A DNA stretch of 64,000 nucleotides from Leptolyngbya sp. (lineage in GTDB: Bacteria; Cyanobacteriota; Cyanobacteriia; Leptolyngbyales; Leptolyngbyaceae). The notes under the pieces are model-generated. The model did no database searches and was not told where the DNA came from. It was given only the letters and a program-made list of their open reading frames with translations. Shown here one piece after another: positions 1 to 64,000 of the stretch (its first letter is position 1; every line of letters begins with the position of its first letter). The position numbers and the translations under genes are program-made. The stretch spans positions 1 through 64,000 of the forward strand of contig QBMH01000003.1 in NCBI GenBank assembly GCA_003249025.1, in the 5' to 3' direction.

Positions 1-279
1 CATTTAGCCCATGACATCCCACTCCTATTTTCCTTCTTTCAATAGAACAGCCCTGCCCATAAAATAGGGGTTTGAGGCTCCCTCAAATTTAGGGATTCTT
101 CCAGAATTTGCAAGGGTTTGCACGGTTTCTTGCGATTTCCAACCACTCTTTTGGGGCTAAAACCCCTGCTCTGAAAGGGTTCATTAGGTTTTTCAGGGAC
201 GACTAACTATCTAGGAGGCTTTATTCAAGTCAAATTCGCGACTCCAATTGGAGAAGTATGCTTTGGGTGATAGCCCTCG
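1..279. other. Gene-free start of window
   Basis: No convincing coding region is visible in either strand. The sequence contains a short GGGG/CCCC hairpin near position 155 and otherwise nothing recognisable. A gene could enter from the left edge, but no open frame with recognisable content runs in. Confidence 0.5.
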
Positions 280-470
280 TTAGGATGTAGGGGTGATGAG
301 CCGTAGGTTGGGAATTTCGCGGAAATCTTTGATGTTTTGAGTGACGAGTGACAAGTCATGGCGTATGGTGGTTGCTGTACTTCAAGCATCTTGAGGTGAA
401 ATAGGTCGTCCGACATTTTGTAGATCGGCAAAAACAGAGACGTTACGTGACGTGAACCCCAATCTGCCCT
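280..470 (-). pseudogene. Relic of a PIN-domain (VapC-like) toxin
   Basis: Read on the minus strand, one frame gives FADLQNVGRPISPQDA, then a TGA stop, then STATTIRHDLSLVTQN followed by IKDFREIPNLRLITP and a stop at 280-282. This matches the C-terminal half of VapC/PIN nucleases, which end in an LVTxNxxDF block followed by a short LRLI-type strand. The in-frame TGA sits where many PIN proteins have Trp, so a single TGG to TGA change may have broken it. The N-terminal half with the first catalytic acidic residues was not found upstream, and no antitoxin gene is next to it. The call is by eye from the motif only. Confidence 0.6.
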
Positions 471-494
471 TTGAACTCCACACTCCATACCCAA

Positions 495-1763
495 TTATTC
501 GGCTTGTAGCGTTGTTTTAGAGACCATACGGGTTTTCTTACGATCGCCTTCCGACAGTTCTTCGCCGGATTGGAGTCGTGTCGCGTTTTGTTGCAGAACG
601 GTGGCGGCTCCTTCATCGCCCATTTGCAACGCAGTTTTGGCAGCAGTTTGCATCATCGTTGCTGCACCCGCCATATCGCCCTGTTGCAGCTTGGTTTCCG
701 CAATTTTGGTTTGTCGATATTTTCCTAATGCCAGGATTTGTTGCTGCACGTCAGGATTTGGATTTGGCTGAAAGTCGCTGAGATAGTCGGCATAAACCGG
801 AATTTTTTCAGAGAGCAACCCTTCGGCGTTGGTTGCTGGGTCATCGTAGCGAATCTGTGCTTGGGCGATCGCCTGCGATCCGGCTGCCATCTGATTCAGG
901 TATAAGTTCGCCAAAATGATTCTAGGCACCTCAACCATTAAATCTCCTAATCGCACAATGGACTGAGAACCTTCTTGTAGCACCGTTAGCTCAATCGTGT
1001 CGGGTGCCACCTGAGAAACGGGCTTTAGCTCTGCCAGCCGTACGCCAGGGGCAAGAGACAACAATAAATGAGCGTTGGTTAACCCAATGGATTGCACCCG
1101 GTTTAGCAACCGACTAAACTCTGCCACGGCTTCTTCTGGATTTTGAATGTAAGACATGGCACCTCCGCCCGCATCGGCAATGCTTTCTAATACATCTTGA
1201 TTCCAAGCATCACCTAAGCCGAGGGTGTTAATCGTCAGGTTGTAACCCGTCGCCAATTTAGCTAGTTTTAAGCAGCGATCGTTATCGCCATGCTCATTTT
1301 CGCCATCGGTGAGTAAAAACGCCTGGGAGATGGTGCCTTGCTTTCCTTTTGCCATTTCTTCTACGCCAAGACGCAGCCCCTCATCGATCGCCGTGCCCCC
1401 ACTTGCCTTCAGTTGATTGATTTGGAGTTTTAAACTGGCAGGATTATCCACGATTTGATGGGGCACCAGCACTTTTGCCTTGTGGTCAAACCCGATGATC
1501 GAAATGCGATCGCCCAACGATAATCGATCCACTAATCGCTGAGCCGCCTGACGAATCGTGTCGATCGATCGTCCGCTCATGGAACCACTGTGATCCAAAA
1601 TTAGGCAGAGATTCAGCGGTGCCGTGCGGCTAAATTCATCCGCGATTCCCGCAGGGAGCGTTTCACGAATCGCCGACATCGAAACTGATAGCTGGCGCTG
1701 ACTCAAGGGCTGAGCCACATCCACACTGGCATCACTCAGGGCAACCTGTAAACCAACTCTCAT
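495..1763 (-). CDS. VWA domain protein
   Basis: This is a von Willebrand factor type A protein of about 422 residues. The VWA fold occupies roughly residues 50-230 and carries an intact metal-ion-dependent adhesion site: Asp57, Ser59 and Ser61 in LILDHSGSMSG, followed later by SGGTAID and LLTDGENEHGD. The C-terminal part (about 230-420) is less conserved, ends in an Ala/Gln-rich helical stretch, and has no obvious membrane segment or signal peptide. The frame could start 12 codons earlier, but the ATG at 1763 has an AGGA ten bases upstream and begins with MRVGLQVALSD, as related proteins do. The family is widespread in cyanobacteria; the ligand and role are unknown. It is transcribed divergently from clpR. 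Confidence 0.85.
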   Translation of the reverse strand: MRVGLQVALSDASVDVAQPLSQRQLSVSMSAIRETLPAGIADEFSRTAPLNLCLILDHSGSMSGRSIDTIRQAAQRLVDRLSLGDRISIIGFDHKAKVLVPHQIVDNPASLKLQINQLKASGGTAIDEGLRLGVEEMAKGKQGTISQAFLLTDGENEHGDNDRCLKLAKLATGYNLTINTLGLGDAWNQDVLESIADAGGGAMSYIQNPEEAVAEFSRLLNRVQSIGLTNAHLLLSLAPGVRLAELKPVSQVAPDTIELTVLQEGSQSIVRLGDLMVEVPRIILANLYLNQMAAGSQAIAQAQIRYDDPATNAEGLLSEKIPVYADYLSDFQPNPNPDVQQQILALGKYRQTKIAETKLQQGDMAGAATMMQTAAKTALQMGDEGAATVLQQNATRLQSGEELSEGDRKKTRMVSKTTLQAE

Positions 1764-1964
1764 AAATGAATTATCCTGTCGCAGCGTGAGATAGAACAAA
1801 GTCAGGGCTTAAAGGCTAAAATTAGGAGCTACTCAGAGAGTCCAAGGATTAAAAGCTTAATCTAATACTCCAGCATAGGCGAAATGCTGGAATAGGGACT
1901 GTCACGCTACTATGAATAAACAGTGCCGTTCTCCTAGGCAAAACATTTCAGGCGATACGCTGCT

Positions 1965-2657
1965 ATGACATCATCCATTCAAGCTGCTCAGTCCCCCTAC
2001 GGTGGTGGAGATTCCTACATGCGGACTCCGCCGCCGGATATGCCGTCTCTTCTCTTGAAAGAGCGCATCATTTACCTTGGATTGCCCCTTTTCTCATCCG
2101 ATGATGTGAAGCGGCGAGTCGGGATTGATGTGACCGAATTGATCATTGCTCAACTTCTTTATCTTCAGTTTGAAGATCCAGAAAAGCCCATTCGGTTTTA
2201 TATCAACTCCACTGGCACCTCTTGGTACGATGGCGATGCGATCGGCTACGAAACCGAAGCCTTCGCAATTTGCGACACCCTAAGCTACATCAAACCACCG
2301 GTACATACGATTTGTATTGGTCAAGCATTAGGCACCGCAGCCATCATTCTGTCTTCTGGTGCCAAAGGGTTTCGTGCCAGCCTGCCCCATGCCTCAATTG
2401 TGTTAAACCAACCTCGAACAGGCACTCAAGGACAGGCAACTGATATTCAAATTCGGGCAAAAGAAGTGTTGGCAAATAAGCAATCCATGTTGGATATCTT
2501 AGCCAAAACCACGGGTCAATCTCCTGAAAAGCTAGCAAAAGACACCGATCGGATGCTTTACATGACTCCGCACCAAGCGGTGGAGTATGGATTGATTGAT
2601 CGAGTTTTAGAAAGCACAAAAGACGCACCCAAAGAAGTTCTTGCCGCTGCTAGTTAG
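1965..2657 (+). CDS. clpR: ClpR, inactive Clp protease subunit
   Basis: This is a ClpP-fold protein of 230 residues without a usable catalytic triad. Compared with the neighbouring ClpP, the nucleophile Ser is Gly123 (GQALGTAA), the His is Asn148 (IVLNQP), and the Asp is Met197 (DTDRMLYM). It also has a longer N-terminus and an insertion around [15 protein letters not shown]. In cyanobacteria ClpR forms a mixed heptamer with ClpP3, giving the essential core that works with the ClpC chaperone. It lies 44 bases upstream of clpP in the same direction, so the two subunits are very likely co-transcribed. Confidence 0.92.
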
Positions 2658-2701
2658 CATTATCGACTCAAGTAATTTTTTTATTCAAAGGAGTATCTCT
2701 T

Positions 2702-3298
2702 ATGCCTATCGGCATCCCTAGTGTTCCCTATCGTCTTCCCGGTAGCACTTACGAGCGCTGGATTGATATTTACACCCGGCTAAATCAAGAACGGATTATC
2801 TTTTTGGGGCAAGAGGTCACGGATTCCCTAGCAAATTCCACCATTGCAGCAATGCTGTACTTGGATTCGGATGATCAAAACAAGCCCATTTACCTTTACA
2901 TCAACTCTCCAGGGGGTTCGGTGACTGCTGGCATGGCAATTTATGACACCATGCAGCACATCAAATCTGAAGTAGTCACCATTTGTGTGGGCTTAGCAGC
3001 ATCCATGGGAGCCTTTTTACTAACAGCAGGCAGCAAAGGCAAACGGTTGGCACTCCCTCACGCGCGGATTATGATTCACCAACCGCTGGGGGGCACCGGA
3101 CGACGACAAGCGACTGACATTGAAATTGAAGCGAAGGAAATTTTGCGGATTCGCCACGAGCTTAACGGCTTGATGGCAGAGCGGACAGGGCAATCGATCG
3201 AAAAAATCCAAAAGGATACCGATCGCGACTACTTTATGTCTGCTCAAGAAGCAAAAGAATATGGCTTAATTGATAGCGTGATTGAAGCGGTTCATTAG
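2702..3298 (+). CDS. clpP: ATP-dependent Clp protease proteolytic subunit (ClpP3-type)
   Basis: This is a 198-residue serine protease subunit with a complete triad: Ser101 in GLAASMGAF, His126 in RIMIHQP, and Asp176 in DTDRDYFM. It forms the proteolytic chamber with ClpR from the gene just upstream and degrades proteins fed by a Clp ATPase. The ATG has GGAG about eight bases upstream. The clpR-clpP order matches the clpR-clpP3 operon known from Synechococcus. A hairpin follows 32 bases after the stop codon and may end the operon. Confidence 0.95.
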
Positions 3299-3330
3299 GA
3301 ATCCTCTTCAGGTTCTTGTCATCAAACTGC

Positions 3331-3371
3331 CTCAGCAATGGCAGAATGCTTATTATTTTGCCATTGCTGAG
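3331..3371 (+). terminator. 13-bp perfect inverted repeat after clpP
   Basis: The arms CTCAGCAATGGCA (3331-3343) and TGCCATTGCTGAG (3359-3371) pair perfectly around a 15-base AT-rich loop. No T-run follows, so it may be a stabilising 3' end of the clpRP mRNA or a translational control hairpin for the next gene, whose likely start ATG lies five bases after the stem. Confidence 0.6.
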
Positions 3372-3375
3372 CTTA

Positions 3376-3984
3376 ATGAATTCCGCAGACTGCTATCGAT
3401 TGCTTGGACTTTCTGGTGAGGCTTCCTTTGAGGATGTCAAGTCTGCCTATCGAGGTTTAGCAAGAAAATATCATCCCGATGTTAGCTCTGGCGATCAACG
3501 AGCCAAGGATAAGTTCATTGAAGCAACCCTTGCCTACAAATGGTTGCTCAATAGCTTGCCTCGTGAAGGCACCCAACGCCAAACTGTAACAACCCAGTAT
3601 CGGCACCAAGCCTCAACATCAAAATCCAGTCCTAGCAAACAGGCTAAACAAGTGGTGCCGGTTCAAGTGAACCCGTCGCTTTCTCCTTTAGAGCAGCAGC
3701 TAAAGGCTAGCTCCTATCAACAGCTACAGCAGCTTTTGAGAACCCAAAAATTTCCCAGAGCGATCGCCCTAGTCGAAAGCTTAGCCCAACGCATGTCCCG
3801 CGACCCAGAAGTGATTCAGTGGCAAGCGATCGTCTACCAGCAATGGGGGCGTTTTCTGATTCGAGATCAGCAAATTGACAAAGCCCGAATTTATTTGAGA
3901 AAGGCGCTACAGACCGATCCCCATAACCGATCTCTGTGGGCAGAAGTTGAAAAAGATTTCCGCTGTATTGAGCAAATGGTCTAA
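3376..3984 (+). CDS. J-domain (DnaJ-like) protein
   Basis: The N-terminal 65 residues form a J domain (CYRLLGLSGEASFEDVKSAY, then YHPDVSSGD), with the HPD motif that stimulates DnaK ATPase. No Gly/Phe region, zinc fingers or DnaJ C-terminal domain follow. The rest is a Gln/Ser-rich linker and a C-terminal helical part (about residues 105-200) that looks like a TPR-type repeat pair (RFLIRDQQIDKARIYLRKAL). The frame opens at 3316, but that start would place the clpP hairpin inside the gene. The ATG at 3376 starts directly at the J domain and is preferred. Probably a specialised DnaK co-chaperone; no client is indicated. Confidence 0.85.
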   Translation: MNSADCYRLLGLSGEASFEDVKSAYRGLARKYHPDVSSGDQRAKDKFIEATLAYKWLLNSLPREGTQRQTVTTQYRHQASTSKSSPSKQAKQVVPVQVNPSLSPLEQQLKASSYQQLQQLLRTQKFPRAIALVESLAQRMSRDPEVIQWQAIVYQQWGRFLIRDQQIDKARIYLRKALQTDPHNRSLWAEVEKDFRCIEQMV

Positions 3985-4312
3985 AAGAAAATACTGAATT
4001 TTGACGAAGTTGAGCCTCATAACCCTTCTAAAAAGGCGAAGCTTCCCTCTACAGGTGCATTTTCGGAAGGACTTTGATATAATTTAAACGAAGGGATTCT
4101 ATTTAGACACTTTGGTTCTACGCAGTGAGACGCGCTTCTCACACAATCTCTCTAAATATTCTTTAGATCAAGCTCATAAAACTAGATTTAGCTAAGAACT
4201 TTGGTAGATCTCATCGAGAGTTTACGGATTTTATACTTTTGGTTTATTGCTAATACGGCGCTTAATTTTTGAGTTGTCCGTCTGACCTGTTGAATAGTAC
4301 AGGGTTTTTTGA
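3985..4312. other. Gene-free, AT-rich spacer
   Basis: No coding region is visible. A TATAAT hexamer at 4078-4083 could be the -10 box of a promoter for the ATPase gene at 4313, but there is no good -35 element at the usual spacing. No clear terminator or RNA gene was recognised. Confidence 0.4.
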
Positions 4313-4762
4313 GTGGTAGCTATTTCTTCTCATTCAGTGAAGCGAAGTTGGAACACGATTAGCTTTGCTTCAACTCTTTATTTAGTCCCTATTTTGGAGT
4401 TGCTGCTAGCGGAAATTCCACTTCAATGGCGACCAGAGGTGAAGCTTGGGTTGCAAGAGGCTTTGGTGAATGCAGCAAAGCATGGGAACAAGCTAGACCC
4501 CGGCAAAACGGTCTTAGTTCGTTTTTCAATTATCACCGACCAATATTGGTGGATCATTTCAGATGAAGGGGCTGGATTTAGACCACCCCAAGTTTGGGAG
4601 GTTGAGTTAGATCAAAGCCCAGTTTGCCAAGAGCGGGAATGCGGTCGTGGACTTTATATTCTCCACCAAGTTTTTGATAAAGTGCAATGGAATCGCCAAG
4701 GGACAGAGCTTCGCTTATGTAAGCAAGTGAAAAATCTCTCTAAGATGCCCATGGTTCCATAA
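4313..4762 (+). CDS. Anti-sigma-factor-type serine kinase (RsbW-like HATPase)
   Basis: The 149-residue protein is a GHKL-type ATPase domain. The N-box is visible at LQEALVNAAKHGNKLDP, the G1 box at ISDEGAGF and the G2 box at RECGRGLYIL. This combination is typical of RsbW/SpoIIAB serine kinases, which bind sigma factors or phosphorylate STAS anti-anti-sigma proteins. No STAS protein or PP2C phosphatase gene lies nearby, so its partner must be encoded elsewhere. Translation starts at a GTG. The protein is slightly longer than a minimal RsbW at the C-terminus. Confidence 0.85.
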   Translation: MVAISSHSVKRSWNTISFASTLYLVPILELLLAEIPLQWRPEVKLGLQEALVNAAKHGNKLDPGKTVLVRFSIITDQYWWIISDEGAGFRPPQVWEVELDQSPVCQERECGRGLYILHQVFDKVQWNRQGTELRLCKQVKNLSKMPMVP

Positions 4763-4792
4763 AGAGGCACTATTTTTCACTCAGATAGGGTG

Positions 4793-5497
4793 TTATTTCT
4801 GCTCAGAATCAACCTTTTTTGTTGAGAGGGTTGGTGCCATGAAGTGATAAGGCGGCAAAGCTGTTTCAACCAAGAATTGGTAAAGTGTGCAGTGCTCTTG
4901 CAATATTTTAGTCACATCTTGAATAGTTCCATTGCCTGTCTGCTTGGCTAGTAAGAAGAGGATTTTTTCAGGTGTAGCGGTTTCAGTGGATAAAACCACT
5001 GGGCAGATTCGATTAATGGTTTCTAGCAATTGTTCAAATTGAGCTAACTGTAGTTGCTGTTGCTCTTGGTGCGTTTGAATGTGCTGTTTTTTGGCGCGAA
5101 AGTAGTCTTTTCCTTTAAGACCTGGTGGAATTGGGATTTCTAAAATTTCTAGAGGAATAAGCTTTAAGCGATATTCTGCTTTGCCACTGAAATACTTGAG
5201 ATAAGCAAGATAGCGAGATTGATGCGTATCTAGATCAGCAATTAACTCTTCCTCTGAGAGAAAAGCGCTGAATCGGAGCGGTAGAACGGTTGTTTGCAGA
5301 AATAGGGCGCGAATGATGCGATCGTGAGCCAAAATCGCGTTTAACAGGAGTGCGTCGTCCTTCTGTAAAGTTTCCAGTTCAAGATTTGGCTCTACAACAA
5401 TCGATAAAGCTCCATTGCTGACCATCTGCAACGTTTCTGAGGTGCCTTCTGGTAGCGTTAAAGCTATCGCAGCGTTCACAATGGCATAGGAATGCAT
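4793..5497 (-). CDS. Gas vesicle protein GvpL/GvpF family
   Basis: The 234-residue protein matches the GvpF/GvpL family in outline. It has an N-terminal strand region (MHSYAIVNAAIALTLPEG), a conserved HDRIIRALFLQTTVLPLRF block near residues 55-80, a KGKDYFRAKK segment near 130, and a C-terminal PPYHFMAP. GvpF/L proteins are minor gas-vesicle constituents that interact with the main shell protein GvpA during assembly. There is no gvpA, gvpC, gvpN or gvpJ in this window. The gene lies 15 bases downstream of cobM on the same strand, so it is probably expressed with it. Function outside a gas-vesicle cluster is uncertain. Confidence 0.75.
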   Translation of the reverse strand: MHSYAIVNAAIALTLPEGTSETLQMVSNGALSIVVEPNLELETLQKDDALLLNAILAHDRIIRALFLQTTVLPLRFSAFLSEEELIADLDTHQSRYLAYLKYFSGKAEYRLKLIPLEILEIPIPPGLKGKDYFRAKKQHIQTHQEQQQLQLAQFEQLLETINRICPVVLSTETATPEKILFLLAKQTGNGTIQDVTKILQEHCTLYQFLVETALPPYHFMAPTLSTKKVDSEQK

Positions 5498-5512
5498 TGG
5501 TCAAATCCCTCA

Positions 5513-6352
5513 TCAAGAGGGGCGAAAAAGGTGATTGTGTTCTGGATTGTACAAATGCGATCGCGCTTGCGAAATAGCAGGAGTGCATTCCTGATGGGCG
5601 ATCGATTTTGGTACAGTAGCCGCCGCCAAAGCAGGGCTAATAATATACATCGTTGTGCGAACCAAATGTTCCGCCTGGGTCACCTCTGCCATCTGGGACA
5701 ATGGCACCAGCAAAATTTTCTCATCCTGCCAACCAATACGAAAGCAAATCGCAACGGGAGTATGGGCAGGGTAGTGCTGCATTAACCGCTGCTGGGCATC
5801 CTCCACATGTCGGGCGCTTAAATATAAGCAAAGACTAGCCTGATGCGCTGCCAAGGTTGTCAATTCTTCTGACGCGGGTACTTGAGTGCGTCCACTGATG
5901 CGGGTCAGAATGATGCTTTGAACAACTCCTGGAACCGTTAGTTCCACTCGCAGTTTCGCAGAAGCAGCCTGAAAGGCGCTAATTCCTGGAATAACTTCAA
6001 AGGGGATCTCAGCTTCCAACAACGCCTGCATTTGCTCTTGAACGGCTCCATACAAACAAGGATCGCCTGAATGAAGCCGCACAACTGACTTTCCTGCCCT
6101 CACCCGCGCCACCATCACCGATAGAATTTCTTCTAAGGTTTTGTGCGCTGTCCGAATCACCTCAGCTTGGGAGCGCACTGATCGCAACATCGACTCAGGC
6201 ACCAAAGAGTCAGCAAATAAAATCACATCTGCTTGGGCTAATAGACGGTGTGCTTTGACTGTCAGTAGCTCTGGATCACCGGGACCCGCACCCACGATAT
6301 AAACCGCAGGTTGAAGCAAGGGCTGAATAGAATTTTTTAACGAATTTGTCAT
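5513..6352 (-). CDS. cobM: Precorrin-4 C11-methyltransferase
   Basis: This is an S-adenosylmethionine-dependent tetrapyrrole methylase of the CobM/CbiF type. The N-terminus carries the SAM-binding loop YIVGAGPGDPELLTVKA and the LFADSLVP segment specific to the C11 enzyme. Further motifs are VVRLHSGDPCLYGAVQEQ and PFEVIPGISAFQAA. It methylates C11 of precorrin-4 in corrin-ring synthesis for pseudo-cobalamin/B12. The last 25 or so residues are a variable tail. No other cobalamin gene is next to it, and no cobalamin riboswitch was recognised upstream. Confidence 0.93.
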   Translation of the reverse strand: MTNSLKNSIQPLLQPAVYIVGAGPGDPELLTVKAHRLLAQADVILFADSLVPESMLRSVRSQAEVIRTAHKTLEEILSVMVARVRAGKSVVRLHSGDPCLYGAVQEQMQALLEAEIPFEVIPGISAFQAASAKLRVELTVPGVVQSIILTRISGRTQVPASEELTTLAAHQASLCLYLSARHVEDAQQRLMQHYPAHTPVAICFRIGWQDEKILLVPLSQMAEVTQAEHLVRTTMYIISPALAAATVPKSIAHQECTPAISQARSHLYNPEHNHLFRPS

Positions 6353-6435
6353 AGGTTTTGCAATTTAAATTCAATTACTCCGGATAGGAGCCTGAATTTT
6401 AGAAGAAAGAAGTGGTAGATGCACCCTGATTAAAG

Positions 6436-6465
6436 CCCTGGAGTTTATCTCCGGGGTTTTCTTTT
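6436..6465. terminator. Hairpin between lgt and cobM
   Basis: CCCTGGAG (6436-6443) pairs with CTCCGGGG (6449-6456) around a TTTAT loop, followed on the plus strand by TTTTCTTTTC. Both flanking genes read on the minus strand, where the trailing T-run is weak, so it may work poorly as an lgt terminator or act in the opposite direction. Confidence 0.5.
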
Positions 6466-6529
6466 CTTCACGTTGGCTCAGCATTCCATCAGTGAGTGAT
6501 TGGGTCAATGATCAGCCTACTTACTGAAT

Positions 6530-7411
6530 TTATTGGTTAGAATCGCTCAGATCTGTATTTTGCAGCGCAGCAGGCACAACGTCGGGCAGCGATCGCCCCA
6601 GCTTATACAACCAAATTAATCCCAACACTCCTATCGTGATTTCAACGAGGCTGATCACTTGGGCTATGCGGAGCGCCCCAAACATCAAGCTATCGGTTCG
6701 TAACCCTTCAATCCAAAGCCGTCCGGAGCTATAAGCAACCAAATAAACCAAAAATAACGTGCCTTTCTTGAGTTTAGGGTTGCCTTTTAAGTCTCTAAAA
6801 AACAACATCATTAACAGGGTGAAAACCATCAAATTCCATAGCGACTCATATAAAAAAGTGGGATGGTAGAACTCTACGGTTTCAAAGCCAAAGGGACGGC
6901 GATCGCGGGGAATAAACAATTTCCACGGCAAATCTGTAGGGCTACCAAATGCCTCAGAATTAAAGAAATTGCCCCAACGCCCAATTGCCTGCCCCAGAAT
7001 TAACGAAGGTGCAACCAGATCCGCTAGCTGCCAAAAAGAAATCTGCTTTAAGCGCGAAAAAATCAGTGCTGCCACTAACCCGCCCAAGATGGCTCCATGA
7101 ATCGCAATACCCCCTTTCCAAATTGCGATGATTTGATCAGGATGGTTTGCATACTCTTGCCACTGAAACAGGACGTAATACAATCGGGCGCTAGGAATAG
7201 CCGCAACCACTAACCAAATCGCCAGATCGGCTATCAACTCTGGATCGATCCGACGACGACGCGCTAAATACTGAGATAAATTCACCCCGATTAATACCGC
7301 AGATGCAATCAGCAAGCCATACCAGCGAATCGAAAACCCAGTTCCCTGAAAAAAAGGAAACTCTGACCCTGGAGAAGTAAATTGAAAAGCAGGAAGCAGC
7401 ATGGAAGACAA
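6530..7411 (-). CDS. lgt: Prolipoprotein diacylglyceryl transferase
   Basis: This integral inner-membrane enzyme moves diacylglycerol from phosphatidylglycerol to the lipobox Cys of prolipoproteins, the first step of lipoprotein maturation. The 293-residue sequence has about seven hydrophobic segments, the [12 protein letters not shown] block and the Lgt signature [17 protein letters not shown]. The conserved [10 protein letters not shown] follows near the C-terminus. A TTG at 7411 has GGAGAA at good spacing; an ATG three codons later is the alternative start. Two predicted lipoproteins in this window (the BMP protein and CmpA) would be substrates. Confidence 0.95.
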
Positions 7412-7541
7412 GGGACGTTCTCCTAAGAACGATTAGATCAGTGACCGCTGTAAATGACTACCGTGCCACAGCCTTGATTCTAAATTGCTATGGATAATTT
7501 TGAAGGAAAAGTCTTCTGCTTAGAAAATTGCGATGAGCAAC

Positions 7542-7576
7542 AAAAAAGTGGGGCAACCCTCAGGCTGTCTCCCACT
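7542..7576 (-). terminator. Terminator of the sugar transferase gene
   Basis: On the minus strand AGTGGG pairs with CCCACT around an 18-base loop and is followed by TTTTTTG. It lies about 80 bases after the stop codon of the gene at 7659-8420. Confidence 0.6.
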
Positions 7577-7658
7577 CCAATCCCGCTAGATTAATCATTG
7601 CTTAGCTTAGACACCGTTTAACGAACTGACCGATAAAGCAATTAATTGCGTCAGTTAT

Positions 7659-8420
7659 CTAAAATGCACCCTTTTTATTTAGAACCACTAACACCGTTTT
7701 TAGAATCAATTGAAGATCATATATAATCGACCATTTCGCTTGATACGCTACATCCATTTCCACGATCGCTTCAAAGTCCAACACGGTTGATCGACCGTTT
7801 GCCTGCCATTCCCCCGTGATTCCAGGTTTTACGTTCAATCGCTCCCAGTGGTGCCGCTTGTATGCTATGACCTCATCAATCGTTGGCGGACGAGTTCCTA
7901 CTAAACTCATGTCGCCTTTCAGCACATTCCAAAATTGGGGAAGTTCATCTAGACTGGTTTTACGTAAAAATCTGCCAACGCAGGTAACTCTAGGATCGTT
8001 GCGATTTTTAAAGATGCCGCCTTTCGCTTCGTTATTCACTAAATGCTTTAATTTATCTGCATCCACAACCATGGAGCGAAATTTCCAAATTTTGAAGGTT
8101 TTGCCTTGGTGACCGCACCGAATCTGGCTATAAAAAAGCGGACCAGGGTTGTCAAATTGGGTAGCGATCGCCACTGGAATAGCAACCATCGCAGTGATCA
8201 TTAGCCCAATTAAAGCCCCTGCAATATCAATGAAACGCTTAATGCTGCTCCGAACAGAAGGATGCACTACCGAAGGACAATCTTGAACTTCTTTGGTTAA
8301 TGACAGGGAAAACTGACTTGCTTGCTCTAACAGGAGGGATTGAACAGTAGATGAATTAGTGGTAATCACGGGCTTTGCCTGCACGGGTAGATAGGGATTG
8401 ACTTGCCTCAAGACAACCAT
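7659..8420 (-). CDS. Bacterial sugar transferase (initiating glycosyl-1-P transferase)
   Basis: This 253-residue protein belongs to the WcaJ/PglC-type polyprenyl-phosphate hexose-1-phosphate transferase family. A hydrophobic segment lies at about residues 65-90 (FIDIAGALIGLMITAMVAIP). The catalytic domain follows, with KFRSMVVDADKLKHLV, then TSLDELPQFWNVLKGDMSLV and GTRPPTIDEV. It lacks the long multi-helix N-terminus of full WcaJ proteins and so resembles the shorter form. It would load the first sugar onto undecaprenyl phosphate for an exopolysaccharide or glycan. No polysaccharide cluster adjoins it, though wecB at 50.9 kb and several membrane glycosyltransferases are in the window. Confidence 0.9.
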   Translation of the reverse strand: MVVLRQVNPYLPVQAKPVITTNSSTVQSLLLEQASQFSLSLTKEVQDCPSVVHPSVRSSIKRFIDIAGALIGLMITAMVAIPVAIATQFDNPGPLFYSQIRCGHQGKTFKIWKFRSMVVDADKLKHLVNNEAKGGIFKNRNDPRVTCVGRFLRKTSLDELPQFWNVLKGDMSLVGTRPPTIDEVIAYKRHHWERLNVKPGITGEWQANGRSTVLDFEAIVEMDVAYQAKWSIIYDLQLILKTVLVVLNKKGAF

Positions 8421-8551
8421 AGGTAATTACGCTGAGAGTACCTAGTAAAAGTAAAAGCGTTTGCTCAATCTTTGAACTGGCGCTGCCTATTTAAAGTTCT
8501 GATGTTTTTTCTTATCTAAAACGCATTTTTGTTTTTAGTACAGATCGCAAA

Positions 8552-9979
8552 TCAAGGATGAAGTGCTATGTCTAAACTGTTTTTTGAAAAACCTGCAAAG
8601 ATTCTGGGTAGATAGAGACATCCTTTTTCACACTGAACCAGTGAATGAGTGCGCGATCGCGCTAAATCTGGTTGGGCTAAATCTGGTTTGACAGAGGATT
8701 GTTGTATTACTCCACTCAGAGAATGGGCTAAGTCGGTACTAATTTGCATCGCAACCACAGCGGCTCCATGACGATTCAGATGACTAGGATCGGCAAAGTA
8801 GCGATTTGCATCAAGCCCCAACTGCAAGCCAAGATCTTTAAATCTAAACCGCTGAGACCGATCAAATCGGCGCATCTCCCGACGAAACTGATTTTCATAG
8901 GTAAATCGCGCGCGATCTAAATAGGTTTGCGTCAAAGGAAGATTGACAAACACGAGGGGAATTCGCCTATTTTTTGCAAAACTGACCACTCGCTCCAGGG
9001 CATTTATTTGCCTACCAGCTAAAGTGAACCCGCGATAGTCTGCGTCGTAGTAACCCGATACTCTAGGAAACCGTTGAAAGTAAGTGTCAGGATTAAATTG
9101 AGTATTAACAGCTTGAAAGCCCAATGCTTCAAACGTTATAGCGGGTTGCATTGACAAAGTTGAAGGCATTTCTGCTCGTATTGTCACTTTGGCAGGTTGA
9201 TGACACAGAGTGTTTTTAATGGCACTCAATGGCATTTGTCTTGGTTTATTTGATAGGAATTTTAATGGAGATATCAATTGCAATGGCAGTGCATCCATGC
9301 AAATTTGCCCGACTTCTAACCCATGAATTGGGCGATTGGGTGAACGAATTTTTGCGTTGAACTGATAGCCCAGGGAGGCACGAATATTATTAAAGGTATG
9401 GTCAATCCGACCGCTGTTGAAGGCGCGTGCCCCATCTGCCCAAACAATCAGGCGAGGCAGTTGTTCAGCGGTTAGTAATTGCCGTAGCAGCCAGTCTACA
9501 ACTTGGGCGGTGGCACCATTGATGCCAAAGTTAAACACTTTAAGGTTAGGATAGCCGCGTTTTGTGAGGGCATACTGAAGCGCGATCGGATCGACTCCCT
9601 GTAAGGCACGGGAGCTACCCACAATCAAAATGTCGGGCTTGCCAAATTGGGTTAGGTAGGAGGCATAACGCTGGAGTTGGCGATCGAGTTGCTCACTATT
9701 AAATGAGGGATAGTAAGAGGGTGATAAAGGACTTTGGTCTGGCTTGGGAGACCCTAGCACTGGAGTTGGCGGCTGAAAATAGGGCTGCGATTCGTGAAAC
9801 GTTCGCGAAGCGTCTCCAAAGGAGAATCCCTTGGGGAATCGCTCGATTGGCGGCTCAATTTTAATTTCTACCACCACATCGCCCGGTGCAGGGGTTGCTG
9901 ATTTGGCAACAGGGGCGATCGCGCCTATCAGGACATTTGCTGCCACTAAACCGAACTTCGCTCGTTTGACCCATCCCAT
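8552..9979 (-). CDS. SGNH-hydrolase-like exported protein
   Basis: This 475-residue protein starts with a signal peptide-like segment (GLVAANVLIGAIAPVAKSA). The core (about residues 110-425) has features of the SGNH/AlgJ-AlgX fold: a first block DILIVGSSRAL with candidate nucleophile Ser123, a FNFGINGATAQ block, and the Asp397-x-x-His400 pair in DPSHLNRHG. Such proteins often acylate or deacylate extracellular glycans, but the substrate cannot be read from sequence. The segment around residues 47-60 is encoded by a palindromic interspersed repeat and may be a later insertion. A Ser/Leu-rich tail of about 40 residues follows the domain. Confidence 0.7.
   Translation of the reverse strand: MGWVKRAKFGLVAANVLIGAIAPVAKSATPAPGDVVVEIKIEPPIERFPKGFSFGDASRTFHESQPYFQPPTPVLGSPKPDQSPLSPSYYPSFNSEQLDRQLQRYASYLTQFGKPDILIVGSSRALQGVDPIALQYALTKRGYPNLKVFNFGINGATAQVVDWLLRQLLTAEQLPRLIVWADGARAFNSGRIDHTFNNIRASLGYQFNAKIRSPNRPIHGLEVGQICMDALPLQLISPLKFLSNKPRQMPLSAIKNTLCHQPAKVTIRAEMPSTLSMQPAITFEALGFQAVNTQFNPDTYFQRFPRVSGYYDADYRGFTLAGRQINALERVVSFAKNRRIPLVFVNLPLTQTYLDRARFTYENQFRREMRRFDRSQRFRFKDLGLQLGLDANRYFADPSHLNRHGAAVVAMQISTDLAHSLSGVIQQSSVKPDLAQPDLARSRTHSLVQCEKGCLYLPRIFAGFSKNSLDIALHP
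9801..9840. repeat. Palindromic interspersed repeat inside a gene
   Basis: The stretch contains GTTCGCGAAGCGTCTCCAAA followed by GGAGAATCCCTTGGGGAATC, including the perfect palindrome TCTCC-AAA-GGAGA. Sequences of the form GCGAAGCGTCTCC..GGAGA are dispersed in many cyanobacterial genomes. Here the unit lies in frame within the SGNH-like gene, coding on the minus strand for about 13 residues near PKGFSFGDASRT. Confidence 0.6.
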
Positions 9980-10055
9980 ATAAAACTTGAGAACGTGTTA
10001 ACTCAAGTCAACCATAGCGATCTCTGCCTATGCAATCGGTTGTAATTAAAATTGC

Positions 10056-11138
10056 TTAAATCGGTCGCTTTTGTTGGGGTGGACGATTCACATTTTTGGC
10101 TTGCTTGATCGGCTGTTTGAGTCTGGAGACTGATTGCGGCACCGTACATCCTATGGGAATTTCAACTGTTTTGGGGTAAGTCTGCATTAGCTGAAAAAAA
10201 CGTGAGGAGCTAAAGTTTCTAGGGTCCATCCGTTGCCCTGAGCGATCGACGGCTTTGTGAGTGGTAATACGAGTATCGGGTACGCCCGTTTTGGCAACGA
10301 CCCAGGCAAGCGATTGATACTGCTGGATCGTATAGCCGCTGTGAGTTGGGGCATTTGTATTGCCGTCAGGTGGACTTTCCAGCGCTACATGGTAGGCAAA
10401 GTTATTGACAGACGGCGGAAATTTGGGATGGGTTTTAACGGCTTCTGCGACTCCATCGATTCCAATAAATATTGAATCGCCAGCGCCAAACGCTCGTTTG
10501 TCGGGAGGAACGAGATATAAAACTGTGCCATCGCGCTGAATCAAGGTATGGTAACTTGCCTGGTCATCATCATTGGGGTGGCGGGTACGGAAGAGGTTTA
10601 AGGTGCCGCCAGCAGAACCCACTGTCTCATGCAGCACCACTATTGGAGGTCGGTATGCAGGGTTGCCATTTACGTCTTTGAAGTAGCGATCGCCATAGTT
10701 CGTAGGATCAATCAAAAAAACCGCTTCTCGTGGCTGATAGCTGAATTGAGCGCGTGTTGTTGTGCTAAGAGTTTCACTAGGGGCGATCGCGGCTATCGTC
10801 CGATGAAAGCGCTCTAACTCGACTGACCCCAAAGCACGTTTGGACGAATTGCGTGATCTCAAAGCTTTACTTGTTTCTGGCTGCACTGCACAGGCTAACG
10901 GATCTACAGATTGGCTGATTTTTTGAGGAATTGTTGAGGCAACTTTTACAGACGGACTCTTGACAGATGACACTTTTGCGCGCGCGATCGATTTTGCTAA
11001 GGGTTTAATATCTACAGACCTAGAGACCATAGGAGACTCAAATTCAGATCGTTGAGTGTGCCCACTTGCCACAGTGACAACCAGTGTGATGGCGCATAGC
11101 GTGATTAGCAGAGTAACAGTGAACAGATTTCGCCTCAC
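10056..11138 (-). CDS. N-acetylmuramoyl-L-alanine amidase, Amidase_2 type
   Basis: The protein has an N-terminal hydrophobic anchor or signal (NLFTVTLLITLCAITLVVTV), a basic and Ser-rich linker to about residue 140, and then an Amidase_2/PGRP zinc-amidase domain. Visible zinc-site elements are IVVLHETVG, QASYHTLI and the ITTHKAVDRSGQRMDPRNF block near the end. It would cleave the amide between muramic acid and the stem peptide in the periplasm. The domain resembles AmpD/T7 lysozyme relatives. A TTG start is possible at 11147, but the GTG at 11138 has GAGG twelve bases upstream. The last 40 residues are basic and Pro-rich. It is divergent from the BMP transporter operon. Confidence 0.88.
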   Translation of the reverse strand: MRRNLFTVTLLITLCAITLVVTVASGHTQRSEFESPMVSRSVDIKPLAKSIARAKVSSVKSPSVKVASTIPQKISQSVDPLACAVQPETSKALRSRNSSKRALGSVELERFHRTIAAIAPSETLSTTTRAQFSYQPREAVFLIDPTNYGDRYFKDVNGNPAYRPPIVVLHETVGSAGGTLNLFRTRHPNDDDQASYHTLIQRDGTVLYLVPPDKRAFGAGDSIFIGIDGVAEAVKTHPKFPPSVNNFAYHVALESPPDGNTNAPTHSGYTIQQYQSLAWVVAKTGVPDTRITTHKAVDRSGQRMDPRNFSSSRFFQLMQTYPKTVEIPIGCTVPQSVSRLKQPIKQAKNVNRPPQQKRPI

Positions 11139-11249
11139 AACTCGCAATTACCTCGCAGCTTACAGAAAAATTCTCTAGTGGATACAATAACTGTTCACTT
11201 ATGAAATTTAAACACTCATAAAGTGTTAAATTTTGCATCCTTCCTCAGT

Positions 11250-11291
11250 GTTATTTAAGATACATTCTGGTAGTTTGTTTTCAAATAGTCT
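11250..11291 (+). promoter_or_regulatory. NtcA-type activated promoter
   Basis: GTT-N8-TAC lies at 11250-11263, one base away from the NtcA consensus GTA-N8-TAC. It is followed by exactly 22 bases and then TAGTCT (11286-11291), which fits the TA-N3-T -10 box of NtcA-activated cyanobacterial promoters. It would give a leader of about 90 bases for the transporter gene starting at 11389. Seen by eye; no footprint or expression evidence. Confidence 0.55.
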
Positions 11292-11388
11292 GAGTATTAT
11301 TTTTCAAACTGTTCATCAGCAATTCGCTGTTCGTCCTCGCCCTGTTTGTGTTGTTAGTTCGATAAGCCATCAAGGAGACTTTTGCAGA

Positions 11389-12576
11389 GTGAGCAATCGA
11401 TATATGTATGTTCCCCGCCGTCAGGTCATTCGAGGACTGCTAGCAACAGCCGCATTTGGTGCAACTTCTAAGCTCTGGACGGGGTGTTCGCCTTCTCCAA
11501 CGGATACTGCCAGCACGGGCGGTGGTGCTAGCCCAGATGCAGGTAAACCCATCACCATTGGTTTTATCTACAATGCGCCCAAAGCTGACTATGGCTGGAA
11601 CCAAGCTCATGCGGTGGGTGCTGCCGCGATCGCCAGTATGCCCGGCATCAAAATTGTTGAGCAAGAGAGCGTTCCTGAAACCAAAGAGGTGCAGGAAGTT
11701 ATGCGAAACATGATCGATCAAGATGGCGCAACCGTTATAATTCCGACCTCGTTTGGTTACTTTGAGCCGCATGTATTAGAAGTTGCCAAAGCCTATCCAA
11801 AAGTTCAATTCCTACACTGCGGTACGCTTTGGAAAGAAGGTCTGGCTAGCAACATCGGCAGCTTTTTCGCGCTGGTCGATGAAGGGCAATACCTTGCGGG
11901 ACGCATTGCAGCCCAGGCAAGTAAAGGCGGCAAAATTGGCTTTGTGGGTGCAAAACCCATCAATCCTGTACTGCGGAACATCAACAGCTTCATGCTAGGG
12001 GCGCGTAGCGTTAAGCCCGACATCAAAATGCAGGTGATTTTTACAGGTGACTGGTCACTGCCCGTCAAAGAAGCAGAAGCCACAAACTCTCTTGCTGATC
12101 AGGGCTTTGATGTGATTGCGGTGCATGTTGATAGCCCCAAAGTAGTAATTGAAACAGCCGAGAAGAGAGGCGTATTATCAAGTGGTTTTCACTCCGATCA
12201 GTCTGCTTTGGCACCCAAAGGTTACTTAACTGGGACAATGTACAACTGGGGTACGATTTACAAAAAATATGTGGAGTTGTTAACAGCCGGTAAGACGCTG
12301 ATGGATGGCGGCATTCCGCACCAATTCATTGGCGGTATTGCAGAAGACTACATTGGTCTGGCACCTTTTGGTCCAGCGGTAACTGAGCCGATCAAAAAAG
12401 ATGTAGAGGCAGCAAAAGCCAAGCTAGTGGATGGATCAGCCGTTGTATACAAGGGTGCCATTAAAGATAATGTAGGCGCAGTCAGAATTCCCGCAGGCAC
12501 GACCTATAAAGTGACCGCTCCTGAATTGACCAAAATGGATTGGCTGGCTGAAGGCGTTTCTGGGAAGACAGGTTGA
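11389..12576 (+). CDS. BMP-family ABC transporter substrate-binding lipoprotein
   Basis: This is a periplasmic binding protein of the basic-membrane-protein (BMP, PnrA-like) family, known to bind nucleosides and related compounds. The N-terminus has a twin-arginine-like RRQVIRG, a hydrophobic stretch and a lipobox ending WTGC, so it should be a lipoprotein. BMP landmarks follow: ITIGFIYNAPKADYGWNQAH, VIIPTSFGYFEP, GSFFALVDEGQYLAGRIAA, KIGFVGAKPINPV, and a C-terminal GLAPFGPAV. The frame is open from 11233, but the GTG at 11389 with AAGGAG eleven bases upstream gives a normal export signal. It is the first gene of a five-gene operon behind an NtcA-like promoter. Its true ligand may be a ureide, nucleobase or biuret-like compound, given the last gene. 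Confidence 0.92.
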   Translation: MSNRYMYVPRRQVIRGLLATAAFGATSKLWTGCSPSPTDTASTGGGASPDAGKPITIGFIYNAPKADYGWNQAHAVGAAAIASMPGIKIVEQESVPETKEVQEVMRNMIDQDGATVIIPTSFGYFEPHVLEVAKAYPKVQFLHCGTLWKEGLASNIGSFFALVDEGQYLAGRIAAQASKGGKIGFVGAKPINPVLRNINSFMLGARSVKPDIKMQVIFTGDWSLPVKEAEATNSLADQGFDVIAVHVDSPKVVIETAEKRGVLSSGFHSDQSALAPKGYLTGTMYNWGTIYKKYVELLTAGKTLMDGGIPHQFIGGIAEDYIGLAPFGPAVTEPIKKDVEAAKAKLVDGSAVVYKGAIKDNVGAVRIPAGTTYKVTAPELTKMDWLAEGVSGKTG

Positions 12577-12577
12577 T

Positions 12578-13723
12578 ATGGTGATAAATCGTTCTAACTG
12601 GCGATCGACGGCGGAATCTATCGCAATTCCGCTGGGGGCATTACTGGTTGCTCTGGTTTTGTTTGGCATCTTCTGCATGTTTGCTGGCAAAAATCCCTTT
12701 GCGGTTTATGGTGCGATCTTTAAAACCGCCTTTGGAAGTTGGAATGCATTTCAGGGAACGTTGATACGGGCTGCTCCTTTGATGCTGACCGCACTTTGTA
12801 CGGCTCTACCCGCACGCTTGGGATTGATGGTGATTGGCAATGAAGGAGCCTTGGTGTTGGGCGGGTTGGGAGCGGCGGCGGTAGGGCTAATTTTGTCCTA
12901 CGGCAGCATTACACCTAATCCAGCCCAACTGCAAACAACGTTGGGGCTGGCTCCAACGGTCGTGCAGATTGGCATGGCTCTTGGAGGGATCGTTGCGGGG
13001 GGCATCTGGATTGCGATCGTGGGTGCATTGCGCCATTATCGAGCAGTTAATGAAACGATCAGTAGTTTGCTGATGAATTATATTGCGATCGCTCTGCTTA
13101 ACCACTTGGTGGAAGGTCCCTGGAAAGATCCTGCTTCTTTGAACAAGCCGTCTAGTTTTCCGATTCCTGAGCTATACCGGATTGGTAACATTGGCTCTAC
13201 TCGGATTCACTACGGGCTGATTTATGGCTTAGTGGCTTGTGCGATCGCCTACTTTTTGATTCAGCACACCACGTTTGGTTTTGCTGCTCGCACGGCTGGC
13301 GGTAACGTCAAAGCGGCTCGAATTGCTGGGTTGCCTGTCGGTCAACTGACCATTATTATCTGCTTCCTAGCTGGCTCCTGTGCGGGTTTGGCAGGCATGG
13401 TCGAAGTTGCCGCTGTGCAAGGGCAGGCAAATGCCTCGATCGTCGCTGGCTATGGATATGCGGGCATTCTGGTTGCGTTTATTGCTCGCTATAACGCTTT
13501 AGCAGCCGTTGTTGTAGCGATTTTGTTAGGCGGCATTATTAACAGTGGTGGTGCGCTCCAGCGATCGTTTGGGATGCCCGATGCCACAGTTCTCGTGTTT
13601 CAAGGACTCGTCTTTTTAGTCGTTCTATACAGTGAATCGCTCTATGGACGCTTTAAAGTCTTCAAGGAGCCAGAGATTCCCTTAACTCCACCGACTGTGT
13701 CTTCTACAGCGGTGCCTGTCTAG
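12578..13723 (+). CDS. ABC transporter permease (BMP/nucleoside type, first subunit)
   Basis: A 381-residue inner-membrane permease of the BPD_transp_2 family (YufP/NupP-like). It shows eight to ten hydrophobic helices, AAPLMLTALCTALPARLGLM near the start, and the family block RAVNETISSLLMNYIAIALL. The region GFAARTAGGNVKAARIAGL faces the ATPase. It begins one base after the stop codon of the binding protein and pairs with the permease at 13804 to form a heterodimeric channel. Confidence 0.93.
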   Translation: MVINRSNWRSTAESIAIPLGALLVALVLFGIFCMFAGKNPFAVYGAIFKTAFGSWNAFQGTLIRAAPLMLTALCTALPARLGLMVIGNEGALVLGGLGAAAVGLILSYGSITPNPAQLQTTLGLAPTVVQIGMALGGIVAGGIWIAIVGALRHYRAVNETISSLLMNYIAIALLNHLVEGPWKDPASLNKPSSFPIPELYRIGNIGSTRIHYGLIYGLVACAIAYFLIQHTTFGFAARTAGGNVKAARIAGLPVGQLTIIICFLAGSCAGLAGMVEVAAVQGQANASIVAGYGYAGILVAFIARYNALAAVVVAILLGGIINSGGALQRSFGMPDATVLVFQGLVFLVVLYSESLYGRFKVFKEPEIPLTPPTVSSTAVPV

Positions 13724-13803
13724 CAGTTAAGGGGTTCGCTCATTGTTGATTGTTTCAATTGGTTTAACACAGTCCAGCAGTTTGATTTGGAGGCGCTCAT
13801 TCA

Positions 13804-14760
13804 ATGGCAGCAGAGGCACTCGGTTGGTGGGGAGTTCCATTAGGCATCTTGGCAGGCACCCTGCGAGGAAGCGCTCCCTTTTTATTCGTCAGTTTAGGAG
13901 AATGCTTGACTGAGAAAAGCGGCAAAATTAATTTGGGATTGGAAGGAACCTTGCTCACAGGCGCAATGAGTGCCTATGCCATTTCCTATCTAGCATCCGA
14001 TAGATGGGGCATTCCAGCGACCATTTCTCCTTGGCTGGGTGTGCTGGTGGCGGGGTGTGCTGGCATGATTTTGGGCTTTATTCACGCTTGGTTGTCTCAG
14101 CAGCCCAAAGTGAATGATATTGCGGTTGGGATTGCCATGATTATTTTTGGTAGTGGCATCGCTTTCTTTTTTGGCAAAGCGTTCATTCAACCCAAAGCGC
14201 CTCAATTGCCGACGATCGACCTAGGAGGATGGAGTACGATGCCAGCTCTTCAGTCTGCCCTCAAAATTAGCCCTCTGTTTATCTTTGGGGTTTTACTTGC
14301 CCCTTTGATGGCGTGGTTCTTTAAATCGACTCGCTGGGGCTTATTTGTACGGGCGGTGGGCGACAGTCCTGATGCAGCTTTGGCAATGGGAGTTTCGATT
14401 AAACGAGTGCGAATGCTTTGCATTATTGCAGGTAGCTTTTTGGCAGGAATCGGTGGAGCCTGCTTGTCTCTTTACTATCCAGGGCTGTGGTCAGAGAGCA
14501 TTTCCAGTGGTCAGGGTTTAATGGCGGTTGCTCTGGTCATTTTTGCCCGTTGGAACCCGATTCAATGTCTCTGGGCATCTTTATTCTTTGGCGGCGCTCA
14601 GGCGATCGGTCCCGCTTTACAGTCCGTTGGGATGGATCAAGGACGTTACCTGTTTAATGCGATGCCCTATATTTTGACCCTTTTGATCATGGTGATCACC
14701 TGTTCACCTAAGAAGACTTTATCGGGTGCGCCCGGTGCGCTAGGAACGATTACTGGCTAG
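13804..14760 (+). CDS. ABC transporter permease (BMP/nucleoside type, second subunit)
   Basis: The 318-residue partner permease (YufQ/NupQ-like) has the typical N-terminal GSAPFLFVSLGECLTEKSGK and INLGLEGTLLTGA blocks, then multiple hydrophobic helices. The ATPase-contact segment is LFVRAVGDSPDAALAMGVSI. A GGAGG lies ten bases before the ATG. It is separated from the first permease by 80 bases with no obvious terminator, consistent with the operon. Confidence 0.93.
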   Translation: MAAEALGWWGVPLGILAGTLRGSAPFLFVSLGECLTEKSGKINLGLEGTLLTGAMSAYAISYLASDRWGIPATISPWLGVLVAGCAGMILGFIHAWLSQQPKVNDIAVGIAMIIFGSGIAFFFGKAFIQPKAPQLPTIDLGGWSTMPALQSALKISPLFIFGVLLAPLMAWFFKSTRWGLFVRAVGDSPDAALAMGVSIKRVRMLCIIAGSFLAGIGGACLSLYYPGLWSESISSGQGLMAVALVIFARWNPIQCLWASLFFGGAQAIGPALQSVGMDQGRYLFNAMPYILTLLIMVITCSPKKTLSGAPGALGTITG

Positions 14761-14854
14761 GGGCGATCGGGCAATTCGTCAACGATCCCTACAGGAATCG
14801 CGGTTACACAGGCTGAGTTCTAAAGGTTTACGGAAAGCAATCGGAGATTTTAAG

Positions 14855-16426
14855 ATGGCGGAAGTTGCGAATCCAATTGATCAGGTTGACCAAGCTATGC
14901 CGGCTGTGATTCATTCCACCGCTCCCCCAGATTTAGAAGTGGTCAATATGACCAAACGATTCGGCAACCTTGTTGCCTTGGATAGTGTGTCGCTGCATCT
15001 AAAGCCTGCCACGTTTCATGCGCTACTTGGTGAGAATGGTGCCGGAAAAAGCACTCTGGTGAAATGCATCATGGGCTTTTATCGTCCGACTCATGGGGAT
15101 GTGTTAGTTGATCAACATTCCCGTGAAATTGATAGTCCTCGTGATGCTCAACGGTATGGCATTGGCATGGTCTATCAGCATTTCACCTCTGTGCCTGCCA
15201 TGACTGTTGCCGAAAACCTGGTTCTGTCACGGCTGGAAAGTCCTAGCGTGATCAATTGGAAGCAGGAAATGGAGCATCTGGCGGCCTTTATGGAAAGTTC
15301 GCCATTTAAGGTGCCTCTAGAATTGCCTGTGAGTCAATTAGCGGCAGGACAAAAGCAAAAGTTAGAAATCTTAAAACAGCTTTATCTGAAAAGCAGAATT
15401 TTGATTTTGGATGAGCCAACCTCCGTGTTGACTCCCAGTGAAGCGGATGAAGTGCTGGGGTTGATTCGAGAACAGGTCACCGATCGCAAGTTGAGTGTGC
15501 TGATTATTAGCCATAAGTTCCGGGAAGTGACGGCATTCTGCGACGAAATTACGGTGCTGCGGAAAGGAAAATTTGCAGGCACGGGCTTAGTGAAAGATCT
15601 GGCTGTCTCAGATATGGCTGAGATGATGATGGGTGAAAAGCGGGAGCCGACCCCCGTTGAAAAAACGGCTCAGACTGAAATAATGCCTGTTTTGCAAGTG
15701 CAGGAAATGCGCGCGAACAAAGATAATGGCGTGGAAGCGGTTCAAGGATTGAGCCTGACGGTGAATAGTGGTGAAATTGTTGGCATTGCTGGAATCTCGG
15801 GCAATGGACAGCGAGAATTTGTCGAGGTGTTGGCAGGGCAGCGACCTGCAACTGGTGGGCAGATTTTGGTGAATGGGGAAGCCTATGGGATGACCCGTGC
15901 TGAAATGTATAAACACCGGGTATTTCTATTGCCAGAAGAACCGCTAAAAAATGCCTGTGTTGCTCATATGAGTGTGGCGGAGAATTTGGCGCTCCGCACG
16001 TTCGATCGCGCCCCTCAAGCAATGGGCATTTTGGTTCTGTTCAAAGCTATTCGAGAAATGGCAACGGGCTTAATCACCTCATTTAAGATTAAAACGCCTT
16101 CTCCCGAAACTCCTGTGGGAAATTTGTCTGGAGGCAACGTGCAGCGAACGGTTCTGGCGCGGGAGCTATCCGCCGATCATATTAATCTGCTGATTGCGGC
16201 AAACCCGTGTTTCGGTCTAGATTTTGCCATGGTGGATACGATTCATACGCAAATTTTGGCTGCCCGAAATCGCGGAGTGGCGGTGCTATTGGTCAGTGAA
16301 GATCTGGATGAACTGCTAAAGCTCAGCGATCGCATCTTGGTGATTAGCGAAGGGAACTTTACCTACGATAGCCCGATTGAGCAGGCAGACTTTAAGGCGA
16401 TCGGTCAAGCAATGGCAGGACATTAA
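14855..16426 (+). CDS. ABC transporter ATP-binding protein, two fused ATPase domains
   Basis: This is a 523-residue double-ATPase of the sugar/nucleoside class (YufO/NupO, RbsA-like). The first domain (about 25-260) has Walker [14 protein letters not shown], a signature-like [14 protein letters not shown], and Walker [13 protein letters not shown]. The second domain (about 275-515) has a changed P-loop, [16 protein letters not shown], which lacks the usual Lys-Ser/Thr, plus an [14 protein letters not shown] signature. This asymmetry is normal for the class. It powers the two permeases upstream. The ATG follows a GGAG, and the downstream hydrolase starts two bases after the stop. Confidence 0.93.
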
Positions 16427-16428
16427 TT

Positions 16429-17121
16429 ATGACAACGATCACCGCCCTTCCCTATGACTATGAGCTACCCAAATCAGGCAACGTGGCGCTCATTGTGATT
16501 GATATGCAGCGAGATTTTCTGGAGCTAGGAGGCTTTGGCGATGCATTGGGCAATAATGTCGGTTTGCTACGGGCGATCGTCCCTACCCTCAAATCGCTGA
16601 TTGAAGGGTTTCGCTCCATGGGATTGCCCGTCATCCACACGATCGAGTGCCATCAGCCCGATCTATCCGATTGTCCACCTGCCAAATTGAAGCGCGGCAA
16701 GGGAGATCTAACAATTGGCAGTGAAGGCGGCATGGGACGAATTTTGGTGAAGGGCGAACCGGGTAACGGCATTATTGCCGAACTCGCGCCTGTGCCAGGA
16801 GAGTTTGTGATTCACAAGCCGGGGAAGGGTGCGTTTTACGCCACCAATCTGGACTCAATTTTGAAAGAGCAAGGAATCACCCACTTATTCATTACGGGGG
16901 TGACTACGGAAGTGTGTGTGCAAACCACGATGCGAGAAGCCAACGATCGCGGCTATGAATGCCTCATGGTAGAAGACTGCACCGAAAGCTACTTTCCTGA
17001 ATTTAAGCAATCGACCCTTGAAATGGTGCGGGCGCAGGGCGGTATTGTCGGCTGGACAGCGATCGCGGCAGAAGTGCTTACAGGGCTGGAACAATGGCAA
17101 CCCGCCAAAGCTTTGGTTTAG
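16429..17121 (+). CDS. Isochorismatase-family cysteine hydrolase, biuret amidohydrolase-like
   Basis: This 230-residue hydrolase has a complete Asp-Lys-Cys triad: Asp25 in VIDMQRDF, Lys130 in HKPGKGAF, and Cys163 in [17 protein letters not shown]. The PGKGxFxAT, [20 protein letters not shown] and GRIL-x-GEPG segments closely resemble biuret hydrolase (BiuH), which cleaves biuret to allophanate and ammonia. Related family members act on ureidoacrylate, N-carbamoyl compounds and nicotinamide, so the substrate is not fixed. It is the last gene of the BMP transporter operon, so it probably attacks the imported compound to release nitrogen. No allophanate hydrolase or urease gene is in the window. 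Confidence 0.85.
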
Positions 17122-17163
17122 TGCGTTTCGACTTCGCTCAACGCACCAACGCGATCGCGTGTT

Positions 17164-17913
17164 TTATTCGCCAATTGCCAATTGCCCCTCGCCCCTCGCC
17201 TCTTTTTGCATAAACCCTTTTCCGGTGTAACTCCAAGCGATACCTTGAGGATCACGCGTTTGGCTCCACTCGCTGAAATCTGTGCGCTCTTTATAGCGGC
17301 TGATTGTACTGCTGCTGACTCCAAGGCGGTGGGCAAGTTGCCTGCCAGAGAGGGATTGAGTCTCCGCTTCAGCCATCCACTCCATGTAGGAATCCCAAAA
17401 AACTAACATCAGCGCCAGCGCCATCATGGCAACGATTTCTGGTCGCTGCAAAATAGTTTGCAGGGAGTTCCACTCTTCATATGCCGCAGAATCCATTGTT
17501 TTCTTTTGTGCACCCAACGTTCCTGGTGAAGGTGCTAAACGTTTAAGTGACAGGCTGGATTGATCAATCGCTGGATTTGACATGGTGCTGATGAAGGAAA
17601 AGGAAGGAGTCGCTTGAAAGGGTGCTTCTATCGTCTGCGTCCACAACATAGCGCGATCGCCCTGATGCTGGGTGTTAATTTCTACGGTTGAAATTTCCTC
17701 AATTGCCAATTCGCTGAGCACTTCATATACTAAGCGCACTAAAACCTCCTGCTCGACGCTAGAAGCGGTCTCAATGAACACAGATAGGTAATTCCCTAAA
17801 CGAATGACGCTAGCGGTAGCGTCGTAGCGCTGAGCTAAGGTGTCACTGAGGATCGTGGCGATCTCATCAGGATCACCTTGTTTTGCCAGTTCCAACGGGT
17901 TTGCAGAAGGCAT
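17164..17913 (-). CDS. Hypothetical protein with C-terminal HTH
   Basis: No named family is recognised for this 249-residue protein. The N-terminal 95 residues alternate strands and helices (IATILSDTLAQRYDATASVI). Near residue 160 lies a hydrophobic segment (IVAMMALALMLVFWDSYMEW). A convincing helix-turn-helix sits at about 180-215 (SGRQLAHRLGVSSSTISRYK), followed by an Asp-Pro-x-Gly-x-Ala-Trp stretch. The combination suggests a membrane-tethered or oligomeric DNA-binding protein that senses something through the N-terminal part, but this is inference. The gene converges on the hydrolase gene at 17121. The last dozen residues look like run-through into intergenic sequence. Confidence 0.6.
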   Translation of the reverse strand: MPSANPLELAKQGDPDEIATILSDTLAQRYDATASVIRLGNYLSVFIETASSVEQEVLVRLVYEVLSELAIEEISTVEINTQHQGDRAMLWTQTIEAPFQATPSFSFISTMSNPAIDQSSLSLKRLAPSPGTLGAQKKTMDSAAYEEWNSLQTILQRPEIVAMMALALMLVFWDSYMEWMAEAETQSLSGRQLAHRLGVSSSTISRYKERTDFSEWSQTRDPQGIAWSYTGKGFMQKEARGEGQLAIGE

Positions 17914-17977
17914 AATTCAGTCGAGTGTAAACTGTGAAGATGGTCACTACCGGGAATTATAGGAGGGTTGTTCACGA

Positions 17978-18199
17978 GTGGATAGTCAAATGGATAGTGA
18001 AAAACTGGCTCATTACATTGAGGCGACTAATGGCATCTCCAAACCGTGGCTGCTAACTCAACTGCGGCTCAAAAAACTACAAGAAGGCCGAGAGAATTTA
18101 TCGACAGAAGCCTATGAAGCTGCCTTAAAAGATATTCATACTGATCTGATGAACTTAGGAGAATGGTGGGTTGGGCAAGAAAATGAGGTATTTGGTTAA
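17978..18199 (+). CDS. Small hypothetical protein preceding ppk1
   Basis: A 73-residue acidic, helix-rich protein (SKPWLLTQLRLKKLQEGREN, then LSTEAYEAALKDIHTDLMNL) with no recognised family. A GTG start has AGGAGG eleven bases upstream. The stop is two bases before the ppk1 ATG, so it is very probably co-translated with polyphosphate kinase and may affect it. Confidence 0.65.
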   Translation: MDSQMDSEKLAHYIEATNGISKPWLLTQLRLKKLQEGRENLSTEAYEAALKDIHTDLMNLGEWWVGQENEVFG

Positions 18200-18201
18200 T
18201 C

Positions 18202-20337
18202 ATGCCTAGACGCAAAATTTCGACGACGACTGAGCTAGACCTGAGCGATCCACAATATTATTTCAGCCGTGAACTCAGTTGGCTAGAGTTTAATAACCGC
18301 GTGTTGAATGAAGCGTTTGATCCACGCACTCCCTTATTGGAGCGGCTGAAATTCTTAGCGATTTTTAGCTCTAACTTAGATGAATATTTTATGGTGCGGG
18401 TGGCTGCCCTGAAGCAACAGGTTGAGGCACAAGTCACTAAGCGATCGCCCGACGGACGGACGGCTCAGGAACAACTTACCCTGATTCGCCAGCGGCTCCA
18501 CCCCATGGTTTCCCAAGCGCATCTTCATTTTGATCAGGCTCTTCGCCCGCCCCTCTCTTCCCACGGCGTTTATCTGCTGGATTACATCGATCTCAATCAA
18601 GAGCAGCGCACCTATTTTCAGCAATATTTTGATGAGCAAATTTTTCCAGTGTTGACCCCGCTGGCGATCGACCCTAGCCATCCGTTTCCCTACATTTCCA
18701 ATCTCAGCCTTAATCTTGCCGTGGTCATGAAAGATGGGGAAGATGGCAAAGAATTGTTTGCGCGGGTTAAGGTGCCCAAAAGCCTGCCTCGGTTTCTACC
18801 GCTGCCCGAAACCCTGCGCCATCAGCAAAAAGATGTCACTGCCATCTGGACAGGTGTACCCCTAGAGCAAGTGATCGCCCATAATTTGGCAGAGCTATTT
18901 CCAGGCATGGATATTCAGGAATATCATACTTTTCGAGTGACCCGCGACAGTGATTTGATGCTGGTGGAAGATGAAGCAGATGATTTACTGCTGGCGATCG
19001 AACAAGAACTCCACAAGCGGCGGTTAGGTGGTTCGATCGTCCGCTTAGAAATTCATTCATCAATGCCCGAAGCCTTACGAATCATGCTGATGGAAGAGAT
19101 GGATCTGACGGACGGGGATGTCTACGAAGCAACTGGTATCCTCTGTTTGCGAGATTTGATCACGTTTTTGGAAATCCCCTTACCCGACCTAAAAGATCCG
19201 CCTTGCCATTCTTCCGTGCCCCAACCATTGCGCGATCGCAGCAAGCTCAGCTTAGATGGCACCGAGCCAGATGATAATTTATTTGCCATCATTCGCAAGC
19301 AAGATCTGATGGTGCATCATCCTTACCAATCCTTTTCGCGCACTGTCCAACGATTTATCACGGAAGCGGCTGAAGATCCAGATGTGCTGGCAATTAAAAT
19401 GACGCTCTACCGCACCTCTGGGGATTCGCCCATTGTGCAAGCATTAATCACGGCAGCGGAAAACGGCATCCAGGTGGCGGCATTGGTGGAGATCAAAGCC
19501 CGATTTGATGAGGAAAATAACATTAACTGGGCGCGTAAGCTAGAAAGCGCAGGGGTTCATGTGATTTATGGGTTGGCAGGACTCAAAACCCATACGAAGG
19601 TGGTGCTAGTTGTCCGGCGAGAGGAAGGGCGCATTCGCCGCTATGTTCATATTGGTACTGGAAACTACAATCCAAAAACCTCTCGGATTTATACCGATAT
19701 GGGGCTATTAAGCTGTCGCGAGGAGTTGGGGGCTGATTTAAGCAATCTGTTTAACTATCTAACGGGCTATTCGCGCCATCACACCTATCAAAAATTGCTG
19801 GTGGCACCTTCCGGATTGCGGAACCGCATGATGGAATTGATCAATCGAGAAGCCGCGATCGCGCGTCAAGGTCACCATGCCCGCATTGTTGCCAAGATGA
19901 ATGCGCTGGTTGATCCACAAATTATCGTTGCGTTATATCAAGCATCTCAAGCTGGAGTGCAAATTGATTTGATTGTGCGGGGCATGTGCTGCTTGCGCCC
20001 TGGAGTAGCGGGCGTGAGTGACAATATTCGCGTAATCAGCATTGTGGGTCGCTTTTTAGAACACTCCCGCATCTTTTATTTCCACAATCAGGGTCAAGAA
20101 GAGATCTTTATTGGCAGTGCAGATTGGATGACGCGCAACCTGGATCGCCGAGTGGAAGCCGTTGTGCCGATTGAAGACCCCGCGATCGCCAAAGACCTGC
20201 AAGAGATTTTGGGCATCATGCTGGCAGACAATCGCCAAGCATGGGATTTACTCCCCGACGGTCGATATATTCAGCGTCGTCCCGCAGGAAATAGCCCAGA
20301 ACAAAGTTCTCAAAAAAAATTGATGGAAATTACGTAA
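18202..20337 (+). CDS. ppk1: Polyphosphate kinase 1
   Basis: This 711-residue enzyme reversibly transfers the gamma-phosphate of ATP to inorganic polyphosphate. The N-terminal domain starts with YFSRELSWLEFNNRVLNEA, and the head domain includes HPFPYISNLSLNLAV. The two phospholipase-D-like C-terminal domains contain the autophosphorylated His464 in GLKTHTKVVLV and the second histidine in FLEHSRIFYF. Length and motifs are normal for PPK1. The last 20 residues are variable. It supplies phosphate storage granules, common in cyanobacteria. Confidence 0.97.
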   Translation: MPRRKISTTTELDLSDPQYYFSRELSWLEFNNRVLNEAFDPRTPLLERLKFLAIFSSNLDEYFMVRVAALKQQVEAQVTKRSPDGRTAQEQLTLIRQRLHPMVSQAHLHFDQALRPPLSSHGVYLLDYIDLNQEQRTYFQQYFDEQIFPVLTPLAIDPSHPFPYISNLSLNLAVVMKDGEDGKELFARVKVPKSLPRFLPLPETLRHQQKDVTAIWTGVPLEQVIAHNLAELFPGMDIQEYHTFRVTRDSDLMLVEDEADDLLLAIEQELHKRRLGGSIVRLEIHSSMPEALRIMLMEEMDLTDGDVYEATGILCLRDLITFLEIPLPDLKDPPCHSSVPQPLRDRSKLSLDGTEPDDNLFAIIRKQDLMVHHPYQSFSRTVQRFITEAAEDPDVLAIKMTLYRTSGDSPIVQALITAAENGIQVAALVEIKARFDEENNINWARKLESAGVHVIYGLAGLKTHTKVVLVVRREEGRIRRYVHIGTGNYNPKTSRIYTDMGLLSCREELGADLSNLFNYLTGYSRHHTYQKLLVAPSGLRNRMMELINREAAIARQGHHARIVAKMNALVDPQIIVALYQASQAGVQIDLIVRGMCCLRPGVAGVSDNIRVISIVGRFLEHSRIFYFHNQGQEEIFIGSADWMTRNLDRRVEAVVPIEDPAIAKDLQEILGIMLADNRQAWDLLPDGRYIQRRPAGNSPEQSSQKKLMEIT

Positions 20338-20690
20338 TCATTTTCGCCATCGTCGTGTAGGATAAAGCCTTAGTTTGGATTGACGGAAAGAGTGACTTTA
20401 ATTCAGTTGCTCAGAAGTAGGTTTGAATCTTTTTTACAAGTATTCCTTTACTTCGCAATTCTCACTATTTCGTCGCTCAAAACTTTTGGTGAGTTAGTTT
20501 TTATAGCAACTCATTCATCTCTGCTTAAAATCCTGTTTAAGGAAAAGAGCGGTTTTTGCAAAATATCTTGAATGCCCCAATATTTGATACAAAAATTCAG
20601 ACTTTTTTTGGAAGAAAGGGGTGCATTGACCAAGATTTTTGATAGAGTTGGAGGCAATTTTACGCAACTTTTTTTCTAAAGATTATGTGA
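20338..20690. other. Gene-free region upstream of the sigma factor
   Basis: This AT-rich stretch has a run of thymines near 20606 and again near 20672. A 63-codon open frame (20380-20571) has hydrophobic low-complexity content and no family resemblance, so it is not called. A promoter for the sigma gene must lie here, but no good -35/-10 pair is evident. Confidence 0.4.
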
Positions 20691-21728
20691 GTGTGTATGA
20701 GTGCCGAATCGCCTTCCAAAATTAGCCAAATTGACGCTGAAGTAAGTTCCCTTGAACAAGAATTTGATGTCGATCTATCCGTTGAAATCGATATAGACTT
20801 GGATGAACTGAACAGTTTAGAGAAATTTGAAACGGTTGAATTTGCTCCTAGTAAACCACCCGTTAAAATTAGCAAAGCAGAGCGTCTAGGTCTGACCGAT
20901 GATTCAGTTGGATTATTTCTGCGTGAGATGGCGCGCTATCCGTTGCTGACTCAAACTCAAGAAATTGAGTTGGCGCGGGAGATTGCTAAAGGGGGTCCTC
21001 AAGCGGAACGTGCCAAACGTAAATTGGTTCGTTCAAACCTACGGTTAGTTGTTTCTATTGCCAAGAAATATCTCAATCGTGGAGTGCCTTTTTTGGATTT
21101 AATTCAAGAAGGTGCCATGGGTTTAATGCGGGCGGCTGAAAAGTTTGACTATGAGCGGGGCTATAAGTTTTCAACTTATGCCTATTGGTGGATTCGTCAA
21201 GGAATTACCCGGGCGATCGCATCCCAATCTCGCACGGTTCGTTTGCCTGTTCATATGGTCGAAAAGCTGAACCAAGTTCGCAAAGCTCGGCAATTGCTTT
21301 CTCAAAAACATGGACGTAAGCCAACAAAGCAAGAAATTGCTGAGGAGTTAGGCATTGATGAAGATAAATTAGATCACGTTTTAGATGTGAGTCAGGGAAC
21401 TCTTTCTCTTCATGCTTGGGTGGGCAGAGAAGAAGATACCGAACTGATGCAATTGATCGAAGATTCGGATAATGTTGCACCCAATGATTGTTTAGATCAC
21501 AAACTGCTGTGCGATCGCCTCGATTCTGTTTTAGAACATTTGAGCGATCGAGAACAAGAAATCATCCGGTTGCGGTTTGGTCTAACCGATGGACAACATT
21601 ACACCCTTTCTGAAATTGGTGAGCGGTATCAACTTTCCAGAGAACGAGTTCGCCAAATCCAAGCAAAAGCCATGCGAAAGCTGCGCCACCCCAGACGGCA
21701 AGCGCTTTTGAAGGATTGGATGCGCTAG
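20691..21728 (+). CDS. Group 2 RNA polymerase sigma factor (RpoD-like)
   Basis: A 345-residue sigma-70 protein with all core regions. An acidic N-terminal 60 residues precede region 1.2 ([18 protein letters not shown]). Region 2 carries the -10-recognition helix ([20 protein letters not shown]). Region 3 begins near [14 protein letters not shown], and region 4.2 has the [23 protein letters not shown]. The size, and the absence of the large region 1.1, place it in the group 2 factors (SigB/C/D/E of cyanobacteria), which serve stress and circadian responses. Which subgroup is not decided. The frame opens with GTG at 20691; an in-frame ATG at 20697 is equally possible. A strong terminator follows. 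Confidence 0.93.
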
Positions 21729-21780
21729 GGAAAGTAGACACTCACATTGCAAGCTTCTGAGCAATCAGGAGATAGAAGCT

Positions 21781-21820
21781 AAAAGCCAGGAGAGTGTAGA
21801 AACTCACTCCTGGCTTTTTT
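21781..21820 (+). terminator. Rho-independent terminator of the sigma factor gene
   Basis: AAAAGCCAGGAG (21781-21792) pairs perfectly with CTCCTGGCTTTT (21807-21818) and is followed by further thymines. It lies about 50 bases after the sigma stop codon. Confidence 0.9.
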
Positions 21821-21916
21821 GTACAGATTTTAGAGTGCGGAGGTGTGAGTGCGAAGCGTTTTCCCTAAGAGAAAGGATGATTGCTTAGTATTTAGGTGTT
21901 CTTTCCTCTTAAAAAA

Positions 21917-22105
21917 TTAGTTTTCTGTAGCGTTACCAGGAAAGGTGCGCTTGAATTCGTCAATTAAGTCATCCACCTCCTCGATCGCCTGATTCACATC
22001 AATTCTTAAGGTGCCTAAGTTGGGCTGTTCCAAGAGTTTCACTAAAAACTCACGCTTGCCCTCGATCTGAGTAAATTGCTCTCGCATCACTTGTGGATCT
22101 ACCAT
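21917..22105 (-). CDS. Small conserved hypothetical protein
   Basis: The 62-residue product is soluble and helical, with many acidic residues (NQAIEEVDDLIDEFKRTFPG). No family name is assigned. Coding potential is supported by clean amino-acid composition, an ATG preceded by AGAGGGAAAG, and co-orientation with the similar-sized gene at 22219. Confidence 0.6.
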   Translation of the reverse strand: MVDPQVMREQFTQIEGKREFLVKLLEQPNLGTLRIDVNQAIEEVDDLIDEFKRTFPGNATEN

Positions 22106-22218
22106 CAGCGTTTCTTTCCCTCTTAAATATCAACTGGTTATGCAAACCTATTTTAGGGTAGCGCACAGGTTTCGGGTTTCAGACTATAGAAACCTTGCAT
22201 CTATTCCCTGACCCCTGT

Positions 22219-22482
22219 TCAACGCAAAAACGGAGGACGTTTCACATCCGCAGGTTTTGTTTTAATCACTTCATCCATAAACCGCTTGAGGGCTTGTTCG
22301 CGATTTTTCATGAATGCCGCCCAAAAACCGGGATGAAATTCATCCATTGTTTTGGCGATCGCCCACACATCCACCGCTAAAATATTCTGCAACATCTCAT
22401 CTTCCCGCTTAAGGGAATTGATTTGCTCCATAACATCCCGTTCTTTAGAAACCTGTTGATTCTCATCTTTAGCCATTGTCAT
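22219..22482 (-). CDS. Small conserved hypothetical protein
   Basis: This 87-residue protein has a charged N-terminal coil (QQVSKERDVMEQINSLKRED) and a conserved-looking core (FHPGFWAAFMKNREQALKRF). It has no signal peptide or membrane segment. It looks like a cyanobacterial protein of unknown function. It is divergent from the DUF2854 gene and lies 113 bases upstream of the 62-residue gene on the same strand. Confidence 0.65.
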   Translation of the reverse strand: MTMAKDENQQVSKERDVMEQINSLKREDEMLQNILAVDVWAIAKTMDEFHPGFWAAFMKNREQALKRFMDEVIKTKPADVKRPPFLR

Positions 22483-22587
22483 AGTTCAATCCAAAAAACT
22501 CGATTCACTAATGAACGGTGACGCGGTTCAGGAGTCAGGGATAATAAAAGCTGACAAGTTATTTATAGCGCGACTGATTGTAACTCT

Positions 22588-23163
22588 ATGCTACGTCAAA
22601 TTTCCTTAGGAATGGTGGGGTTGGTGGTCGGTGGGATTCTAACTATCGTCGGCTTTGTTGCTTACTTTATTCTGGATAATGCCACTTTGAATTTGATCGG
22701 GTTTTTCTATGGAATTCCTATTTTGCTGGGTGGATTGGCGCTAAAAGCGTCTGAGCTAGAACCTGCCCCGTATTCGCAGCCCACCTCGGAAGCTATCGTG
22801 GCACTCCGCGATCGCCAAGCCACTGCCACTCAAACTCAGATCCGCAAAGATGTGACTCGGTTTCGCTATGGACAAAGTGCCCATCTGGATACTTCCCTTA
22901 AGGCATTAAAACTTAGCCCCACCGATGAAGAATGCCCCATATTGCAGAGCATTCGTGAGGAGGAAACCGACGGAGATTACACCCTAGTGCTGCAATTTGA
23001 GTCGCCGTTTTTTCCGGCTCAAGCCTGGAAAGATAAAGAGCAAAAGCTAACGGGCTTCTTTGGTCCCGGCGTGCGGGTGGAAGTAAATGCCCTTGATGAC
23101 GAATTAGTTGAGGTCGCTCTAATTTCCACTCCTCAGATCAGCGAAACTCCTGTGGCGGCATGA
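22588..23163 (+). CDS. DUF2854 family membrane protein
   Basis: A 191-residue protein of the DUF2854 type, found in cyanobacteria and plastid-bearing eukaryotes. Two N-terminal hydrophobic helices lie at about residues 5-28 and 33-52 (IGFFYGIPILLGGLALKASE). A soluble domain of about 130 residues follows with FRYGQSAHLDTSLKALKLSP and a C-terminal beta-rich part. The molecular function is unknown. Its stop overlaps the start of the DUF2079 gene by four bases (ATGA), so the two are translationally coupled. Confidence 0.85.
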   Translation: MLRQISLGMVGLVVGGILTIVGFVAYFILDNATLNLIGFFYGIPILLGGLALKASELEPAPYSQPTSEAIVALRDRQATATQTQIRKDVTRFRYGQSAHLDTSLKALKLSPTDEECPILQSIREEETDGDYTLVLQFESPFFPAQAWKDKEQKLTGFFGPGVRVEVNALDDELVEVALISTPQISETPVAA

Positions 23164-24593
23164 GCAAAACTTTCCGAGTGTCTCAGTTATCATTGCATCG
23201 TTGGTTTCAGCAGGCAGAAAATCGGGTATTGGCTGGCATGATCGCAGTCAGTACGGCGATTTTATTTTTGTGCAGCAGCGTTCGGCATTTATTGTTTCAC
23301 TCCACCGCCTACGATCTCGGCTATTTTGATCAGCTAGCTTACTTGCTGAGTCAGGGATTGCCGCCTGTGATTTCCTTTTGGGGATACCACTTTTTAGGCG
23401 GTCATGCAGATTGGATTATGTATTTTGTGGCGATGCCGTACAAAATCTATCCGTCTGTATTTTGGTTGTTAGGGATTCAGGCGATCGCGCTGTCTCTGGG
23501 CGCTTTGCCTACTTACCACTTAGCGCGTCAGGCTGGATTGAAGAGTGGTCAGACTATTGCGGTCGCGGCGGCTTATTTGTTGCATCCATTAATTTTCAAT
23601 CTAAATCTGTTTGATTTTCACCCAGAGGTGATTGCCCTACCGTTGTTTTTGACCGCAATTTTGACTGCAAGGCGCAATCAGGTTGGCTGGTTTAGCGTCT
23701 GTTTAATCCTGATTTTGGGCTGCCGGGATGCTCTGTCGCTGACTGTGTTTGCGATGGGTTTTTGGCTGTGGCTGTTTGAGAAAAAGCTTAAGTGCGGCGC
23801 GATCTCGATGATATTAGGCGGCGGCTGGTTTCTGTTTGCCACACAGATCCTCATTCCTTCCTTTCCGCCGGGTGGTGTAATATCGGTTGCCCGATTTGAC
23901 TATTTGGGCAGTTCCGTTGGGGAAATTGTGCTGAATTTATTCCTAAAGCCGCATCTGGTTCTTTCTGCTCTATTCACCTTGCCCAATCTGCAATATCTTT
24001 GCTTGCTATTTTTGCCTGTGATTTGGGGTTTGTCAGTGCATCATTTGGAATCGCTGATTGTGATTATTCCTACCTTGCTGCTTAACCTGCTTAGCACTTT
24101 GGAAACCCAAAAGGACTTGCTGCATCAGTATTCTCTGCCAGCGCTGCCGTTTTTGATGGTGGCAATCATGGCGGCACTGGCGGATGGTAAAGGGTTGGTG
24201 CAAAGTCGGCGGGGAATTTTGCTGTGTTCGCTAGTGGGCTTTGTGGCGCTGGCGAAGTTTGGCTATTTTGGCGATCGCTATCTCAACTCGCTAGACACTT
24301 GGCAGGCAAGCCGCAGCGCTGTCTCTCAAGTTCAGCCCCAAAGCCGCGTTTTGACTACTGCATCTATGGCACCACATCTGACCCATCGCCCTACAGTCCA
24401 ATTGGCGATCGCTGGCACGGAAGCGATCGACTTCGATCAGTTTGATGAGGTGCTGCTGAATGTGCGGCATCCCGGCTGGGCAAGTACTTCTACTCTTCAG
24501 CAGGGCTTAGTTGATCGACTCCAGCGTGATTCTCGATTTAAGCCGCTCGTTCAACAAGATGGGGTGTACTTGTTTACTCGTGTAGGCGCTTGA
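23160..24593 (+). CDS. DUF2079 family membrane protein, copy 1
   Basis: The 477-residue polytopic membrane protein has about ten hydrophobic helices and typical DUF2079 landmarks: SSVRHLLFHSTAYDLGYFDQ, FNLNLFDFHPEVIALPL, LILGCRDALSLTVFAMG and the C-terminal LLNVRHPGW. The early acidic YDLGYFDQ loop recalls GT-C glycosyltransferases, to which DUF2079 has been related, but no reaction is proven. A paralogue lies at 26420-27841. Between them are broken copies of the same family. The gene is coupled to DUF2854 upstream. Confidence 0.9.
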   Translation: MSKTFRVSQLSLHRWFQQAENRVLAGMIAVSTAILFLCSSVRHLLFHSTAYDLGYFDQLAYLLSQGLPPVISFWGYHFLGGHADWIMYFVAMPYKIYPSVFWLLGIQAIALSLGALPTYHLARQAGLKSGQTIAVAAAYLLHPLIFNLNLFDFHPEVIALPLFLTAILTARRNQVGWFSVCLILILGCRDALSLTVFAMGFWLWLFEKKLKCGAISMILGGGWFLFATQILIPSFPPGGVISVARFDYLGSSVGEIVLNLFLKPHLVLSALFTLPNLQYLCLLFLPVIWGLSVHHLESLIVIIPTLLLNLLSTLETQKDLLHQYSLPALPFLMVAIMAALADGKGLVQSRRGILLCSLVGFVALAKFGYFGDRYLNSLDTWQASRSAVSQVQPQSRVLTTASMAPHLTHRPTVQLAIAGTEAIDFDQFDEVLLNVRHPGWASTSTLQQGLVDRLQRDSRFKPLVQQDGVYLFTRVGA

Positions 24594-24616
24594 TGTATTT
24601 TTGGGCGAAGGCAAGC

Positions 24617-24675
24617 ATGGGTATTTTGACCGTGAGAAATTTTAAGGCTTGGATGCCACCGCGATTGGATTGTTC
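24617..24675 (+). pseudogene. N-terminal relic of a DUF2079 gene
   Basis: The frame from the ATG at 24617 reads MGILTVRNFKAWMPPR, matching the start of DUF2079 copy 2 (MGDLTVKNRLKTFVPSR) at both protein and nucleotide level. It then loses the match after about 20 codons. It begins 23 bases after the stop of DUF2079 copy 1, as a tandem gene start would. Confidence 0.6.
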
Positions 24676-24717
24676 ATCAATCGCTATGAGTTTGGGCGGG
24701 CAGTTTGATCTCATTGA

Positions 24718-24863
24718 TCCCCATGTCTAGAACATTACCCTCTTTTTGAAGCTCTGAACTACTCCGCCAACCGGGATGACGCACATTGAGCTGTGGGAGA
24801 ATTTACTGGATTCGAGTGCTCCCATTTTCCCTCACCCCTATCCCCATGTCTAGAACATTACCC
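24718..24863. repeat. Pair of 23-bp direct repeats
   Basis: The same 23 bases, beginning TCCCCATGTCTAGAACATTA, occur at 24718-24740 and at 24841-24863. The 100 bases between them contain an inverted DUF2079 fragment. The arrangement fits rearrangement or a small inserted element. Confidence 0.75.
24746..24790 (-). pseudogene. Inverted C-terminal fragment of a DUF2079 gene
   Basis: On the minus strand this reads LNVRHPGWRSSSELQ, which matches the LLNVRHPGWASTSTLQ segment conserved near the C-terminus of DUF2079 copy 1. It is opposite in orientation to all intact copies and ends at a direct repeat, so it is a rearranged scrap. Confidence 0.6.
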
Positions 24864-25013
24864 AATGCCAACACTTTGCAGTATTTCAATGTACCAAAAT
24901 CTTAACACTGTGATAAATTGGATATAATGACAAATTGTGAGATGTTTACCAAACTTTAGTATCACAAAAGAGCGTTAAAAGCCTTAGTAAAAAAGCAACA
25001 TCCAATTAAAAAA

Positions 25014-25880
25014 GTGCAATTATCTAATCTCAAATCATTTATTTATCAAAAAACTCCTTATTTTATTCTTAGGAGTTTTAGTCATTCTAAAGAAGTGATT
25101 AGATATTTAGAAAAATATGGCTTTTCTATGATCCTAAACTTAAATGATTACGCAATTAGCAGACCAATCCTAGTCAAAGGAGTCCATGAAGCTTCAGTTA
25201 CAAAAGTTTTTAAGCAATACATGAAACCAAACTTAAGGTTTATTGATATTGGCGCAAACTTAGGTTACTACAGTCTATTGGTAGCAAGTCAATGTCCTAA
25301 CTCTAAGATATATAGTTTTGAGCCTGATCTAAAAAATTTCCAATTATTCAGTAGTAGTATTACTTATAATCAATTTCAAGATAGAATTCAGGCTTATTGT
25401 CTCGCAGTAGGCAGTGAAAATAAAATAATTACTATTTCCGATCTAGGCAATAATAGCAATTCTGGAGCAAGATTTACAGGGGATAATAAGGAAGTCCTAA
25501 GACCCTATATTCATGGGGAAAATCCCTATTTTCGCGAAGTTGAAGCAGTTCAGTTAGATAGCTTTTTACCTGATTTTAAAATAGATTTAGTCAAAATTGA
25601 TATTGAAGGCTATGAGCCTTTTGCTATTCAGGGAATGTTTAACATTATTAAACAGAATAAACCTATTATTTTTTTAGAATTTGCTCCTTCCAATTTAAAA
25701 AATATTGGACTTACTGAGCCTGAAAAATTCTTACAGATTTTTACAGATATGGAGTACAACATTAATATTATTAACAAGCAAGGAGACACCATTTCTTATG
25801 GAAGAGAAATAACTCAATTTTTTCGAGATTTTTTCCAATATAAAGTTCATCACCTTGACTTGTTACTATTACCTACCTAA
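25014..25880 (+). CDS. FkbM family methyltransferase
   Basis: A 288-residue SAM-dependent methyltransferase of the FkbM family. Motif I is NLRFIDIGANLGYYSLLVAS (about residues 78-97), motif II is IYSFEPDLKNFQLF, and the later conserved LVKIDIEGYEPFAIQGM is present. FkbM proteins methylate hydroxyls of sugars or secondary metabolites, so glycan decoration is plausible beside the glycosyltransferase-like genes. The gene starts with GTG. It and its flanks are strikingly AT-rich and poor in GCGATCGC sites compared with the neighbours, suggesting recent acquisition. Confidence 0.9.
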   Translation: MQLSNLKSFIYQKTPYFILRSFSHSKEVIRYLEKYGFSMILNLNDYAISRPILVKGVHEASVTKVFKQYMKPNLRFIDIGANLGYYSLLVASQCPNSKIYSFEPDLKNFQLFSSSITYNQFQDRIQAYCLAVGSENKIITISDLGNNSNSGARFTGDNKEVLRPYIHGENPYFREVEAVQLDSFLPDFKIDLVKIDIEGYEPFAIQGMFNIIKQNKPIIFLEFAPSNLKNIGLTEPEKFLQIFTDMEYNINIINKQGDTISYGREITQFFRDFFQYKVHHLDLLLLPT

Positions 25881-26004
25881 TATTGTTATCAGCACCGATA
25901 AAACTGATAACAAAATGGAATTTTCAACCAACATTTAGATATTGACTTCCAGTAGCTACAATATCAACACCTGATGTAAGTTCGCTTGGAGTTACACCAT
26001 ACAC

Positions 26005-26118
26005 AGCACCCAAAAAGAGTTTGTGGAGCGATTGCAGAAGGATACCCGGTTCAAGCAGTCCTACCAAAAAGATGACGTTCATCTATTCACGAAGGCGAAC
26101 TCATCACTGCTCAAGTAA
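26005..26118 (+). pseudogene. C-terminal relic of a DUF2079 gene (first)
   Basis: The plus-strand frame reads STQKEFVERLQKDTRFKQ, then SYQKDDVHLFTKA, and stops at 26116-26118. It aligns with the end of DUF2079 copy 1 (STLQQGLVDRLQRDSRFK, then QQDGVYLFTRV). Everything upstream of the last 30 or so codons is missing. Confidence 0.65.
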
Positions 26119-26127
26119 CCTTCAAAG

Positions 26128-26396
26128 GCGCGATCGCTCAAATTCAGCCGCAAAGCCGCCTTTTAACCACCGCTTGGATGGCACCGCATCTGACCCATCG
26201 TCCAACGGTCAAATTGGCGATCGCCGGCACGGAAGCGATCGATTTAGGTCAGTTTGATGAGGTGTTACTAAATGTGCGGCATCCCGGTTGGGCGAGCACC
26301 TCCAGCCTTCAACAGGGCTTAGTCGATCGGCTCCAGCGTGAGCCTGGTTTTAAGCCTTTAGTTGAACAAGATGACGTGTACTTGTTTACTCGCTGA
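26128..26396 (+). pseudogene. C-terminal relic of a DUF2079 gene (second)
   Basis: About 88 codons are nearly identical in protein to the last 90 or so of DUF2079 copy 1, including MAPHLTHRPTVKLAIAG, EAIDLGQFDEVLLNVRHPGW and DDVYLFTR followed by a stop. Most nucleotide differences are at third codon positions, so the ancestor was a working paralogue before truncation. It ends 23 bases before the start of copy 2. Confidence 0.8.
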
Positions 26397-26419
26397 AAGA
26401 ACCCATACTGAAGGAACTC

Positions 26420-27841
26420 ATGGGTGATTTGACCGTAAAAAATCGTTTGAAAACTTTTGTGCCATCGCGATCGCTGCTGTGGATGCTGGTCATCAGTGCC
26501 GTAATTTTTTTTGCAAGCAGCACTCTGCGGCATGGATTATTTCATTCCAATGCCTGGGATTTGGGCATTTTTGATCAGCCGCTCTATCTGCTCAGTCGCG
26601 GATTGCCGCCCATTTCTTCCATCATTGGGGTACATATTTTGGGCGATCATGCCGCCTGGATCTTTTATCCCCTGGCAGGACTGTACTGGATTTATCCAGA
26701 TGTGCATTGGCTGTTTGCGGTGCAGGCGATCGCGCTGGCGCTTGGAGTTTTGCCGACTTACCATCTGGCGAAGCAATCAGGATTACCAGAAAAGCAGGCA
26801 TTAGCGATCGCGGTTGCCTATTTACTCTACCCGCTAATCTTTAACCTAAATTTATTTGATTTTCATCCTGAAGTGATTGCCTTGCCGTTGATGCTGACGG
26901 CAGTTTGGCTGGCACGCGCTGATCGCATCGTGGAATTTGTGATTTGCATCGTGGTTGTACTGGGCTGTCGAGATGCCCTCGCGCTGACGGTGGCGGCAAT
27001 GGGCGTATGGCTAGTCGTGTTTGAGAAAAAACGGGTCTGTGGCGCGATCGCCTTGGTTGCAGGACTGGTTTGGTTTTATCTAGCAACTCAGGTGATTTTG
27101 CCGCATTTTCAGCCTGCTGGCGTGTTGGGGCTATCACTATATGCTGAATTGGGCAACTCCATTCCCGAAATCGCCTTGAATTTGGTGCTAAAACCAGATG
27201 TGGTTTTACGGCGGGTGCTGACCTTTCCAAACCTCGGCTATCTAGTGATTCTGTTCATTCCTTTGGCATGGGGATTAACTCCACGCCATTTTGCGCCCAT
27301 GGTGGCGACAATTCCGCAGTTGGCAATGAATCTGCTATCTGAGAAGGAGGTACAAAAAAATCTGGTGCATCAATATTCTCTGCCAATTCTGCCGTTTATG
27401 CTGCTGGTGGTGATTGCTTCGTTGGCGGCAGGCAACGCTTGGATTCAGCGCCCTCAGCGCATTATATTATGGTCGCTGGTTGCGTTTACGGTGTTGGGTC
27501 AATGGCACTTATTCGGCACTCGCTACCTAAGTAAGCTGAGTACGTGGCAGGCAACCCGCAGCGCGATCGCCCATGTTACCACTCAAGATTCTGTTTTAGC
27601 GCCAGCCGCTCTGGTGCCGCATCTTAGCCATCGTTCTAGGATCAACGTTGTCAGGAATGCGGAAAGCGTGCAGCTAGAAAACTACCACTATTTGATATTA
27701 AATCAGCGCCATCCTGGAGGATTAAGCACCCCTAAAATTGTTTTGGAGTTAGTCAATCAAGCAAGGAAAAGCCCTTGCTTTCAGCTTAGTTTTCAGCAAG
27801 ATGATGTTTTTCTGTTCCAGAATACTTGTGGAATGAAATGA
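26420..27841 (+). CDS. DUF2079 family membrane protein, copy 2
   Basis: This 473-residue paralogue of the gene at 23160 has the same landmarks: SSTLRHGLFHSNAWDLGIFDQ near residue 40, FNLNLFDFHPEVIALPL, VVLGCRDALALTVAAMG and a C-terminal ILNQRHPGG. The overall hydrophobic pattern again suggests about ten membrane helices. It shares a four-base ATGA overlap with the PIG-V-like gene downstream, implying coupled translation and a shared process, probably membrane-linked sugar transfer. The N-terminal and mid regions are well conserved with copy 1, while the last 80 residues diverge more. Confidence 0.9.
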   Translation: MGDLTVKNRLKTFVPSRSLLWMLVISAVIFFASSTLRHGLFHSNAWDLGIFDQPLYLLSRGLPPISSIIGVHILGDHAAWIFYPLAGLYWIYPDVHWLFAVQAIALALGVLPTYHLAKQSGLPEKQALAIAVAYLLYPLIFNLNLFDFHPEVIALPLMLTAVWLARADRIVEFVICIVVVLGCRDALALTVAAMGVWLVVFEKKRVCGAIALVAGLVWFYLATQVILPHFQPAGVLGLSLYAELGNSIPEIALNLVLKPDVVLRRVLTFPNLGYLVILFIPLAWGLTPRHFAPMVATIPQLAMNLLSEKEVQKNLVHQYSLPILPFMLLVVIASLAAGNAWIQRPQRIILWSLVAFTVLGQWHLFGTRYLSKLSTWQATRSAIAHVTTQDSVLAPAALVPHLSHRSRINVVRNAESVQLENYHYLILNQRHPGGLSTPKIVLELVNQARKSPCFQLSFQQDDVFLFQNTCGMK

Positions 27842-28941
27842 TTGGGTCTCACTGGACTGCAAAGCGGACTTTTGTTTACCCAAGCTTGGCGATCGCGGTT
27901 TGGCTTCAACATGGGCTGCTCTGGTTATGGATTGCGCACACGCACGGCATATCCTGGTTAACGCTACTGAACTATTGGGATGCAGGGCGTTATAGCATCA
28001 TTGCAACCCAAGGCTATCAAGGATCAGACTGGGCTTTTTTTCCGCTCTATCCTCTGCTGGTTCGAGGATGGGCAGCAGTAACAGGATTATTGGCGGTGCC
28101 CCAAGTGGCAGGTACGCTGATATCGTCGTTGATCTTTTGGGGATGGCTGGCGATGGTGGTTTGGTTGCAAGCCTCACCCAAAAATTCTGAAGCAATCCAT
28201 GCAGGTCTACTCCCTAGTACTATTTGGGGCTGGCTGCTATTTCTCTACTCGCCAGGGTCGTTTATCTTTCACTCACACCATACCGAATCGCTGTTTCTGG
28301 TTCTGTCCTACCTTGCGTTTGCCGCCGCCGTTTTCTCCAAACCCAAAATGGCAACTATTTTGGCTGGGCTGGCTGGGTTAACGCGCACTCAAGGACTTTT
28401 TGTGATTGTGTCCATTGCGCTGATCATTGCGGGTCATAAGCGCGATCGCAAGGTTCAAGTCCGCCGTTTTACCTTCGTTTGCTTCGGCGGCATTGCAATC
28501 ATGCTGCTGTTTCCGCTGTATCAATATTGGCAAACGGGCAACCCTTGGCAGTCGGTGCAGATGCGGTCAAACTGGAGCCATGCCACATCTTGGTTTTCGG
28601 CGCTGCAAACGCTGTGGTTTGGCAACCCTTGGCAAAATACCAAGCTGGGTTCCATATTGCATCATGTAGTTTATGGGCTATTGATTGGCGGAACTGCGCT
28701 GCTGTGGCGGGTGTCTCGCCCAATGGCTCTCTATACAGCTTTATCGCTGGTCGTGATGCTGCAACAGGGTGAGCTTATTAATATATTTCGCTACGGCGCG
28801 GTGTTGTTTTCAGTGTGGTTTGTGTTGGGCGATCGCCTATCCCGCTGTCCGACTTGGCTCAAGATTGCCTGCCTCGCACTGATGGTTGCCCTGAATTACT
28901 CAGTCACCTGGAGCTATGCAATCAACCGATGGTCGTATTGA
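27838..28941 (+). CDS. PIG-V-like mannosyltransferase family membrane protein
   Basis: The protein of about 367 residues has roughly ten hydrophobic helices. Its first loop carries LLNYWDAGRYSIIATQGYQG, which resembles the acidic WDxxxY loop of PIG-V/GPI mannosyltransferase II relatives, followed by FFPLYPLLVRG. A second landmark is SPGSFIFHSHHTESLFLVLS. Such GT-C enzymes use polyprenyl-phosphate sugars. A TTG start at 27826 is possible, but the ATG at 27838 overlaps the DUF2079 stop (ATGA) and is preferred. Confidence 0.85.
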   Translation: MIGSHWTAKRTFVYPSLAIAVWLQHGLLWLWIAHTHGISWLTLLNYWDAGRYSIIATQGYQGSDWAFFPLYPLLVRGWAAVTGLLAVPQVAGTLISSLIFWGWLAMVVWLQASPKNSEAIHAGLLPSTIWGWLLFLYSPGSFIFHSHHTESLFLVLSYLAFAAAVFSKPKMATILAGLAGLTRTQGLFVIVSIALIIAGHKRDRKVQVRRFTFVCFGGIAIMLLFPLYQYWQTGNPWQSVQMRSNWSHATSWFSALQTLWFGNPWQNTKLGSILHHVVYGLLIGGTALLWRVSRPMALYTALSLVVMLQQGELINIFRYGAVLFSVWFVLGDRLSRCPTWLKIACLALMVALNYSVTWSYAINRWSY

Positions 28942-29346
28942 TGAGCAGACATTGGGGTAACGATGGCGAGTTTCAGACAATTAAAGTAATTGCTAAATCA
29001 CACGGCAGAAAATTAGAATTTTGCCTTTTTTAACTATCCGAAAGAGTGATTTAAGTGATTAAATGAATTTCCATTCAACGGTCTATTAAAATCTGCTTAG
29101 AATCTCCAGTTTTTTAAGCAAAAAACTGAAGTTTAGATCTTTGAAAACACTAGGAATTGATTGAATCCATGAGGATTGGCAAACTCCCACAGCTTGGGGG
29201 CGATCGCGCCACGAAAACTAGCCCATCGTGGTACAATTGATGGGTTGAAGGTCATCTTTTTAAGCACACAAATTCAGTACTATTTGTTTGTCTTTTTTAA
29301 GAAGTTCCTTTTGCTAAAACCTTGATCTTTCGGAGTCTTTCATACT
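28942..29346. other. Gene-free region upstream of gyrA
   Basis: No coding region is visible. A TACAAT hexamer (29232-29237) lies between CCCATC (29222-29227) and GATGGG (29239-29244), which form a short inverted repeat. This could be the gyrA promoter with an overlapping operator, but no -35 box is evident. Confidence 0.4.
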
Positions 29347-32028
29347 ATGACTTTTTCCCAGGAGCCGCCTCAAGATCGCATCGTCCCCACAGATCTACGA
29401 AACGAGATGCAGCGGTCTTACCTGGAATACGCCATGAGCGTGATTGTCGGGCGAGCGCTCCCCGATGCTAGAGATGGGTTGAAGCCAGTCCATCGGCGAA
29501 TTTTGTATGCGATGCATGAGTTGGGTTTAGCCCCCGATCGCCCCTTTAGAAAGTGCGCCCGTGTGGTGGGGGAAGTGTTAGGTAAATACCATCCCCACGG
29601 CGATACAGCGGTTTACGATGCCTTGGTGCGGATGGCGCAAGATTTCTCCATGCGATCGCCCCTGATTGACGGTCACGGCAACTTTGGCTCGATTGATAAT
29701 GATCCACCCGCCGCCATGCGGTATACCGAGTGTCGCCTGCGCCCCCTGACGCGGGATGCTCTGTTGCAGGATATTGAATCGGAAACGGTCGATTTTGGCG
29801 ATAACTTTGATGGCTCTCAGCAGGAACCGCTGGTCTTGCCCTCTCGCATTCCTCAACTGTTGCTGAACGGGTCTTCTGGAATTGCCGTCGGCATGGCAAC
29901 CAACATCCCGCCCCACAACTTGGGCGAACTGATTGATGGGCTAGTTGCCCTGATTCACAATCCCGACATCACGGTGCAGGAGTTGATGCACTACATTCCT
30001 GGACCAGACTTTCCCACGGGTGGGCAAATTTTGGGTTTAACTGGCATTCGTGAAGCCTACAATACGGGGCGCGGTTCTATTATCATGCGTGGGGTTGCCA
30101 GCATTGAAACGATTGAGCATCGCGGCAGACCCGATCGCGAAGCCATCATCATCACCGAGCTACCCTACCAAACTAACAAAGCCGCGCTGATTGAAAAAAT
30201 CGCGGAAATGGTAAACGAGCGCCGCTTAGAAGGCATTTCAGATATTCGAGACGAGAGCGATCGCGATGGGATGCGAATCGTGATTGAACTGCGGCGCGAT
30301 GCCTATCCCCGCGTTGTCGTCAATAATCTCTACAAGCAAACTCCCCTCCAGACAAACTTTGGGGCAAACATGCTGGCGCTGGTGGATGCCTACCCACAAC
30401 TGCTTAGCCTCAAACATTTTCTCTCTGTTTTCCTAGATTTCCGCATCGTCACAATCACCCGCCGCACTCAATACCAACTGCGAAAAGCGGAAGAGCGGGA
30501 TCATATCTTGCAAGGGTTACTGATTGCCCTGCTGAATCTAGATGCCATCATTATCTTGATTCGCGGTGCCGCCGATGCTCCTACTGCGCGGTTGGAATTG
30601 ATTGAACGATTTGGTCTGTCAGACGTTCAGGGGGATGCTATTTTGCAAATGCAACTGCGCCGCCTCACTGCCCTAGAAGCCGATAAGATTCAGCATGAAC
30701 ATGATGATCTGCAAACTCAAATTGCGGACTTGCGGGATATTTTGGCACGTCGAGAACGGATTCTAACGATTATTGAAACAGAACTTGCTGCAATCAAAGC
30801 TGCTCATGCTACTCCTCGCCGCACGGTGATCGAGCAGTCGGAAGATGAGATCATGGATGCGGATCTGATTGCCAATGAACGAGCGGTGATTTTGCTGACC
30901 GAGCAAGGCTACATCAAACGGATGCCCGTCAGCACGTTTGAATCCCAAAATCGGGCAACGCGGGGCAAGTCGGGCACCCGGATGAAAGATGATGATGGGG
31001 TGGAACAGTTCCTTGCCTGTCGCGATCACGATAGCATTCTGTTCTTTAGCGATCGCGGCGTGGTTTACTGCCTGCGAGCCTATCAGATTCCAGTTAGTTC
31101 TCGGACTGCCCGTGGGACTGCCATTGTGCAGCTATTGCCCATTCCTCACAACGAAAAAATTACCTCCATCGTTCCCGTTAGCGAGTTCAGCGAAGATGAG
31201 TATTTGGTGATGCTGACGAATAAGGGCTACATCAAAAAAACGGCGCTTTCGGCGTTTAAGAATATTCGTGCCAATGGCTTGATTGCGATTTCGCTGGAAG
31301 AAGCCGATCTGCTGCGCTGGGTGCGTCGTGCCCGTGCCGAAGACACGATCTTAATTGGTTCTCAGTTTGGTAAGTCGATTCACTTTCGGGCAAGCCACGA
31401 TCAACTGCGTCCTCTCGGTCGCGCCACGCGGGGTGTGAGGGCAATGGCACTCCGTAAAGGCGATAGTTTGGTGGGACTAGATATTTTGCCCAGCGAGATT
31501 GTGGAAACTCTCGCGGCTGATCTGGAGTCCGATAGCAGCGGCGAGGATGAGGTGACCAGCGATGACGCGACGGAAACCTTGGAAGCTTTAGAAACAGCGC
31601 CTTCCGGTCCTTGGATTTTGACGGTGACTGCCTACGGCTATGGTAAGCGGGTGCCTGTGACCCAGTTCCGCTTACAAAATCGGGCAGGCATGGGTATTGT
31701 GGCGACGAAGTTCCGCAAACCCGGCGATCATATGGCATCGCTGCGAATCGTCCATGAGGGCGAAGAGTTGATGCTGATCACCAATCGCGGCATTATCATT
31801 CGCCAAGCAATCAATGCCATCTCTTGTCAATCTCGCGCTGCCTCTGGGGTACGCTTGCAGCGATTGGATGAAGACGATGAGATTGTGGCGGTGGCGCTGG
31901 TGCCTGCTTCGGATGCAGAAGAAGATGCCCTGCTGGATGGGGAAACGGAAAGCGGGGAAGCGGCGATCGCAGCCTCTCCAGTTTTAGAAGCAATCACAGC
32001 AGAAGCCAGCGCACCAGTCGAAGAATAG
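29347..32028 (+). CDS. gyrA: DNA gyrase subunit A
   Basis: An 893-residue type IIA topoisomerase subunit that breaks and rejoins DNA during negative supercoiling. The N-terminal breakage domain has [40 protein letters not shown] and the active-site Tyr126 in PPAAMRYTE. The C-terminal beta-pinwheel begins near residue 500; its GyrA box is seen as [13 protein letters not shown], with a related repeat [10 protein letters not shown]. An acidic insertion of about 30 residues (about 725-750) lies between blades, and an Ala/Glu-rich tail ends the protein. A terminator hairpin follows closely. Confidence 0.95.
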
Positions 32029-32041
32029 GTTACATTCCCAG

Positions 32042-32088
32042 GCTGAGCTTGCGTCCTTTGAATGCTGATGCAAGCTCAGCTTTGTTTG
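32042..32088 (+). terminator. Terminator of gyrA
   Basis: GCTGAGCTTGC (32042-32052) pairs perfectly with GCAAGCTCAGC (32070-32080) and is followed by TTTGTTTG. It lies 14 bases after the gyrA stop codon. Confidence 0.85.
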
Positions 32089-32231
32089 CATTCCGTTCCT
32101 TAAACGATTTTCAAACCAGCAGATTTCTCTAGCCAGAATTAACTTATTTCTTTCATACATTTGTTATGTAATCTTTCTGGTGTAATCTAATGGCGCAGAT
32201 GGTTTCAGGCGATCGCTAAGGGAATATTGTC

Positions 32232-35200
32232 ATGGCGGCAACCACTTCATATCAATTTTGGGACTTGCTAGGCGGCGTATTTAGCCTTAGCCTAGAAGCC
32301 TTTCAAGAGATTGCCGCCCTAAATAGAGGGATATTGCCATCGGTGCTGGTGGTGCTATTCGCCGGTTTATCCTTGGGGATTGGGCAAAGCATTGTGCTTT
32401 TCATCAACCGGGTTAAACCGATTCGCTTTGTCTTTAGTCTGTTGCTCAACGCCGTTCTGTTTACATTCGGCTTTTTCTTTCTGGCATTTAGCACTTGGTT
32501 GATTTGTTTGTTGCCTTGGTCGGTGCATGTTTCCTTCAAAACTCTGATCAAAGTATTTGGGTTCAGCTATGCGCCCCAGTTATTTAGCTTTTTAGGCGCT
32601 TTGCCCTACGCGGGACTTCCCATTCTAAATATCTTGTCGGTTTGGCGGTTGCTAGCAGCAGTGGTGGGCTTTGAAGCTGCCGCTGGAGTGGATGGCGCAA
32701 CGGCATTTGGCTACGTTGCCTTTGGCTGGGTGGCACTGCAAGTTTTGGAAGGTAGCATTGGGCAACCGATCGCGAGATTGGGGCAAACCCTTGCCGATCG
32801 CGTGGCTGGCGTGGAACTCGCAGATAATCGCTCTGATCTGCGGGATCGGGTGCAGGCGGGACGAGTGGCGGCTCCCATCGTGGCTGCCACTCAAACTACC
32901 GCACCAGAAATGAATCAGTTGATTCAAGCTTCGGATCGCTCCGATCCAGCCGCCGCCCAAGCCGTTGCTCAAGCCGTTGTCAATAATGCAGGCAGCACAC
33001 TGGCTGCCACCATCACTCAACGGGCGGATATCTCTGATCCACTGATGCAACTTCAGCAAAAAAACAGTGGCATTCCCCAGCAGATCAAGCTACTGGCGGG
33101 TTTGCTGGCGATGATTGTCGTATTTGTGGCGATCGCCCTGCTGCTGCGCCCGATTCGAGACAATTTATTTGGCTGGCACAACAATTTACCCAAGCTATTC
33201 AAATTTGTCTTTGATTTAATTTGGATTGGAGTCGTGGCGATCGTCTTTGCGGCAATTCTGGCTCCTCTAGAAACCTTGGGCTGGTGGGCTGGCTGGTATG
33301 GCGACGACCTAGACACTAGCCAAACTGTGATTGTAGATGATGCGATCGCATTATCTACAGTTTCAAGTAACCCCATATCCCGTTACATCGTTTATCTAGA
33401 TGGCGTTGGGCAATCGGGCGACAAATATACCCCCGACATCGTGGATTTTCTGAATGCATTCACGCCAGCACTGCCCAAAGATATGGAACTGGTGCAGGGA
33501 TTGATGATGTATTCCGTTTTGAATCAACCCTTGGATCAAGATCGCCCCCTGGCATTTGTTTGGAAACTGGCAGACAAGATGCGATGGAGCAACCCGGCAG
33601 CAATTTTGGGGCTAATGCTAAACCTGCGAAATGTATTCATTGTGGCGGTTTTAGCCGATAAGCGCTATGGTCCAATCTACAATCAGGGCATTGCTCAGGT
33701 GCTTTACGATGGCTTAACCAAACGCGGCTATCAACCCGGAAGCGGCATCCCGATTACGCTGATTGGCTATAGCGGCGGCGGTCAAATGTCCATTGCATCT
33801 GCGCCTTACCTGAAACGAGCAACAGGCGCGCCGATCGAGGTGATTTCCCTAGGCGGCGTGATGAGCGCCAACAATAATTTACTCAAGCTGGAGCATCTCT
33901 ACCATGTGGCTGGAGACAAAGACTTTGTTGAGCGGATTGGTCCAGCCATCTTCCCCGGTCGCCGCAAGTGGTTTCCCCTGTCCTACTGGAACCGGGCGAT
34001 GCGACGGGGTAAAATCACGCGACTGTCGATGACAGGGATAGGGCACCAGGTTCCCGGTGGCTACATGGACCCGCAAGCGACATTGCCCGATGGACGCACC
34101 TACCTGCAAGCGACTATTGAACTGATTCTGCAAATCCTGCGGGGTGAGCTGCTGCTGGCGGATCAAACTATTCCCCGGAAAGCCAGCAATTATTCGCTAT
34201 ATCAGCAGATCGCTTTTCTCCATTCTGACTACTATCCACTGGATCAAACGGTCGATCCGACGCTGTATCAACCGATTAATGCCTGGATGGGGCGACTGAT
34301 CTTGCCTCAACCAGAGGAACGCGCCCAAGTGAAAGGGGTGCTGTTTGAGGTGCATCACGCGCCAGTCGAGTATCAGCAGTGGGTTGGGCAGGTGGTGAAT
34401 CTACGCTGGGCAAATCGCCCAATTCTCAAAAAGCTGGTGATAGCGGTGACAAAGGATGTTCACTTTAGCGCCGATGCCGAATATAGCAGTAAGTATGGCG
34501 GATCGGTGAATCCCGATCGCTTGAACCATTGGCGACAAGTGGGTCCGCTGGAATCTTTAGCAGGCTGTCATCCTGTTGATGACATGATTGTGATGCTGAA
34601 TTATCCAGTTGACGTTGAGCAAGTGGAAAGTAAAAAGATTGGTGAAGATCAATCGCTTAACCTTTATATCCGCAGTCTGCCCGTAGAAATCACCGGGCGC
34701 TACTATGCCGTGGTTCAATTTTTGGCACCTGTGGCGACAGAACAGTATCGAGTAGCGCATTTCAATCGCGATTCTCAGCAGTTTGATGGCGCTCAGGAAG
34801 TGGTTTCGGTGCCCCAAGTGTTAATGGCACCCGAATATGGCAGCTATCCCTCAACAACCCGCAACCTTGAGCGATCGCCCTTAAATGAAATGGGGTGGTA
34901 CATTTACGGCGCGAAGAATGCAGCGGGTGTGTTTGTGGTGCAATCCTTGGCTCCTCGGTCATTGTTTCGGTTGCAGCCGGAGGAGGTTGCTTTTGGGTCG
35001 AAAGTGGGCTACCGCTATATTCGCAAACGCTCTTGGGCAGAGGCTACAGCGCAAAAAGGTAAGATTTCGTCGGTGTTGTGTGCGCCAAAATCGAATGGAT
35101 CATCGGGTGCGATTCAAGCGGCGATCAACGATTGGCAGGAAGGCGGTAGCGAAGCGTTTCCGGAAGGAACTCGCGCACTGCTGATCCATACCTATGGCGG

Positions 35201-36002
35201 GATTGGCGGTATTCAAAAAGAACCCGCTGCCGCTACCCCAATTTTCTTTGGGCACTTTGCCTATGGCATGGCTGAAGTGGTGCGAGAACCGCTGACGGGT
35301 GAACTGCGCTTTGAGATCGTCTATCACCAGGTCTATTGCCAAAATACCGATGGTCTCACGGCTGGAACAATCCATTGGTCGCGCTATATGGGCGATCGCC
35401 AACTGGGTTGGGCAGGCACCCGCCCCACCTGCGACCTTCTGGTTAAGCTGGATGCGTTTACCAAAGACTACGACGTGAATGGTGAGAAAAATAGCCCCTT
35501 GAATTTGATGATGCGTCAGTTGCAAGTGATGACTTCTCGCTATCGGATTGGTGATGGCACGGGCGCTACATTTGTCGGTCTTGCCAATAACTGCGCCCAA
35601 GACTCAAACCAGGCATTATTTGCCAGCATTCAACAAACGACCAACGCTCTGCAAGCTAACCCAGAACTGCTGCGATCGCTAATGGCAGACCCAGAACAAG
35701 CACAACGGTTTCAAGTGCTGCAAAAGTTGGGTCAAGAACTTCAGTCTAAGCTTCAGCCCCTAGGCGGTCCCCGCTCTGATTGGGCAAAGAACGAGTTTAA
35801 CTTGGGTAGTACGATGGAAGATAACCCACTACAAAATCTACGAATTGGGCTGGGAAGCTGGCGCACCGTGCTTCCACGGCTTGCCAGCGATACTGTTGTT
35901 CGTGTTTTCTTAAAGCATGGTGCCACCGTTTGGGTGCTTCGGACTAGCCAGATTGGCGGCTATGATCCAAATATCGCCCCGATCGCACCCATGACGCTTT
36001 AA
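32232..36002 (+). CDS. Large membrane protein with alpha/beta-hydrolase core
   Basis: This 1,256-residue protein belongs to no family I can name with confidence. Residues 1-170 carry four or so hydrophobic helices resembling a Yip1-type domain. A soluble stretch follows, then two more helices near 280-340. An alpha/beta-hydrolase region spans about 385-640 with nucleophile elbow LIGYSGGGQ (Ser514), an acidic candidate in AGDKDF (Asp562 or Asp564) and His605 in GIGHQVPGG, so a lipase/esterase triad looks complete. Residues about 640-1256 form a long uncharacterised region with mixed strands and few hydrophobic segments. It faces the cmpD gene convergently with only 19 bases between them. Codon use matches its neighbours. 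Confidence 0.75.
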   Translation: MAATTSYQFWDLLGGVFSLSLEAFQEIAALNRGILPSVLVVLFAGLSLGIGQSIVLFINRVKPIRFVFSLLLNAVLFTFGFFFLAFSTWLICLLPWSVHVSFKTLIKVFGFSYAPQLFSFLGALPYAGLPILNILSVWRLLAAVVGFEAAAGVDGATAFGYVAFGWVALQVLEGSIGQPIARLGQTLADRVAGVELADNRSDLRDRVQAGRVAAPIVAATQTTAPEMNQLIQASDRSDPAAAQAVAQAVVNNAGSTLAATITQRADISDPLMQLQQKNSGIPQQIKLLAGLLAMIVVFVAIALLLRPIRDNLFGWHNNLPKLFKFVFDLIWIGVVAIVFAAILAPLETLGWWAGWYGDDLDTSQTVIVDDAIALSTVSSNPISRYIVYLDGVGQSGDKYTPDIVDFLNAFTPALPKDMELVQGLMMYSVLNQPLDQDRPLAFVWKLADKMRWSNPAAILGLMLNLRNVFIVAVLADKRYGPIYNQGIAQVLYDGLTKRGYQPGSGIPITLIGYSGGGQMSIASAPYLKRATGAPIEVISLGGVMSANNNLLKLEHLYHVAGDKDFVERIGPAIFPGRRKWFPLSYWNRAMRRGKITRLSMTGIGHQVPGGYMDPQATLPDGRTYLQATIELILQILRGELLLADQTIPRKASNYSLYQQIAFLHSDYYPLDQTVDPTLYQPINAWMGRLILPQPEERAQVKGVLFEVHHAPVEYQQWVGQVVNLRWANRPILKKLVIAVTKDVHFSADAEYSSKYGGSVNPDRLNHWRQVGPLESLAGCHPVDDMIVMLNYPVDVEQVESKKIGEDQSLNLYIRSLPVEITGRYYAVVQFLAPVATEQYRVAHFNRDSQQFDGAQEVVSVPQVLMAPEYGSYPSTTRNLERSPLNEMGWYIYGAKNAAGVFVVQSLAPRSLFRLQPEEVAFGSKVGYRYIRKRSWAEATAQKGKISSVLCAPKSNGSSGAIQAAINDWQEGGSEAFPEGTRALLIHTYGGIGGIQKEPAAATPIFFGHFAYGMAEVVREPLTGELRFEIVYHQVYCQNTDGLTAGTIHWSRYMGDRQLGWAGTRPTCDLLVKLDAFTKDYDVNGEKNSPLNLMMRQLQVMTSRYRIGDGTGATFVGLANNCAQDSNQALFASIQQTTNALQANPELLRSLMADPEQAQRFQVLQKLGQELQSKLQPLGGPRSDWAKNEFNLGSTMEDNPLQNLRIGLGSWRTVLPRLASDTVVRVFLKHGATVWVLRTSQIGGYDPNIAPIAPMTL

Positions 36003-36021
36003 CCCGACTCGCCTTTAACAA

Positions 36022-36870
36022 TCAACCATCATCATCGTGGGCAAAGCGGTTGTAGAGGTAGTCCAAAATATAGTTTCGCAGTTTATAGAATTCAGGATCT
36101 TCCATAATCCGATCTCGATCGCGCGGTCGGGGAAACGGAATCTCTAGAATCTCTCCAATCTTTGCTGCGGGACCATTCGTCATCATCACGAGGCGATCGG
36201 AGAGAAACAGCGCCTCATCGATGTCGTGTGTAATCATCAATACGGTGCATCGATGATCATTCCAAATCTTCAGCAACTCAATCTGCAATTCCTCTTTGGT
36301 AATCGCATCGAGGGCACCAAACGGTTCATCGAGAATCAACACTTCAGGACGAATCGATAGGGCACGGGCGATCGACACTCGTTGGCGCATTCCACCCGAC
36401 AGTTGACCCGGTTGCTTCTGGGCGGCTTCGGTCAGTCCGACCATTGCTAGATGTTCCTGAACAATCTGCTTTTTCTCAGCCTCAGATTTTTTTGAGTAGA
36501 CAGAATCCACAGCAAGATAAACATTTTCGTAGGCAGTCAGCCAAGGCAACAGGGCATAGCCTTGAAACACCATCATGCGATCGGGACCCGGTTCACTAAT
36601 TCGTTTACCCTGTAATGTCACCAGCCCATCGGTGGGTTGCGAGAACCCTGCCACCATGTTCAACAAGGTGGATTTGCCACAGCCCGAATGACCAATCACA
36701 CAGACAAATTCGCCTTCTTGAACTTGTAAATTGACTCCCTCCAGTACCACATAGTCGCCCTTGGGAGTGGGATAGACCTTTGAAACATTATCAATGACGA
36801 GAAACGGGTCTTGACTAGACGAAGAATTTTCTATTGATTGGGCGGTTAGAGTTTGCATTGTTCGTTGCAT
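36022..36870 (-). CDS. cmpD: ABC transporter ATP-binding protein (CmpD/NrtD)
   Basis: A 282-residue ATPase of the nitrate/bicarbonate transporter family. It has Walker A GHSGCGKSTLLN, signature LSGGMRQRVSIARAL, Walker B VLILDEPFGALD and a switch His in MITHDIDEA. It would pair with the ATPase half of the CmpC protein to energise the CmpB permease. It lies 22 bases downstream of cmpC on the same strand and ends the operon. The cmp versus nrt assignment rests on CmpA (see 40012-41358). Confidence 0.85.
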   Translation of the reverse strand: MQRTMQTLTAQSIENSSSSQDPFLVIDNVSKVYPTPKGDYVVLEGVNLQVQEGEFVCVIGHSGCGKSTLLNMVAGFSQPTDGLVTLQGKRISEPGPDRMMVFQGYALLPWLTAYENVYLAVDSVYSKKSEAEKKQIVQEHLAMVGLTEAAQKQPGQLSGGMRQRVSIARALSIRPEVLILDEPFGALDAITKEELQIELLKIWNDHRCTVLMITHDIDEALFLSDRLVMMTNGPAAKIGEILEIPFPRPRDRDRIMEDPEFYKLRNYILDYLYNRFAHDDDG

Positions 36871-36892
36871 CGTGAGAAAGGATGAATGATCG

Positions 36893-38893
36893 TTATGCGG
36901 TAGTCAGAGAGTGGGTTAAGGGCACATCTGCCATGTAGATATCGTGCTTGATCTTCAAGTTGTTGAGATAGGCGATCGGGTCATCTGCATTGAATGTCGT
37001 GCCATCAAACAGTTGAATCGGACCTCGACTATAGGTAATCTCAGACAAGCCCAACTCCCGCGCAGCCGTGCTAAAGGCACTCACTCGACACACTCGCTCT
37101 AGAATCTCAACCCAGTTGCGAGGAAAGGGAACATCTCCCCACCGCGCCATTTGGGTCATCATCCAGAGATGCTCCGTTCGGCTAGGGCGGTTGACACCCT
37201 GACCATAGAATTGATGATGGGCGTATTCTTTGGGCGAGGGATGCAGACTACAGATTTGGGAATTGGGGTCGCCTAAATAGATGTATTGCAGGTCAGTTCC
37301 CAGGTATTCGCGACGAGATAAGATCTCACGGATTTCTTCGTGATTTGCCTCGTCGGTGCAATATCGACAAGCCTCTAGAAGTGCTTTCACCAGTGCAATG
37401 TGGGTGTTGGGATATGCCAACGCCCACTCCTCGCGCACCCCCAAAACTTTACCAGGATGCCCATCCCACACTTCTAAGTCGGTGGCGATCGTGTAACCAA
37501 TGCCCTCAACGGCGGCGCGCACATTCCAGGGTTCGCCGACACAAAATCCATCGATGTTACCCGCTTGCAAGTTGGCAATCATTTGAGCGGGAGGAATCGT
37601 ATCGAGTTGCACATCGCGATCGGGGTCAATGCCCCCGGCTGCCAGCCAATAGCGCAATAACAGATTATGCATCGAGGCTGGATGAACCACCCCAAACACA
37701 TGCTGTTTCGCTTGGGTATCTAGCAACATTCGCTTCAGGTCGGGCAGGCTATGAATTCCTTCATTGTAGAAGCGTTTGTCGAGGCTGACGGCATTCCCAT
37801 TGCGAGTCAGAGTCAATGCGCTCACGGTGGGTAAAGATCGCCCATCCATTCCCCCCAAGGTTAACCAGATTGGCATTCCAGAGGGCATTTGAGCAGCATC
37901 TAGATAATTCCCTGCAATGCCATCTTGAATCCCGCGCCAACTCGATTCGCGCACTAAGTTGACTTCATCCAAGCCATGGTGAGCAAAAAAGCCTTTCTCT
38001 TTAGCAACGGCGAGGGGGGCGCAAGCAGTCAGAGGCACGAAGCCGATTTCTAGATTGACTTTCTCTAGCCCGTGACGGGCGATCGCTCCTGTTTTGCGCG
38101 ATCGCAGTTGTTTGATCCGCTTCTGTTGATTGAGGAAATAGATGATTTCACTCCGCATTGAGTAGTAGCTGGGATGATTGATCACTTCCAATCGTTTGCG
38201 CGGACGGGGAATATCGACCTCTAGAATTTGCCCGATTTTAGATTCAGGACCATTGGTCAACATGACTACGCGATCGCTGAGTAACAAAGCCTCATCCACA
38301 TCATGAGTCACCATCACCGCCGTCACCTTGCTTTCATCGCAAATTTGCATCAAGCGTTCTTGTAAATTGCCGCGTGTCAGGGCATCCAACGCACCAAAGG
38401 GTTCATCTAGCAGCAATAGTTTAGGACGGATAGCCAAGGCACGGGCGATCGCCACTCGCTGTTTCATCCCACCCGACAATTGACCCGGCGGCTTATCAGC
38501 AGCGTGTTGCAAGCCCACTAAATCAATGTGATGTTCGATCACCTCGCGGCGCTCTGGAGCCGATAAATGAGACAGCACTTCATCCACTGCCAGGGCAATG
38601 TTTTCTCGTACCGTCAACCAGGGCAGCAGCGAGTAATTTTGAAACACGACCATCTTGTCGGGTCCCGGTCGACGAACCGTCTCACCATCCAGCAGAACCA
38701 TGCCCTCGGTGGGCAGATCTAAACCCGCAATGATGTTCAGCAGCGTTGATTTACCACAGCCAGAGTGACCAATCAGTGAAACAAATTCACCCTCGCGGAT
38801 GTTTAGATCAATACCTTTCAACGCGATATAGCTATCGCCATTGGCTAAGGGAAAGGTTTTTTCGATATTTTCAACAGCAACAAAGGAGGTCAT
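36893..38893 (-). CDS. cmpC: ABC transporter ATPase fused to solute-binding domain (CmpC/NrtC)
   Basis: A 666-residue fusion seen only in the cyanobacterial Nrt/Cmp transporters. Residues 1-255 form an ABC ATPase (GHSGCGKSTLLN, LSGGMKQRVAIARAL, LLLLDEPFGALD). A short basic linker (QQKRIKQLRSRKTGAIARHG) leads to a C-terminal CmpA/NrtA-like binding domain from about 275 to the end (VNLEIGFVPLTACAPLAVAK). In the known systems this domain is cytoplasmic and regulatory, responding to internal ammonium or nitrate in NrtC. It lies between cmpB and cmpD. Confidence 0.88.
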   Translation of the reverse strand: MTSFVAVENIEKTFPLANGDSYIALKGIDLNIREGEFVSLIGHSGCGKSTLLNIIAGLDLPTEGMVLLDGETVRRPGPDKMVVFQNYSLLPWLTVRENIALAVDEVLSHLSAPERREVIEHHIDLVGLQHAADKPPGQLSGGMKQRVAIARALAIRPKLLLLDEPFGALDALTRGNLQERLMQICDESKVTAVMVTHDVDEALLLSDRVVMLTNGPESKIGQILEVDIPRPRKRLEVINHPSYYSMRSEIIYFLNQQKRIKQLRSRKTGAIARHGLEKVNLEIGFVPLTACAPLAVAKEKGFFAHHGLDEVNLVRESSWRGIQDGIAGNYLDAAQMPSGMPIWLTLGGMDGRSLPTVSALTLTRNGNAVSLDKRFYNEGIHSLPDLKRMLLDTQAKQHVFGVVHPASMHNLLLRYWLAAGGIDPDRDVQLDTIPPAQMIANLQAGNIDGFCVGEPWNVRAAVEGIGYTIATDLEVWDGHPGKVLGVREEWALAYPNTHIALVKALLEACRYCTDEANHEEIREILSRREYLGTDLQYIYLGDPNSQICSLHPSPKEYAHHQFYGQGVNRPSRTEHLWMMTQMARWGDVPFPRNWVEILERVCRVSAFSTAARELGLSEITYSRGPIQLFDGTTFNADDPIAYLNNLKIKHDIYMADVPLTHSLTTA

Positions 38894-38901
38894 AGGAATA
38901 G

Positions 38902-39016
38902 GGGTCAGGTGTTAGGGATCTGGAGTCAGATGTTAGGGAATGGCAAGTGGCAAGTGGCGAAGATTAAATTCACAACCCTCACAATTTCCTTCGTAATTCG
39001 TAATTCGTAATTCGTC
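38902..39016. repeat. Short tandem repeats in the cmpB-cmpC spacer
   Basis: The spacer holds two near-identical 15-mers (GTCAGGTGTTAGGGA and GTCAGATGTTAGGGA), a GGCAAGT doublet, and three tandem copies of the heptamer CGTAATT ending at about 39014. Such short tandemly repeated heptamers are typical of cyanobacterial intergenic DNA. Confidence 0.7.
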
Positions 39017-39862
39017 CTATCGTTGTTCTTCTGGCAAAATCGCCGTTTGCAACCAAGCTAAGGATTTGTCAAGGATCAATCCCACCATGCCGATATAAAA
39101 CAATGACAAAATAATTTCACTCACCTGACCATTTTGGTAAGCATTCCAGATGAAGGAGCCAATGCCAACCACGCCAGACATGACGATTTCAGCGGCAATA
39201 ATGGCTAGCCATGCCAGCCCAATCGAGATTCGCAATCCGGTAAAAATGTAGGGCAACGATGCGGGAAAGAGAACCTTGAAGAAATATTTTTGCTGCGATA
39301 GTTGCAATACACGAGCCACGTTGTTGTAATCCTGAGGAATCTGGCGGACACCCACGGATGTGTTGATTAAGATGGGCCAGACCGCCGTAATGAAGATGAC
39401 GAATAGGGCGGCAGGTTGGTTTTGCTGTAGTGCGGCAAGTGCGATCGGCACCCAGGCTAGAGGCGGCACGGTTCGCAGCAGTTGAAAGATTGGATCGAGG
39501 GCTTTGGATAGGGTGTCGTTGAGTCCGACCAGAACCCCGACACTGATGCCGACGATCGCCGCAAAGGTATAGCCGATCGCCACCCGTTGCAAACTAGCAG
39601 CCACCTGCCAGAACAATCCCTTATCGGTGCCGCCTCTGTCATAAAAGGGATAGAGGATCAACATCCAGGTGTCTTGCACCACTCGAATCGGACCGGGTAG
39701 CGCTGCTCCTGGAAGCAACGAGAACAGTTGCCAGATAGTGAGGAAGATGATGATCGCGATCGTGGGTGGGATTAAATCTTTGAGTCGTTCTTTCAACTTC
39801 AACCGTGCCAGAAATGAAGAGTTAAGCCAAGTCTCAGAGGGTTGTTTACCGGCGATCGTCAT
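39017..39862 (-). CDS. cmpB: ABC transporter permease (CmpB/NrtB)
   Basis: This 281-residue permease of the BPD_transp_1 family has six or so hydrophobic helices. The first is IPPTIAIIIFLTIWQLFSLL. The cytoplasmic EAA-type loop that contacts the ATPases is DYNNVARVLQLSQQKYFFKV, followed by LFPASLPYIFTGLRISIGLA. The start has AAGGAG with good spacing. It works with CmpA, CmpC and CmpD in uptake of bicarbonate (or nitrate). Confidence 0.88.
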   Translation of the reverse strand: MTIAGKQPSETWLNSSFLARLKLKERLKDLIPPTIAIIIFLTIWQLFSLLPGAALPGPIRVVQDTWMLILYPFYDRGGTDKGLFWQVAASLQRVAIGYTFAAIVGISVGVLVGLNDTLSKALDPIFQLLRTVPPLAWVPIALAALQQNQPAALFVIFITAVWPILINTSVGVRQIPQDYNNVARVLQLSQQKYFFKVLFPASLPYIFTGLRISIGLAWLAIIAAEIVMSGVVGIGSFIWNAYQNGQVSEIILSLFYIGMVGLILDKSLAWLQTAILPEEQR

Positions 39863-39925
39863 GGATATCTCCTTAAATTCAGTGATGAATGAATACTGCT
39901 GGTGGCAGCATATTGAATTATTAGA

Positions 39926-40010
39926 ACCTCATCCCCAGCCCTTCTCCTATAGGAGAAGGGAGCTAGTCTCAAAGTCCCTCTCCTCTGGGAGAGGGATTTA
40001 GGGTGAGGGG
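39926..40010. repeat. Two-hairpin interspersed repeat between cmpA and cmpB
   Basis: Two perfect hairpins sit side by side: CCCTTCTCC-TATA-GGAGAAGGG (39939-39960) and TCCCTCTCC-TCTG-GGAGAGGGA (39975-39996). Outer sequences CCTCATCCC and GGGTGAGGGG make partly matching ends. This layout is that of a very common cyanobacterial REP/MITE-like element. Inside the operon it may stabilise the cmpA message or reduce read-through. Confidence 0.75.
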
Positions 40011-40011
40011 T

Positions 40012-41358
40012 CTAAACTCGCTTAATCTTCAAGCTGTCTAAATAAGCTTGGGGATTTTCTGGGTCAAACTTAGCGCCATCAAAGAATGTTTCAACCCCAC
40101 GAGACGTACTGCTTGGAATATCCGCCGCCGCAACGCCGAGTTCCTTCGCGGCTTCCCGCCAAATATCTTCCCGGTTCACCTGTTTGATCAAGTCTTTCGC
40201 TTTGGTCAGCGTAGCTTTCGGCAAAAAGCCCCAACGCACACTTTCAGTCAGGAACCACAAATCATGGCTCTGGTAAGGATAGGAGACACTACCTTTCTCA
40301 TCCTTCCAATACAGCACTGCCATTGACTTATCATCCACCGATCGCTCACCCAGGTTGTATTTACCCATCAATGGCTCGATTAGCACTTTCTCTGGCACCC
40401 CAAAGTATTCGCGCTTAGCCAGAATTCCCGCTAACTCCTTGCGATTGTCAAAGTTGTCGCACCACTGCTGAGCTTCCATCACTGCCTTCAGGATTGCTTT
40501 GGTCGCCTTGGGATACTGGTCTACCCAGTCTTTGCGAATTGCCAGATATTCTTCGGGATGATTCTTCCAAATCTCCGCCGTGAGTGTTGAGATGAAGCCA
40601 ATCTTATCGGACACAATCCGGTTGGGCCAGGGATCGCCAGTGCTGAAGGCATCCATTGCCCCCCGCTTCATATCGGCAACTGTTTGAGCCGTGGGCACTG
40701 TCAACAATTCAACTTCTTTATCAGGGTCAATGCCATTTCCGGCTAGCCAATAGCGAATCCAAAATTCTTGGTTTGCTTTGGGAAAGGTGTATGCCGCTTT
40801 GAATTTTGCTCCGTCTGACTTCAATTTGTCAAAGAAGGCAACTTGTTCGGACATTTTAGTAGATAAGCCTTTACCCAGATGCTTGCTGGCGATCGCAATC
40901 CCATTTCCTTGGGTATTCAACTGTGCCAACACATACATTGGCACTTTGGTCTTATCGGTGATAATGCCTTCTGAAATCAGGTAAGGCATCGGCATTTGCC
41001 ACTGTCCACCATCAATTCCACCGCCAGCCGACCCAATTTTCACATTATCCCGCGCTGCGCCCCAGTTTGCCTGCTTATCAATCTTTACATCAGGCATTCC
41101 GTACTTCGCGAACAGCCCTTTCTCCTTGGCAACAATCAAGGGTGCCGCTTCCACAATCGGCAAATACCCCAGCTTGACTGTTTTTACTTCCGGCATCATT
41201 TCCGGCTTTAGCTCTGCAACTGGACTTGCCACCGGAGAACTTTGGCTTGAAGTGGTGTCTGGTGGATTACCTAAACAGCCCTTCAAAAATAGAGCACTAC
41301 TGGATGCTGTGGCGATCGTGATGAATCGGCGACGAGAAATATTTGAAAAAACAGGCAT
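40012..41358 (-). CDS. cmpA: Bicarbonate-binding lipoprotein (CmpA; NrtA family)
   Basis: A 448-residue solute-binding protein of the NrtA/CmpA family. The N-terminus has an Arg-rich SRRRFITIA, a hydrophobic stretch and a lipobox LFLKGC. Several positions match CmpA rather than NrtA as I remember those proteins: [35 protein letters not shown] in place of the nitrate-type [16 protein letters not shown] in place of MESFCVGEPWP, and [10 protein letters not shown] with Glu at the position of the nitrate-binding Lys. So bicarbonate is the likelier substrate, making this the BCT1 carbon-uptake system. AGGAG precedes the ATG. No cmpR regulator gene is adjacent. A nitrate transporter remains the alternative. 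Confidence 0.8.
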
Positions 41359-41831
41359 ACTATCTCCTAATATCTCAACCTAGGTTGTTAAAAATGGGTG
41401 GCGGGCAAAATGCGTGGTCTTGATGCAAACATCGAGTTCAAATACTCTGATGAATTGGCTCAGATCTTCCAGTCCTTAATCGAGACAAAACAGGCAACGC
41501 CCAACTCTTAAAAGAGTATTGAAGCTATTAACCTATCTCATCGAAAAAAGTCTATTCATTTTGGAGTAAAGATAGCCAAAAATCTATCCTAAAAATACTT
41601 TATCGGCATACGATACAAAAAACAATTGGAAAATGTATAGAAAGTTACTATGACAAAGCTAAAGATTTACCTATGCTTGCGTTGTCAGAATTTCTTAAGG
41701 TTATTGAGTGAGCGATCGCGTCTCAATTCATTGACTTTAGACAATAGACAGGAGAAAACCGAGCGGATTTAACCGCAATCGCCAATTCTATTGATAGACT
41801 GAGAAAGCCTTTTCTACTGGAAACTACGTTT
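41359..41831. other. Divergent promoter region of cmpA and rpoZ
   Basis: No gene is visible in these 473 bases. Eighteen bases upstream of the cmpA start lies the perfect palindrome CAACCTAGGTTG (41376-41387). An NtcA-type site is listed separately. No clear TTA-N7/8-TAA CmpR site was found by eye. Confidence 0.5.
41635..41648. promoter_or_regulatory. Perfect NtcA consensus site GTA-N8-TAC
   Basis: GTATAGAAAGTTAC matches the NtcA consensus exactly and is symmetric, so it could serve either gene. Toward rpoZ, a TATGCT box (41672-41677) follows at 23 bases. Toward cmpA, a TATCGT box (41610-41615, minus strand) follows at 19 bases. Confidence 0.5.
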
Positions 41832-42059
41832 ATGCAAAAGCGTCTTGTGTATGACAGCACGCATGTAATGCGCCGTGCCGATGAACTGATTGGAGCAGCA
41901 TCCAACCGCTATCGGATTACGGTTCAGGTTGCCAACCGTGCGAAAAGACGACGCTTTGAAGATTTTGACAACAACGATGATCCTTCCATGAAACCCGTGC
42001 TGCGGGCAATTATGGAAATGTCGGATGAATTGACCCAGCCTGAAATCATTGGTGAGTAA
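41832..42059 (+). CDS. rpoZ: RNA polymerase omega subunit
   Basis: The 75-residue protein has the short cyanobacterial omega form, with [20 protein letters not shown] and [16 protein letters not shown]. Omega assists beta-prime folding and holoenzyme assembly; in cyanobacteria it also affects sigma recruitment. It is followed 46 bases later by a small exported protein gene on the same strand. Confidence 0.93.
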
Positions 42060-42105
42060 GACCTTCACTTCAATGAAAGGTTAAGTGAGTGAGGGTTGAC
42101 TGACT

Positions 42106-42621
42106 ATGCTAAAACGCTTTCATCGTCTAGCCGCGATCGCCGTCGGTTTCGTCGCTATAGGATTCACGCTGACGACTGGAGACAGGTTTGCAGGATGGCA
42201 GCCCTCATCGGCGATCGCTCAATCAATTGTTCGCTCAGAAGGCGTATGGCGAACTGTTTACGAACAGCTTCCCGACTTTCCACGAGAAAATCAATACATC
42301 AGTAGGGAAACGGGCAAGATCGCCCCAGAAAATACATTGGTGAGTCGGCTGATTCGCTATCATCTCTACATCAAAGGACGACCTCCTATCTATCGCTTGG
42401 ATTGGAAGCTTACTCTTGCCGAGTATCTGGGTTTGACAGGAGCGCTTGAAACTAGCGACTATCCTGGGGCAAATAAGCTTAAAAAAAATCCTGCTGAAGG
42501 AGACATAGCAGCCATTCGCCAGCTAAACCGCGCTCAACGAGATGCCCTAGTGCAAGCGCTAGTGAATGGGTTTTCTCCCCAATCCGCGCGATCGCCCCTT
42601 CCCACGCCTCCCTCCAACTAG
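42106..42621 (+). CDS. Exported hypothetical protein
   Basis: The 171-residue protein begins with a signal peptide (LAAIAVGFVAIGFTLTTGD, with a possible cleavage site after SSAIAQ). The mature part contains EGVWRTVYEQLPDFPRENQY and LIRYHLYIKGRPPIYRLDWK, which look conserved. No enzyme motif is recognised. It probably acts in the periplasm or thylakoid lumen. It lies between rpoZ and a DUF1818 gene, all co-oriented. Confidence 0.7.
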   Translation: MLKRFHRLAAIAVGFVAIGFTLTTGDRFAGWQPSSAIAQSIVRSEGVWRTVYEQLPDFPRENQYISRETGKIAPENTLVSRLIRYHLYIKGRPPIYRLDWKLTLAEYLGLTGALETSDYPGANKLKKNPAEGDIAAIRQLNRAQRDALVQALVNGFSPQSARSPLPTPPSN

Positions 42622-42650
42622 CTTCCCTTTTCTCTCTTCCCTTTTCCCCT

Positions 42651-43016
42651 ATGGCTCGGCTGCTTAAAACTGGCGTTGGCTGGCGAGTTGGTTGGGATGC
42701 ACAAGCCGCCACCTTTCAAGGATTGATTGGAGCAGAGGACTGGGCATTCGAGCTAACCAATGCTGAACTTGAAGAGTTTGCTCGATTGCTCAATCAACTG
42801 GTTAGCGCGATCGCCCAGATGCAAGCCGAGTTAATGGATGAAGAAGCGATCTCCTGCGAAGTGGAAAGTGATTTGATCTGGCTAGAAGCGAATGGCTATC
42901 CCCACGCCTACAGTCTGCATCTGATGGTGCTGACCGGACGGCGTGGCGAGGGACACTGGGCTGCGGCTGTGGTGCCGGAGCTAATTCAAGCGGTGCGATC
43001 GCTCAAGATGTTTTAA
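42651..43016 (+). CDS. DUF1818 family protein
   Basis: A 121-residue soluble protein of the DUF1818 family, which is confined to cyanobacteria and relatives. Landmarks are LLKTGVGWRVGWDAQAATFQ, a helical middle, and the C-terminal GHWAAAVVPELIQAVRSLKM. Function is unknown. It begins 29 bases after the upstream gene, so they are likely co-transcribed. Confidence 0.85.
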   Translation: MARLLKTGVGWRVGWDAQAATFQGLIGAEDWAFELTNAELEEFARLLNQLVSAIAQMQAELMDEEAISCEVESDLIWLEANGYPHAYSLHLMVLTGRRGEGHWAAAVVPELIQAVRSLKMF

Positions 43017-43043
43017 CCGAATAAACTTCAAAACAGCACCTTT

Positions 43044-43080
43044 TAGCAGGATATTTCTTGGATAAAGCCTGCTATTTGAT
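43044..43080 (+). terminator. Possible terminator after the DUF1818 gene
   Basis: TAGCAGG (43044-43050) pairs with CCTGCTA (43068-43074) around a 17-base loop and is followed by TTTGATCT. The T-run is short, so termination strength is uncertain. Confidence 0.5.
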
Positions 43081-43208
43081 CTCAATGGCTCTCTAAATAT
43101 TTGGGAGCTATCGTTCGATGTAGGGCAATTTAGCAAAGTACTATTTCACATTTCAAATGCACAAACGTCAGATATTAAAGACCATCAAATTCAAGAGAAT
43201 CTACCATC

Positions 43209-44051
43209 ATGCCCCAAGCAACTGTCAATGCGGCTACCTTCCTCAAAAAAAGCATCGTAGCCGCCAGTGAATTGCCAGATACCGATAAAGTCTTTTTGGA
43301 ACAGGGAAAAACTTTTACTGTCAGCGAGTTCAGTCCAGACCGCAATCAACATGTTCGTCTAATGCTGACCTCTCCCTTCACCGCAAAAGATGGTACGACG
43401 ACGCTCCAAGAAGTATATGCCTACGAACCCCACGTTACCGTTGAAGGGTCAGAGGCTACCCAAGTGATTAAGCTACCTGTGTCTTACTGTTCTCAGCTAA
43501 ATAATGACACAGCCATATTTGGAGAGGGCTGGCGGCAGTGTAACACCACGAGCAACACCATGCTCGCCGATTTTTTGCTGAAGGGAGAACTCACCAACAA
43601 GGCAAAGGAACAAGGGTTTCCTGAGCCAGAATCAGTTTATATGCGGATTGTGGGTAAATATGGCGACACCATTGACCATGAAGCTCAAACTTCAGCCTTA
43701 AAGGAACTTGGCATTGAATCTTACTTCAGCCATTCGCTTTCTGGAAAAGATGTGATGCTATCGCTCAAAGCAGGTATTCCAGTGGTAGTTGGCTTTGCCT
43801 ACAAGTCATCTGGTCATATTTGCGTCATTGTTGGACATGATCCAGTTAAAAAGGCTTGGCTTGTGCATGATCCCTATGGCACTCGCCATGGATATAGTGA
43901 CTCCTATGATATTGGCGCAGGGGGCGCATACGATCCCTACACCTACAGTACGATGCAGATGGTTTTTTGGGATCAAGGCGATGAGGCAGGTTGGGGAAGA
44001 ATCGTAACGAGTATCAAAGGTAAGCTTACAGGGTTACCAATGGGGCTGTAA
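43209..44051 (+). CDS. C39-type papain-fold peptidase with N-terminal module
   Basis: The 280-residue protein has two parts. Residues 5-75 form a small beta-rich module (FLKKSIVAASELPDTDKVFL, then EQGKTFTVSEF), like one seen at the start of the GH19-like protein at 59344. Residues about 85-260 are a Peptidase_C39_2-like domain: candidate Cys111 in WRQCNTTSNTMLADFL, His203 in SSGHICVIVGHD and Asp221 in VHDPYG. There is no signal peptide. It may cleave peptide cross-links or bind cell-wall material. No ABC exporter or bacteriocin precursor adjoins it, unlike leader-cleaving C39 domains. Confidence 0.75.
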   Translation: MPQATVNAATFLKKSIVAASELPDTDKVFLEQGKTFTVSEFSPDRNQHVRLMLTSPFTAKDGTTTLQEVYAYEPHVTVEGSEATQVIKLPVSYCSQLNNDTAIFGEGWRQCNTTSNTMLADFLLKGELTNKAKEQGFPEPESVYMRIVGKYGDTIDHEAQTSALKELGIESYFSHSLSGKDVMLSLKAGIPVVVGFAYKSSGHICVIVGHDPVKKAWLVHDPYGTRHGYSDSYDIGAGGAYDPYTYSTMQMVFWDQGDEAGWGRIVTSIKGKLTGLPMGL

Positions 44052-44145
44052 AAAAGTACGGGGTGTCGAGAATCCGGGGTTGTGAGTTCGATGTGAGTAA
44101 TTTGCTTTGCCCTCATCGCCCCGCGTCTCCCTCACCCTCTAGTAG

Positions 44146-46539
44146 TTATGGCAACGAAAGCCGGCTTGCCTCCAACCTCAGAGTTTGTTCAGCTTGGGCG
44201 ATCGCACCGTAGGTCGTTTCTACTGCTTCTGGAGCGACTGAAATTGAGGTGATGCCCCAGCGAATCAGGTCGGGAATGAGTTCTGGGTAACGCACAGGCG
44301 CTTCTCCACAAATGGAACAAGGAATATTATTTTCCTGCGCTTGCCGAATCAGTTGGGCGATCGCTCGTTTTACCGCCGGATGCCGTTCATCAATTTCCGC
44401 CCATGTCTGAGGCTGATTGCGATCGAGATCGAAGAGAAGCTGAGTTAAATCATTGGTGCCCAAAGAAATGCCCTGAACTCCAGCTTTGACGTAATCGGCT
44501 AAAAGAAACAATACGGAAGGCACTTCTGCCATAATCCAAAGTTGAAAAGCAGGATACTGAGTTAAACCCGCCTTTTCCACCCGTTCGCGGCAAAATTCAA
44601 ACTCCTCCACCGTCCGCACAAAAGGCAGTATTAAACAGAGATTCGTTGCTCCCGCCTGCTGCATTTGCGCCAAAGCTGCCAGTTCTAAATCAAATAAAGC
44701 AGGATTAGCTTGATAGCTGCGAGTTCCGCGAAGACCCCATTCGGTTGGAGAAATAGCACTTACAGATCCCAAAGGACGAAACTCTTGAGGGCGTAAATCG
44801 AGAGAACGATAAAAAACGGGGCGTGGGCTAACTGCTTGCGCGAGGGGCAGCAGGCTTGTTGTGAAACCTGTAATCAACTCAGCGCTAGTGTGATGCTGAA
44901 GCCAGGTAGTGGGATGTTCCGTTCCTAAAATTGAGGGTGCCAAAAGTTCTGCTCGAATCAGTCCAATTCCATCAATTGGCAATGTCTTCAACGTCGCTAA
45001 ATGCTCCAGATGGCTCAGGTTTACCATTAATTGGGTGGCGATCGCAGAGCGAATTGTTTCAGGATGGTGGACTGTATTTTGACTGGCTGCTTGATCAGTC
45101 AATGAGGCGGAATGGATTTTGAACGACTGGGGAACCCGGTATACTTGACCGCGATCGCCATCCACCCATAGAAAATCTCCGCGTTGAATTACATCCGTTG
45201 CATGGAGCGCACCAACTACCGCTGGAATGCCCAATTCTCGTGCCACAATCGCGCTATGGCTAGTTGGACTACCCTGTTCCATCACAATGGCAGCAGCGTG
45301 TTTCAATAGTGGCAACCATTCCAGCGGCAAGGTTTTGGTTACTAGGACGGAGCCTATCGGCAACTCTAAAGGTAGGTCATCTTCTATGTGCAAAATCCAA
45401 GCAGGGGCGATCGCGTGCCCTGGGGAAGCCGCCGTTCCTGATGCCACCAGTACCGCTTCTGATAACCCTTCTGGCATCAGCGCTTGAGTAGATTTGCGAT
45501 CAGGCATTACCTTTATAGGTGGAAACTGAGCGTTTGACGGCAAGGACGTAGATTTAAGCGGAATCACCTGAGTAAATTCTAAGGTTGGCATTCCATTGTG
45601 ATGATGCAACACCCACTCAAGTTCAACTGGTGCCCCTATCTCTGTTAGCACCTGCTGTCCCAATGTAGCTAGATGAATGATTTGTTCTTCCTCTAAAGCA
45701 AAGCTCTCCTGCTGAGCAGCATCCAGAATCTGAATTTGCAGGGGTTGTGAATTGAAGGTTGGTGCGATCGCTGTATAGGCGATCGTTCTAAACCCTAACT
45801 TTTTTGCAGTAATAATTTCCTCTAGGGCTTGAACTTGATAGGTGTCAGGAATCACTTCTCCACGGGCGATCGCCATTCCTAACCCTGGTGTGGCCTGAAT
45901 TTCCATGTGGTCATTCACTAAGCGCAACGTTCCAGCCGCGATCGCGGTTGGGATTGGCTGGATTAAAGTAGACAATTGAACCTGGTGCAGTGGAATCCCT
46001 AAGCGTTGCCAATAGAACAGACTTTTAGCCCCAAAAAAATCTGCCCACAAGTGTTGTATTGCCGATTCTAGCGCTGCGTCTTCTAATATACAGACTTGAC
46101 TGGTCATCAACACAGAGGTTCTCAAAAGTGCTTCTAGATTGGTTTTTGTATGAAGAGAACGCTTGCTGGATGCGAACCCTAAGGAAGGACGCACAATCAC
46201 CGTTGCCGGATGCCAATGTTGAGTGATTTCTACCAATGCCTGCTGCAACTCAGACGGAAGTGGCGTTGCCAAAATTGCGCGGCGCAAATGTTGAGCGATC
46301 GCCTGCAACTGCTGCCAATCTTCGATATTCAACCGCAGCGACGAGTTGGGTATGTCTGCAAACAGCGGATCAGACCAGTCTACCTGTGCCAAAAATGTCT
46401 GGAAAACTGTTCTAGGAATCACAACTCCCGGCACAACAGGATGCCCTTTTTGCAGGAGTTGACCTAAATAAAACGCTTTTTGCCCCACCAGCGCTATCTG
46501 ATCCAGTTCAATCTGGTCAAGCCGATACAGCGTATTCAC
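44146..46539 (-). CDS. PEP synthase-like protein (PEP-utilising enzyme family)
   Basis: This 797-residue protein has the three-part layout of phosphoenolpyruvate synthase. The phosphohistidine swivel domain is intact, with His428 in GSPTSHSAIVARELGIPAVV. The C-terminal PEP/pyruvate barrel has LDLRPQEFRPLG, GISLGTNDLTQLLFDLDRNQ and the proton-donor Cys744 in CSICGEAP. The N-terminal nucleotide-binding domain is degenerate: it begins with the normal LVGQKAFYLGQLLQKGHPVV, but the usual VRSSATAEDLPxxSFAGQ loop appears as VRPSLGFASSKRSLHTKTN. It may be a non-canonical dikinase or may take phosphate from another source. It converges on the C39 peptidase gene. Confidence 0.8.
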   Translation of the reverse strand: MNTLYRLDQIELDQIALVGQKAFYLGQLLQKGHPVVPGVVIPRTVFQTFLAQVDWSDPLFADIPNSSLRLNIEDWQQLQAIAQHLRRAILATPLPSELQQALVEITQHWHPATVIVRPSLGFASSKRSLHTKTNLEALLRTSVLMTSQVCILEDAALESAIQHLWADFFGAKSLFYWQRLGIPLHQVQLSTLIQPIPTAIAAGTLRLVNDHMEIQATPGLGMAIARGEVIPDTYQVQALEEIITAKKLGFRTIAYTAIAPTFNSQPLQIQILDAAQQESFALEEEQIIHLATLGQQVLTEIGAPVELEWVLHHHNGMPTLEFTQVIPLKSTSLPSNAQFPPIKVMPDRKSTQALMPEGLSEAVLVASGTAASPGHAIAPAWILHIEDDLPLELPIGSVLVTKTLPLEWLPLLKHAAAIVMEQGSPTSHSAIVARELGIPAVVGALHATDVIQRGDFLWVDGDRGQVYRVPQSFKIHSASLTDQAASQNTVHHPETIRSAIATQLMVNLSHLEHLATLKTLPIDGIGLIRAELLAPSILGTEHPTTWLQHHTSAELITGFTTSLLPLAQAVSPRPVFYRSLDLRPQEFRPLGSVSAISPTEWGLRGTRSYQANPALFDLELAALAQMQQAGATNLCLILPFVRTVEEFEFCRERVEKAGLTQYPAFQLWIMAEVPSVLFLLADYVKAGVQGISLGTNDLTQLLFDLDRNQPQTWAEIDERHPAVKRAIAQLIRQAQENNIPCSICGEAPVRYPELIPDLIRWGITSISVAPEAVETTYGAIAQAEQTLRLEASRLSLP

Positions 46540-46627
46540 AAGATAAAAAAGTTACACATCCCTTGATAGTAAAAGACAGAACCCATTTGGTTACTTAATT
46601 CTGTAGAAAAAATGAAGATTGGGAACA

Positions 46628-46675
46628 GGAATGACGAGGGGCGAATGGCGAGGAATGACGAGGGGCGAATGGCGA
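46628..46675. repeat. Tandem duplication of a 24-bp unit
   Basis: Two identical 24-base units (46628-46651 and 46652-46675), each starting GGAATGACGAGGGGCGAATG, are followed by a partial third (GGGACGAG). They lie upstream of comF in a GA-rich stretch and look like recent slippage. Confidence 0.85.
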
Positions 46676-46774
46676 GGGACGAGTGTTTAAAAACCGATTT
46701 TTTTGTACTTCGGACTTCGGACTTCCCACTTCCTCCTGTTCTTTTCCTTTCTCTCAAGGGCACTCTGAAGGCGG

Positions 46775-47479
46775 ATGGTTCATTCACGGAACGACATGAA
46801 TCCAGCTTGGAAGTTGAATAAGCTATTGGGGCTATTTCTAGAGTCGCCTTGTCCGCTTTGTCAGCGATCGCAGGCTCAAGCATTATGTTTTTCTTGCCAG
46901 CGGCAGGTTCAGCGGTGTCGGTGTGAATCAGCGGATGCAGGGCAAGTGGAACCATTACCAGTCTTTGCTTGGGGGCAATATAACGGTGCATTGAAACGGG
47001 CGATCGCGGCGCTGAAATATGAAGGGAATCCTCATCTTGCAGAGATTTTGGGAACGTGGATGGCGGAATCATGGCGATCGGCGAATCCATTTACGGATGG
47101 CATCGTTGTGCCAATTCCCATGCATTCCAGCAAAAAACGACAGCGTGGCTTTAATCAGGCGGAATTGCTGGCACAACATTTTTGCCACATTACCCAGCTA
47201 CCGATCGCGGTCAATGGATTGAAACGCGATCGCGCTACAGAAGCCCAATTCAAACTATCGAGTGCAGAACGGGAGCAAAACTTATCAGCAGCGTTCAGTG
47301 TCGGCAAACCTTTTTTGCAAAAACTGCCTTCTCGTCCGGTGTGGCTACTGGATGACATTTATACAACCGGAGCAACCGCTGTCTCAGCAGCAGAAACCTT
47401 AAGACAGCACGGAATTCATGTTCAAGGAATAATTGTCTTAGCGCAAACAGAGGCGAGAGTACGAAGTACGGAGTTTTGA
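46775..47479 (+). CDS. comF: ComF family protein (phosphoribosyltransferase-like)
   Basis: A 234-residue ComF protein. The N-terminal Cys pattern CPLCQRSQAQALCFSCQRQV suggests a zinc site. The phosphoribosyltransferase-type domain follows with LKYEGNPHLAEILG, VPIPMHSSKKRQRGFNQAEL and the PRPP-binding loop VWLLDDIYTTGATA. ComF is a cytoplasmic factor for natural DNA uptake, and cyanobacterial competence depends on it. The exact start is unclear: ATG at 46775 or at 46796. Confidence 0.9.
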   Translation: MVHSRNDMNPAWKLNKLLGLFLESPCPLCQRSQAQALCFSCQRQVQRCRCESADAGQVEPLPVFAWGQYNGALKRAIAALKYEGNPHLAEILGTWMAESWRSANPFTDGIVVPIPMHSSKKRQRGFNQAELLAQHFCHITQLPIAVNGLKRDRATEAQFKLSSAEREQNLSAAFSVGKPFLQKLPSRPVWLLDDIYTTGATAVSAAETLRQHGIHVQGIIVLAQTEARVRSTEF

Positions 47480-47518
47480 GTTCTAGGGTTTGAGTTTTGA
47501 ATTCAACCTGCCCTCTTC

Positions 47519-48217
47519 CTATCCGCTTGGACTATTTAATCCATTTTCTAGGGCAAAACGCACGAGTTCGGTGCGGCTATTGGTGCCTGTTTTGACGAAG
47601 AGGCGACTAACGTATTTTTCGACGTTGCGGACGCTAGTTTCCAGACGACGGGCAATTTCCTTATTCATTAAGCCATCGACCACTAAGTCCAAAACGCTTT
47701 GTTCGCGGGGGGTGAAATCGAGTTTGATTGGACTCGGCGATTGAACGATCGCGCCTCGTTGAGTCAACATACTTTTGATATCGGCAATCTGTCGCGCTAA
47801 ATCGGCGATATTGTGACCTTCATCATCACTGGTTGCAACCCGTGAAGCGGCTTGTTTTAACAAATTAGTGACGATCGCCACCAACTCATCGGGATCAAAA
47901 GGCTTTGGCAGATAAGCATCACAGCCTGCGGTATAGCCCTGAATGCGATCGCTGGTCATTCCCCTTGCCGTCAAAAAAACCACAGGCAGCCCCTTAAATT
48001 GAGGCTCTTCTCGCAACTGCTTTAGAAACTGGTAGCCGTCTACTTGGGGCATCATGATATCGGTGATGACCAAATCGGGCAACTTTTGCCGTGCTAACTC
48101 CAGTCCCTCACGCGCATTACTCGCAACATCAACCGTAAACCCACTATCTTCCAAGTAAGCTTGCACCGCTTCGCGCAACCCTGGTTCATCATCCACCAAC
48201 AACAGTTGACCTGCCAT
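47519..48217 (-). CDS. NarL/LuxR-type response regulator (Rre1/Ycf29-like)
   Basis: This 232-residue regulator has an N-terminal receiver domain (LLLVDDEPGLREAVQAYLED) with phospho-acceptor Asp in LVITDIMMPQVDGY and the conserved Lys in YLPKPFDPDEL. A linker with a short coil (IADLARQIADIKSMLTQRG) leads to a C-terminal LuxR HTH (FTPREQSVLDLVVDGLMNKE). The sequence looks like Rre1, the universally conserved cyanobacterial regulator related to plastid Ycf29, which works with Hik34/Hik2 in stress responses. The name is by resemblance only. No histidine kinase gene is adjacent. Confidence 0.85.
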   Translation of the reverse strand: MAGQLLLVDDEPGLREAVQAYLEDSGFTVDVASNAREGLELARQKLPDLVITDIMMPQVDGYQFLKQLREEPQFKGLPVVFLTARGMTSDRIQGYTAGCDAYLPKPFDPDELVAIVTNLLKQAASRVATSDDEGHNIADLARQIADIKSMLTQRGAIVQSPSPIKLDFTPREQSVLDLVVDGLMNKEIARRLETSVRNVEKYVSRLFVKTGTNSRTELVRFALENGLNSPSG

Positions 48218-48276
48218 TCAATTCTGTTTCTCCTACCCGCGTTTGCTCTATTGTATCGGATGTATCGAACCTGTCT

Positions 48277-48345
48277 AAGTTCCGAGGGCAGAGTTCCGAG
48301 GGCAGGGTTCCGAGTTCCGAATGTAGAGTTCTAAGTGCAGAGTTA
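48277..48345. repeat. Degenerate 14-bp tandem repeats
   Basis: Units of the form AGTTCCGAGGGCAG recur four to five times with increasing decay (AGTTCCGAGGGCAG, GGTTCCGAGTTCCGA, AGTTCTAAGTGCAG). They lie between the response regulator and the PGRP amidase gene, and resemble short repeats common in cyanobacterial spacers. Confidence 0.65.
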
Positions 48346-48451
48346 GAGATCGTCCTTCGCCTTTCGTAAATTGTTTGCTATTGACCATTCCGGTTGCTTT
48401 GAGCAAACTGGTTCTACAGGATATGCACTCCAGTTTTTCCAAGGTTCAACT

Positions 48452-49825
48452 ATGCTCCAAGTTACCCAAGCTCCAACAGGTCCCGTTTTGGCTCAACAGC
48501 GATTTTCGATTTTGGGTGTCGCGTCGATCACGGATGCAGGCAAGACGCTTTCGTTAGTCGTGGACGACCAATTTCGTACGGATGGACCAGTGATTAAGCC
48601 CAATGGCACTTGGCAGGTCGATTTTTTGTTTCAAGCGGCTGGCAATCGCCGCCTAAGAATTGAACTGGGGAATGACAGCACAGCGGTAGTGGTGCAGGTT
48701 GTGACCACGCTGCCCCAAGCTCAACAGCTTCGATTTACGCAGATACCGGCTCGCCTGCCAGCATTGCAGTCTGCCACGGTGGAGGGCACGGCTGTTAATT
48801 TTGCGGAGGGAACTCAATTAATCTTGCGTTCCGATCGCAGGTTTGAGTTGGCGCGTCCGACCGTATTGGCAGGCAAATGGCGATCGACTATCGGGTTCAA
48901 TCAAGCGGGTCGGCGAGTAATCGAAATTTTAAGTACGGATGGAACGATTCGAGCAGAAACTGAAATTGATGTGGTAGATGCCACACCGCGTCTGCCGCGC
49001 CTTAGTTTTACCAATCCTCCGCAGCGCGTGCAGGTAGAAACCGTGGTTACTCTGACAGGAACCGCAGAAAATTATAATGACGACGATCAACTGGTATTAC
49101 GGATAGATCAAAAGTCAGAATTGGCTCGCCCACAAGTGGTTGACGGCAAATGGCAAGCACGAACTTTGTTTCGTCAAGCTGGAAATCGTTTGATTGAAAT
49201 TATTGGCTCTGAGCAAGATCGGGCACAGATCATTATTGAGGTGCAAGCCCCGCCAGTCGCTACCTTTCGGGTGCTGTCGCGTAATACCTGGACGAGCAAC
49301 CCAACGCCAGCAGACTTGCCCGATCTCACGCCCAAACGGATTACGATGCATCACACGGCGCTCAGTGGGCAAGCTGCAATCAGTGGCACCCAAGCTCAAG
49401 AGGTCGCCCGAATGCGGGTCGTTTACAATGGGCACGTGAATGGCAATGGTTGGTCGGATATCGGCTATCACTTTGTTATTATGCCCAGTGGACGGGTCTA
49501 CGAAGGGCGATCAGAACGTAAGCGCGGCGCTCATGATCTGGTGAATGATGGACTGGGTATTGCATTTGATGGTGTGTATAGCGTCAATACCGTTAGTCAG
49601 CAGCAGTATCAGGCGGCGGTGTCACTTTGCACCGTACTCTGTAAACGCTATGGCTTTAAGAATACGGTGACTCCCGTGCCCACCCCAACGGCGGATTTTG
49701 GCACACGCAACTTGCCGCTAATCTGCGGGCACCGTGATCGCGTATCCACTGAATGCCCTGGCACTGAAGGTGGTAAAACTATTCGCTTGGCAGAGATTCG
49801 CACCGCAGTGAATGCTCAACTGTAA
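48452..49825 (+). CDS. PGRP-type N-acetylmuramoyl-L-alanine amidase with three N-terminal repeats
   Basis: Residues 1-270 contain three tandem beta-rich repeats of about 75 residues. Repeats two and three share GTAxN, LxLRxDxxxELARPxV, GKW and QAGxRxIEI; the first is more diverged (WQVDFLFQAAGNRRLRIEL). They look like small Ig-like wall- or glycan-binding modules. The C-terminal domain (about 275-457) is a PGRP/Amidase_2 fold with zinc ligands visible in RITMHHTAL, LICGHRDRV and TECPGTEGG, plus the YHFVIMPSGRVYEGR signature. It cuts peptide from muramic acid. No signal peptide is seen. A TTG start at 48371 is possible, but the ATG at 48452 is preferred. Confidence 0.88.
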   Translation: MLQVTQAPTGPVLAQQRFSILGVASITDAGKTLSLVVDDQFRTDGPVIKPNGTWQVDFLFQAAGNRRLRIELGNDSTAVVVQVVTTLPQAQQLRFTQIPARLPALQSATVEGTAVNFAEGTQLILRSDRRFELARPTVLAGKWRSTIGFNQAGRRVIEILSTDGTIRAETEIDVVDATPRLPRLSFTNPPQRVQVETVVTLTGTAENYNDDDQLVLRIDQKSELARPQVVDGKWQARTLFRQAGNRLIEIIGSEQDRAQIIIEVQAPPVATFRVLSRNTWTSNPTPADLPDLTPKRITMHHTALSGQAAISGTQAQEVARMRVVYNGHVNGNGWSDIGYHFVIMPSGRVYEGRSERKRGAHDLVNDGLGIAFDGVYSVNTVSQQQYQAAVSLCTVLCKRYGFKNTVTPVPTPTADFGTRNLPLICGHRDRVSTECPGTEGGKTIRLAEIRTAVNAQL

Positions 49826-50035
49826 ATCAGCGATCGTCTGTAATGGGCTATCGCTGACCATTTGCACTTCTCATGAGCCGAGCTACAAACCTATTTCTTT
49901 CGGTAGTAGACTAAGAAATTAAACCAAGGTAGGTAATAAAAGCTACGTTTTCTAAATTAAGAGAACGATGAGCGACAGGTACAGCTTTCGCGTTCAAACG
50001 ACCCTTTTATCCTTTAATAAAGCAGGTGTTTTGTC

Positions 50036-50332
50036 GTGGTCAATAGCAACGAAAAAGATAACGCAAAGGATAACTTTCTCTATCCCATTGGGCGTTATCG
50101 GGGCGAGTTTACGCCAGAGCAACTGGCTTTCAATGCCAATTTGCAAGAATTTGCCCAACGGGTTTCTCTGATTTGTGGATTAGAAACGGGCGGCAAGATT
50201 ACCTCAAAAGAGGCTTATCACCAAATCAAAAATTTATGGGCTACGGTGAAGCGCTCTAAAAAAGAATTGCTCGATCAGGCGAAACCTCCCAAACCCGATC
50301 TGCCAGAAGATGGCGAGGATGGTCTTAAATAG
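50036..50332 (+). CDS. Conserved hypothetical protein
   Basis: The 98-residue protein has a core FLYPIGRYRGEFTPEQLAFN, then LQEFAQRVSLICGLETGGKI and a helical KNLWATVKRSKKELLDQ. It resembles a small cyanobacterial family of unknown function. It starts at GTG. The acidic Pro-rich tail is probably disordered. No enzyme motif is seen. Confidence 0.7.
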   Translation: MVNSNEKDNAKDNFLYPIGRYRGEFTPEQLAFNANLQEFAQRVSLICGLETGGKITSKEAYHQIKNLWATVKRSKKELLDQAKPPKPDLPEDGEDGLK

Positions 50333-50371
50333 AAAAGTTTTTTAATAGAAGGAGTAGTCTTAACTATTTTC

Positions 50372-50809
50372 ATGAAACCAAGGATCATGAAGCCCAAGGT
50401 CTACAGCAAGTACATCCGCTCTAAAGAGTGGCTTGGCAAACATCCCAAATGGCTGAAGTCGTTCAATTCTTGTGCAGCCTTGCCGTTCCTCCCTCTGGGC
50501 AAATCAAGCCGTGGCTATCATCGCTACAACATGCACCATACTCACTACAAAACTTTGGGACATGAGCGGCTGTGGTGGGATGTGCTGCCGCTGAGTCTCT
50601 TTGCCCACAAGCACATTGTTCATGGAGTGCTTTCGTTCTATAAGCGCCCCAGTCAGCAGAAGGTCTACCCGAATCTATGCCAACGGCTGTTCCATGCTTG
50701 GTGTCGATCGATGATTTTGCTGGTCTGGTTCTGGTGGCTTTTAATACCCGCTGGATTGTTGTTGGCGTGGAAAGTCAATCAATCTGGAGTTCTAGAATTC
50801 CTCAAATAA
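50372..50809 (+). CDS. His-rich hypothetical protein with one membrane helix
   Basis: No family is firmly recognised for this 145-residue protein. The middle (about 60-95) reads YNMHHTHYKTLGHERLWWDV followed by LPLSLFAHKHIVHG. Its spacing recalls the HNH-type pattern HHxxYxxLGxE...CxxCHxxxH, but both cysteines are absent. A single hydrophobic helix lies at about 112-132 (ILLVWFWWLLIPAGLLLAWK). The N-terminal 50 residues are basic. It follows the 98-residue gene by 39 bases on the same strand. It may be a degenerate HNH protein or a metal-binding membrane protein. Confidence 0.6.
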   Translation: MKPRIMKPKVYSKYIRSKEWLGKHPKWLKSFNSCAALPFLPLGKSSRGYHRYNMHHTHYKTLGHERLWWDVLPLSLFAHKHIVHGVLSFYKRPSQQKVYPNLCQRLFHAWCRSMILLVWFWWLLIPAGLLLAWKVNQSGVLEFLK

Positions 50810-50864
50810 TTGGGTTTGTTCGATGATATCGGCGATCGCGACTGGGCGAATTAATCTTCCGCAG

Positions 50865-51983
50865 TTAAGAGTCTGCAAAATAATCTTTGACAATCGTGAG
50901 AATGCGATCGCTGGCATGTCCGTCTCCAAAAGGATTGACCGCTTTTGCCATCGCGTCATAGGCTTTAGAATTGCTTAATAGCTCTGATGCTGTTTGGAAA
51001 ATTTTGGCTGGGTTCGTGCCCACGAGCTTCGCCGTCCCTGCCATCACCGCTTCCGGGCGCTCCGTGGTTTCTCGCAGCACCAGCACCGGCTTGCCCAGGC
51101 TGGGAGCCTCTTCCTGCAATCCGCCAGAATCGGTCAGCACTAAAGTCGATCGCTGAATCGCGCCGACCAATTCGGCATAGTCCAACGGTTCGGTTAAAAA
51201 GACCCTGGGATGATTGCCTAGTTTTGCTTGCAGCGGTTCGCGCACAGTAGGATTACGGTGGAGAGGCAACAGCAGCGCCGTATCAGGAAACTTTTCTAAT
51301 ATCTGCAAAAATCCTGCCGCAATGTCGAGCAACGGTGCGCCCCAATTCTCTCGCCGATGAACGGTCGCCAAGATCAGCCGATGTTGATTCCAATCTAAAC
51401 CGGGGATCTGACACTGGGGCTGACGACTTGCCACAGATAACAGCGCGTCAATGACGGTGTTTCCGGTTTGGTGAATGGCTCCGGGCACCCGTGATTGATG
51501 TAGATGATCCATTGCTAGAGAAGTCGGCGCAAAATGCAGCGATGCAAGCTGAGAAATCAGGCGGCGATTGGCTTCTTCGGGATAGGGATTGTAGAGATTG
51601 TCGGTACGCAGTCCGGCTTCCACATGCCCGACGGGAATTTTTTGGTAAAACGCAGCAAGGGCAGCCGCAAAAGCTGTAGTCGTATCTCCCTGCACCAGCA
51701 CTAGCCGGGGCTGCAATTGCTGAAACAAGTCCTGCAATCCTTGCAAACTCCAGCAGGTGATGTCGGTCAGGGTTTGTTTCGGCTGCATAATTGCCAAATC
51801 GCGATCGGCAGTCAGGTTAAACAACTGCATCACCTGATCTACCATTTCTCGATGTTGCCCGGTTAAAACAACCTGAGCCTCAAAGTCTGGAGAGGCGCGA
51901 AATTTTTGGATGACCGGAGCCATCTTAATCGCTTCGGGGCGGGTGCCAACAATGAGGCTGACAGGAATAGGAGCTTGCGGCAT
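50865..51983 (-). CDS. wecB: UDP-N-acetylglucosamine 2-epimerase (non-hydrolysing)
   Basis: A 372-residue cytoplasmic enzyme interconverting UDP-GlcNAc and UDP-ManNAc. Family landmarks are present in order: IVGTRPEAIKMAPVIQKF, LTGQHREMVDQ, VQGDTTTAFAAALAAFY, GHVEAGLRTDNLYNPYPEE, ATVHRRENWG, and LTDSGGLQEEAPSLGKPVLV with RETTERPEAV. UDP-ManNAc would feed surface polysaccharide. The gene stands alone, between a His-rich protein and a membrane protein. Confidence 0.95.
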   Translation of the reverse strand: MPQAPIPVSLIVGTRPEAIKMAPVIQKFRASPDFEAQVVLTGQHREMVDQVMQLFNLTADRDLAIMQPKQTLTDITCWSLQGLQDLFQQLQPRLVLVQGDTTTAFAAALAAFYQKIPVGHVEAGLRTDNLYNPYPEEANRRLISQLASLHFAPTSLAMDHLHQSRVPGAIHQTGNTVIDALLSVASRQPQCQIPGLDWNQHRLILATVHRRENWGAPLLDIAAGFLQILEKFPDTALLLPLHRNPTVREPLQAKLGNHPRVFLTEPLDYAELVGAIQRSTLVLTDSGGLQEEAPSLGKPVLVLRETTERPEAVMAGTAKLVGTNPAKIFQTASELLSNSKAYDAMAKAVNPFGDGHASDRILTIVKDYFADS

Positions 51984-52090
51984 TGCGATCGCGGGTTTTA
52001 GAAAAAGCCAACAGGTTTAGATCACTCCTATCATACGCTTGCTGGGGGTGTGGGAGGAGCGAATCGCGATCGAGATAGCAGCCCAACAAA

Positions 52091-52110
52091 AAACCCGGTC
52101 GTACCGGGTT
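52091..52110 (-). terminator. Terminator of the 124-residue membrane protein gene
   Basis: AACCCGGT (52092-52099) and ACCGGGTT (52103-52110) form a perfect eight-base stem with a three-base loop. On the minus strand it is followed by a run of thymines, about 57 bases past the stop at 52168. Confidence 0.8.
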
Positions 52111-52167
52111 CTTCAGGGGAAACTCAAGCAGTTAGTAGAATCAGCAGATAGTCAAACGAAACATGAT

Positions 52168-52542
52168 TTAATTGCGTGTGGCACAGGTCAAAGGGCAAGC
52201 CGCATAAACTGAGTTGTTTTTAGGGTTTTCTTCACCTTGCAGCCAGCGTAACCAAGTCACTTGATCAGGGTGAACACCGCGCAGTGTCAGCATGGCAGCA
52301 CCGAACATGACCCCAAAAATATTGAGACCAATAATTCCACCCGCTACCAGTAATACAGAACTCATCGGAATTACAGATTGCAAGATGACTGCTAGCAATG
52401 AGCCAACCACCACCATCAAAATAACCAGAGGAAATCCTGCAATTAGCAAACAAACGGCTAATGTAAACGTCCAAATTAGAAAACTTTTGATCATTAACAA
52501 TGCATAAAAATTACCCAGGCTTGGGCTGTGAGAGAGAGCCAT
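52168..52542 (-). CDS. Small membrane protein
   Basis: A 124-residue hypothetical protein with about three hydrophobic helices: LIWTFTLAVCLLIAGFPLVI, a second running into LLAVILQSVIPM, and VLLVAGGIIGLNIFGVMFGA. A soluble tail has WLRWLQGEENP and two cysteines. AGGAGG lies six bases before the ATG, and a good terminator follows. No family is recognised. Confidence 0.75.
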   Translation of the reverse strand: MALSHSPSLGNFYALLMIKSFLIWTFTLAVCLLIAGFPLVILMVVVGSLLAVILQSVIPMSSVLLVAGGIIGLNIFGVMFGAAMLTLRGVHPDQVTWLRWLQGEENPKNNSVYAACPLTCATRN

Positions 52543-52857
52543 GTCTTCCTCCTAAAAAATAAAGTGAATTGAATTTTTGAAATACTAAATGTGATCCCCA
52601 CACCGGGGGGCTAATGAAATTTAGTATAGAGAATTACCAAATAAAAATAAGGGTTCGTTAGGTAAATTTACACATTCAGGCATTTGTTTACACTTCTAAA
52701 GTGATTTTGCTGACAATCCATCGGATAGGAGCCAATCTTATCATTCGTATATTTGAGGCTTCAAAGTCTTTGTAGAAGTGCATAGTAGCTATATCGTAAT
52801 ATTGGCAAGCAGGTGACTTTCTAGATCTGAAAAGTTCTCTAAGCTTTCATAAACGTT
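52543..52857. other. Gene-free AT-rich spacer
   Basis: The only structure seen is a short CCCC/GGGG hairpin at about 52596-52610, which could lie in the leader of the membrane protein gene at 52542. No coding region or clear promoter was found. Confidence 0.4.
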
Positions 52858-54636
52858 TTACTTAACATTTCTTTTGCTTTTGCCTACTTCTTTCTCAGAA
52901 ATAGAGTTTGATGGAGGTATTTTCCAGAGTTTCTCTAGGGTAAGCGCACTCGATAACTTGCCGTAGGTTTGTTCTAGCGTTGCTTTGAGGTTTCTAGACG
53001 GGCGAAACGCGATCGCAGTGTTTCCTTGAAGGGCTACTTTAAACTCAGGCGTAGTTATAAATTCCGGATCTTTTACTAATAAAAAGTTAACGGGTTTATT
53101 CAATCGGTAGCTCAGAGAAAGCAGATCGCCCGTATTCGTATAGTCATCTCCAATATCGCTAATGATCAGTGGGTTAGGCGTTTGATTAATCACATCAGCA
53201 GTTTTGTCATTGGCATAGCTCAAGTCTTTGTTCCACCAACTGGTGGAAAGGGCGCTAACCGTCAGTGAAATGAGACAACCCGTTAGCAAAACAGCTAGGG
53301 TGCCGCGCCACAGAAATGGGACAAGCGGCGTAGTTGGGGAGGCAGGCTGCTGCGATCGCCCACTATAAAGCGTTTTCATGGATAGCTTGGTTGCTAAAAA
53401 GTAGGCAACTGCAAGCTGTACTCCCGGAAAGCTGGAAATGAGATAGCGACTGACCGCAGAGCGTTTATTGCCCAATACCAAATCTGGGATTGCCAGCAGC
53501 AAAAACGGCACCAGGATGGAGGTCAACACAAACAGCCAAGTGCTGGGACGAGTGTTTCGGCAGAGGCTATAGAGCGATACCAGAATCAAGAGCAGCACGG
53601 GCACCCTGAGCCAGTAGTTCCAGGGATTATCGAAGCCAAAATCCAGGTCGAAAAATAGGGCTGTAAAGCTGAGTGTCCAGAGTTTTAGCAGGTAGTCAAT
53701 TCCTGGAGAAAACTGTGTCCAATCGGTGGTGGCAAAGGCACGCTGGGCATTGACGATCATCACTCCAAGCCATGGCAGATAGAGAATGATTGCCCCGGAG
53801 ATCGCGCCTGCAAATCCCATCAGAGTGTTTTTGAGTGGTGTGCCTGTACTTTGAAACACCCATGCATCCAGACCTACATAAGCAGCGTGTCCTGCTAGGG
53901 TTAAGGCAAAAAATGGATGGGTGTATAGCCCAATCGCGACAGAGAAGCCATAGAGTGCCCAGCAATGCCAGAGCGGTGGCGGCTTACGATAGTGATGAGA
54001 ACGTTGGGGCGGTGGGGCATTCGTCAAACGCAATGCCCGTAATAATAAATAGCTGCTGACCACGACCATGACTGTGAGTAAGCTATATTGTCGCGCTGTT
54101 TGAGCAAACAACACATCAAAGGGAGACAGCGCTAATAAGGTTGTTGCCAGCAATGCAATCTCATGAGAAGCAAACAGTTCCCAGGCAAGGGCATACATGG
54201 CAGGCAGTGCCAGCAGGCTAATCAACGCTGGTAGCGATCGCGTTACGGTTAACGGGCTGTGAAATATCCACTCTAGGGGCGCTCCCAAGGCTTGCATCCA
54301 AAACCGCGTCATCAAAAAATAGAGCGGTGGATGTTGAGGATCTTCCACTGCCAGCGATCTCAGCGTATCGAGCGGCGTACTTCCTGGCTTAATCCGCTGA
54401 AACTTTTGCAACTCGCTAGTCGCAATCACCCGATTTTGAAATAACTCCTCATCGATTTCGCCCCGTGTATAGCCTGCTGCCCTTAGGGAGGTGTAAGTTT
54501 CATCATGCCAGTAGACTTTGTGGTTCAAATTAACGAAGCGAAACACCACTCCAAGAGCCATCAAGCCGACCAGCAGCCATTTGAGCCAAAGAGGAAAGCG
54601 AATTCGTTCAGCGCTCGATTTCAAAGGGTGCAGCAC
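52858..54636 (-). CDS. GT39-type (PMT-like) glycosyltransferase, membrane protein
   Basis: A 592-residue polytopic protein with about ten to twelve hydrophobic helices. The first loop holds VNLNHKVYWHDETYTSLRAA with the Asp-Glu pair expected of the catalytic loop of GT-C enzymes (ArnT/PMT group), and PQHPPLYFLMTRFWMQALGA follows. The last 130 residues are a soluble domain outside the membrane. Such enzymes use polyprenyl-phosphate sugars to modify proteins or lipids. The acceptor is unknown. It starts at GTG with AGGA seven bases upstream. Confidence 0.85.
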   Translation of the reverse strand: MLHPLKSSAERIRFPLWLKWLLVGLMALGVVFRFVNLNHKVYWHDETYTSLRAAGYTRGEIDEELFQNRVIATSELQKFQRIKPGSTPLDTLRSLAVEDPQHPPLYFLMTRFWMQALGAPLEWIFHSPLTVTRSLPALISLLALPAMYALAWELFASHEIALLATTLLALSPFDVLFAQTARQYSLLTVMVVVSSYLLLRALRLTNAPPPQRSHHYRKPPPLWHCWALYGFSVAIGLYTHPFFALTLAGHAAYVGLDAWVFQSTGTPLKNTLMGFAGAISGAIILYLPWLGVMIVNAQRAFATTDWTQFSPGIDYLLKLWTLSFTALFFDLDFGFDNPWNYWLRVPVLLLILVSLYSLCRNTRPSTWLFVLTSILVPFLLLAIPDLVLGNKRSAVSRYLISSFPGVQLAVAYFLATKLSMKTLYSGRSQQPASPTTPLVPFLWRGTLAVLLTGCLISLTVSALSTSWWNKDLSYANDKTADVINQTPNPLIISDIGDDYTNTGDLLSLSYRLNKPVNFLLVKDPEFITTPEFKVALQGNTAIAFRPSRNLKATLEQTYGKLSSALTLEKLWKIPPSNSISEKEVGKSKRNVK

Positions 54637-54791
54637 AAATCAATCCTAAATAACGGTTGAATTATCCAGTGTTGTTAGTAGCAGGATAGAGGACAACGAA
54701 GGTTTTATTGATGTGACTCTAAAATCACATTAAAAATCAGCAATATTTGGCGAAAGTATAGAGATAAAAGCAGTGAGACGAAAAGACTAGA

Positions 54792-55463
54792 TTAAAGTTC
54801 TGACGAAGACTGAGCCTCTACCCTGGTTGAATTAGACGACACACCTAAACCAAAAAGCTTTGGCAGAATTAATCCAGACTGCGCCTGATAGGTCGCAAAC
54901 TCTGGATACCGCGCCAGGGATTGATCTTTCTTTCGCATATTGGGCACAAAAACAATGCTGACAAACGCTGCCAGAATTAGCCATGGCACCCAATGGCAGG
55001 CTAGCAACGCAAACGAACTGTAGATCAAAATTTCGCCCAGGTAGTTGGTATTGCGACACTTTGCAAAAAAACCTTCCGTAATCAATCCAGGCTTATATTT
55101 CAAGGTGTAGTATTTTTGAGCATCGCTAGTGTAATGCAAGAAGACTCCCACAATGTTACAGGCGATCGCCCCAGCAACCAACGACAAAGGCGGCACCACC
55201 CCGGAGCGAATCAATAGAAAAGGCGCAACCCAATACAGCCCCAACATCAAAAAGGTAATAATTCCCATTCCCAGAGTTGTTTTCTGTTCCCACTGTCTGT
55301 CGGGATAAATTCGATCTTTGACTAGCCAAAGAATGCCATAAGTACCATGCAGCGCTAGATAGACCCACGCACCCAACGTGAAATTTTGATACGCCACCAT
55401 TAGCCCAAATACGAATGGGGTAGTCAAGCCCTTATGCCAATTGATCGCGTGTTTTAGCTGCAT
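54792..55463 (-). CDS. Isoprenylcysteine methyltransferase-like membrane protein
   Basis: This protein of about 223 residues has five or so hydrophobic helices. Its C-terminal half carries the ICMT/DUF1295-type SAM-binding features: KPGLITEGFFAKCRNTNYLG, then EILIYSSFALLACHW and VPNMRKKDQSLARYPEFATY. It is likely a SAM-dependent methyltransferase acting on a lipid or membrane substrate. The frame extends 15 codons upstream, but the ATG at 55463 has AAGGAG eight bases before it and is preferred. Confidence 0.8.
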   Translation of the reverse strand: MQLKHAINWHKGLTTPFVFGLMVAYQNFTLGAWVYLALHGTYGILWLVKDRIYPDRQWEQKTTLGMGIITFLMLGLYWVAPFLLIRSGVVPPLSLVAGAIACNIVGVFLHYTSDAQKYYTLKYKPGLITEGFFAKCRNTNYLGEILIYSSFALLACHWVPWLILAAFVSIVFVPNMRKKDQSLARYPEFATYQAQSGLILPKLFGLGVSSNSTRVEAQSSSEL

Positions 55464-55622
55464 CTCGATCGCTCCTTTCTCTCCAAACAATGGGTTGACA
55501 CAGTTCATATCAACTTACCTTACCTATAGCAGGTGATGGATTGGAGAAGTTAGGGTGTAGATGAATCAGGAAATTTCCTGAAACAGGCTGAAATTCTCTG
55601 ATTAGCTTGAGGAAGGCATACG

Positions 55623-57227
55623 GTGGGAGATGACATGGGAATTGAGCCAGCGATCGCGCAAAGCAGATCCCTCACGGGAAGCACACCTCAAGCCACTTGG
55701 TACAATCCCTTGGGGCGGCGGTTAGCCTTGGTGATCGGCGCGCCCAGCATGGCTCAGTTACTGGGCAGTGCCTTTAACATTTGGTACAACTTCACCTACA
55801 TTCGCCCGTTGTTGAACGCTGAGCAACTGTCGGTGTTTTTAGGCACCGTGGTGGTGTTTAATGCGGTGGTTTACCCTGTGGGTGCGGCATTATGGATTTG
55901 GACAGTCTTGGTTCTGCATCGCCCTTGTCAAAAGCTGCTGCACAATCAACCGATTTCAGCCGATCGCCTGCTCAAAGCCCGACAGCGCGTGATCAATTTG
56001 CCTTGGTGGGGCATGGCGATATCGGGTAGTCTCTGGCTGTTTTGCATTCCAGTTTTTTTATTGACGCTCTCCTTGGCTCCGGGTACGCTTAACCCCCGCA
56101 TCTGGTTTGATTTGCCCATCTCGTTCATCGTGGCAACCCTGATTGCCACCACTCACGGCTTTTTCTCCATCGAACTGTTGACTCAGCAGTTGCTCTATCC
56201 GATTTTGTTTCAAGATGCTCACCCCGCCCAGACCCCCGGCACTTTTCCCCTCAATTTGCGCTGGCGCTGGGTGTTTTTGGCATTTTGCGGCAGCATTTGC
56301 CCGATCGCCTCGCTGTTGTTGCTGGTCGTTGCGCCCCATACCTGTGAACAAAAAGATGCCTGGTTTGCGATCGCGGTGGGCACCTTGGGCATTGTTTTCA
56401 GCCTGACAAGCGCCTGGATGGTCAGCCAACTGGTGACTGAACCGATTAAAGAACTCCAGCGCGTGGCAACTGAAGTGGCGAACGGCAACCTAAAAGCCCG
56501 GATTACGTCCTTACGCGCCGATGAATTTGGTCCACTGATTGATGAAGTCAACCATCTAATTGAAGAACTTCAAGAAAAGCAACATCTGCGAGAAACCTTT
56601 GGGCAGCATGTAGGCGAACAAGCCGCCAGTCAACTTTTGCGCCGTAACCCCAACTTGGGCGGCATTGAACAAGAACTAACCGTCGTATTTGCCGATTTGC
56701 GAAACTTTACCCGTCGTTGCTCCACCGAATCGCCACAAAACATTGTGACGCTGCTCAATCTGTTTCTCACCGAGATGGTGGAGATTGTGGAGCAACGCCA
56801 CGGTGGTATGGTCAACAAGTTTTTGGGCGATGGCTTTATGGCGCTGTTTGGGGTGGGCGAAAACCTGCCTGACCACGCAGAACAAGCCGTGACCGCCGCT
56901 CAAGAGATGTTGGTGAGTTTGCAAGGCATCAATCGTTACCTGGAACAGCAGGGATTGGCTCCTTTAGCCATGGGGGTGGGCATTCACACTGGAATTGCGG
57001 TGGTGGGTAGCATTGGCTCCAGTCGGCGGTTGGAATATACGGCGATCGGCAACACGATCAACATTGCCTCACGGGTGGAATCGCTGACTAAGGAGGTGGG
57101 AGAGCCGATTTTGCTGACAGATGCAACCCAACAAGCACTACCAGCAAGCTTTTTAACGGAAGCTCTGCCGCCTCATCCGGTTAAAGGACAGTCCAAACCG
57201 CTGAATATTTATCGGGTAAAAGGGTAA
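55623..57227 (+). CDS. Class III adenylate cyclase with six-helix N-terminus and HAMP
   Basis: A 534-residue receptor cyclase. Residues 25-280 contain about six hydrophobic helices. A HAMP domain follows (EPIKELQRVATEVANGNLKA), then a class III cyclase domain (about 345-530). The two metal-binding Asp are Asp358 (VFADLRNF) and Asp403 (FLGDGFMALFG). Lys399 with Thr473 fits an ATP rather than GTP preference. The usual Asp after the second Gly (GDTVN) is Asn477 here. The transition-state Asn/Arg pair INIASR is present. It should make cAMP in response to a membrane or lumenal signal. GTG start with GAGGAAGG upstream. Confidence 0.9.
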   Translation: MGDDMGIEPAIAQSRSLTGSTPQATWYNPLGRRLALVIGAPSMAQLLGSAFNIWYNFTYIRPLLNAEQLSVFLGTVVVFNAVVYPVGAALWIWTVLVLHRPCQKLLHNQPISADRLLKARQRVINLPWWGMAISGSLWLFCIPVFLLTLSLAPGTLNPRIWFDLPISFIVATLIATTHGFFSIELLTQQLLYPILFQDAHPAQTPGTFPLNLRWRWVFLAFCGSICPIASLLLLVVAPHTCEQKDAWFAIAVGTLGIVFSLTSAWMVSQLVTEPIKELQRVATEVANGNLKARITSLRADEFGPLIDEVNHLIEELQEKQHLRETFGQHVGEQAASQLLRRNPNLGGIEQELTVVFADLRNFTRRCSTESPQNIVTLLNLFLTEMVEIVEQRHGGMVNKFLGDGFMALFGVGENLPDHAEQAVTAAQEMLVSLQGINRYLEQQGLAPLAMGVGIHTGIAVVGSIGSSRRLEYTAIGNTINIASRVESLTKEVGEPILLTDATQQALPASFLTEALPPHPVKGQSKPLNIYRVKG

Positions 57228-57330
57228 TTCGTCCTGGCATTCTCGCACTGCCTTGAGGGATTCGCAATAACGATTTGCCAAATGGTAGGGTTAGAAGACA
57301 TGGAAGCTCGTAGGTTGAAATGGAGAAAGC

Positions 57331-58119
57331 ATGGAGTGGAATGAATCAAGCCGCATCGCAGCAGCCGAGCCAATTGTGCAATTTCAGCAGGTTGGGGTGG
57401 AGGCAAATGGGCGAACCCTCCTGTCTGATTTAAGCTTCACGATTCAAAAAGGCGAGCTTTTGGTGCTTTTGGGGCGCAGCGGCTCTGGCAAAACCACCAC
57501 CATGAAATTGATCAATCGCTTACTCACGCCCACCTCTGGACAAGTGCTGGTTCAAGGAAAAGCAACCACGGACTGGGATGAAATTCAACTGCGGCGGCAA
57601 ATTGGCTATGTGATTCAAGAAACCGGGCTGTTTCCCCATTTTACGATTGAGCAAAATGTGGGAGTGGTGCCCACGTTACAAGGGGAGAAACCCCAGCGGG
57701 TGAAAGCGCGTGCCCATGAATTGCTGCACAAGGTGGGGCTTGATCCGGCTGAATTTGCCAGTCGCTATCCGCATCAACTGTCGGGGGGACAACGGCAGCG
57801 GGTAGGCGTGGCGCGATCGCTGGCTGCTGACCCGCCAATTTTGCTGATGGATGAACCGTTTGGCGCGCTCGATCCGATCACTCGTATGGAATTGCAACAG
57901 GAGTTTCGCCGATTGCAGCAGGATCTCAATAAAACTGTCGTGTTTGTCACCCACGACATTCAAGAAGCCTTCATTTTGGCATCCCGGATCGGCTTGCTGG
58001 AAAATGGACGCTTGGTGGAACTAGCCACCCCGGAAGCATTTGCGCGATCGCCCCATCCCGAAGCCCAAACCTTTCTTAACACGCTGAGATCGGTTCCTGA
58101 ATTTGTAGTGGGAGCTTAA
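57331..58119 (+). CDS. ABC transporter ATPase, osmoprotectant (OpuCA/ProV) type
   Basis: A 262-residue ATPase with Walker A LLGRSGSGKTTTMKLINRLL, Q-loop QETGLFPHFTIEQNV, signature LSGGQRQRVGVARSL and Walker B LLMDEPFGALDPI. The sequence is nearest to the quaternary-amine/glycine betaine uptake class, but has no CBS domains at the C-terminus (OpuCA often has them). It lies three bases upstream of the permease gene. No binding-protein gene is in the operon. Confidence 0.85.
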   Translation: MEWNESSRIAAAEPIVQFQQVGVEANGRTLLSDLSFTIQKGELLVLLGRSGSGKTTTMKLINRLLTPTSGQVLVQGKATTDWDEIQLRRQIGYVIQETGLFPHFTIEQNVGVVPTLQGEKPQRVKARAHELLHKVGLDPAEFASRYPHQLSGGQRQRVGVARSLAADPPILLMDEPFGALDPITRMELQQEFRRLQQDLNKTVVFVTHDIQEAFILASRIGLLENGRLVELATPEAFARSPHPEAQTFLNTLRSVPEFVVGA

Positions 58120-58122
58120 CCC

Positions 58123-58746
58123 ATGCAAGATTTCTTTTTGATTCGCTATGGCTCCGAGATTGTGCAGCGCACGGGCGAACACCTGCTACTGGTAGGCGTT
58201 GCCGTCGCGATCGCCATTCTGATTAGTATTCCCCTGGGTGTGTTGATCACGCGCAAAAAATCACTGCGCCAGCCGGTACTCGCGATCGCCAACATTCTGC
58301 AAACCATTCCTAGCTTGGCGCTGTTTGGCTTGTTGATTCCCCTGGTCGGCATTGGCGCAGTTCCCGCCATTATTGCCCTGACGGTTTATTCCTTCCTGCC
58401 GATCATCCGCAACACCTACACAGGCATTATGAATGTTGATCCCGCCGTGCGCGAAGCGGGACGGGGTATGGGCATGACCGATTGGCAACTGCTGTCTCGT
58501 GTGGAACTGCCGCTGGCATTGGGCGTGATTTTGGCAGGAGTGCGGGTCGCCGTCGTGATTGCCGTGGGCATTGCGACCATTGCAGCCGCGATCGGGGCAG
58601 GCGGTTTGGGCGTGTTTATTTTTCGCGGGATCGCCGTGGTCAACAACCAATTGATTTTGGCAGGAGCCGTTCCCGCCGCCGCGATCGCCCTGATTGCCGA
58701 CTATGGCATTGGCTTCCTAGAACGACAACTTACGGTGAAACGCTAA
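58123..58746 (+). CDS. ABC transporter permease, osmoprotectant (OpuCB) type
   Basis: A 207-residue permease with five hydrophobic helices (LLLVGVAVAIAILISIPLGV being the first). The ATPase-contact loop is NVDPAVREAGRGMGMTDWQL, followed by LSRVELPLALGVILAGVRVA. It matches OpuCB/OpuCD-type permeases for betaine, choline or related amines. A fused or adjacent substrate-binding protein is absent, so the partner must be elsewhere or the transporter is incomplete. Confidence 0.88.
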   Translation: MQDFFLIRYGSEIVQRTGEHLLLVGVAVAIAILISIPLGVLITRKKSLRQPVLAIANILQTIPSLALFGLLIPLVGIGAVPAIIALTVYSFLPIIRNTYTGIMNVDPAVREAGRGMGMTDWQLLSRVELPLALGVILAGVRVAVVIAVGIATIAAAIGAGGLGVFIFRGIAVVNNQLILAGAVPAAAIALIADYGIGFLERQLTVKR

Positions 58747-58853
58747 CCAGTTGTAAGGTTTGGCATTCGGAACATTATTCTTGGATAAATTGCGGCGATC
58801 ATTGCCCGTAGCTCGCTGCCCACAGGGTATGCCGAACCCCTACCAAAACTCTC

Positions 58854-59228
<375 letters not shown>

Positions 59229-59276
59229 CTACTAAAAGACTAGCGCTCCCTGCTGTTTGGCAAGCCTATTTACAGC

Positions 59277-59313
59277 AAAGAAGTTGCCTAGCGGTTTCCC
59301 AGACAACTTCTTT
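59277..59313 (-). terminator. Hairpin downstream of the GH19-like gene
   Basis: AAAGAAGTTG (59277-59286) and CAACTTCTTT (59304-59313) pair perfectly around a 17-base loop. It lies 31 bases past the stop of the gene at 59344 and before the HIT gene; its trailing T-run is weak. Confidence 0.6.
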
Positions 59314-59343
59314 ACATTGACATTTCTATGCTAAATCGATCGC

Positions 59344-60072
59344 TTACCTAAGAACCTCACAAGCTTTGTTGTAGTAATGCTGGCGATCATCCAAGCCGTT
59401 GTAACCACCATTGACGCACTTGGTCACCTGCTCGACGGTTGCCCCTTCATCACAGTATGAATTCATATCATTGTTGTGCCACCAAAAACCAGCACTGGTA
59501 AAGGGGTAGGTTGTCGCAACATAGTCGCAGCCTTCCATCACCCGTGGATCGGCAAGCAATTTAGACAACGCTTCATAATTGGATCGCCCTGTCAACTGGA
59601 TTACTCCAGCACCTTTAAACCGAGGACCATCGCCGGGGTTGATATTACCCAAATCATCCCGTCCTTCTAGGTAGCTGCCATCATCTAGCTCTCGTAGCCA
59701 CTGTAGCCCACCTGATTCATGAGCGATTTGGCTTAAAAAGTGCCGCATTCTAGCAGGTGTATTGATTTGGTATCGAATTAAGCACTGGTTCAAATCTTTT
59801 AACAGATCGCTAGAAATGTCGCTGCCAAAAATAGCATCTGCTTGCTGCTTGGAGATTGTGTATAGCCCATCCCAATGCTGATTGAAGATATAAAAGGTGC
59901 CGCTGTTTGCAGCTAAAGTAATTTTGCTATGTCCACCATCAGCAGGTTCAATCTCATCTATGCCATAGCATTTGCCAATAGGAACAGCAATCATTTCAGT
60001 GGGTTGCAGTTCCGAAGAGCATACAGGCTTTTTCTTTAGCTTGGTTTCAAGTGTGGCAGTGATAGTTTGCAT
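59344..60072 (-). CDS. GH19-type chitinase/muramidase-like protein with N-terminal module
   Basis: The protein of about 242 residues has two parts. Residues 5-65 form a small module (TLETKLKKKPVCSSELQPTE, then GKCYGIDEIEPADGGHSKIT) that resembles the start of the C39-type peptidase at 43209. From about 75 on is a GH19-like lytic domain with candidate catalytic Glu119 in AHESGGLQW, then GPRFKGAGVIQLTGRSNYE and a C-terminal VNGGYNGLDDRQHYYNKAC. It resembles endolysins and chitinase-like muramidases that cut peptidoglycan. No signal peptide is seen. GGAGAAG before the ATG at 60072 supports this start over the ATG at 60084. Confidence 0.8.
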   Translation of the reverse strand: MQTITATLETKLKKKPVCSSELQPTEMIAVPIGKCYGIDEIEPADGGHSKITLAANSGTFYIFNQHWDGLYTISKQQADAIFGSDISSDLLKDLNQCLIRYQINTPARMRHFLSQIAHESGGLQWLRELDDGSYLEGRDDLGNINPGDGPRFKGAGVIQLTGRSNYEALSKLLADPRVMEGCDYVATTYPFTSAGFWWHNNDMNSYCDEGATVEQVTKCVNGGYNGLDDRQHYYNKACEVLR

Positions 60073-60084
60073 CCGCTTCTCCAT

Positions 60085-60871
60085 AAGTGAAAAAGAATCT
60101 CGTAAAGCGATGGCGCATCAAAAATCAACACTTAATTGTGTTTATCTAGCTTGAATGAAGCCATAGCTTTGAGCGTTATAAAAAAGACGGTCGAGGAAAG
60201 CGTGTGTGAATTAATTTGATCTAGAAAAGTAAAATATTTGCTTCCTTGAAAAAATTTCTAGATGCTCTTTGAGAAGTCCCTTGTGTTGATGTTAGAGTTT
60301 CTCCGCGCTGGGGAAAACTATGAGTCAAATGGCGACTAACAGTTCATACTGCGGTGCTAAAGAAGACTGACTAAAGCAACGCCTTGTTATTAAGAGTCGC
60401 CATTTGTCCTGGTTGCTAGTACGCCGAATGAAAAATATCTTGCTCGCTCCCATTAGAGAGAGATCGCCCAAACTCCCACTCAGCAATATTGAAGGTAAGG
60501 AGAATAAAGTTACTAGGTTAAGAAAAGGCTGTGCGTAGAACCACGTAATATCCTGTTCCTAAAGATTAAAGAGTTTATGTGGTCATAACAAGTTCTAAGT
60601 AAAGACTCTGTAAAATAATCAGAATCTCTGCCTTAAGGGGGATGCCAAATCAGTTAATCTACTCACCAGTGAGATTTTCTGGTTGTCCTTATTAGCCACC
60701 GATTTCTCAGATCATCCTTTAAGTGGGTTGAAATGTAAGTTTTTAAGAAATGATTCAATCGCGACAAAGGTGTGCATCTCCTTCTGATTTTCCTAGATCA
60801 AGTTACAAAAACTTCAGGGCAAAACCTTAGGTTTGGCTATCGCATCTACCCCCAAATGAAGGTCATCTACT
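60085..60871. other. 787-base region without genes
   Basis: Both strands lack convincing coding frames. The region is AT-rich. Its one notable structure is a perfect 12-base inverted repeat, listed separately. The promoter of the ECF sigma gene should lie in the last 200 bases, but no clear box pair was recognised. Confidence 0.5.
60326..60406. repeat. Perfect 12-bp inverted repeat with 57-base loop
   Basis: CAAATGGCGACT (60326-60337) and AGTCGCCATTTG (60395-60406) are exact reverse complements. The enclosed 57 bases code for nothing evident. It could be a structured RNA, a MITE remnant or an operator pair. Confidence 0.7.
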
Positions 60872-61576
60872 ATGCAAACACAAGCATTGCTCAACTATGA
60901 GCCTATTGTTGGACACTTAAATGGTTCAAAAAATAAAAAAATTAAATTAAGCTCAACCGCTGTCAACTCTTGGCTGAAACAGATTTCTTTAGGTAACTAT
61001 TCTTGCTTTTGGAATTTATGGGTACAGTATCAAGCTGATTTATACAAACATTGCTTGCGCTGGATGGAAAACAATTCTGCTGATGCTGAGGATGTTTTGA
61101 GTCAGGCAAAGCTCCTAGCTTGGACTAAATTGCAGCAATACGCAAACACGATTACCAACCTTAAAGCTTGGTTGACACGCCTCACCCACAACCTTTGTAT
61201 GGATGTTTGGCGAAAACGACGCAAAGAAGTGATTATCCACGACCCTCAAGAGAGCATCAGCCAAGGACAAATTTTTCTTGCCTCACCCATTGGCACTCCA
61301 GAAAGCTGCTTACTCAATCGTGAGTTGCTGTTAATCATTCATCGATCCATTGAAGAACTCCCCGATCGCCTACTTCAACCGTTTCAATTACGTTTTTTTC
61401 AAGATTGCTCCTATGCCGCGATCGCAGATCATCTCTCCATTACTCAAGGCACAGCCCGCAAGCGAATTCAAGAAGCAAGAGAGTTTCTTCGCCACCGAAT
61501 CACCGTCTATTTAGCTGGAGAATCCAAAATTCACAACTCATACTTCCCTGCCGTCTTTTCTACAGAATCAAACTAG
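60872..61576 (+). CDS. ECF-type RNA polymerase sigma factor
   Basis: The 234-residue protein has a sigma region 2 (about 45-125; FWNLWVQYQADLYKHCLRWM, then DAEDVLSQAKLLAWTKLQQY and NLKAWLTRLTHNLCMDVWRK) and region 4 (about 150-210; ELPDRLLQPFQLRFFQDCSY, then AIADHLSITQGTARKRIQEA). It has no region 3, so it is an ECF factor. The N-terminal 35 and C-terminal 25 residues are variable. No anti-sigma gene follows directly; the next gene is a DUF4231 membrane protein, then a tandem-TIR protein. Whether it controls them is open. Confidence 0.9.
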   Translation: MQTQALLNYEPIVGHLNGSKNKKIKLSSTAVNSWLKQISLGNYSCFWNLWVQYQADLYKHCLRWMENNSADAEDVLSQAKLLAWTKLQQYANTITNLKAWLTRLTHNLCMDVWRKRRKEVIIHDPQESISQGQIFLASPIGTPESCLLNRELLLIIHRSIEELPDRLLQPFQLRFFQDCSYAAIADHLSITQGTARKRIQEAREFLRHRITVYLAGESKIHNSYFPAVFSTESN

Positions 61577-61657
61577 TTAGGATTCACGTTAAAAAGCGAG
61601 GGGTTATTTTTGAAGTCGCTGCCCAATTTTGTATTAAACTAGCTGAGATGAAAAGTT

Positions 61658-62776
61658 ATGGTGGAGCATCACGAGTGGGAGTGGTTAAAACGGGATGATC
61701 TTCCACCCGCTAAAAAAGAGACGGAAACTGGCGATCGCCAGATAGACGATCTTAGGCGCTGGGTTGATACAAATGCTTCCAATTCACCAAAAGCAGAGGA
61801 TTATCCGCGAGACCGTTCTCTGGATCGTCATCGCGAACGAATACGACAGCGTATAGAGGCTGCTAAAATTTGGCTACAAAATAATAGACCGCCCAACGAG
61901 AATGCACAGACCTCCTCTCATCGTGTTCAACCCATTTCAGCGGTAACTTCTTCCACGCCTGAACCACCATCAATTTCTGTCCCTGTAAAGCTGACGGTTG
62001 TTGCGACAAATCCGTCCCTTCCCGTTTCCAGTGTTAGTGCGTCGGCTCCTGCTGTCATTGGCTCATTGCCGTCCACTGCTATTGATGAAAAGCAGCCGAG
62101 CGAACAAAAATTAGTTAAGCAATCCTCCCAAAAACCTATGGCACCGAAGAAAGATGATTATCGCGAGGGTTTGAAGCAAGAGTTTACGAACTTGTTTGAA
62201 ACTCTTGACCTTAAAGACACACAAAAGCACTATCTGCGATCGCGTTGGTTAGACCAAGTACTGTGGATGGAAGGACGGGCTGGTAAGGCACGAGATTTCC
62301 ATTACCGCTTGCGACTGACGACCATCATTGGAGGCGTGCTAATTCCAGCCTTAGTGAGCCTCAATTTTATGGATGCTAACAATGAGCGGCTGAAGCAGTT
62401 TTTGGGAGTGTCTACTTTTGCCCTTAGCCAAATTGTGGCGGTGAGTGCAGCAACAGAGCAATTTTTTAACTATGGTGAGCGCTGGCGACACTATCGACGC
62501 GGTGTGGAATCCCTCAAAACTCAAGGCTGGCAGTTTTTTGAGTTGGGTGGTCCTTATCAAACTTATAAAACTCATGACGAAGCTTTTCATACGTTTGCGG
62601 GGCAAGTAGAGTCAATTCTTCAGCAAGACGTTGAAGTGTATGCGACTCAAGTCACTCAGCCAAAGAAAGATACCGAGCCCAAGGAGAACAGCAACAGTGT
62701 CGCAATCACTAACACTCCAATCAGCAGTGAGGCGAGCAATCGCAGAGAACCTGCTGCTATGAAGACACCCTCTTAG
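61658..62776 (+). CDS. DUF4231 (SLATT-like) membrane protein
   Basis: A 372-residue protein. Residues 1-75 are highly charged (DRSLDRHRERIRQRIEAAK), and 75-165 are Ser/Pro-rich and probably disordered. The DUF4231 domain spans about 165-330: FETLDLKDTQKHYLRSRWLD, two hydrophobic helices (TTIIGGVLIPALVSLNF and FLGVSTFALSQIVAVSAATE), and then ERWRHYRRGVESLKTQGWQF. DUF4231 belongs to the SLATT group, proposed by others to act as membrane effectors in nucleotide-signalling defence systems. The tandem-TIR gene downstream and the ECF sigma upstream are on the same strand. The acidic/Ser-rich tail is variable. Confidence 0.85.
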   Translation: MVEHHEWEWLKRDDLPPAKKETETGDRQIDDLRRWVDTNASNSPKAEDYPRDRSLDRHRERIRQRIEAAKIWLQNNRPPNENAQTSSHRVQPISAVTSSTPEPPSISVPVKLTVVATNPSLPVSSVSASAPAVIGSLPSTAIDEKQPSEQKLVKQSSQKPMAPKKDDYREGLKQEFTNLFETLDLKDTQKHYLRSRWLDQVLWMEGRAGKARDFHYRLRLTTIIGGVLIPALVSLNFMDANNERLKQFLGVSTFALSQIVAVSAATEQFFNYGERWRHYRRGVESLKTQGWQFFELGGPYQTYKTHDEAFHTFAGQVESILQQDVEVYATQVTQPKKDTEPKENSNSVAITNTPISSEASNRREPAAMKTPS

Positions 62777-62870
62777 AGTGAGAAAAAGGTCTTACAGCGA
62801 TCGCTGTAAGACCCATATACAATTCTGTAACGCGTTCCTAAGTAATCAGCGAGTATCTCTAAAACAATAC

Positions 62871-62982
62871 TCCGGACAGTTTTTGAGACAGAGGCTGAAA
62901 CCCCCATTCTGCCGTTGGCATTTGACCTCCCTGAGGAGGCTAAAACCCGCATTCTACCGTTAGCGATTTAAAATTGTCCGGA
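62871..62982. mobile_element. MITE-like element with internal direct repeats
   Basis: The ends TCCGGACAGTTTT (62871-62883) and AAAATTGTCCGGA (62970-62982) are inverted repeats matching at 12 of 13 positions. Inside are two direct repeats of about 33 bases (62891-62923 and 62936-62969) sharing GAGGCT-AAACCC-CATTCT-CCGTT. No transposase is encoded. It sits between the SLATT and TIR genes. Confidence 0.6.
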
Positions 62983-63098
62983 CTGGTGCTAAAAGATGCA
63001 TTAAAGAACTTCGCTGGAATGATTTAAAGTTTGTCGCTTAATTTATTTAGTTGGTGGTCTAAACCCCCGTCTATATCCCACTTTACTGCTTGATAATC

Positions 63099-64000
63099 AT
63101 GACAATCTCTGAAGATGTATCCGCTTCCCCTGATCACACAGATTTTGCATTAGACTCAACCGCCAACAGTGGGAGCCGGTTTCAAGATGCATTTATTTCC
63201 TATGGACGGGCAGATAGTAAGGCATTTGCAACCAAGCTATATGGTCGATTGGTTGAGCAGGGGTTCAGAATCTGGTTTGACCAAAATGATATTCCCTTAG
63301 GCGTTGACTTTCAAAATCAAATTGATGATGGCTTGGAAAAGTCGGATAATTTCATCTATATCATCGCGCCTCATTCAATCAATTCCATTTATTGTGGCAA
63401 AGAAATTGATTTAGCACTTCAACGAAATAAACGAATTATTCCACTATTACATATTGAGCAAATTACTCAGGAAATTTGGCAGCAGCGAAATCCTACTCGA
63501 AACTTAACTGATTGGGAAGAGTATCAGGCGAAAGGTTTACACTCCAGTTTTCCTAATATGCATCCAGCGATCGGTAAGATCAACTGGGTCTATTTTCGTG
63601 AGGGAATTGATGATTTTGAGAAATCATTTTCTGGACTGTTAGAAATCTTCGATCGCCATCGAAATTATGTTCATCAACATACCTACTTTCTTGCAAAAGC
63701 ATTAGAGTGGGAGCGAAATCAGAAGCAATCCCCCTACCTGCTGGTTAGTGAAGACCGCAAAGCTGCGGAAACCTGGTTGAAAACTCGGTTTACTCAGGAA
63801 CAGCCTCCCTGTTTTCCAACAGATTTGCATTGCCAATTCATCTGCGACAGCATCAAGAACGCCAATAACTTGATGACAGATGTGTTTCTGTCCTACTCCG
63901 AGCGGGAACGCCCTGTGATGGAGAAAGTGGCACTGACACTGATGAGAGAAGGGCTGACGGTCTGGACAAACAAAACTGATATTAAAACAGGCGTTGAGTT
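63099..64000 (+). CDS. Tandem TIR-domain protein (partial, runs off window)
   Basis: An open frame of 300 codons runs from ATG 63099 to the window end. A first TIR domain spans about residues 28-150: QDAFISYGRADSKAFATKLY, FRIWFDQNDIPLGVDFQNQI and SIYCGKEIDLAL, where Glu102 fits the catalytic Glu of NAD-cleaving TIR domains. A linker of about 100 residues follows, with ALEWERNQKQSPYLLVSEDR. A second TIR begins at about 260 (TDVFLSYSERERPVMEKVAL, then GLTVWTNKTDIKTGVE) and is cut by the end. Similar cyanobacterial proteins often continue into WD40 repeats; whether this one does cannot be seen. Likely a defence or stress NADase/adaptor. Confidence 0.88.
   Translation, partial: MTISEDVSASPDHTDFALDSTANSGSRFQDAFISYGRADSKAFATKLYGRLVEQGFRIWFDQNDIPLGVDFQNQIDDGLEKSDNFIYIIAPHSINSIYCGKEIDLALQRNKRIIPLLHIEQITQEIWQQRNPTRNLTDWEEYQAKGLHSSFPNMHPAIGKINWVYFREGIDDFEKSFSGLLEIFDRHRNYVHQHTYFLAKALEWERNQKQSPYLLVSEDRKAAETWLKTRFTQEQPPCFPTDLHCQFICDSIKNANNLMTDVFLSYSERERPVMEKVALTLMREGLTVWTNKTDIKTGVE

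Follow-up and report, generated by a model that had tools for sequence, protein, structure and literature searches.

In S. aureus the N-acylation of lipoproteins is carried out by two proteins acting together, LnsA, an NlpC/P60 protein, and LnsB, a remote member of the CPBP family, and both are needed (PMC7387801). The circularly permuted NlpC/P60 enzymes are characterised by a His that precedes the Cys in the sequence and by a signature Tyr, and a fatty acid was found in the active site of one of them, YiiX (PMC3142127). The locus described here, located in a 64,000-nucleotide stretch of Leptolyngbya sp. DNA (the window), codes for a protein that is a fusion of three separable modules, named A, B and C, which are also encoded as separate units elsewhere. 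Our preferred explanation, which we hold tentatively, is that these modules were joined into an envelope enzyme that has two predicted active sites and acts on lipids or acyl groups. The ORF and the region preceding it are:

32232..36002, + strand, whole ORF (A-B-C fusion), 1,256 amino acids, intact
32042..32080, + strand, 11-bp inverted repeat followed by TTTGTTT, putative gyrA terminator, identified by reading the sequence

The position of the ORF and its 1,256 intact codons were confirmed, and a search of related genomes identified a homologue in a genome of the same genus that is 89% identical from end to end (residues 1-1256). Homologues of the product were found in 32 of 58 related genomes. 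The ORF is a genuine gene, far beyond what chance would generate, and its product is a widely conserved cyanobacterial protein. Searches of Pfam, NCBIfam, PADLOC and PDB sequences assigned it to no family, in agreement with the sequence-only reading, an earlier inspection of the stretch that could not match the architecture to a described family; literature searches located no paper on the family and no studied member. A known defence system was rejected on the basis of the PADLOC search.

The gene upstream of the ORF is gyrA (29347-32028, + strand). The inverted repeat and T-rich tail located 3' of gyrA are probably a terminator that separates the two genes, although a consensus scan found terminator-like sites of this type to be no commoner than in shuffled sequences. 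Because this structure follows gyrA, the ORF is probably transcribed as a unit of its own. A meaningful linkage to gyrA was discarded, as gyrA is not recurrent beside the homologues. Downstream, between nucleotides 36022 and 38893 of the - strand and convergent with the ORF, there are two nitrate-type ABC transporter ATPase genes, named by inspection of the sequence; the C-terminal part encoded by the longer one is substrate-binding-like.

To obtain the modules, the protein was cut at residues 215/275 and at residue 640, and each piece was searched for in the loci of related genomes:

32232..32876, + strand, module A (residues 1-215), polytopic membrane domain resembling Yip1, with about five helices, from Pfam and the predicted model
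residues 276-640, + strand, module B, two helices followed by an alpha/beta hydrolase
34152..35999, + strand, module C (residues 641-1256), unnamed domain, defined by alignment and an AlphaFold2 model

This search showed that A, B and C are independent, being found in relatives as separate or differently fused genes. A survey of gene arrangements included 112 non-redundant loci, with the full ABC fusion present in 65 and ABC located beside a gene for C fused to a CPBP-like extension (C-CPBP) in 3 further loci. The other arrangements consisted of separate A and B genes lying divergently side by side (11 loci), A adjoining a BC gene (9), BC only (8, some of them cut by contig ends), C-CPBP (8), C alone (6) and split fusions (2). 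The genome that includes the window has three members, namely the full ABC protein, an A gene whose neighbour is a BC gene cut by the contig end, and a C-CPBP protein. In a phylogenetic tree the C-CPBP proteins cluster together (support 98), as do the C domains linked to B (support 99), and within the latter group the state of fusion has changed repeatedly. Among 291 genomes drawn evenly from the phylum, 37 had C and 34 had B, and comparison of the two lists showed both in 22. All of 80 named loci are cyanobacterial except one binned as Gracilibacteria; the contig in question is labelled as a Candidatus Gracilibacteria MAG, has an ABC gene of the usual cyanobacterial kind and was probably mis-binned.

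The Yip1-like helical start seen in the sequence-only reading is supported, as the Pfam family Yip1 matches 16 of 34 module A homologues (best E value 1.8e-9), the window copy itself falling below the Pfam reporting level. The module is encoded by a separate gene in relatives, and its helices are present in the predicted model. With respect to the orientation of the protein, the basic loop that joins helices 6 and 7 and the acidic stretch after helix 7 would, by the positive-inside rule, favour a location of B outside, but the rule gives conflicting answers and the number of helices in A does not fit this scheme. C-CPBP proteins begin with a signal-like helix, and several C-only proteins have neither a signal nor a transmembrane helix. 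Five C-only proteins that lack both a signal peptide and a membrane helix, three of which are nested among the B-linked C domains in the tree, are possibly truncated or cytoplasmic forms.

Module B begins with the two additional helices that had been noticed before, which were found by hydropathy and in the model, and continues with the catalytic part:

33084..33281, + strand, two transmembrane helices (residues about 285-306 and about 325-350)
33369..34151, + strand, catalytic part, alpha/beta hydrolase (residues 380-640), from alignment and Foldseek
33771..33773, + strand, Ser514, predicted nucleophile in an S-G-G motif at a strand-helix elbow, invariant in 33/33
33921..33923, + strand, Asp564, predicted triad acid following strand 555-561, invariant in 33/33
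34044..34046, + strand, His605, predicted triad base following strand 595-600, invariant in 33/33

The sequence-only reading had predicted a hydrolase with Ser514, His605 and either Asp562 or Asp564. The alignment included 33 sequences with 27-90% identity, the separately encoded ones showing 27-31%. Some of them have G, A, E or Q instead of Asp562, which was rejected; because Asp564 is invariant while Asp562 varies, Asp564 was taken as the triad acid. In the predicted model Ser514 falls precisely where strand 508-513 gives way to helix 515-531, and the acid and the His come after it in that order, each of the three residues following a strand. The predicted strand order of module B and the positions of Ser514, Asp564 and His605 are thus those of a canonical alpha/beta hydrolase. 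The model of A plus B is of moderate quality (pLDDT 65, pTM 0.54). The best Foldseek matches were dienelactone hydrolase, APT1 and esterases, with probabilities of 0.96-1.0 but E values of 0.03-0.1; nearly all top matches to B were alpha/beta hydrolases and none passed an E value of 0.001. Because the E values were at least 0.03 and the model pLDDT was 65, these matches support the assignment to the alpha/beta hydrolases but do not prove it. Relatives of module B reach Sinorhizobium, Microvirga and Nonomuraea, where they are part of a three-gene run that includes an MGT-type glycosyltransferase, a membrane protein of 163-170 amino acids and, after these two, the B-module hydrolase. The Microvirga glycosyltransferase matches TIGR01426, the macrolide family, at 1.6e-112, and module C was not found on the records from these three genera that carry B. 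The small rhizobial membrane protein shows a weak resemblance to module A (hhalign probability 45%), so that homology between their sequences is suggestive only.

The long C-terminal region, which had been reported as an uncharacterised tail, is an independent folded domain that is also independently encoded, and its AlphaFold2 model is confident (pLDDT 88.5, pTM 0.91). Searches revealed neither a Pfam family nor a PDB sequence match for it. The structural searches that had been proposed as a check led to alpha/beta hydrolases for B and to no fold match for C, for which nothing in the PDB or in BFVD, a library of viral structures, was found at an E value of 0.001 or below. What is added to the earlier description is that the tail constitutes a separate domain family with a predicted Cys-His site and alternative membrane partners, and that the three modules can be separate genes. 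An alignment of 39 relatives, down to 36% identity, includes many invariant Gly and Trp and the following residues:

35253..35255, + strand, His1008, within the motif G-H-F/Y, at the first position of a strand, invariant in 39/39, predicted base of the active site
35541..35543, + strand, Tyr1104, within the motif RYRxGDGxG, nearly invariant, candidate equivalent of the signature Tyr seen in permuted NlpC/P60 enzymes
35592..35594, + strand, Cys1121, within the motif CxQDSxQA, at the first position of a helix, invariant in 39/39, predicted nucleophilic thiol

DSSP analysis of the model of module C assigned the strand of His1008 to 383-393 and the helix of Cys1121 to 496-516 (model numbering). 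The position of His before Cys, with the former on a strand and the latter on a helix, is a feature of the permuted NlpC/P60 enzymes, and these predicted properties suggest that module C holds a second, cysteine-type active site formed by Cys1121 and His1008. Comparison of profiles by hhalign between module C and 25 Peptidase_C92 sequences gave no match (probability below 1%), and no LRAT, YiiX or P60-type fold was present among the 50 best PDB matches. We therefore consider the kinship to permuted NlpC/P60 enzymes a lead, which comes from the order of the residues and the predicted secondary structure, and do not assign membership. The Lnb_N/DUF4105 family was rejected for C: C showed no match to it, and none of 59 genomes of the phylum has it, among them the genome of the window, which carries C.

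The absence of recognisable enzyme homology for C in profile, sequence and fold searches is what would be expected if B were the sole enzyme and C a non-catalytic partner or substrate-recognition domain, with its Cys and His being structural or metal-binding. The many invariant Gly and Trp suit a structural domain as well, and the membrane partners to which C is joined are of two unrelated kinds. We consider this explanation somewhat unlikely, since a His at the start of a strand and a Cys at the N-terminus of a helix, kept in every one of the aligned relatives down to the most distant, resemble the active site of a thiol enzyme.

The second kind of membrane partner is found in 13 C proteins with a C-terminal extension bearing an EExxxR-like motif. 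These proteins have 820-933 amino acids, and some have Q or S in place of the first Glu of the motif. The two extensions tested match the Rce1-like family PF02517 (9.7e-12 and 3.1e-9). The last His motif of the extension consists of HW followed by a residue other than Asn or Asp at the usual position, HxxxN/D being absent. With C and a CPBP domain in one chain, these proteins could belong to a system that modifies lipoproteins or proteins by acylation, where C would be LnsA-like and A/B or CPBP would act as the membrane partner. Such a system seems quite unlikely to us, in part because an Lnt-type enzyme is generally present in cyanobacteria. The altered His motif does find a parallel in LnsB, whose greatest divergence is reported to be in motif 4 (PMC7387801). 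On the other hand, LnsA has only 189 amino acids and module C about 600 residues, and the likeness between them is an analogy by domain pairing.

The genes surrounding the homologues are consistent with a function at the envelope. DUF3611 genes were found in the flanks of 16 of the 112 loci, which are not independent of one another, while about 0.5 would be expected by chance, as estimated from the roughly 72 copies that 39 related genomes contain, over an equal length of DNA. Several times the DUF3611 gene is directly adjacent to the ABC or BC gene, tens of bases away and on the same strand. Other recurrent membrane genes, given as raw counts over the 112 loci, are YihY (13), DUF308/HdeD (8), holin-like (6) and AI-2E-type (6). 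Eight loci form islands in which the DUF3611, ABC and YihY genes share a strand, and several of them add DUF308/HdeD. The window copy has no DUF3611, YihY, DUF308/HdeD, holin-like or AI-2E-type neighbours. This recurrence of membrane genes suggests an envelope-stress setting.

The survey revealed no recurrent biosynthetic genes near the cyanobacterial copies, and a hydrolase that processes specialised metabolites or glycosides, a role close to the polyketide or peptide processing that had been proposed earlier beside a membrane-bound lipid role, is most improbable, its sole hint being that B homologues adjoin a macrolide-family glycosyltransferase and a small membrane protein outside the cyanobacteria, as on rhizobial plasmids and in Nonomuraea. 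The lipid role remains the best guess.

In the preferred reading, that of an envelope enzyme with two sites, module A and the two additional helices would anchor the protein in the membrane. Module B, with its Ser514-Asp564-His605 triad located beside the bilayer, would attack a lipid or acylated molecule at an ester or thioester bond. Module C, probably through Cys1121 and His1008, would use a thiol to hydrolyse or transfer acyl groups, like the permuted NlpC/P60-LRAT enzymes, making it a papain-like catalyst that may cooperate with B. The likely job of such a protein would be the editing of lipids or lipid-modified molecules during envelope maintenance or stress. A domain of about 600 residues that is widespread in cyanobacteria and confidently predicted has been without a family name and is unlike the solved structures found. 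Its alternative fusions, to CPBP or to Yip1 plus a hydrolase, point to membrane-linked enzymology with predicted active-site residues that can be tested. If proteins that include C do edit lipids or lipoproteins, a step so far unrecognised would be added to the biology of the cyanobacterial envelope.

Each module can be compared with a described system. Module A shares with the Yip1 family (Pfam PF04893) a small polytopic membrane domain, but it is fused to a hydrolase and the window copy is below the reporting level. Module B has in common with alpha/beta hydrolases such as dienelactone hydrolase, acyl-protein thioesterase 1 and esterases the predicted strand order and Ser/Asp/His triad; it differs from them in its low identity (about 12%), in the lack of a Pfam match for the window copy and in being membrane anchored. 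Module C has the same predicted order of His (strand start), Tyr and Cys (helix start) as LRAT and YiiX, while its length is about 600 residues and that of the solved B. cereus permuted NlpC/P60 enzyme is 195 (PMC3142127). The CPBP/Rce1-like family (PF02517) is the C-terminal partner of C in the sister proteins, which lack the usual Asn/Asp in the final His motif, and the ABC protein has no CPBP domain. In the staphylococcal LnsA/LnsB system an NlpC/P60-type enzyme is teamed with a CPBP-like membrane protein, and the C-CPBP proteins may show the same pairing, a resemblance that by analogy is suggestive. Taken further, and in our opinion unlikely in this full form, C could be a new family of thiol enzymes that cyanobacteria plug into different membrane partners, and ABC would then be a single-chain acyl-editing machine, with one site releasing an acyl group and the other transferring it, as the cyanobacterial counterpart of LnsAB.
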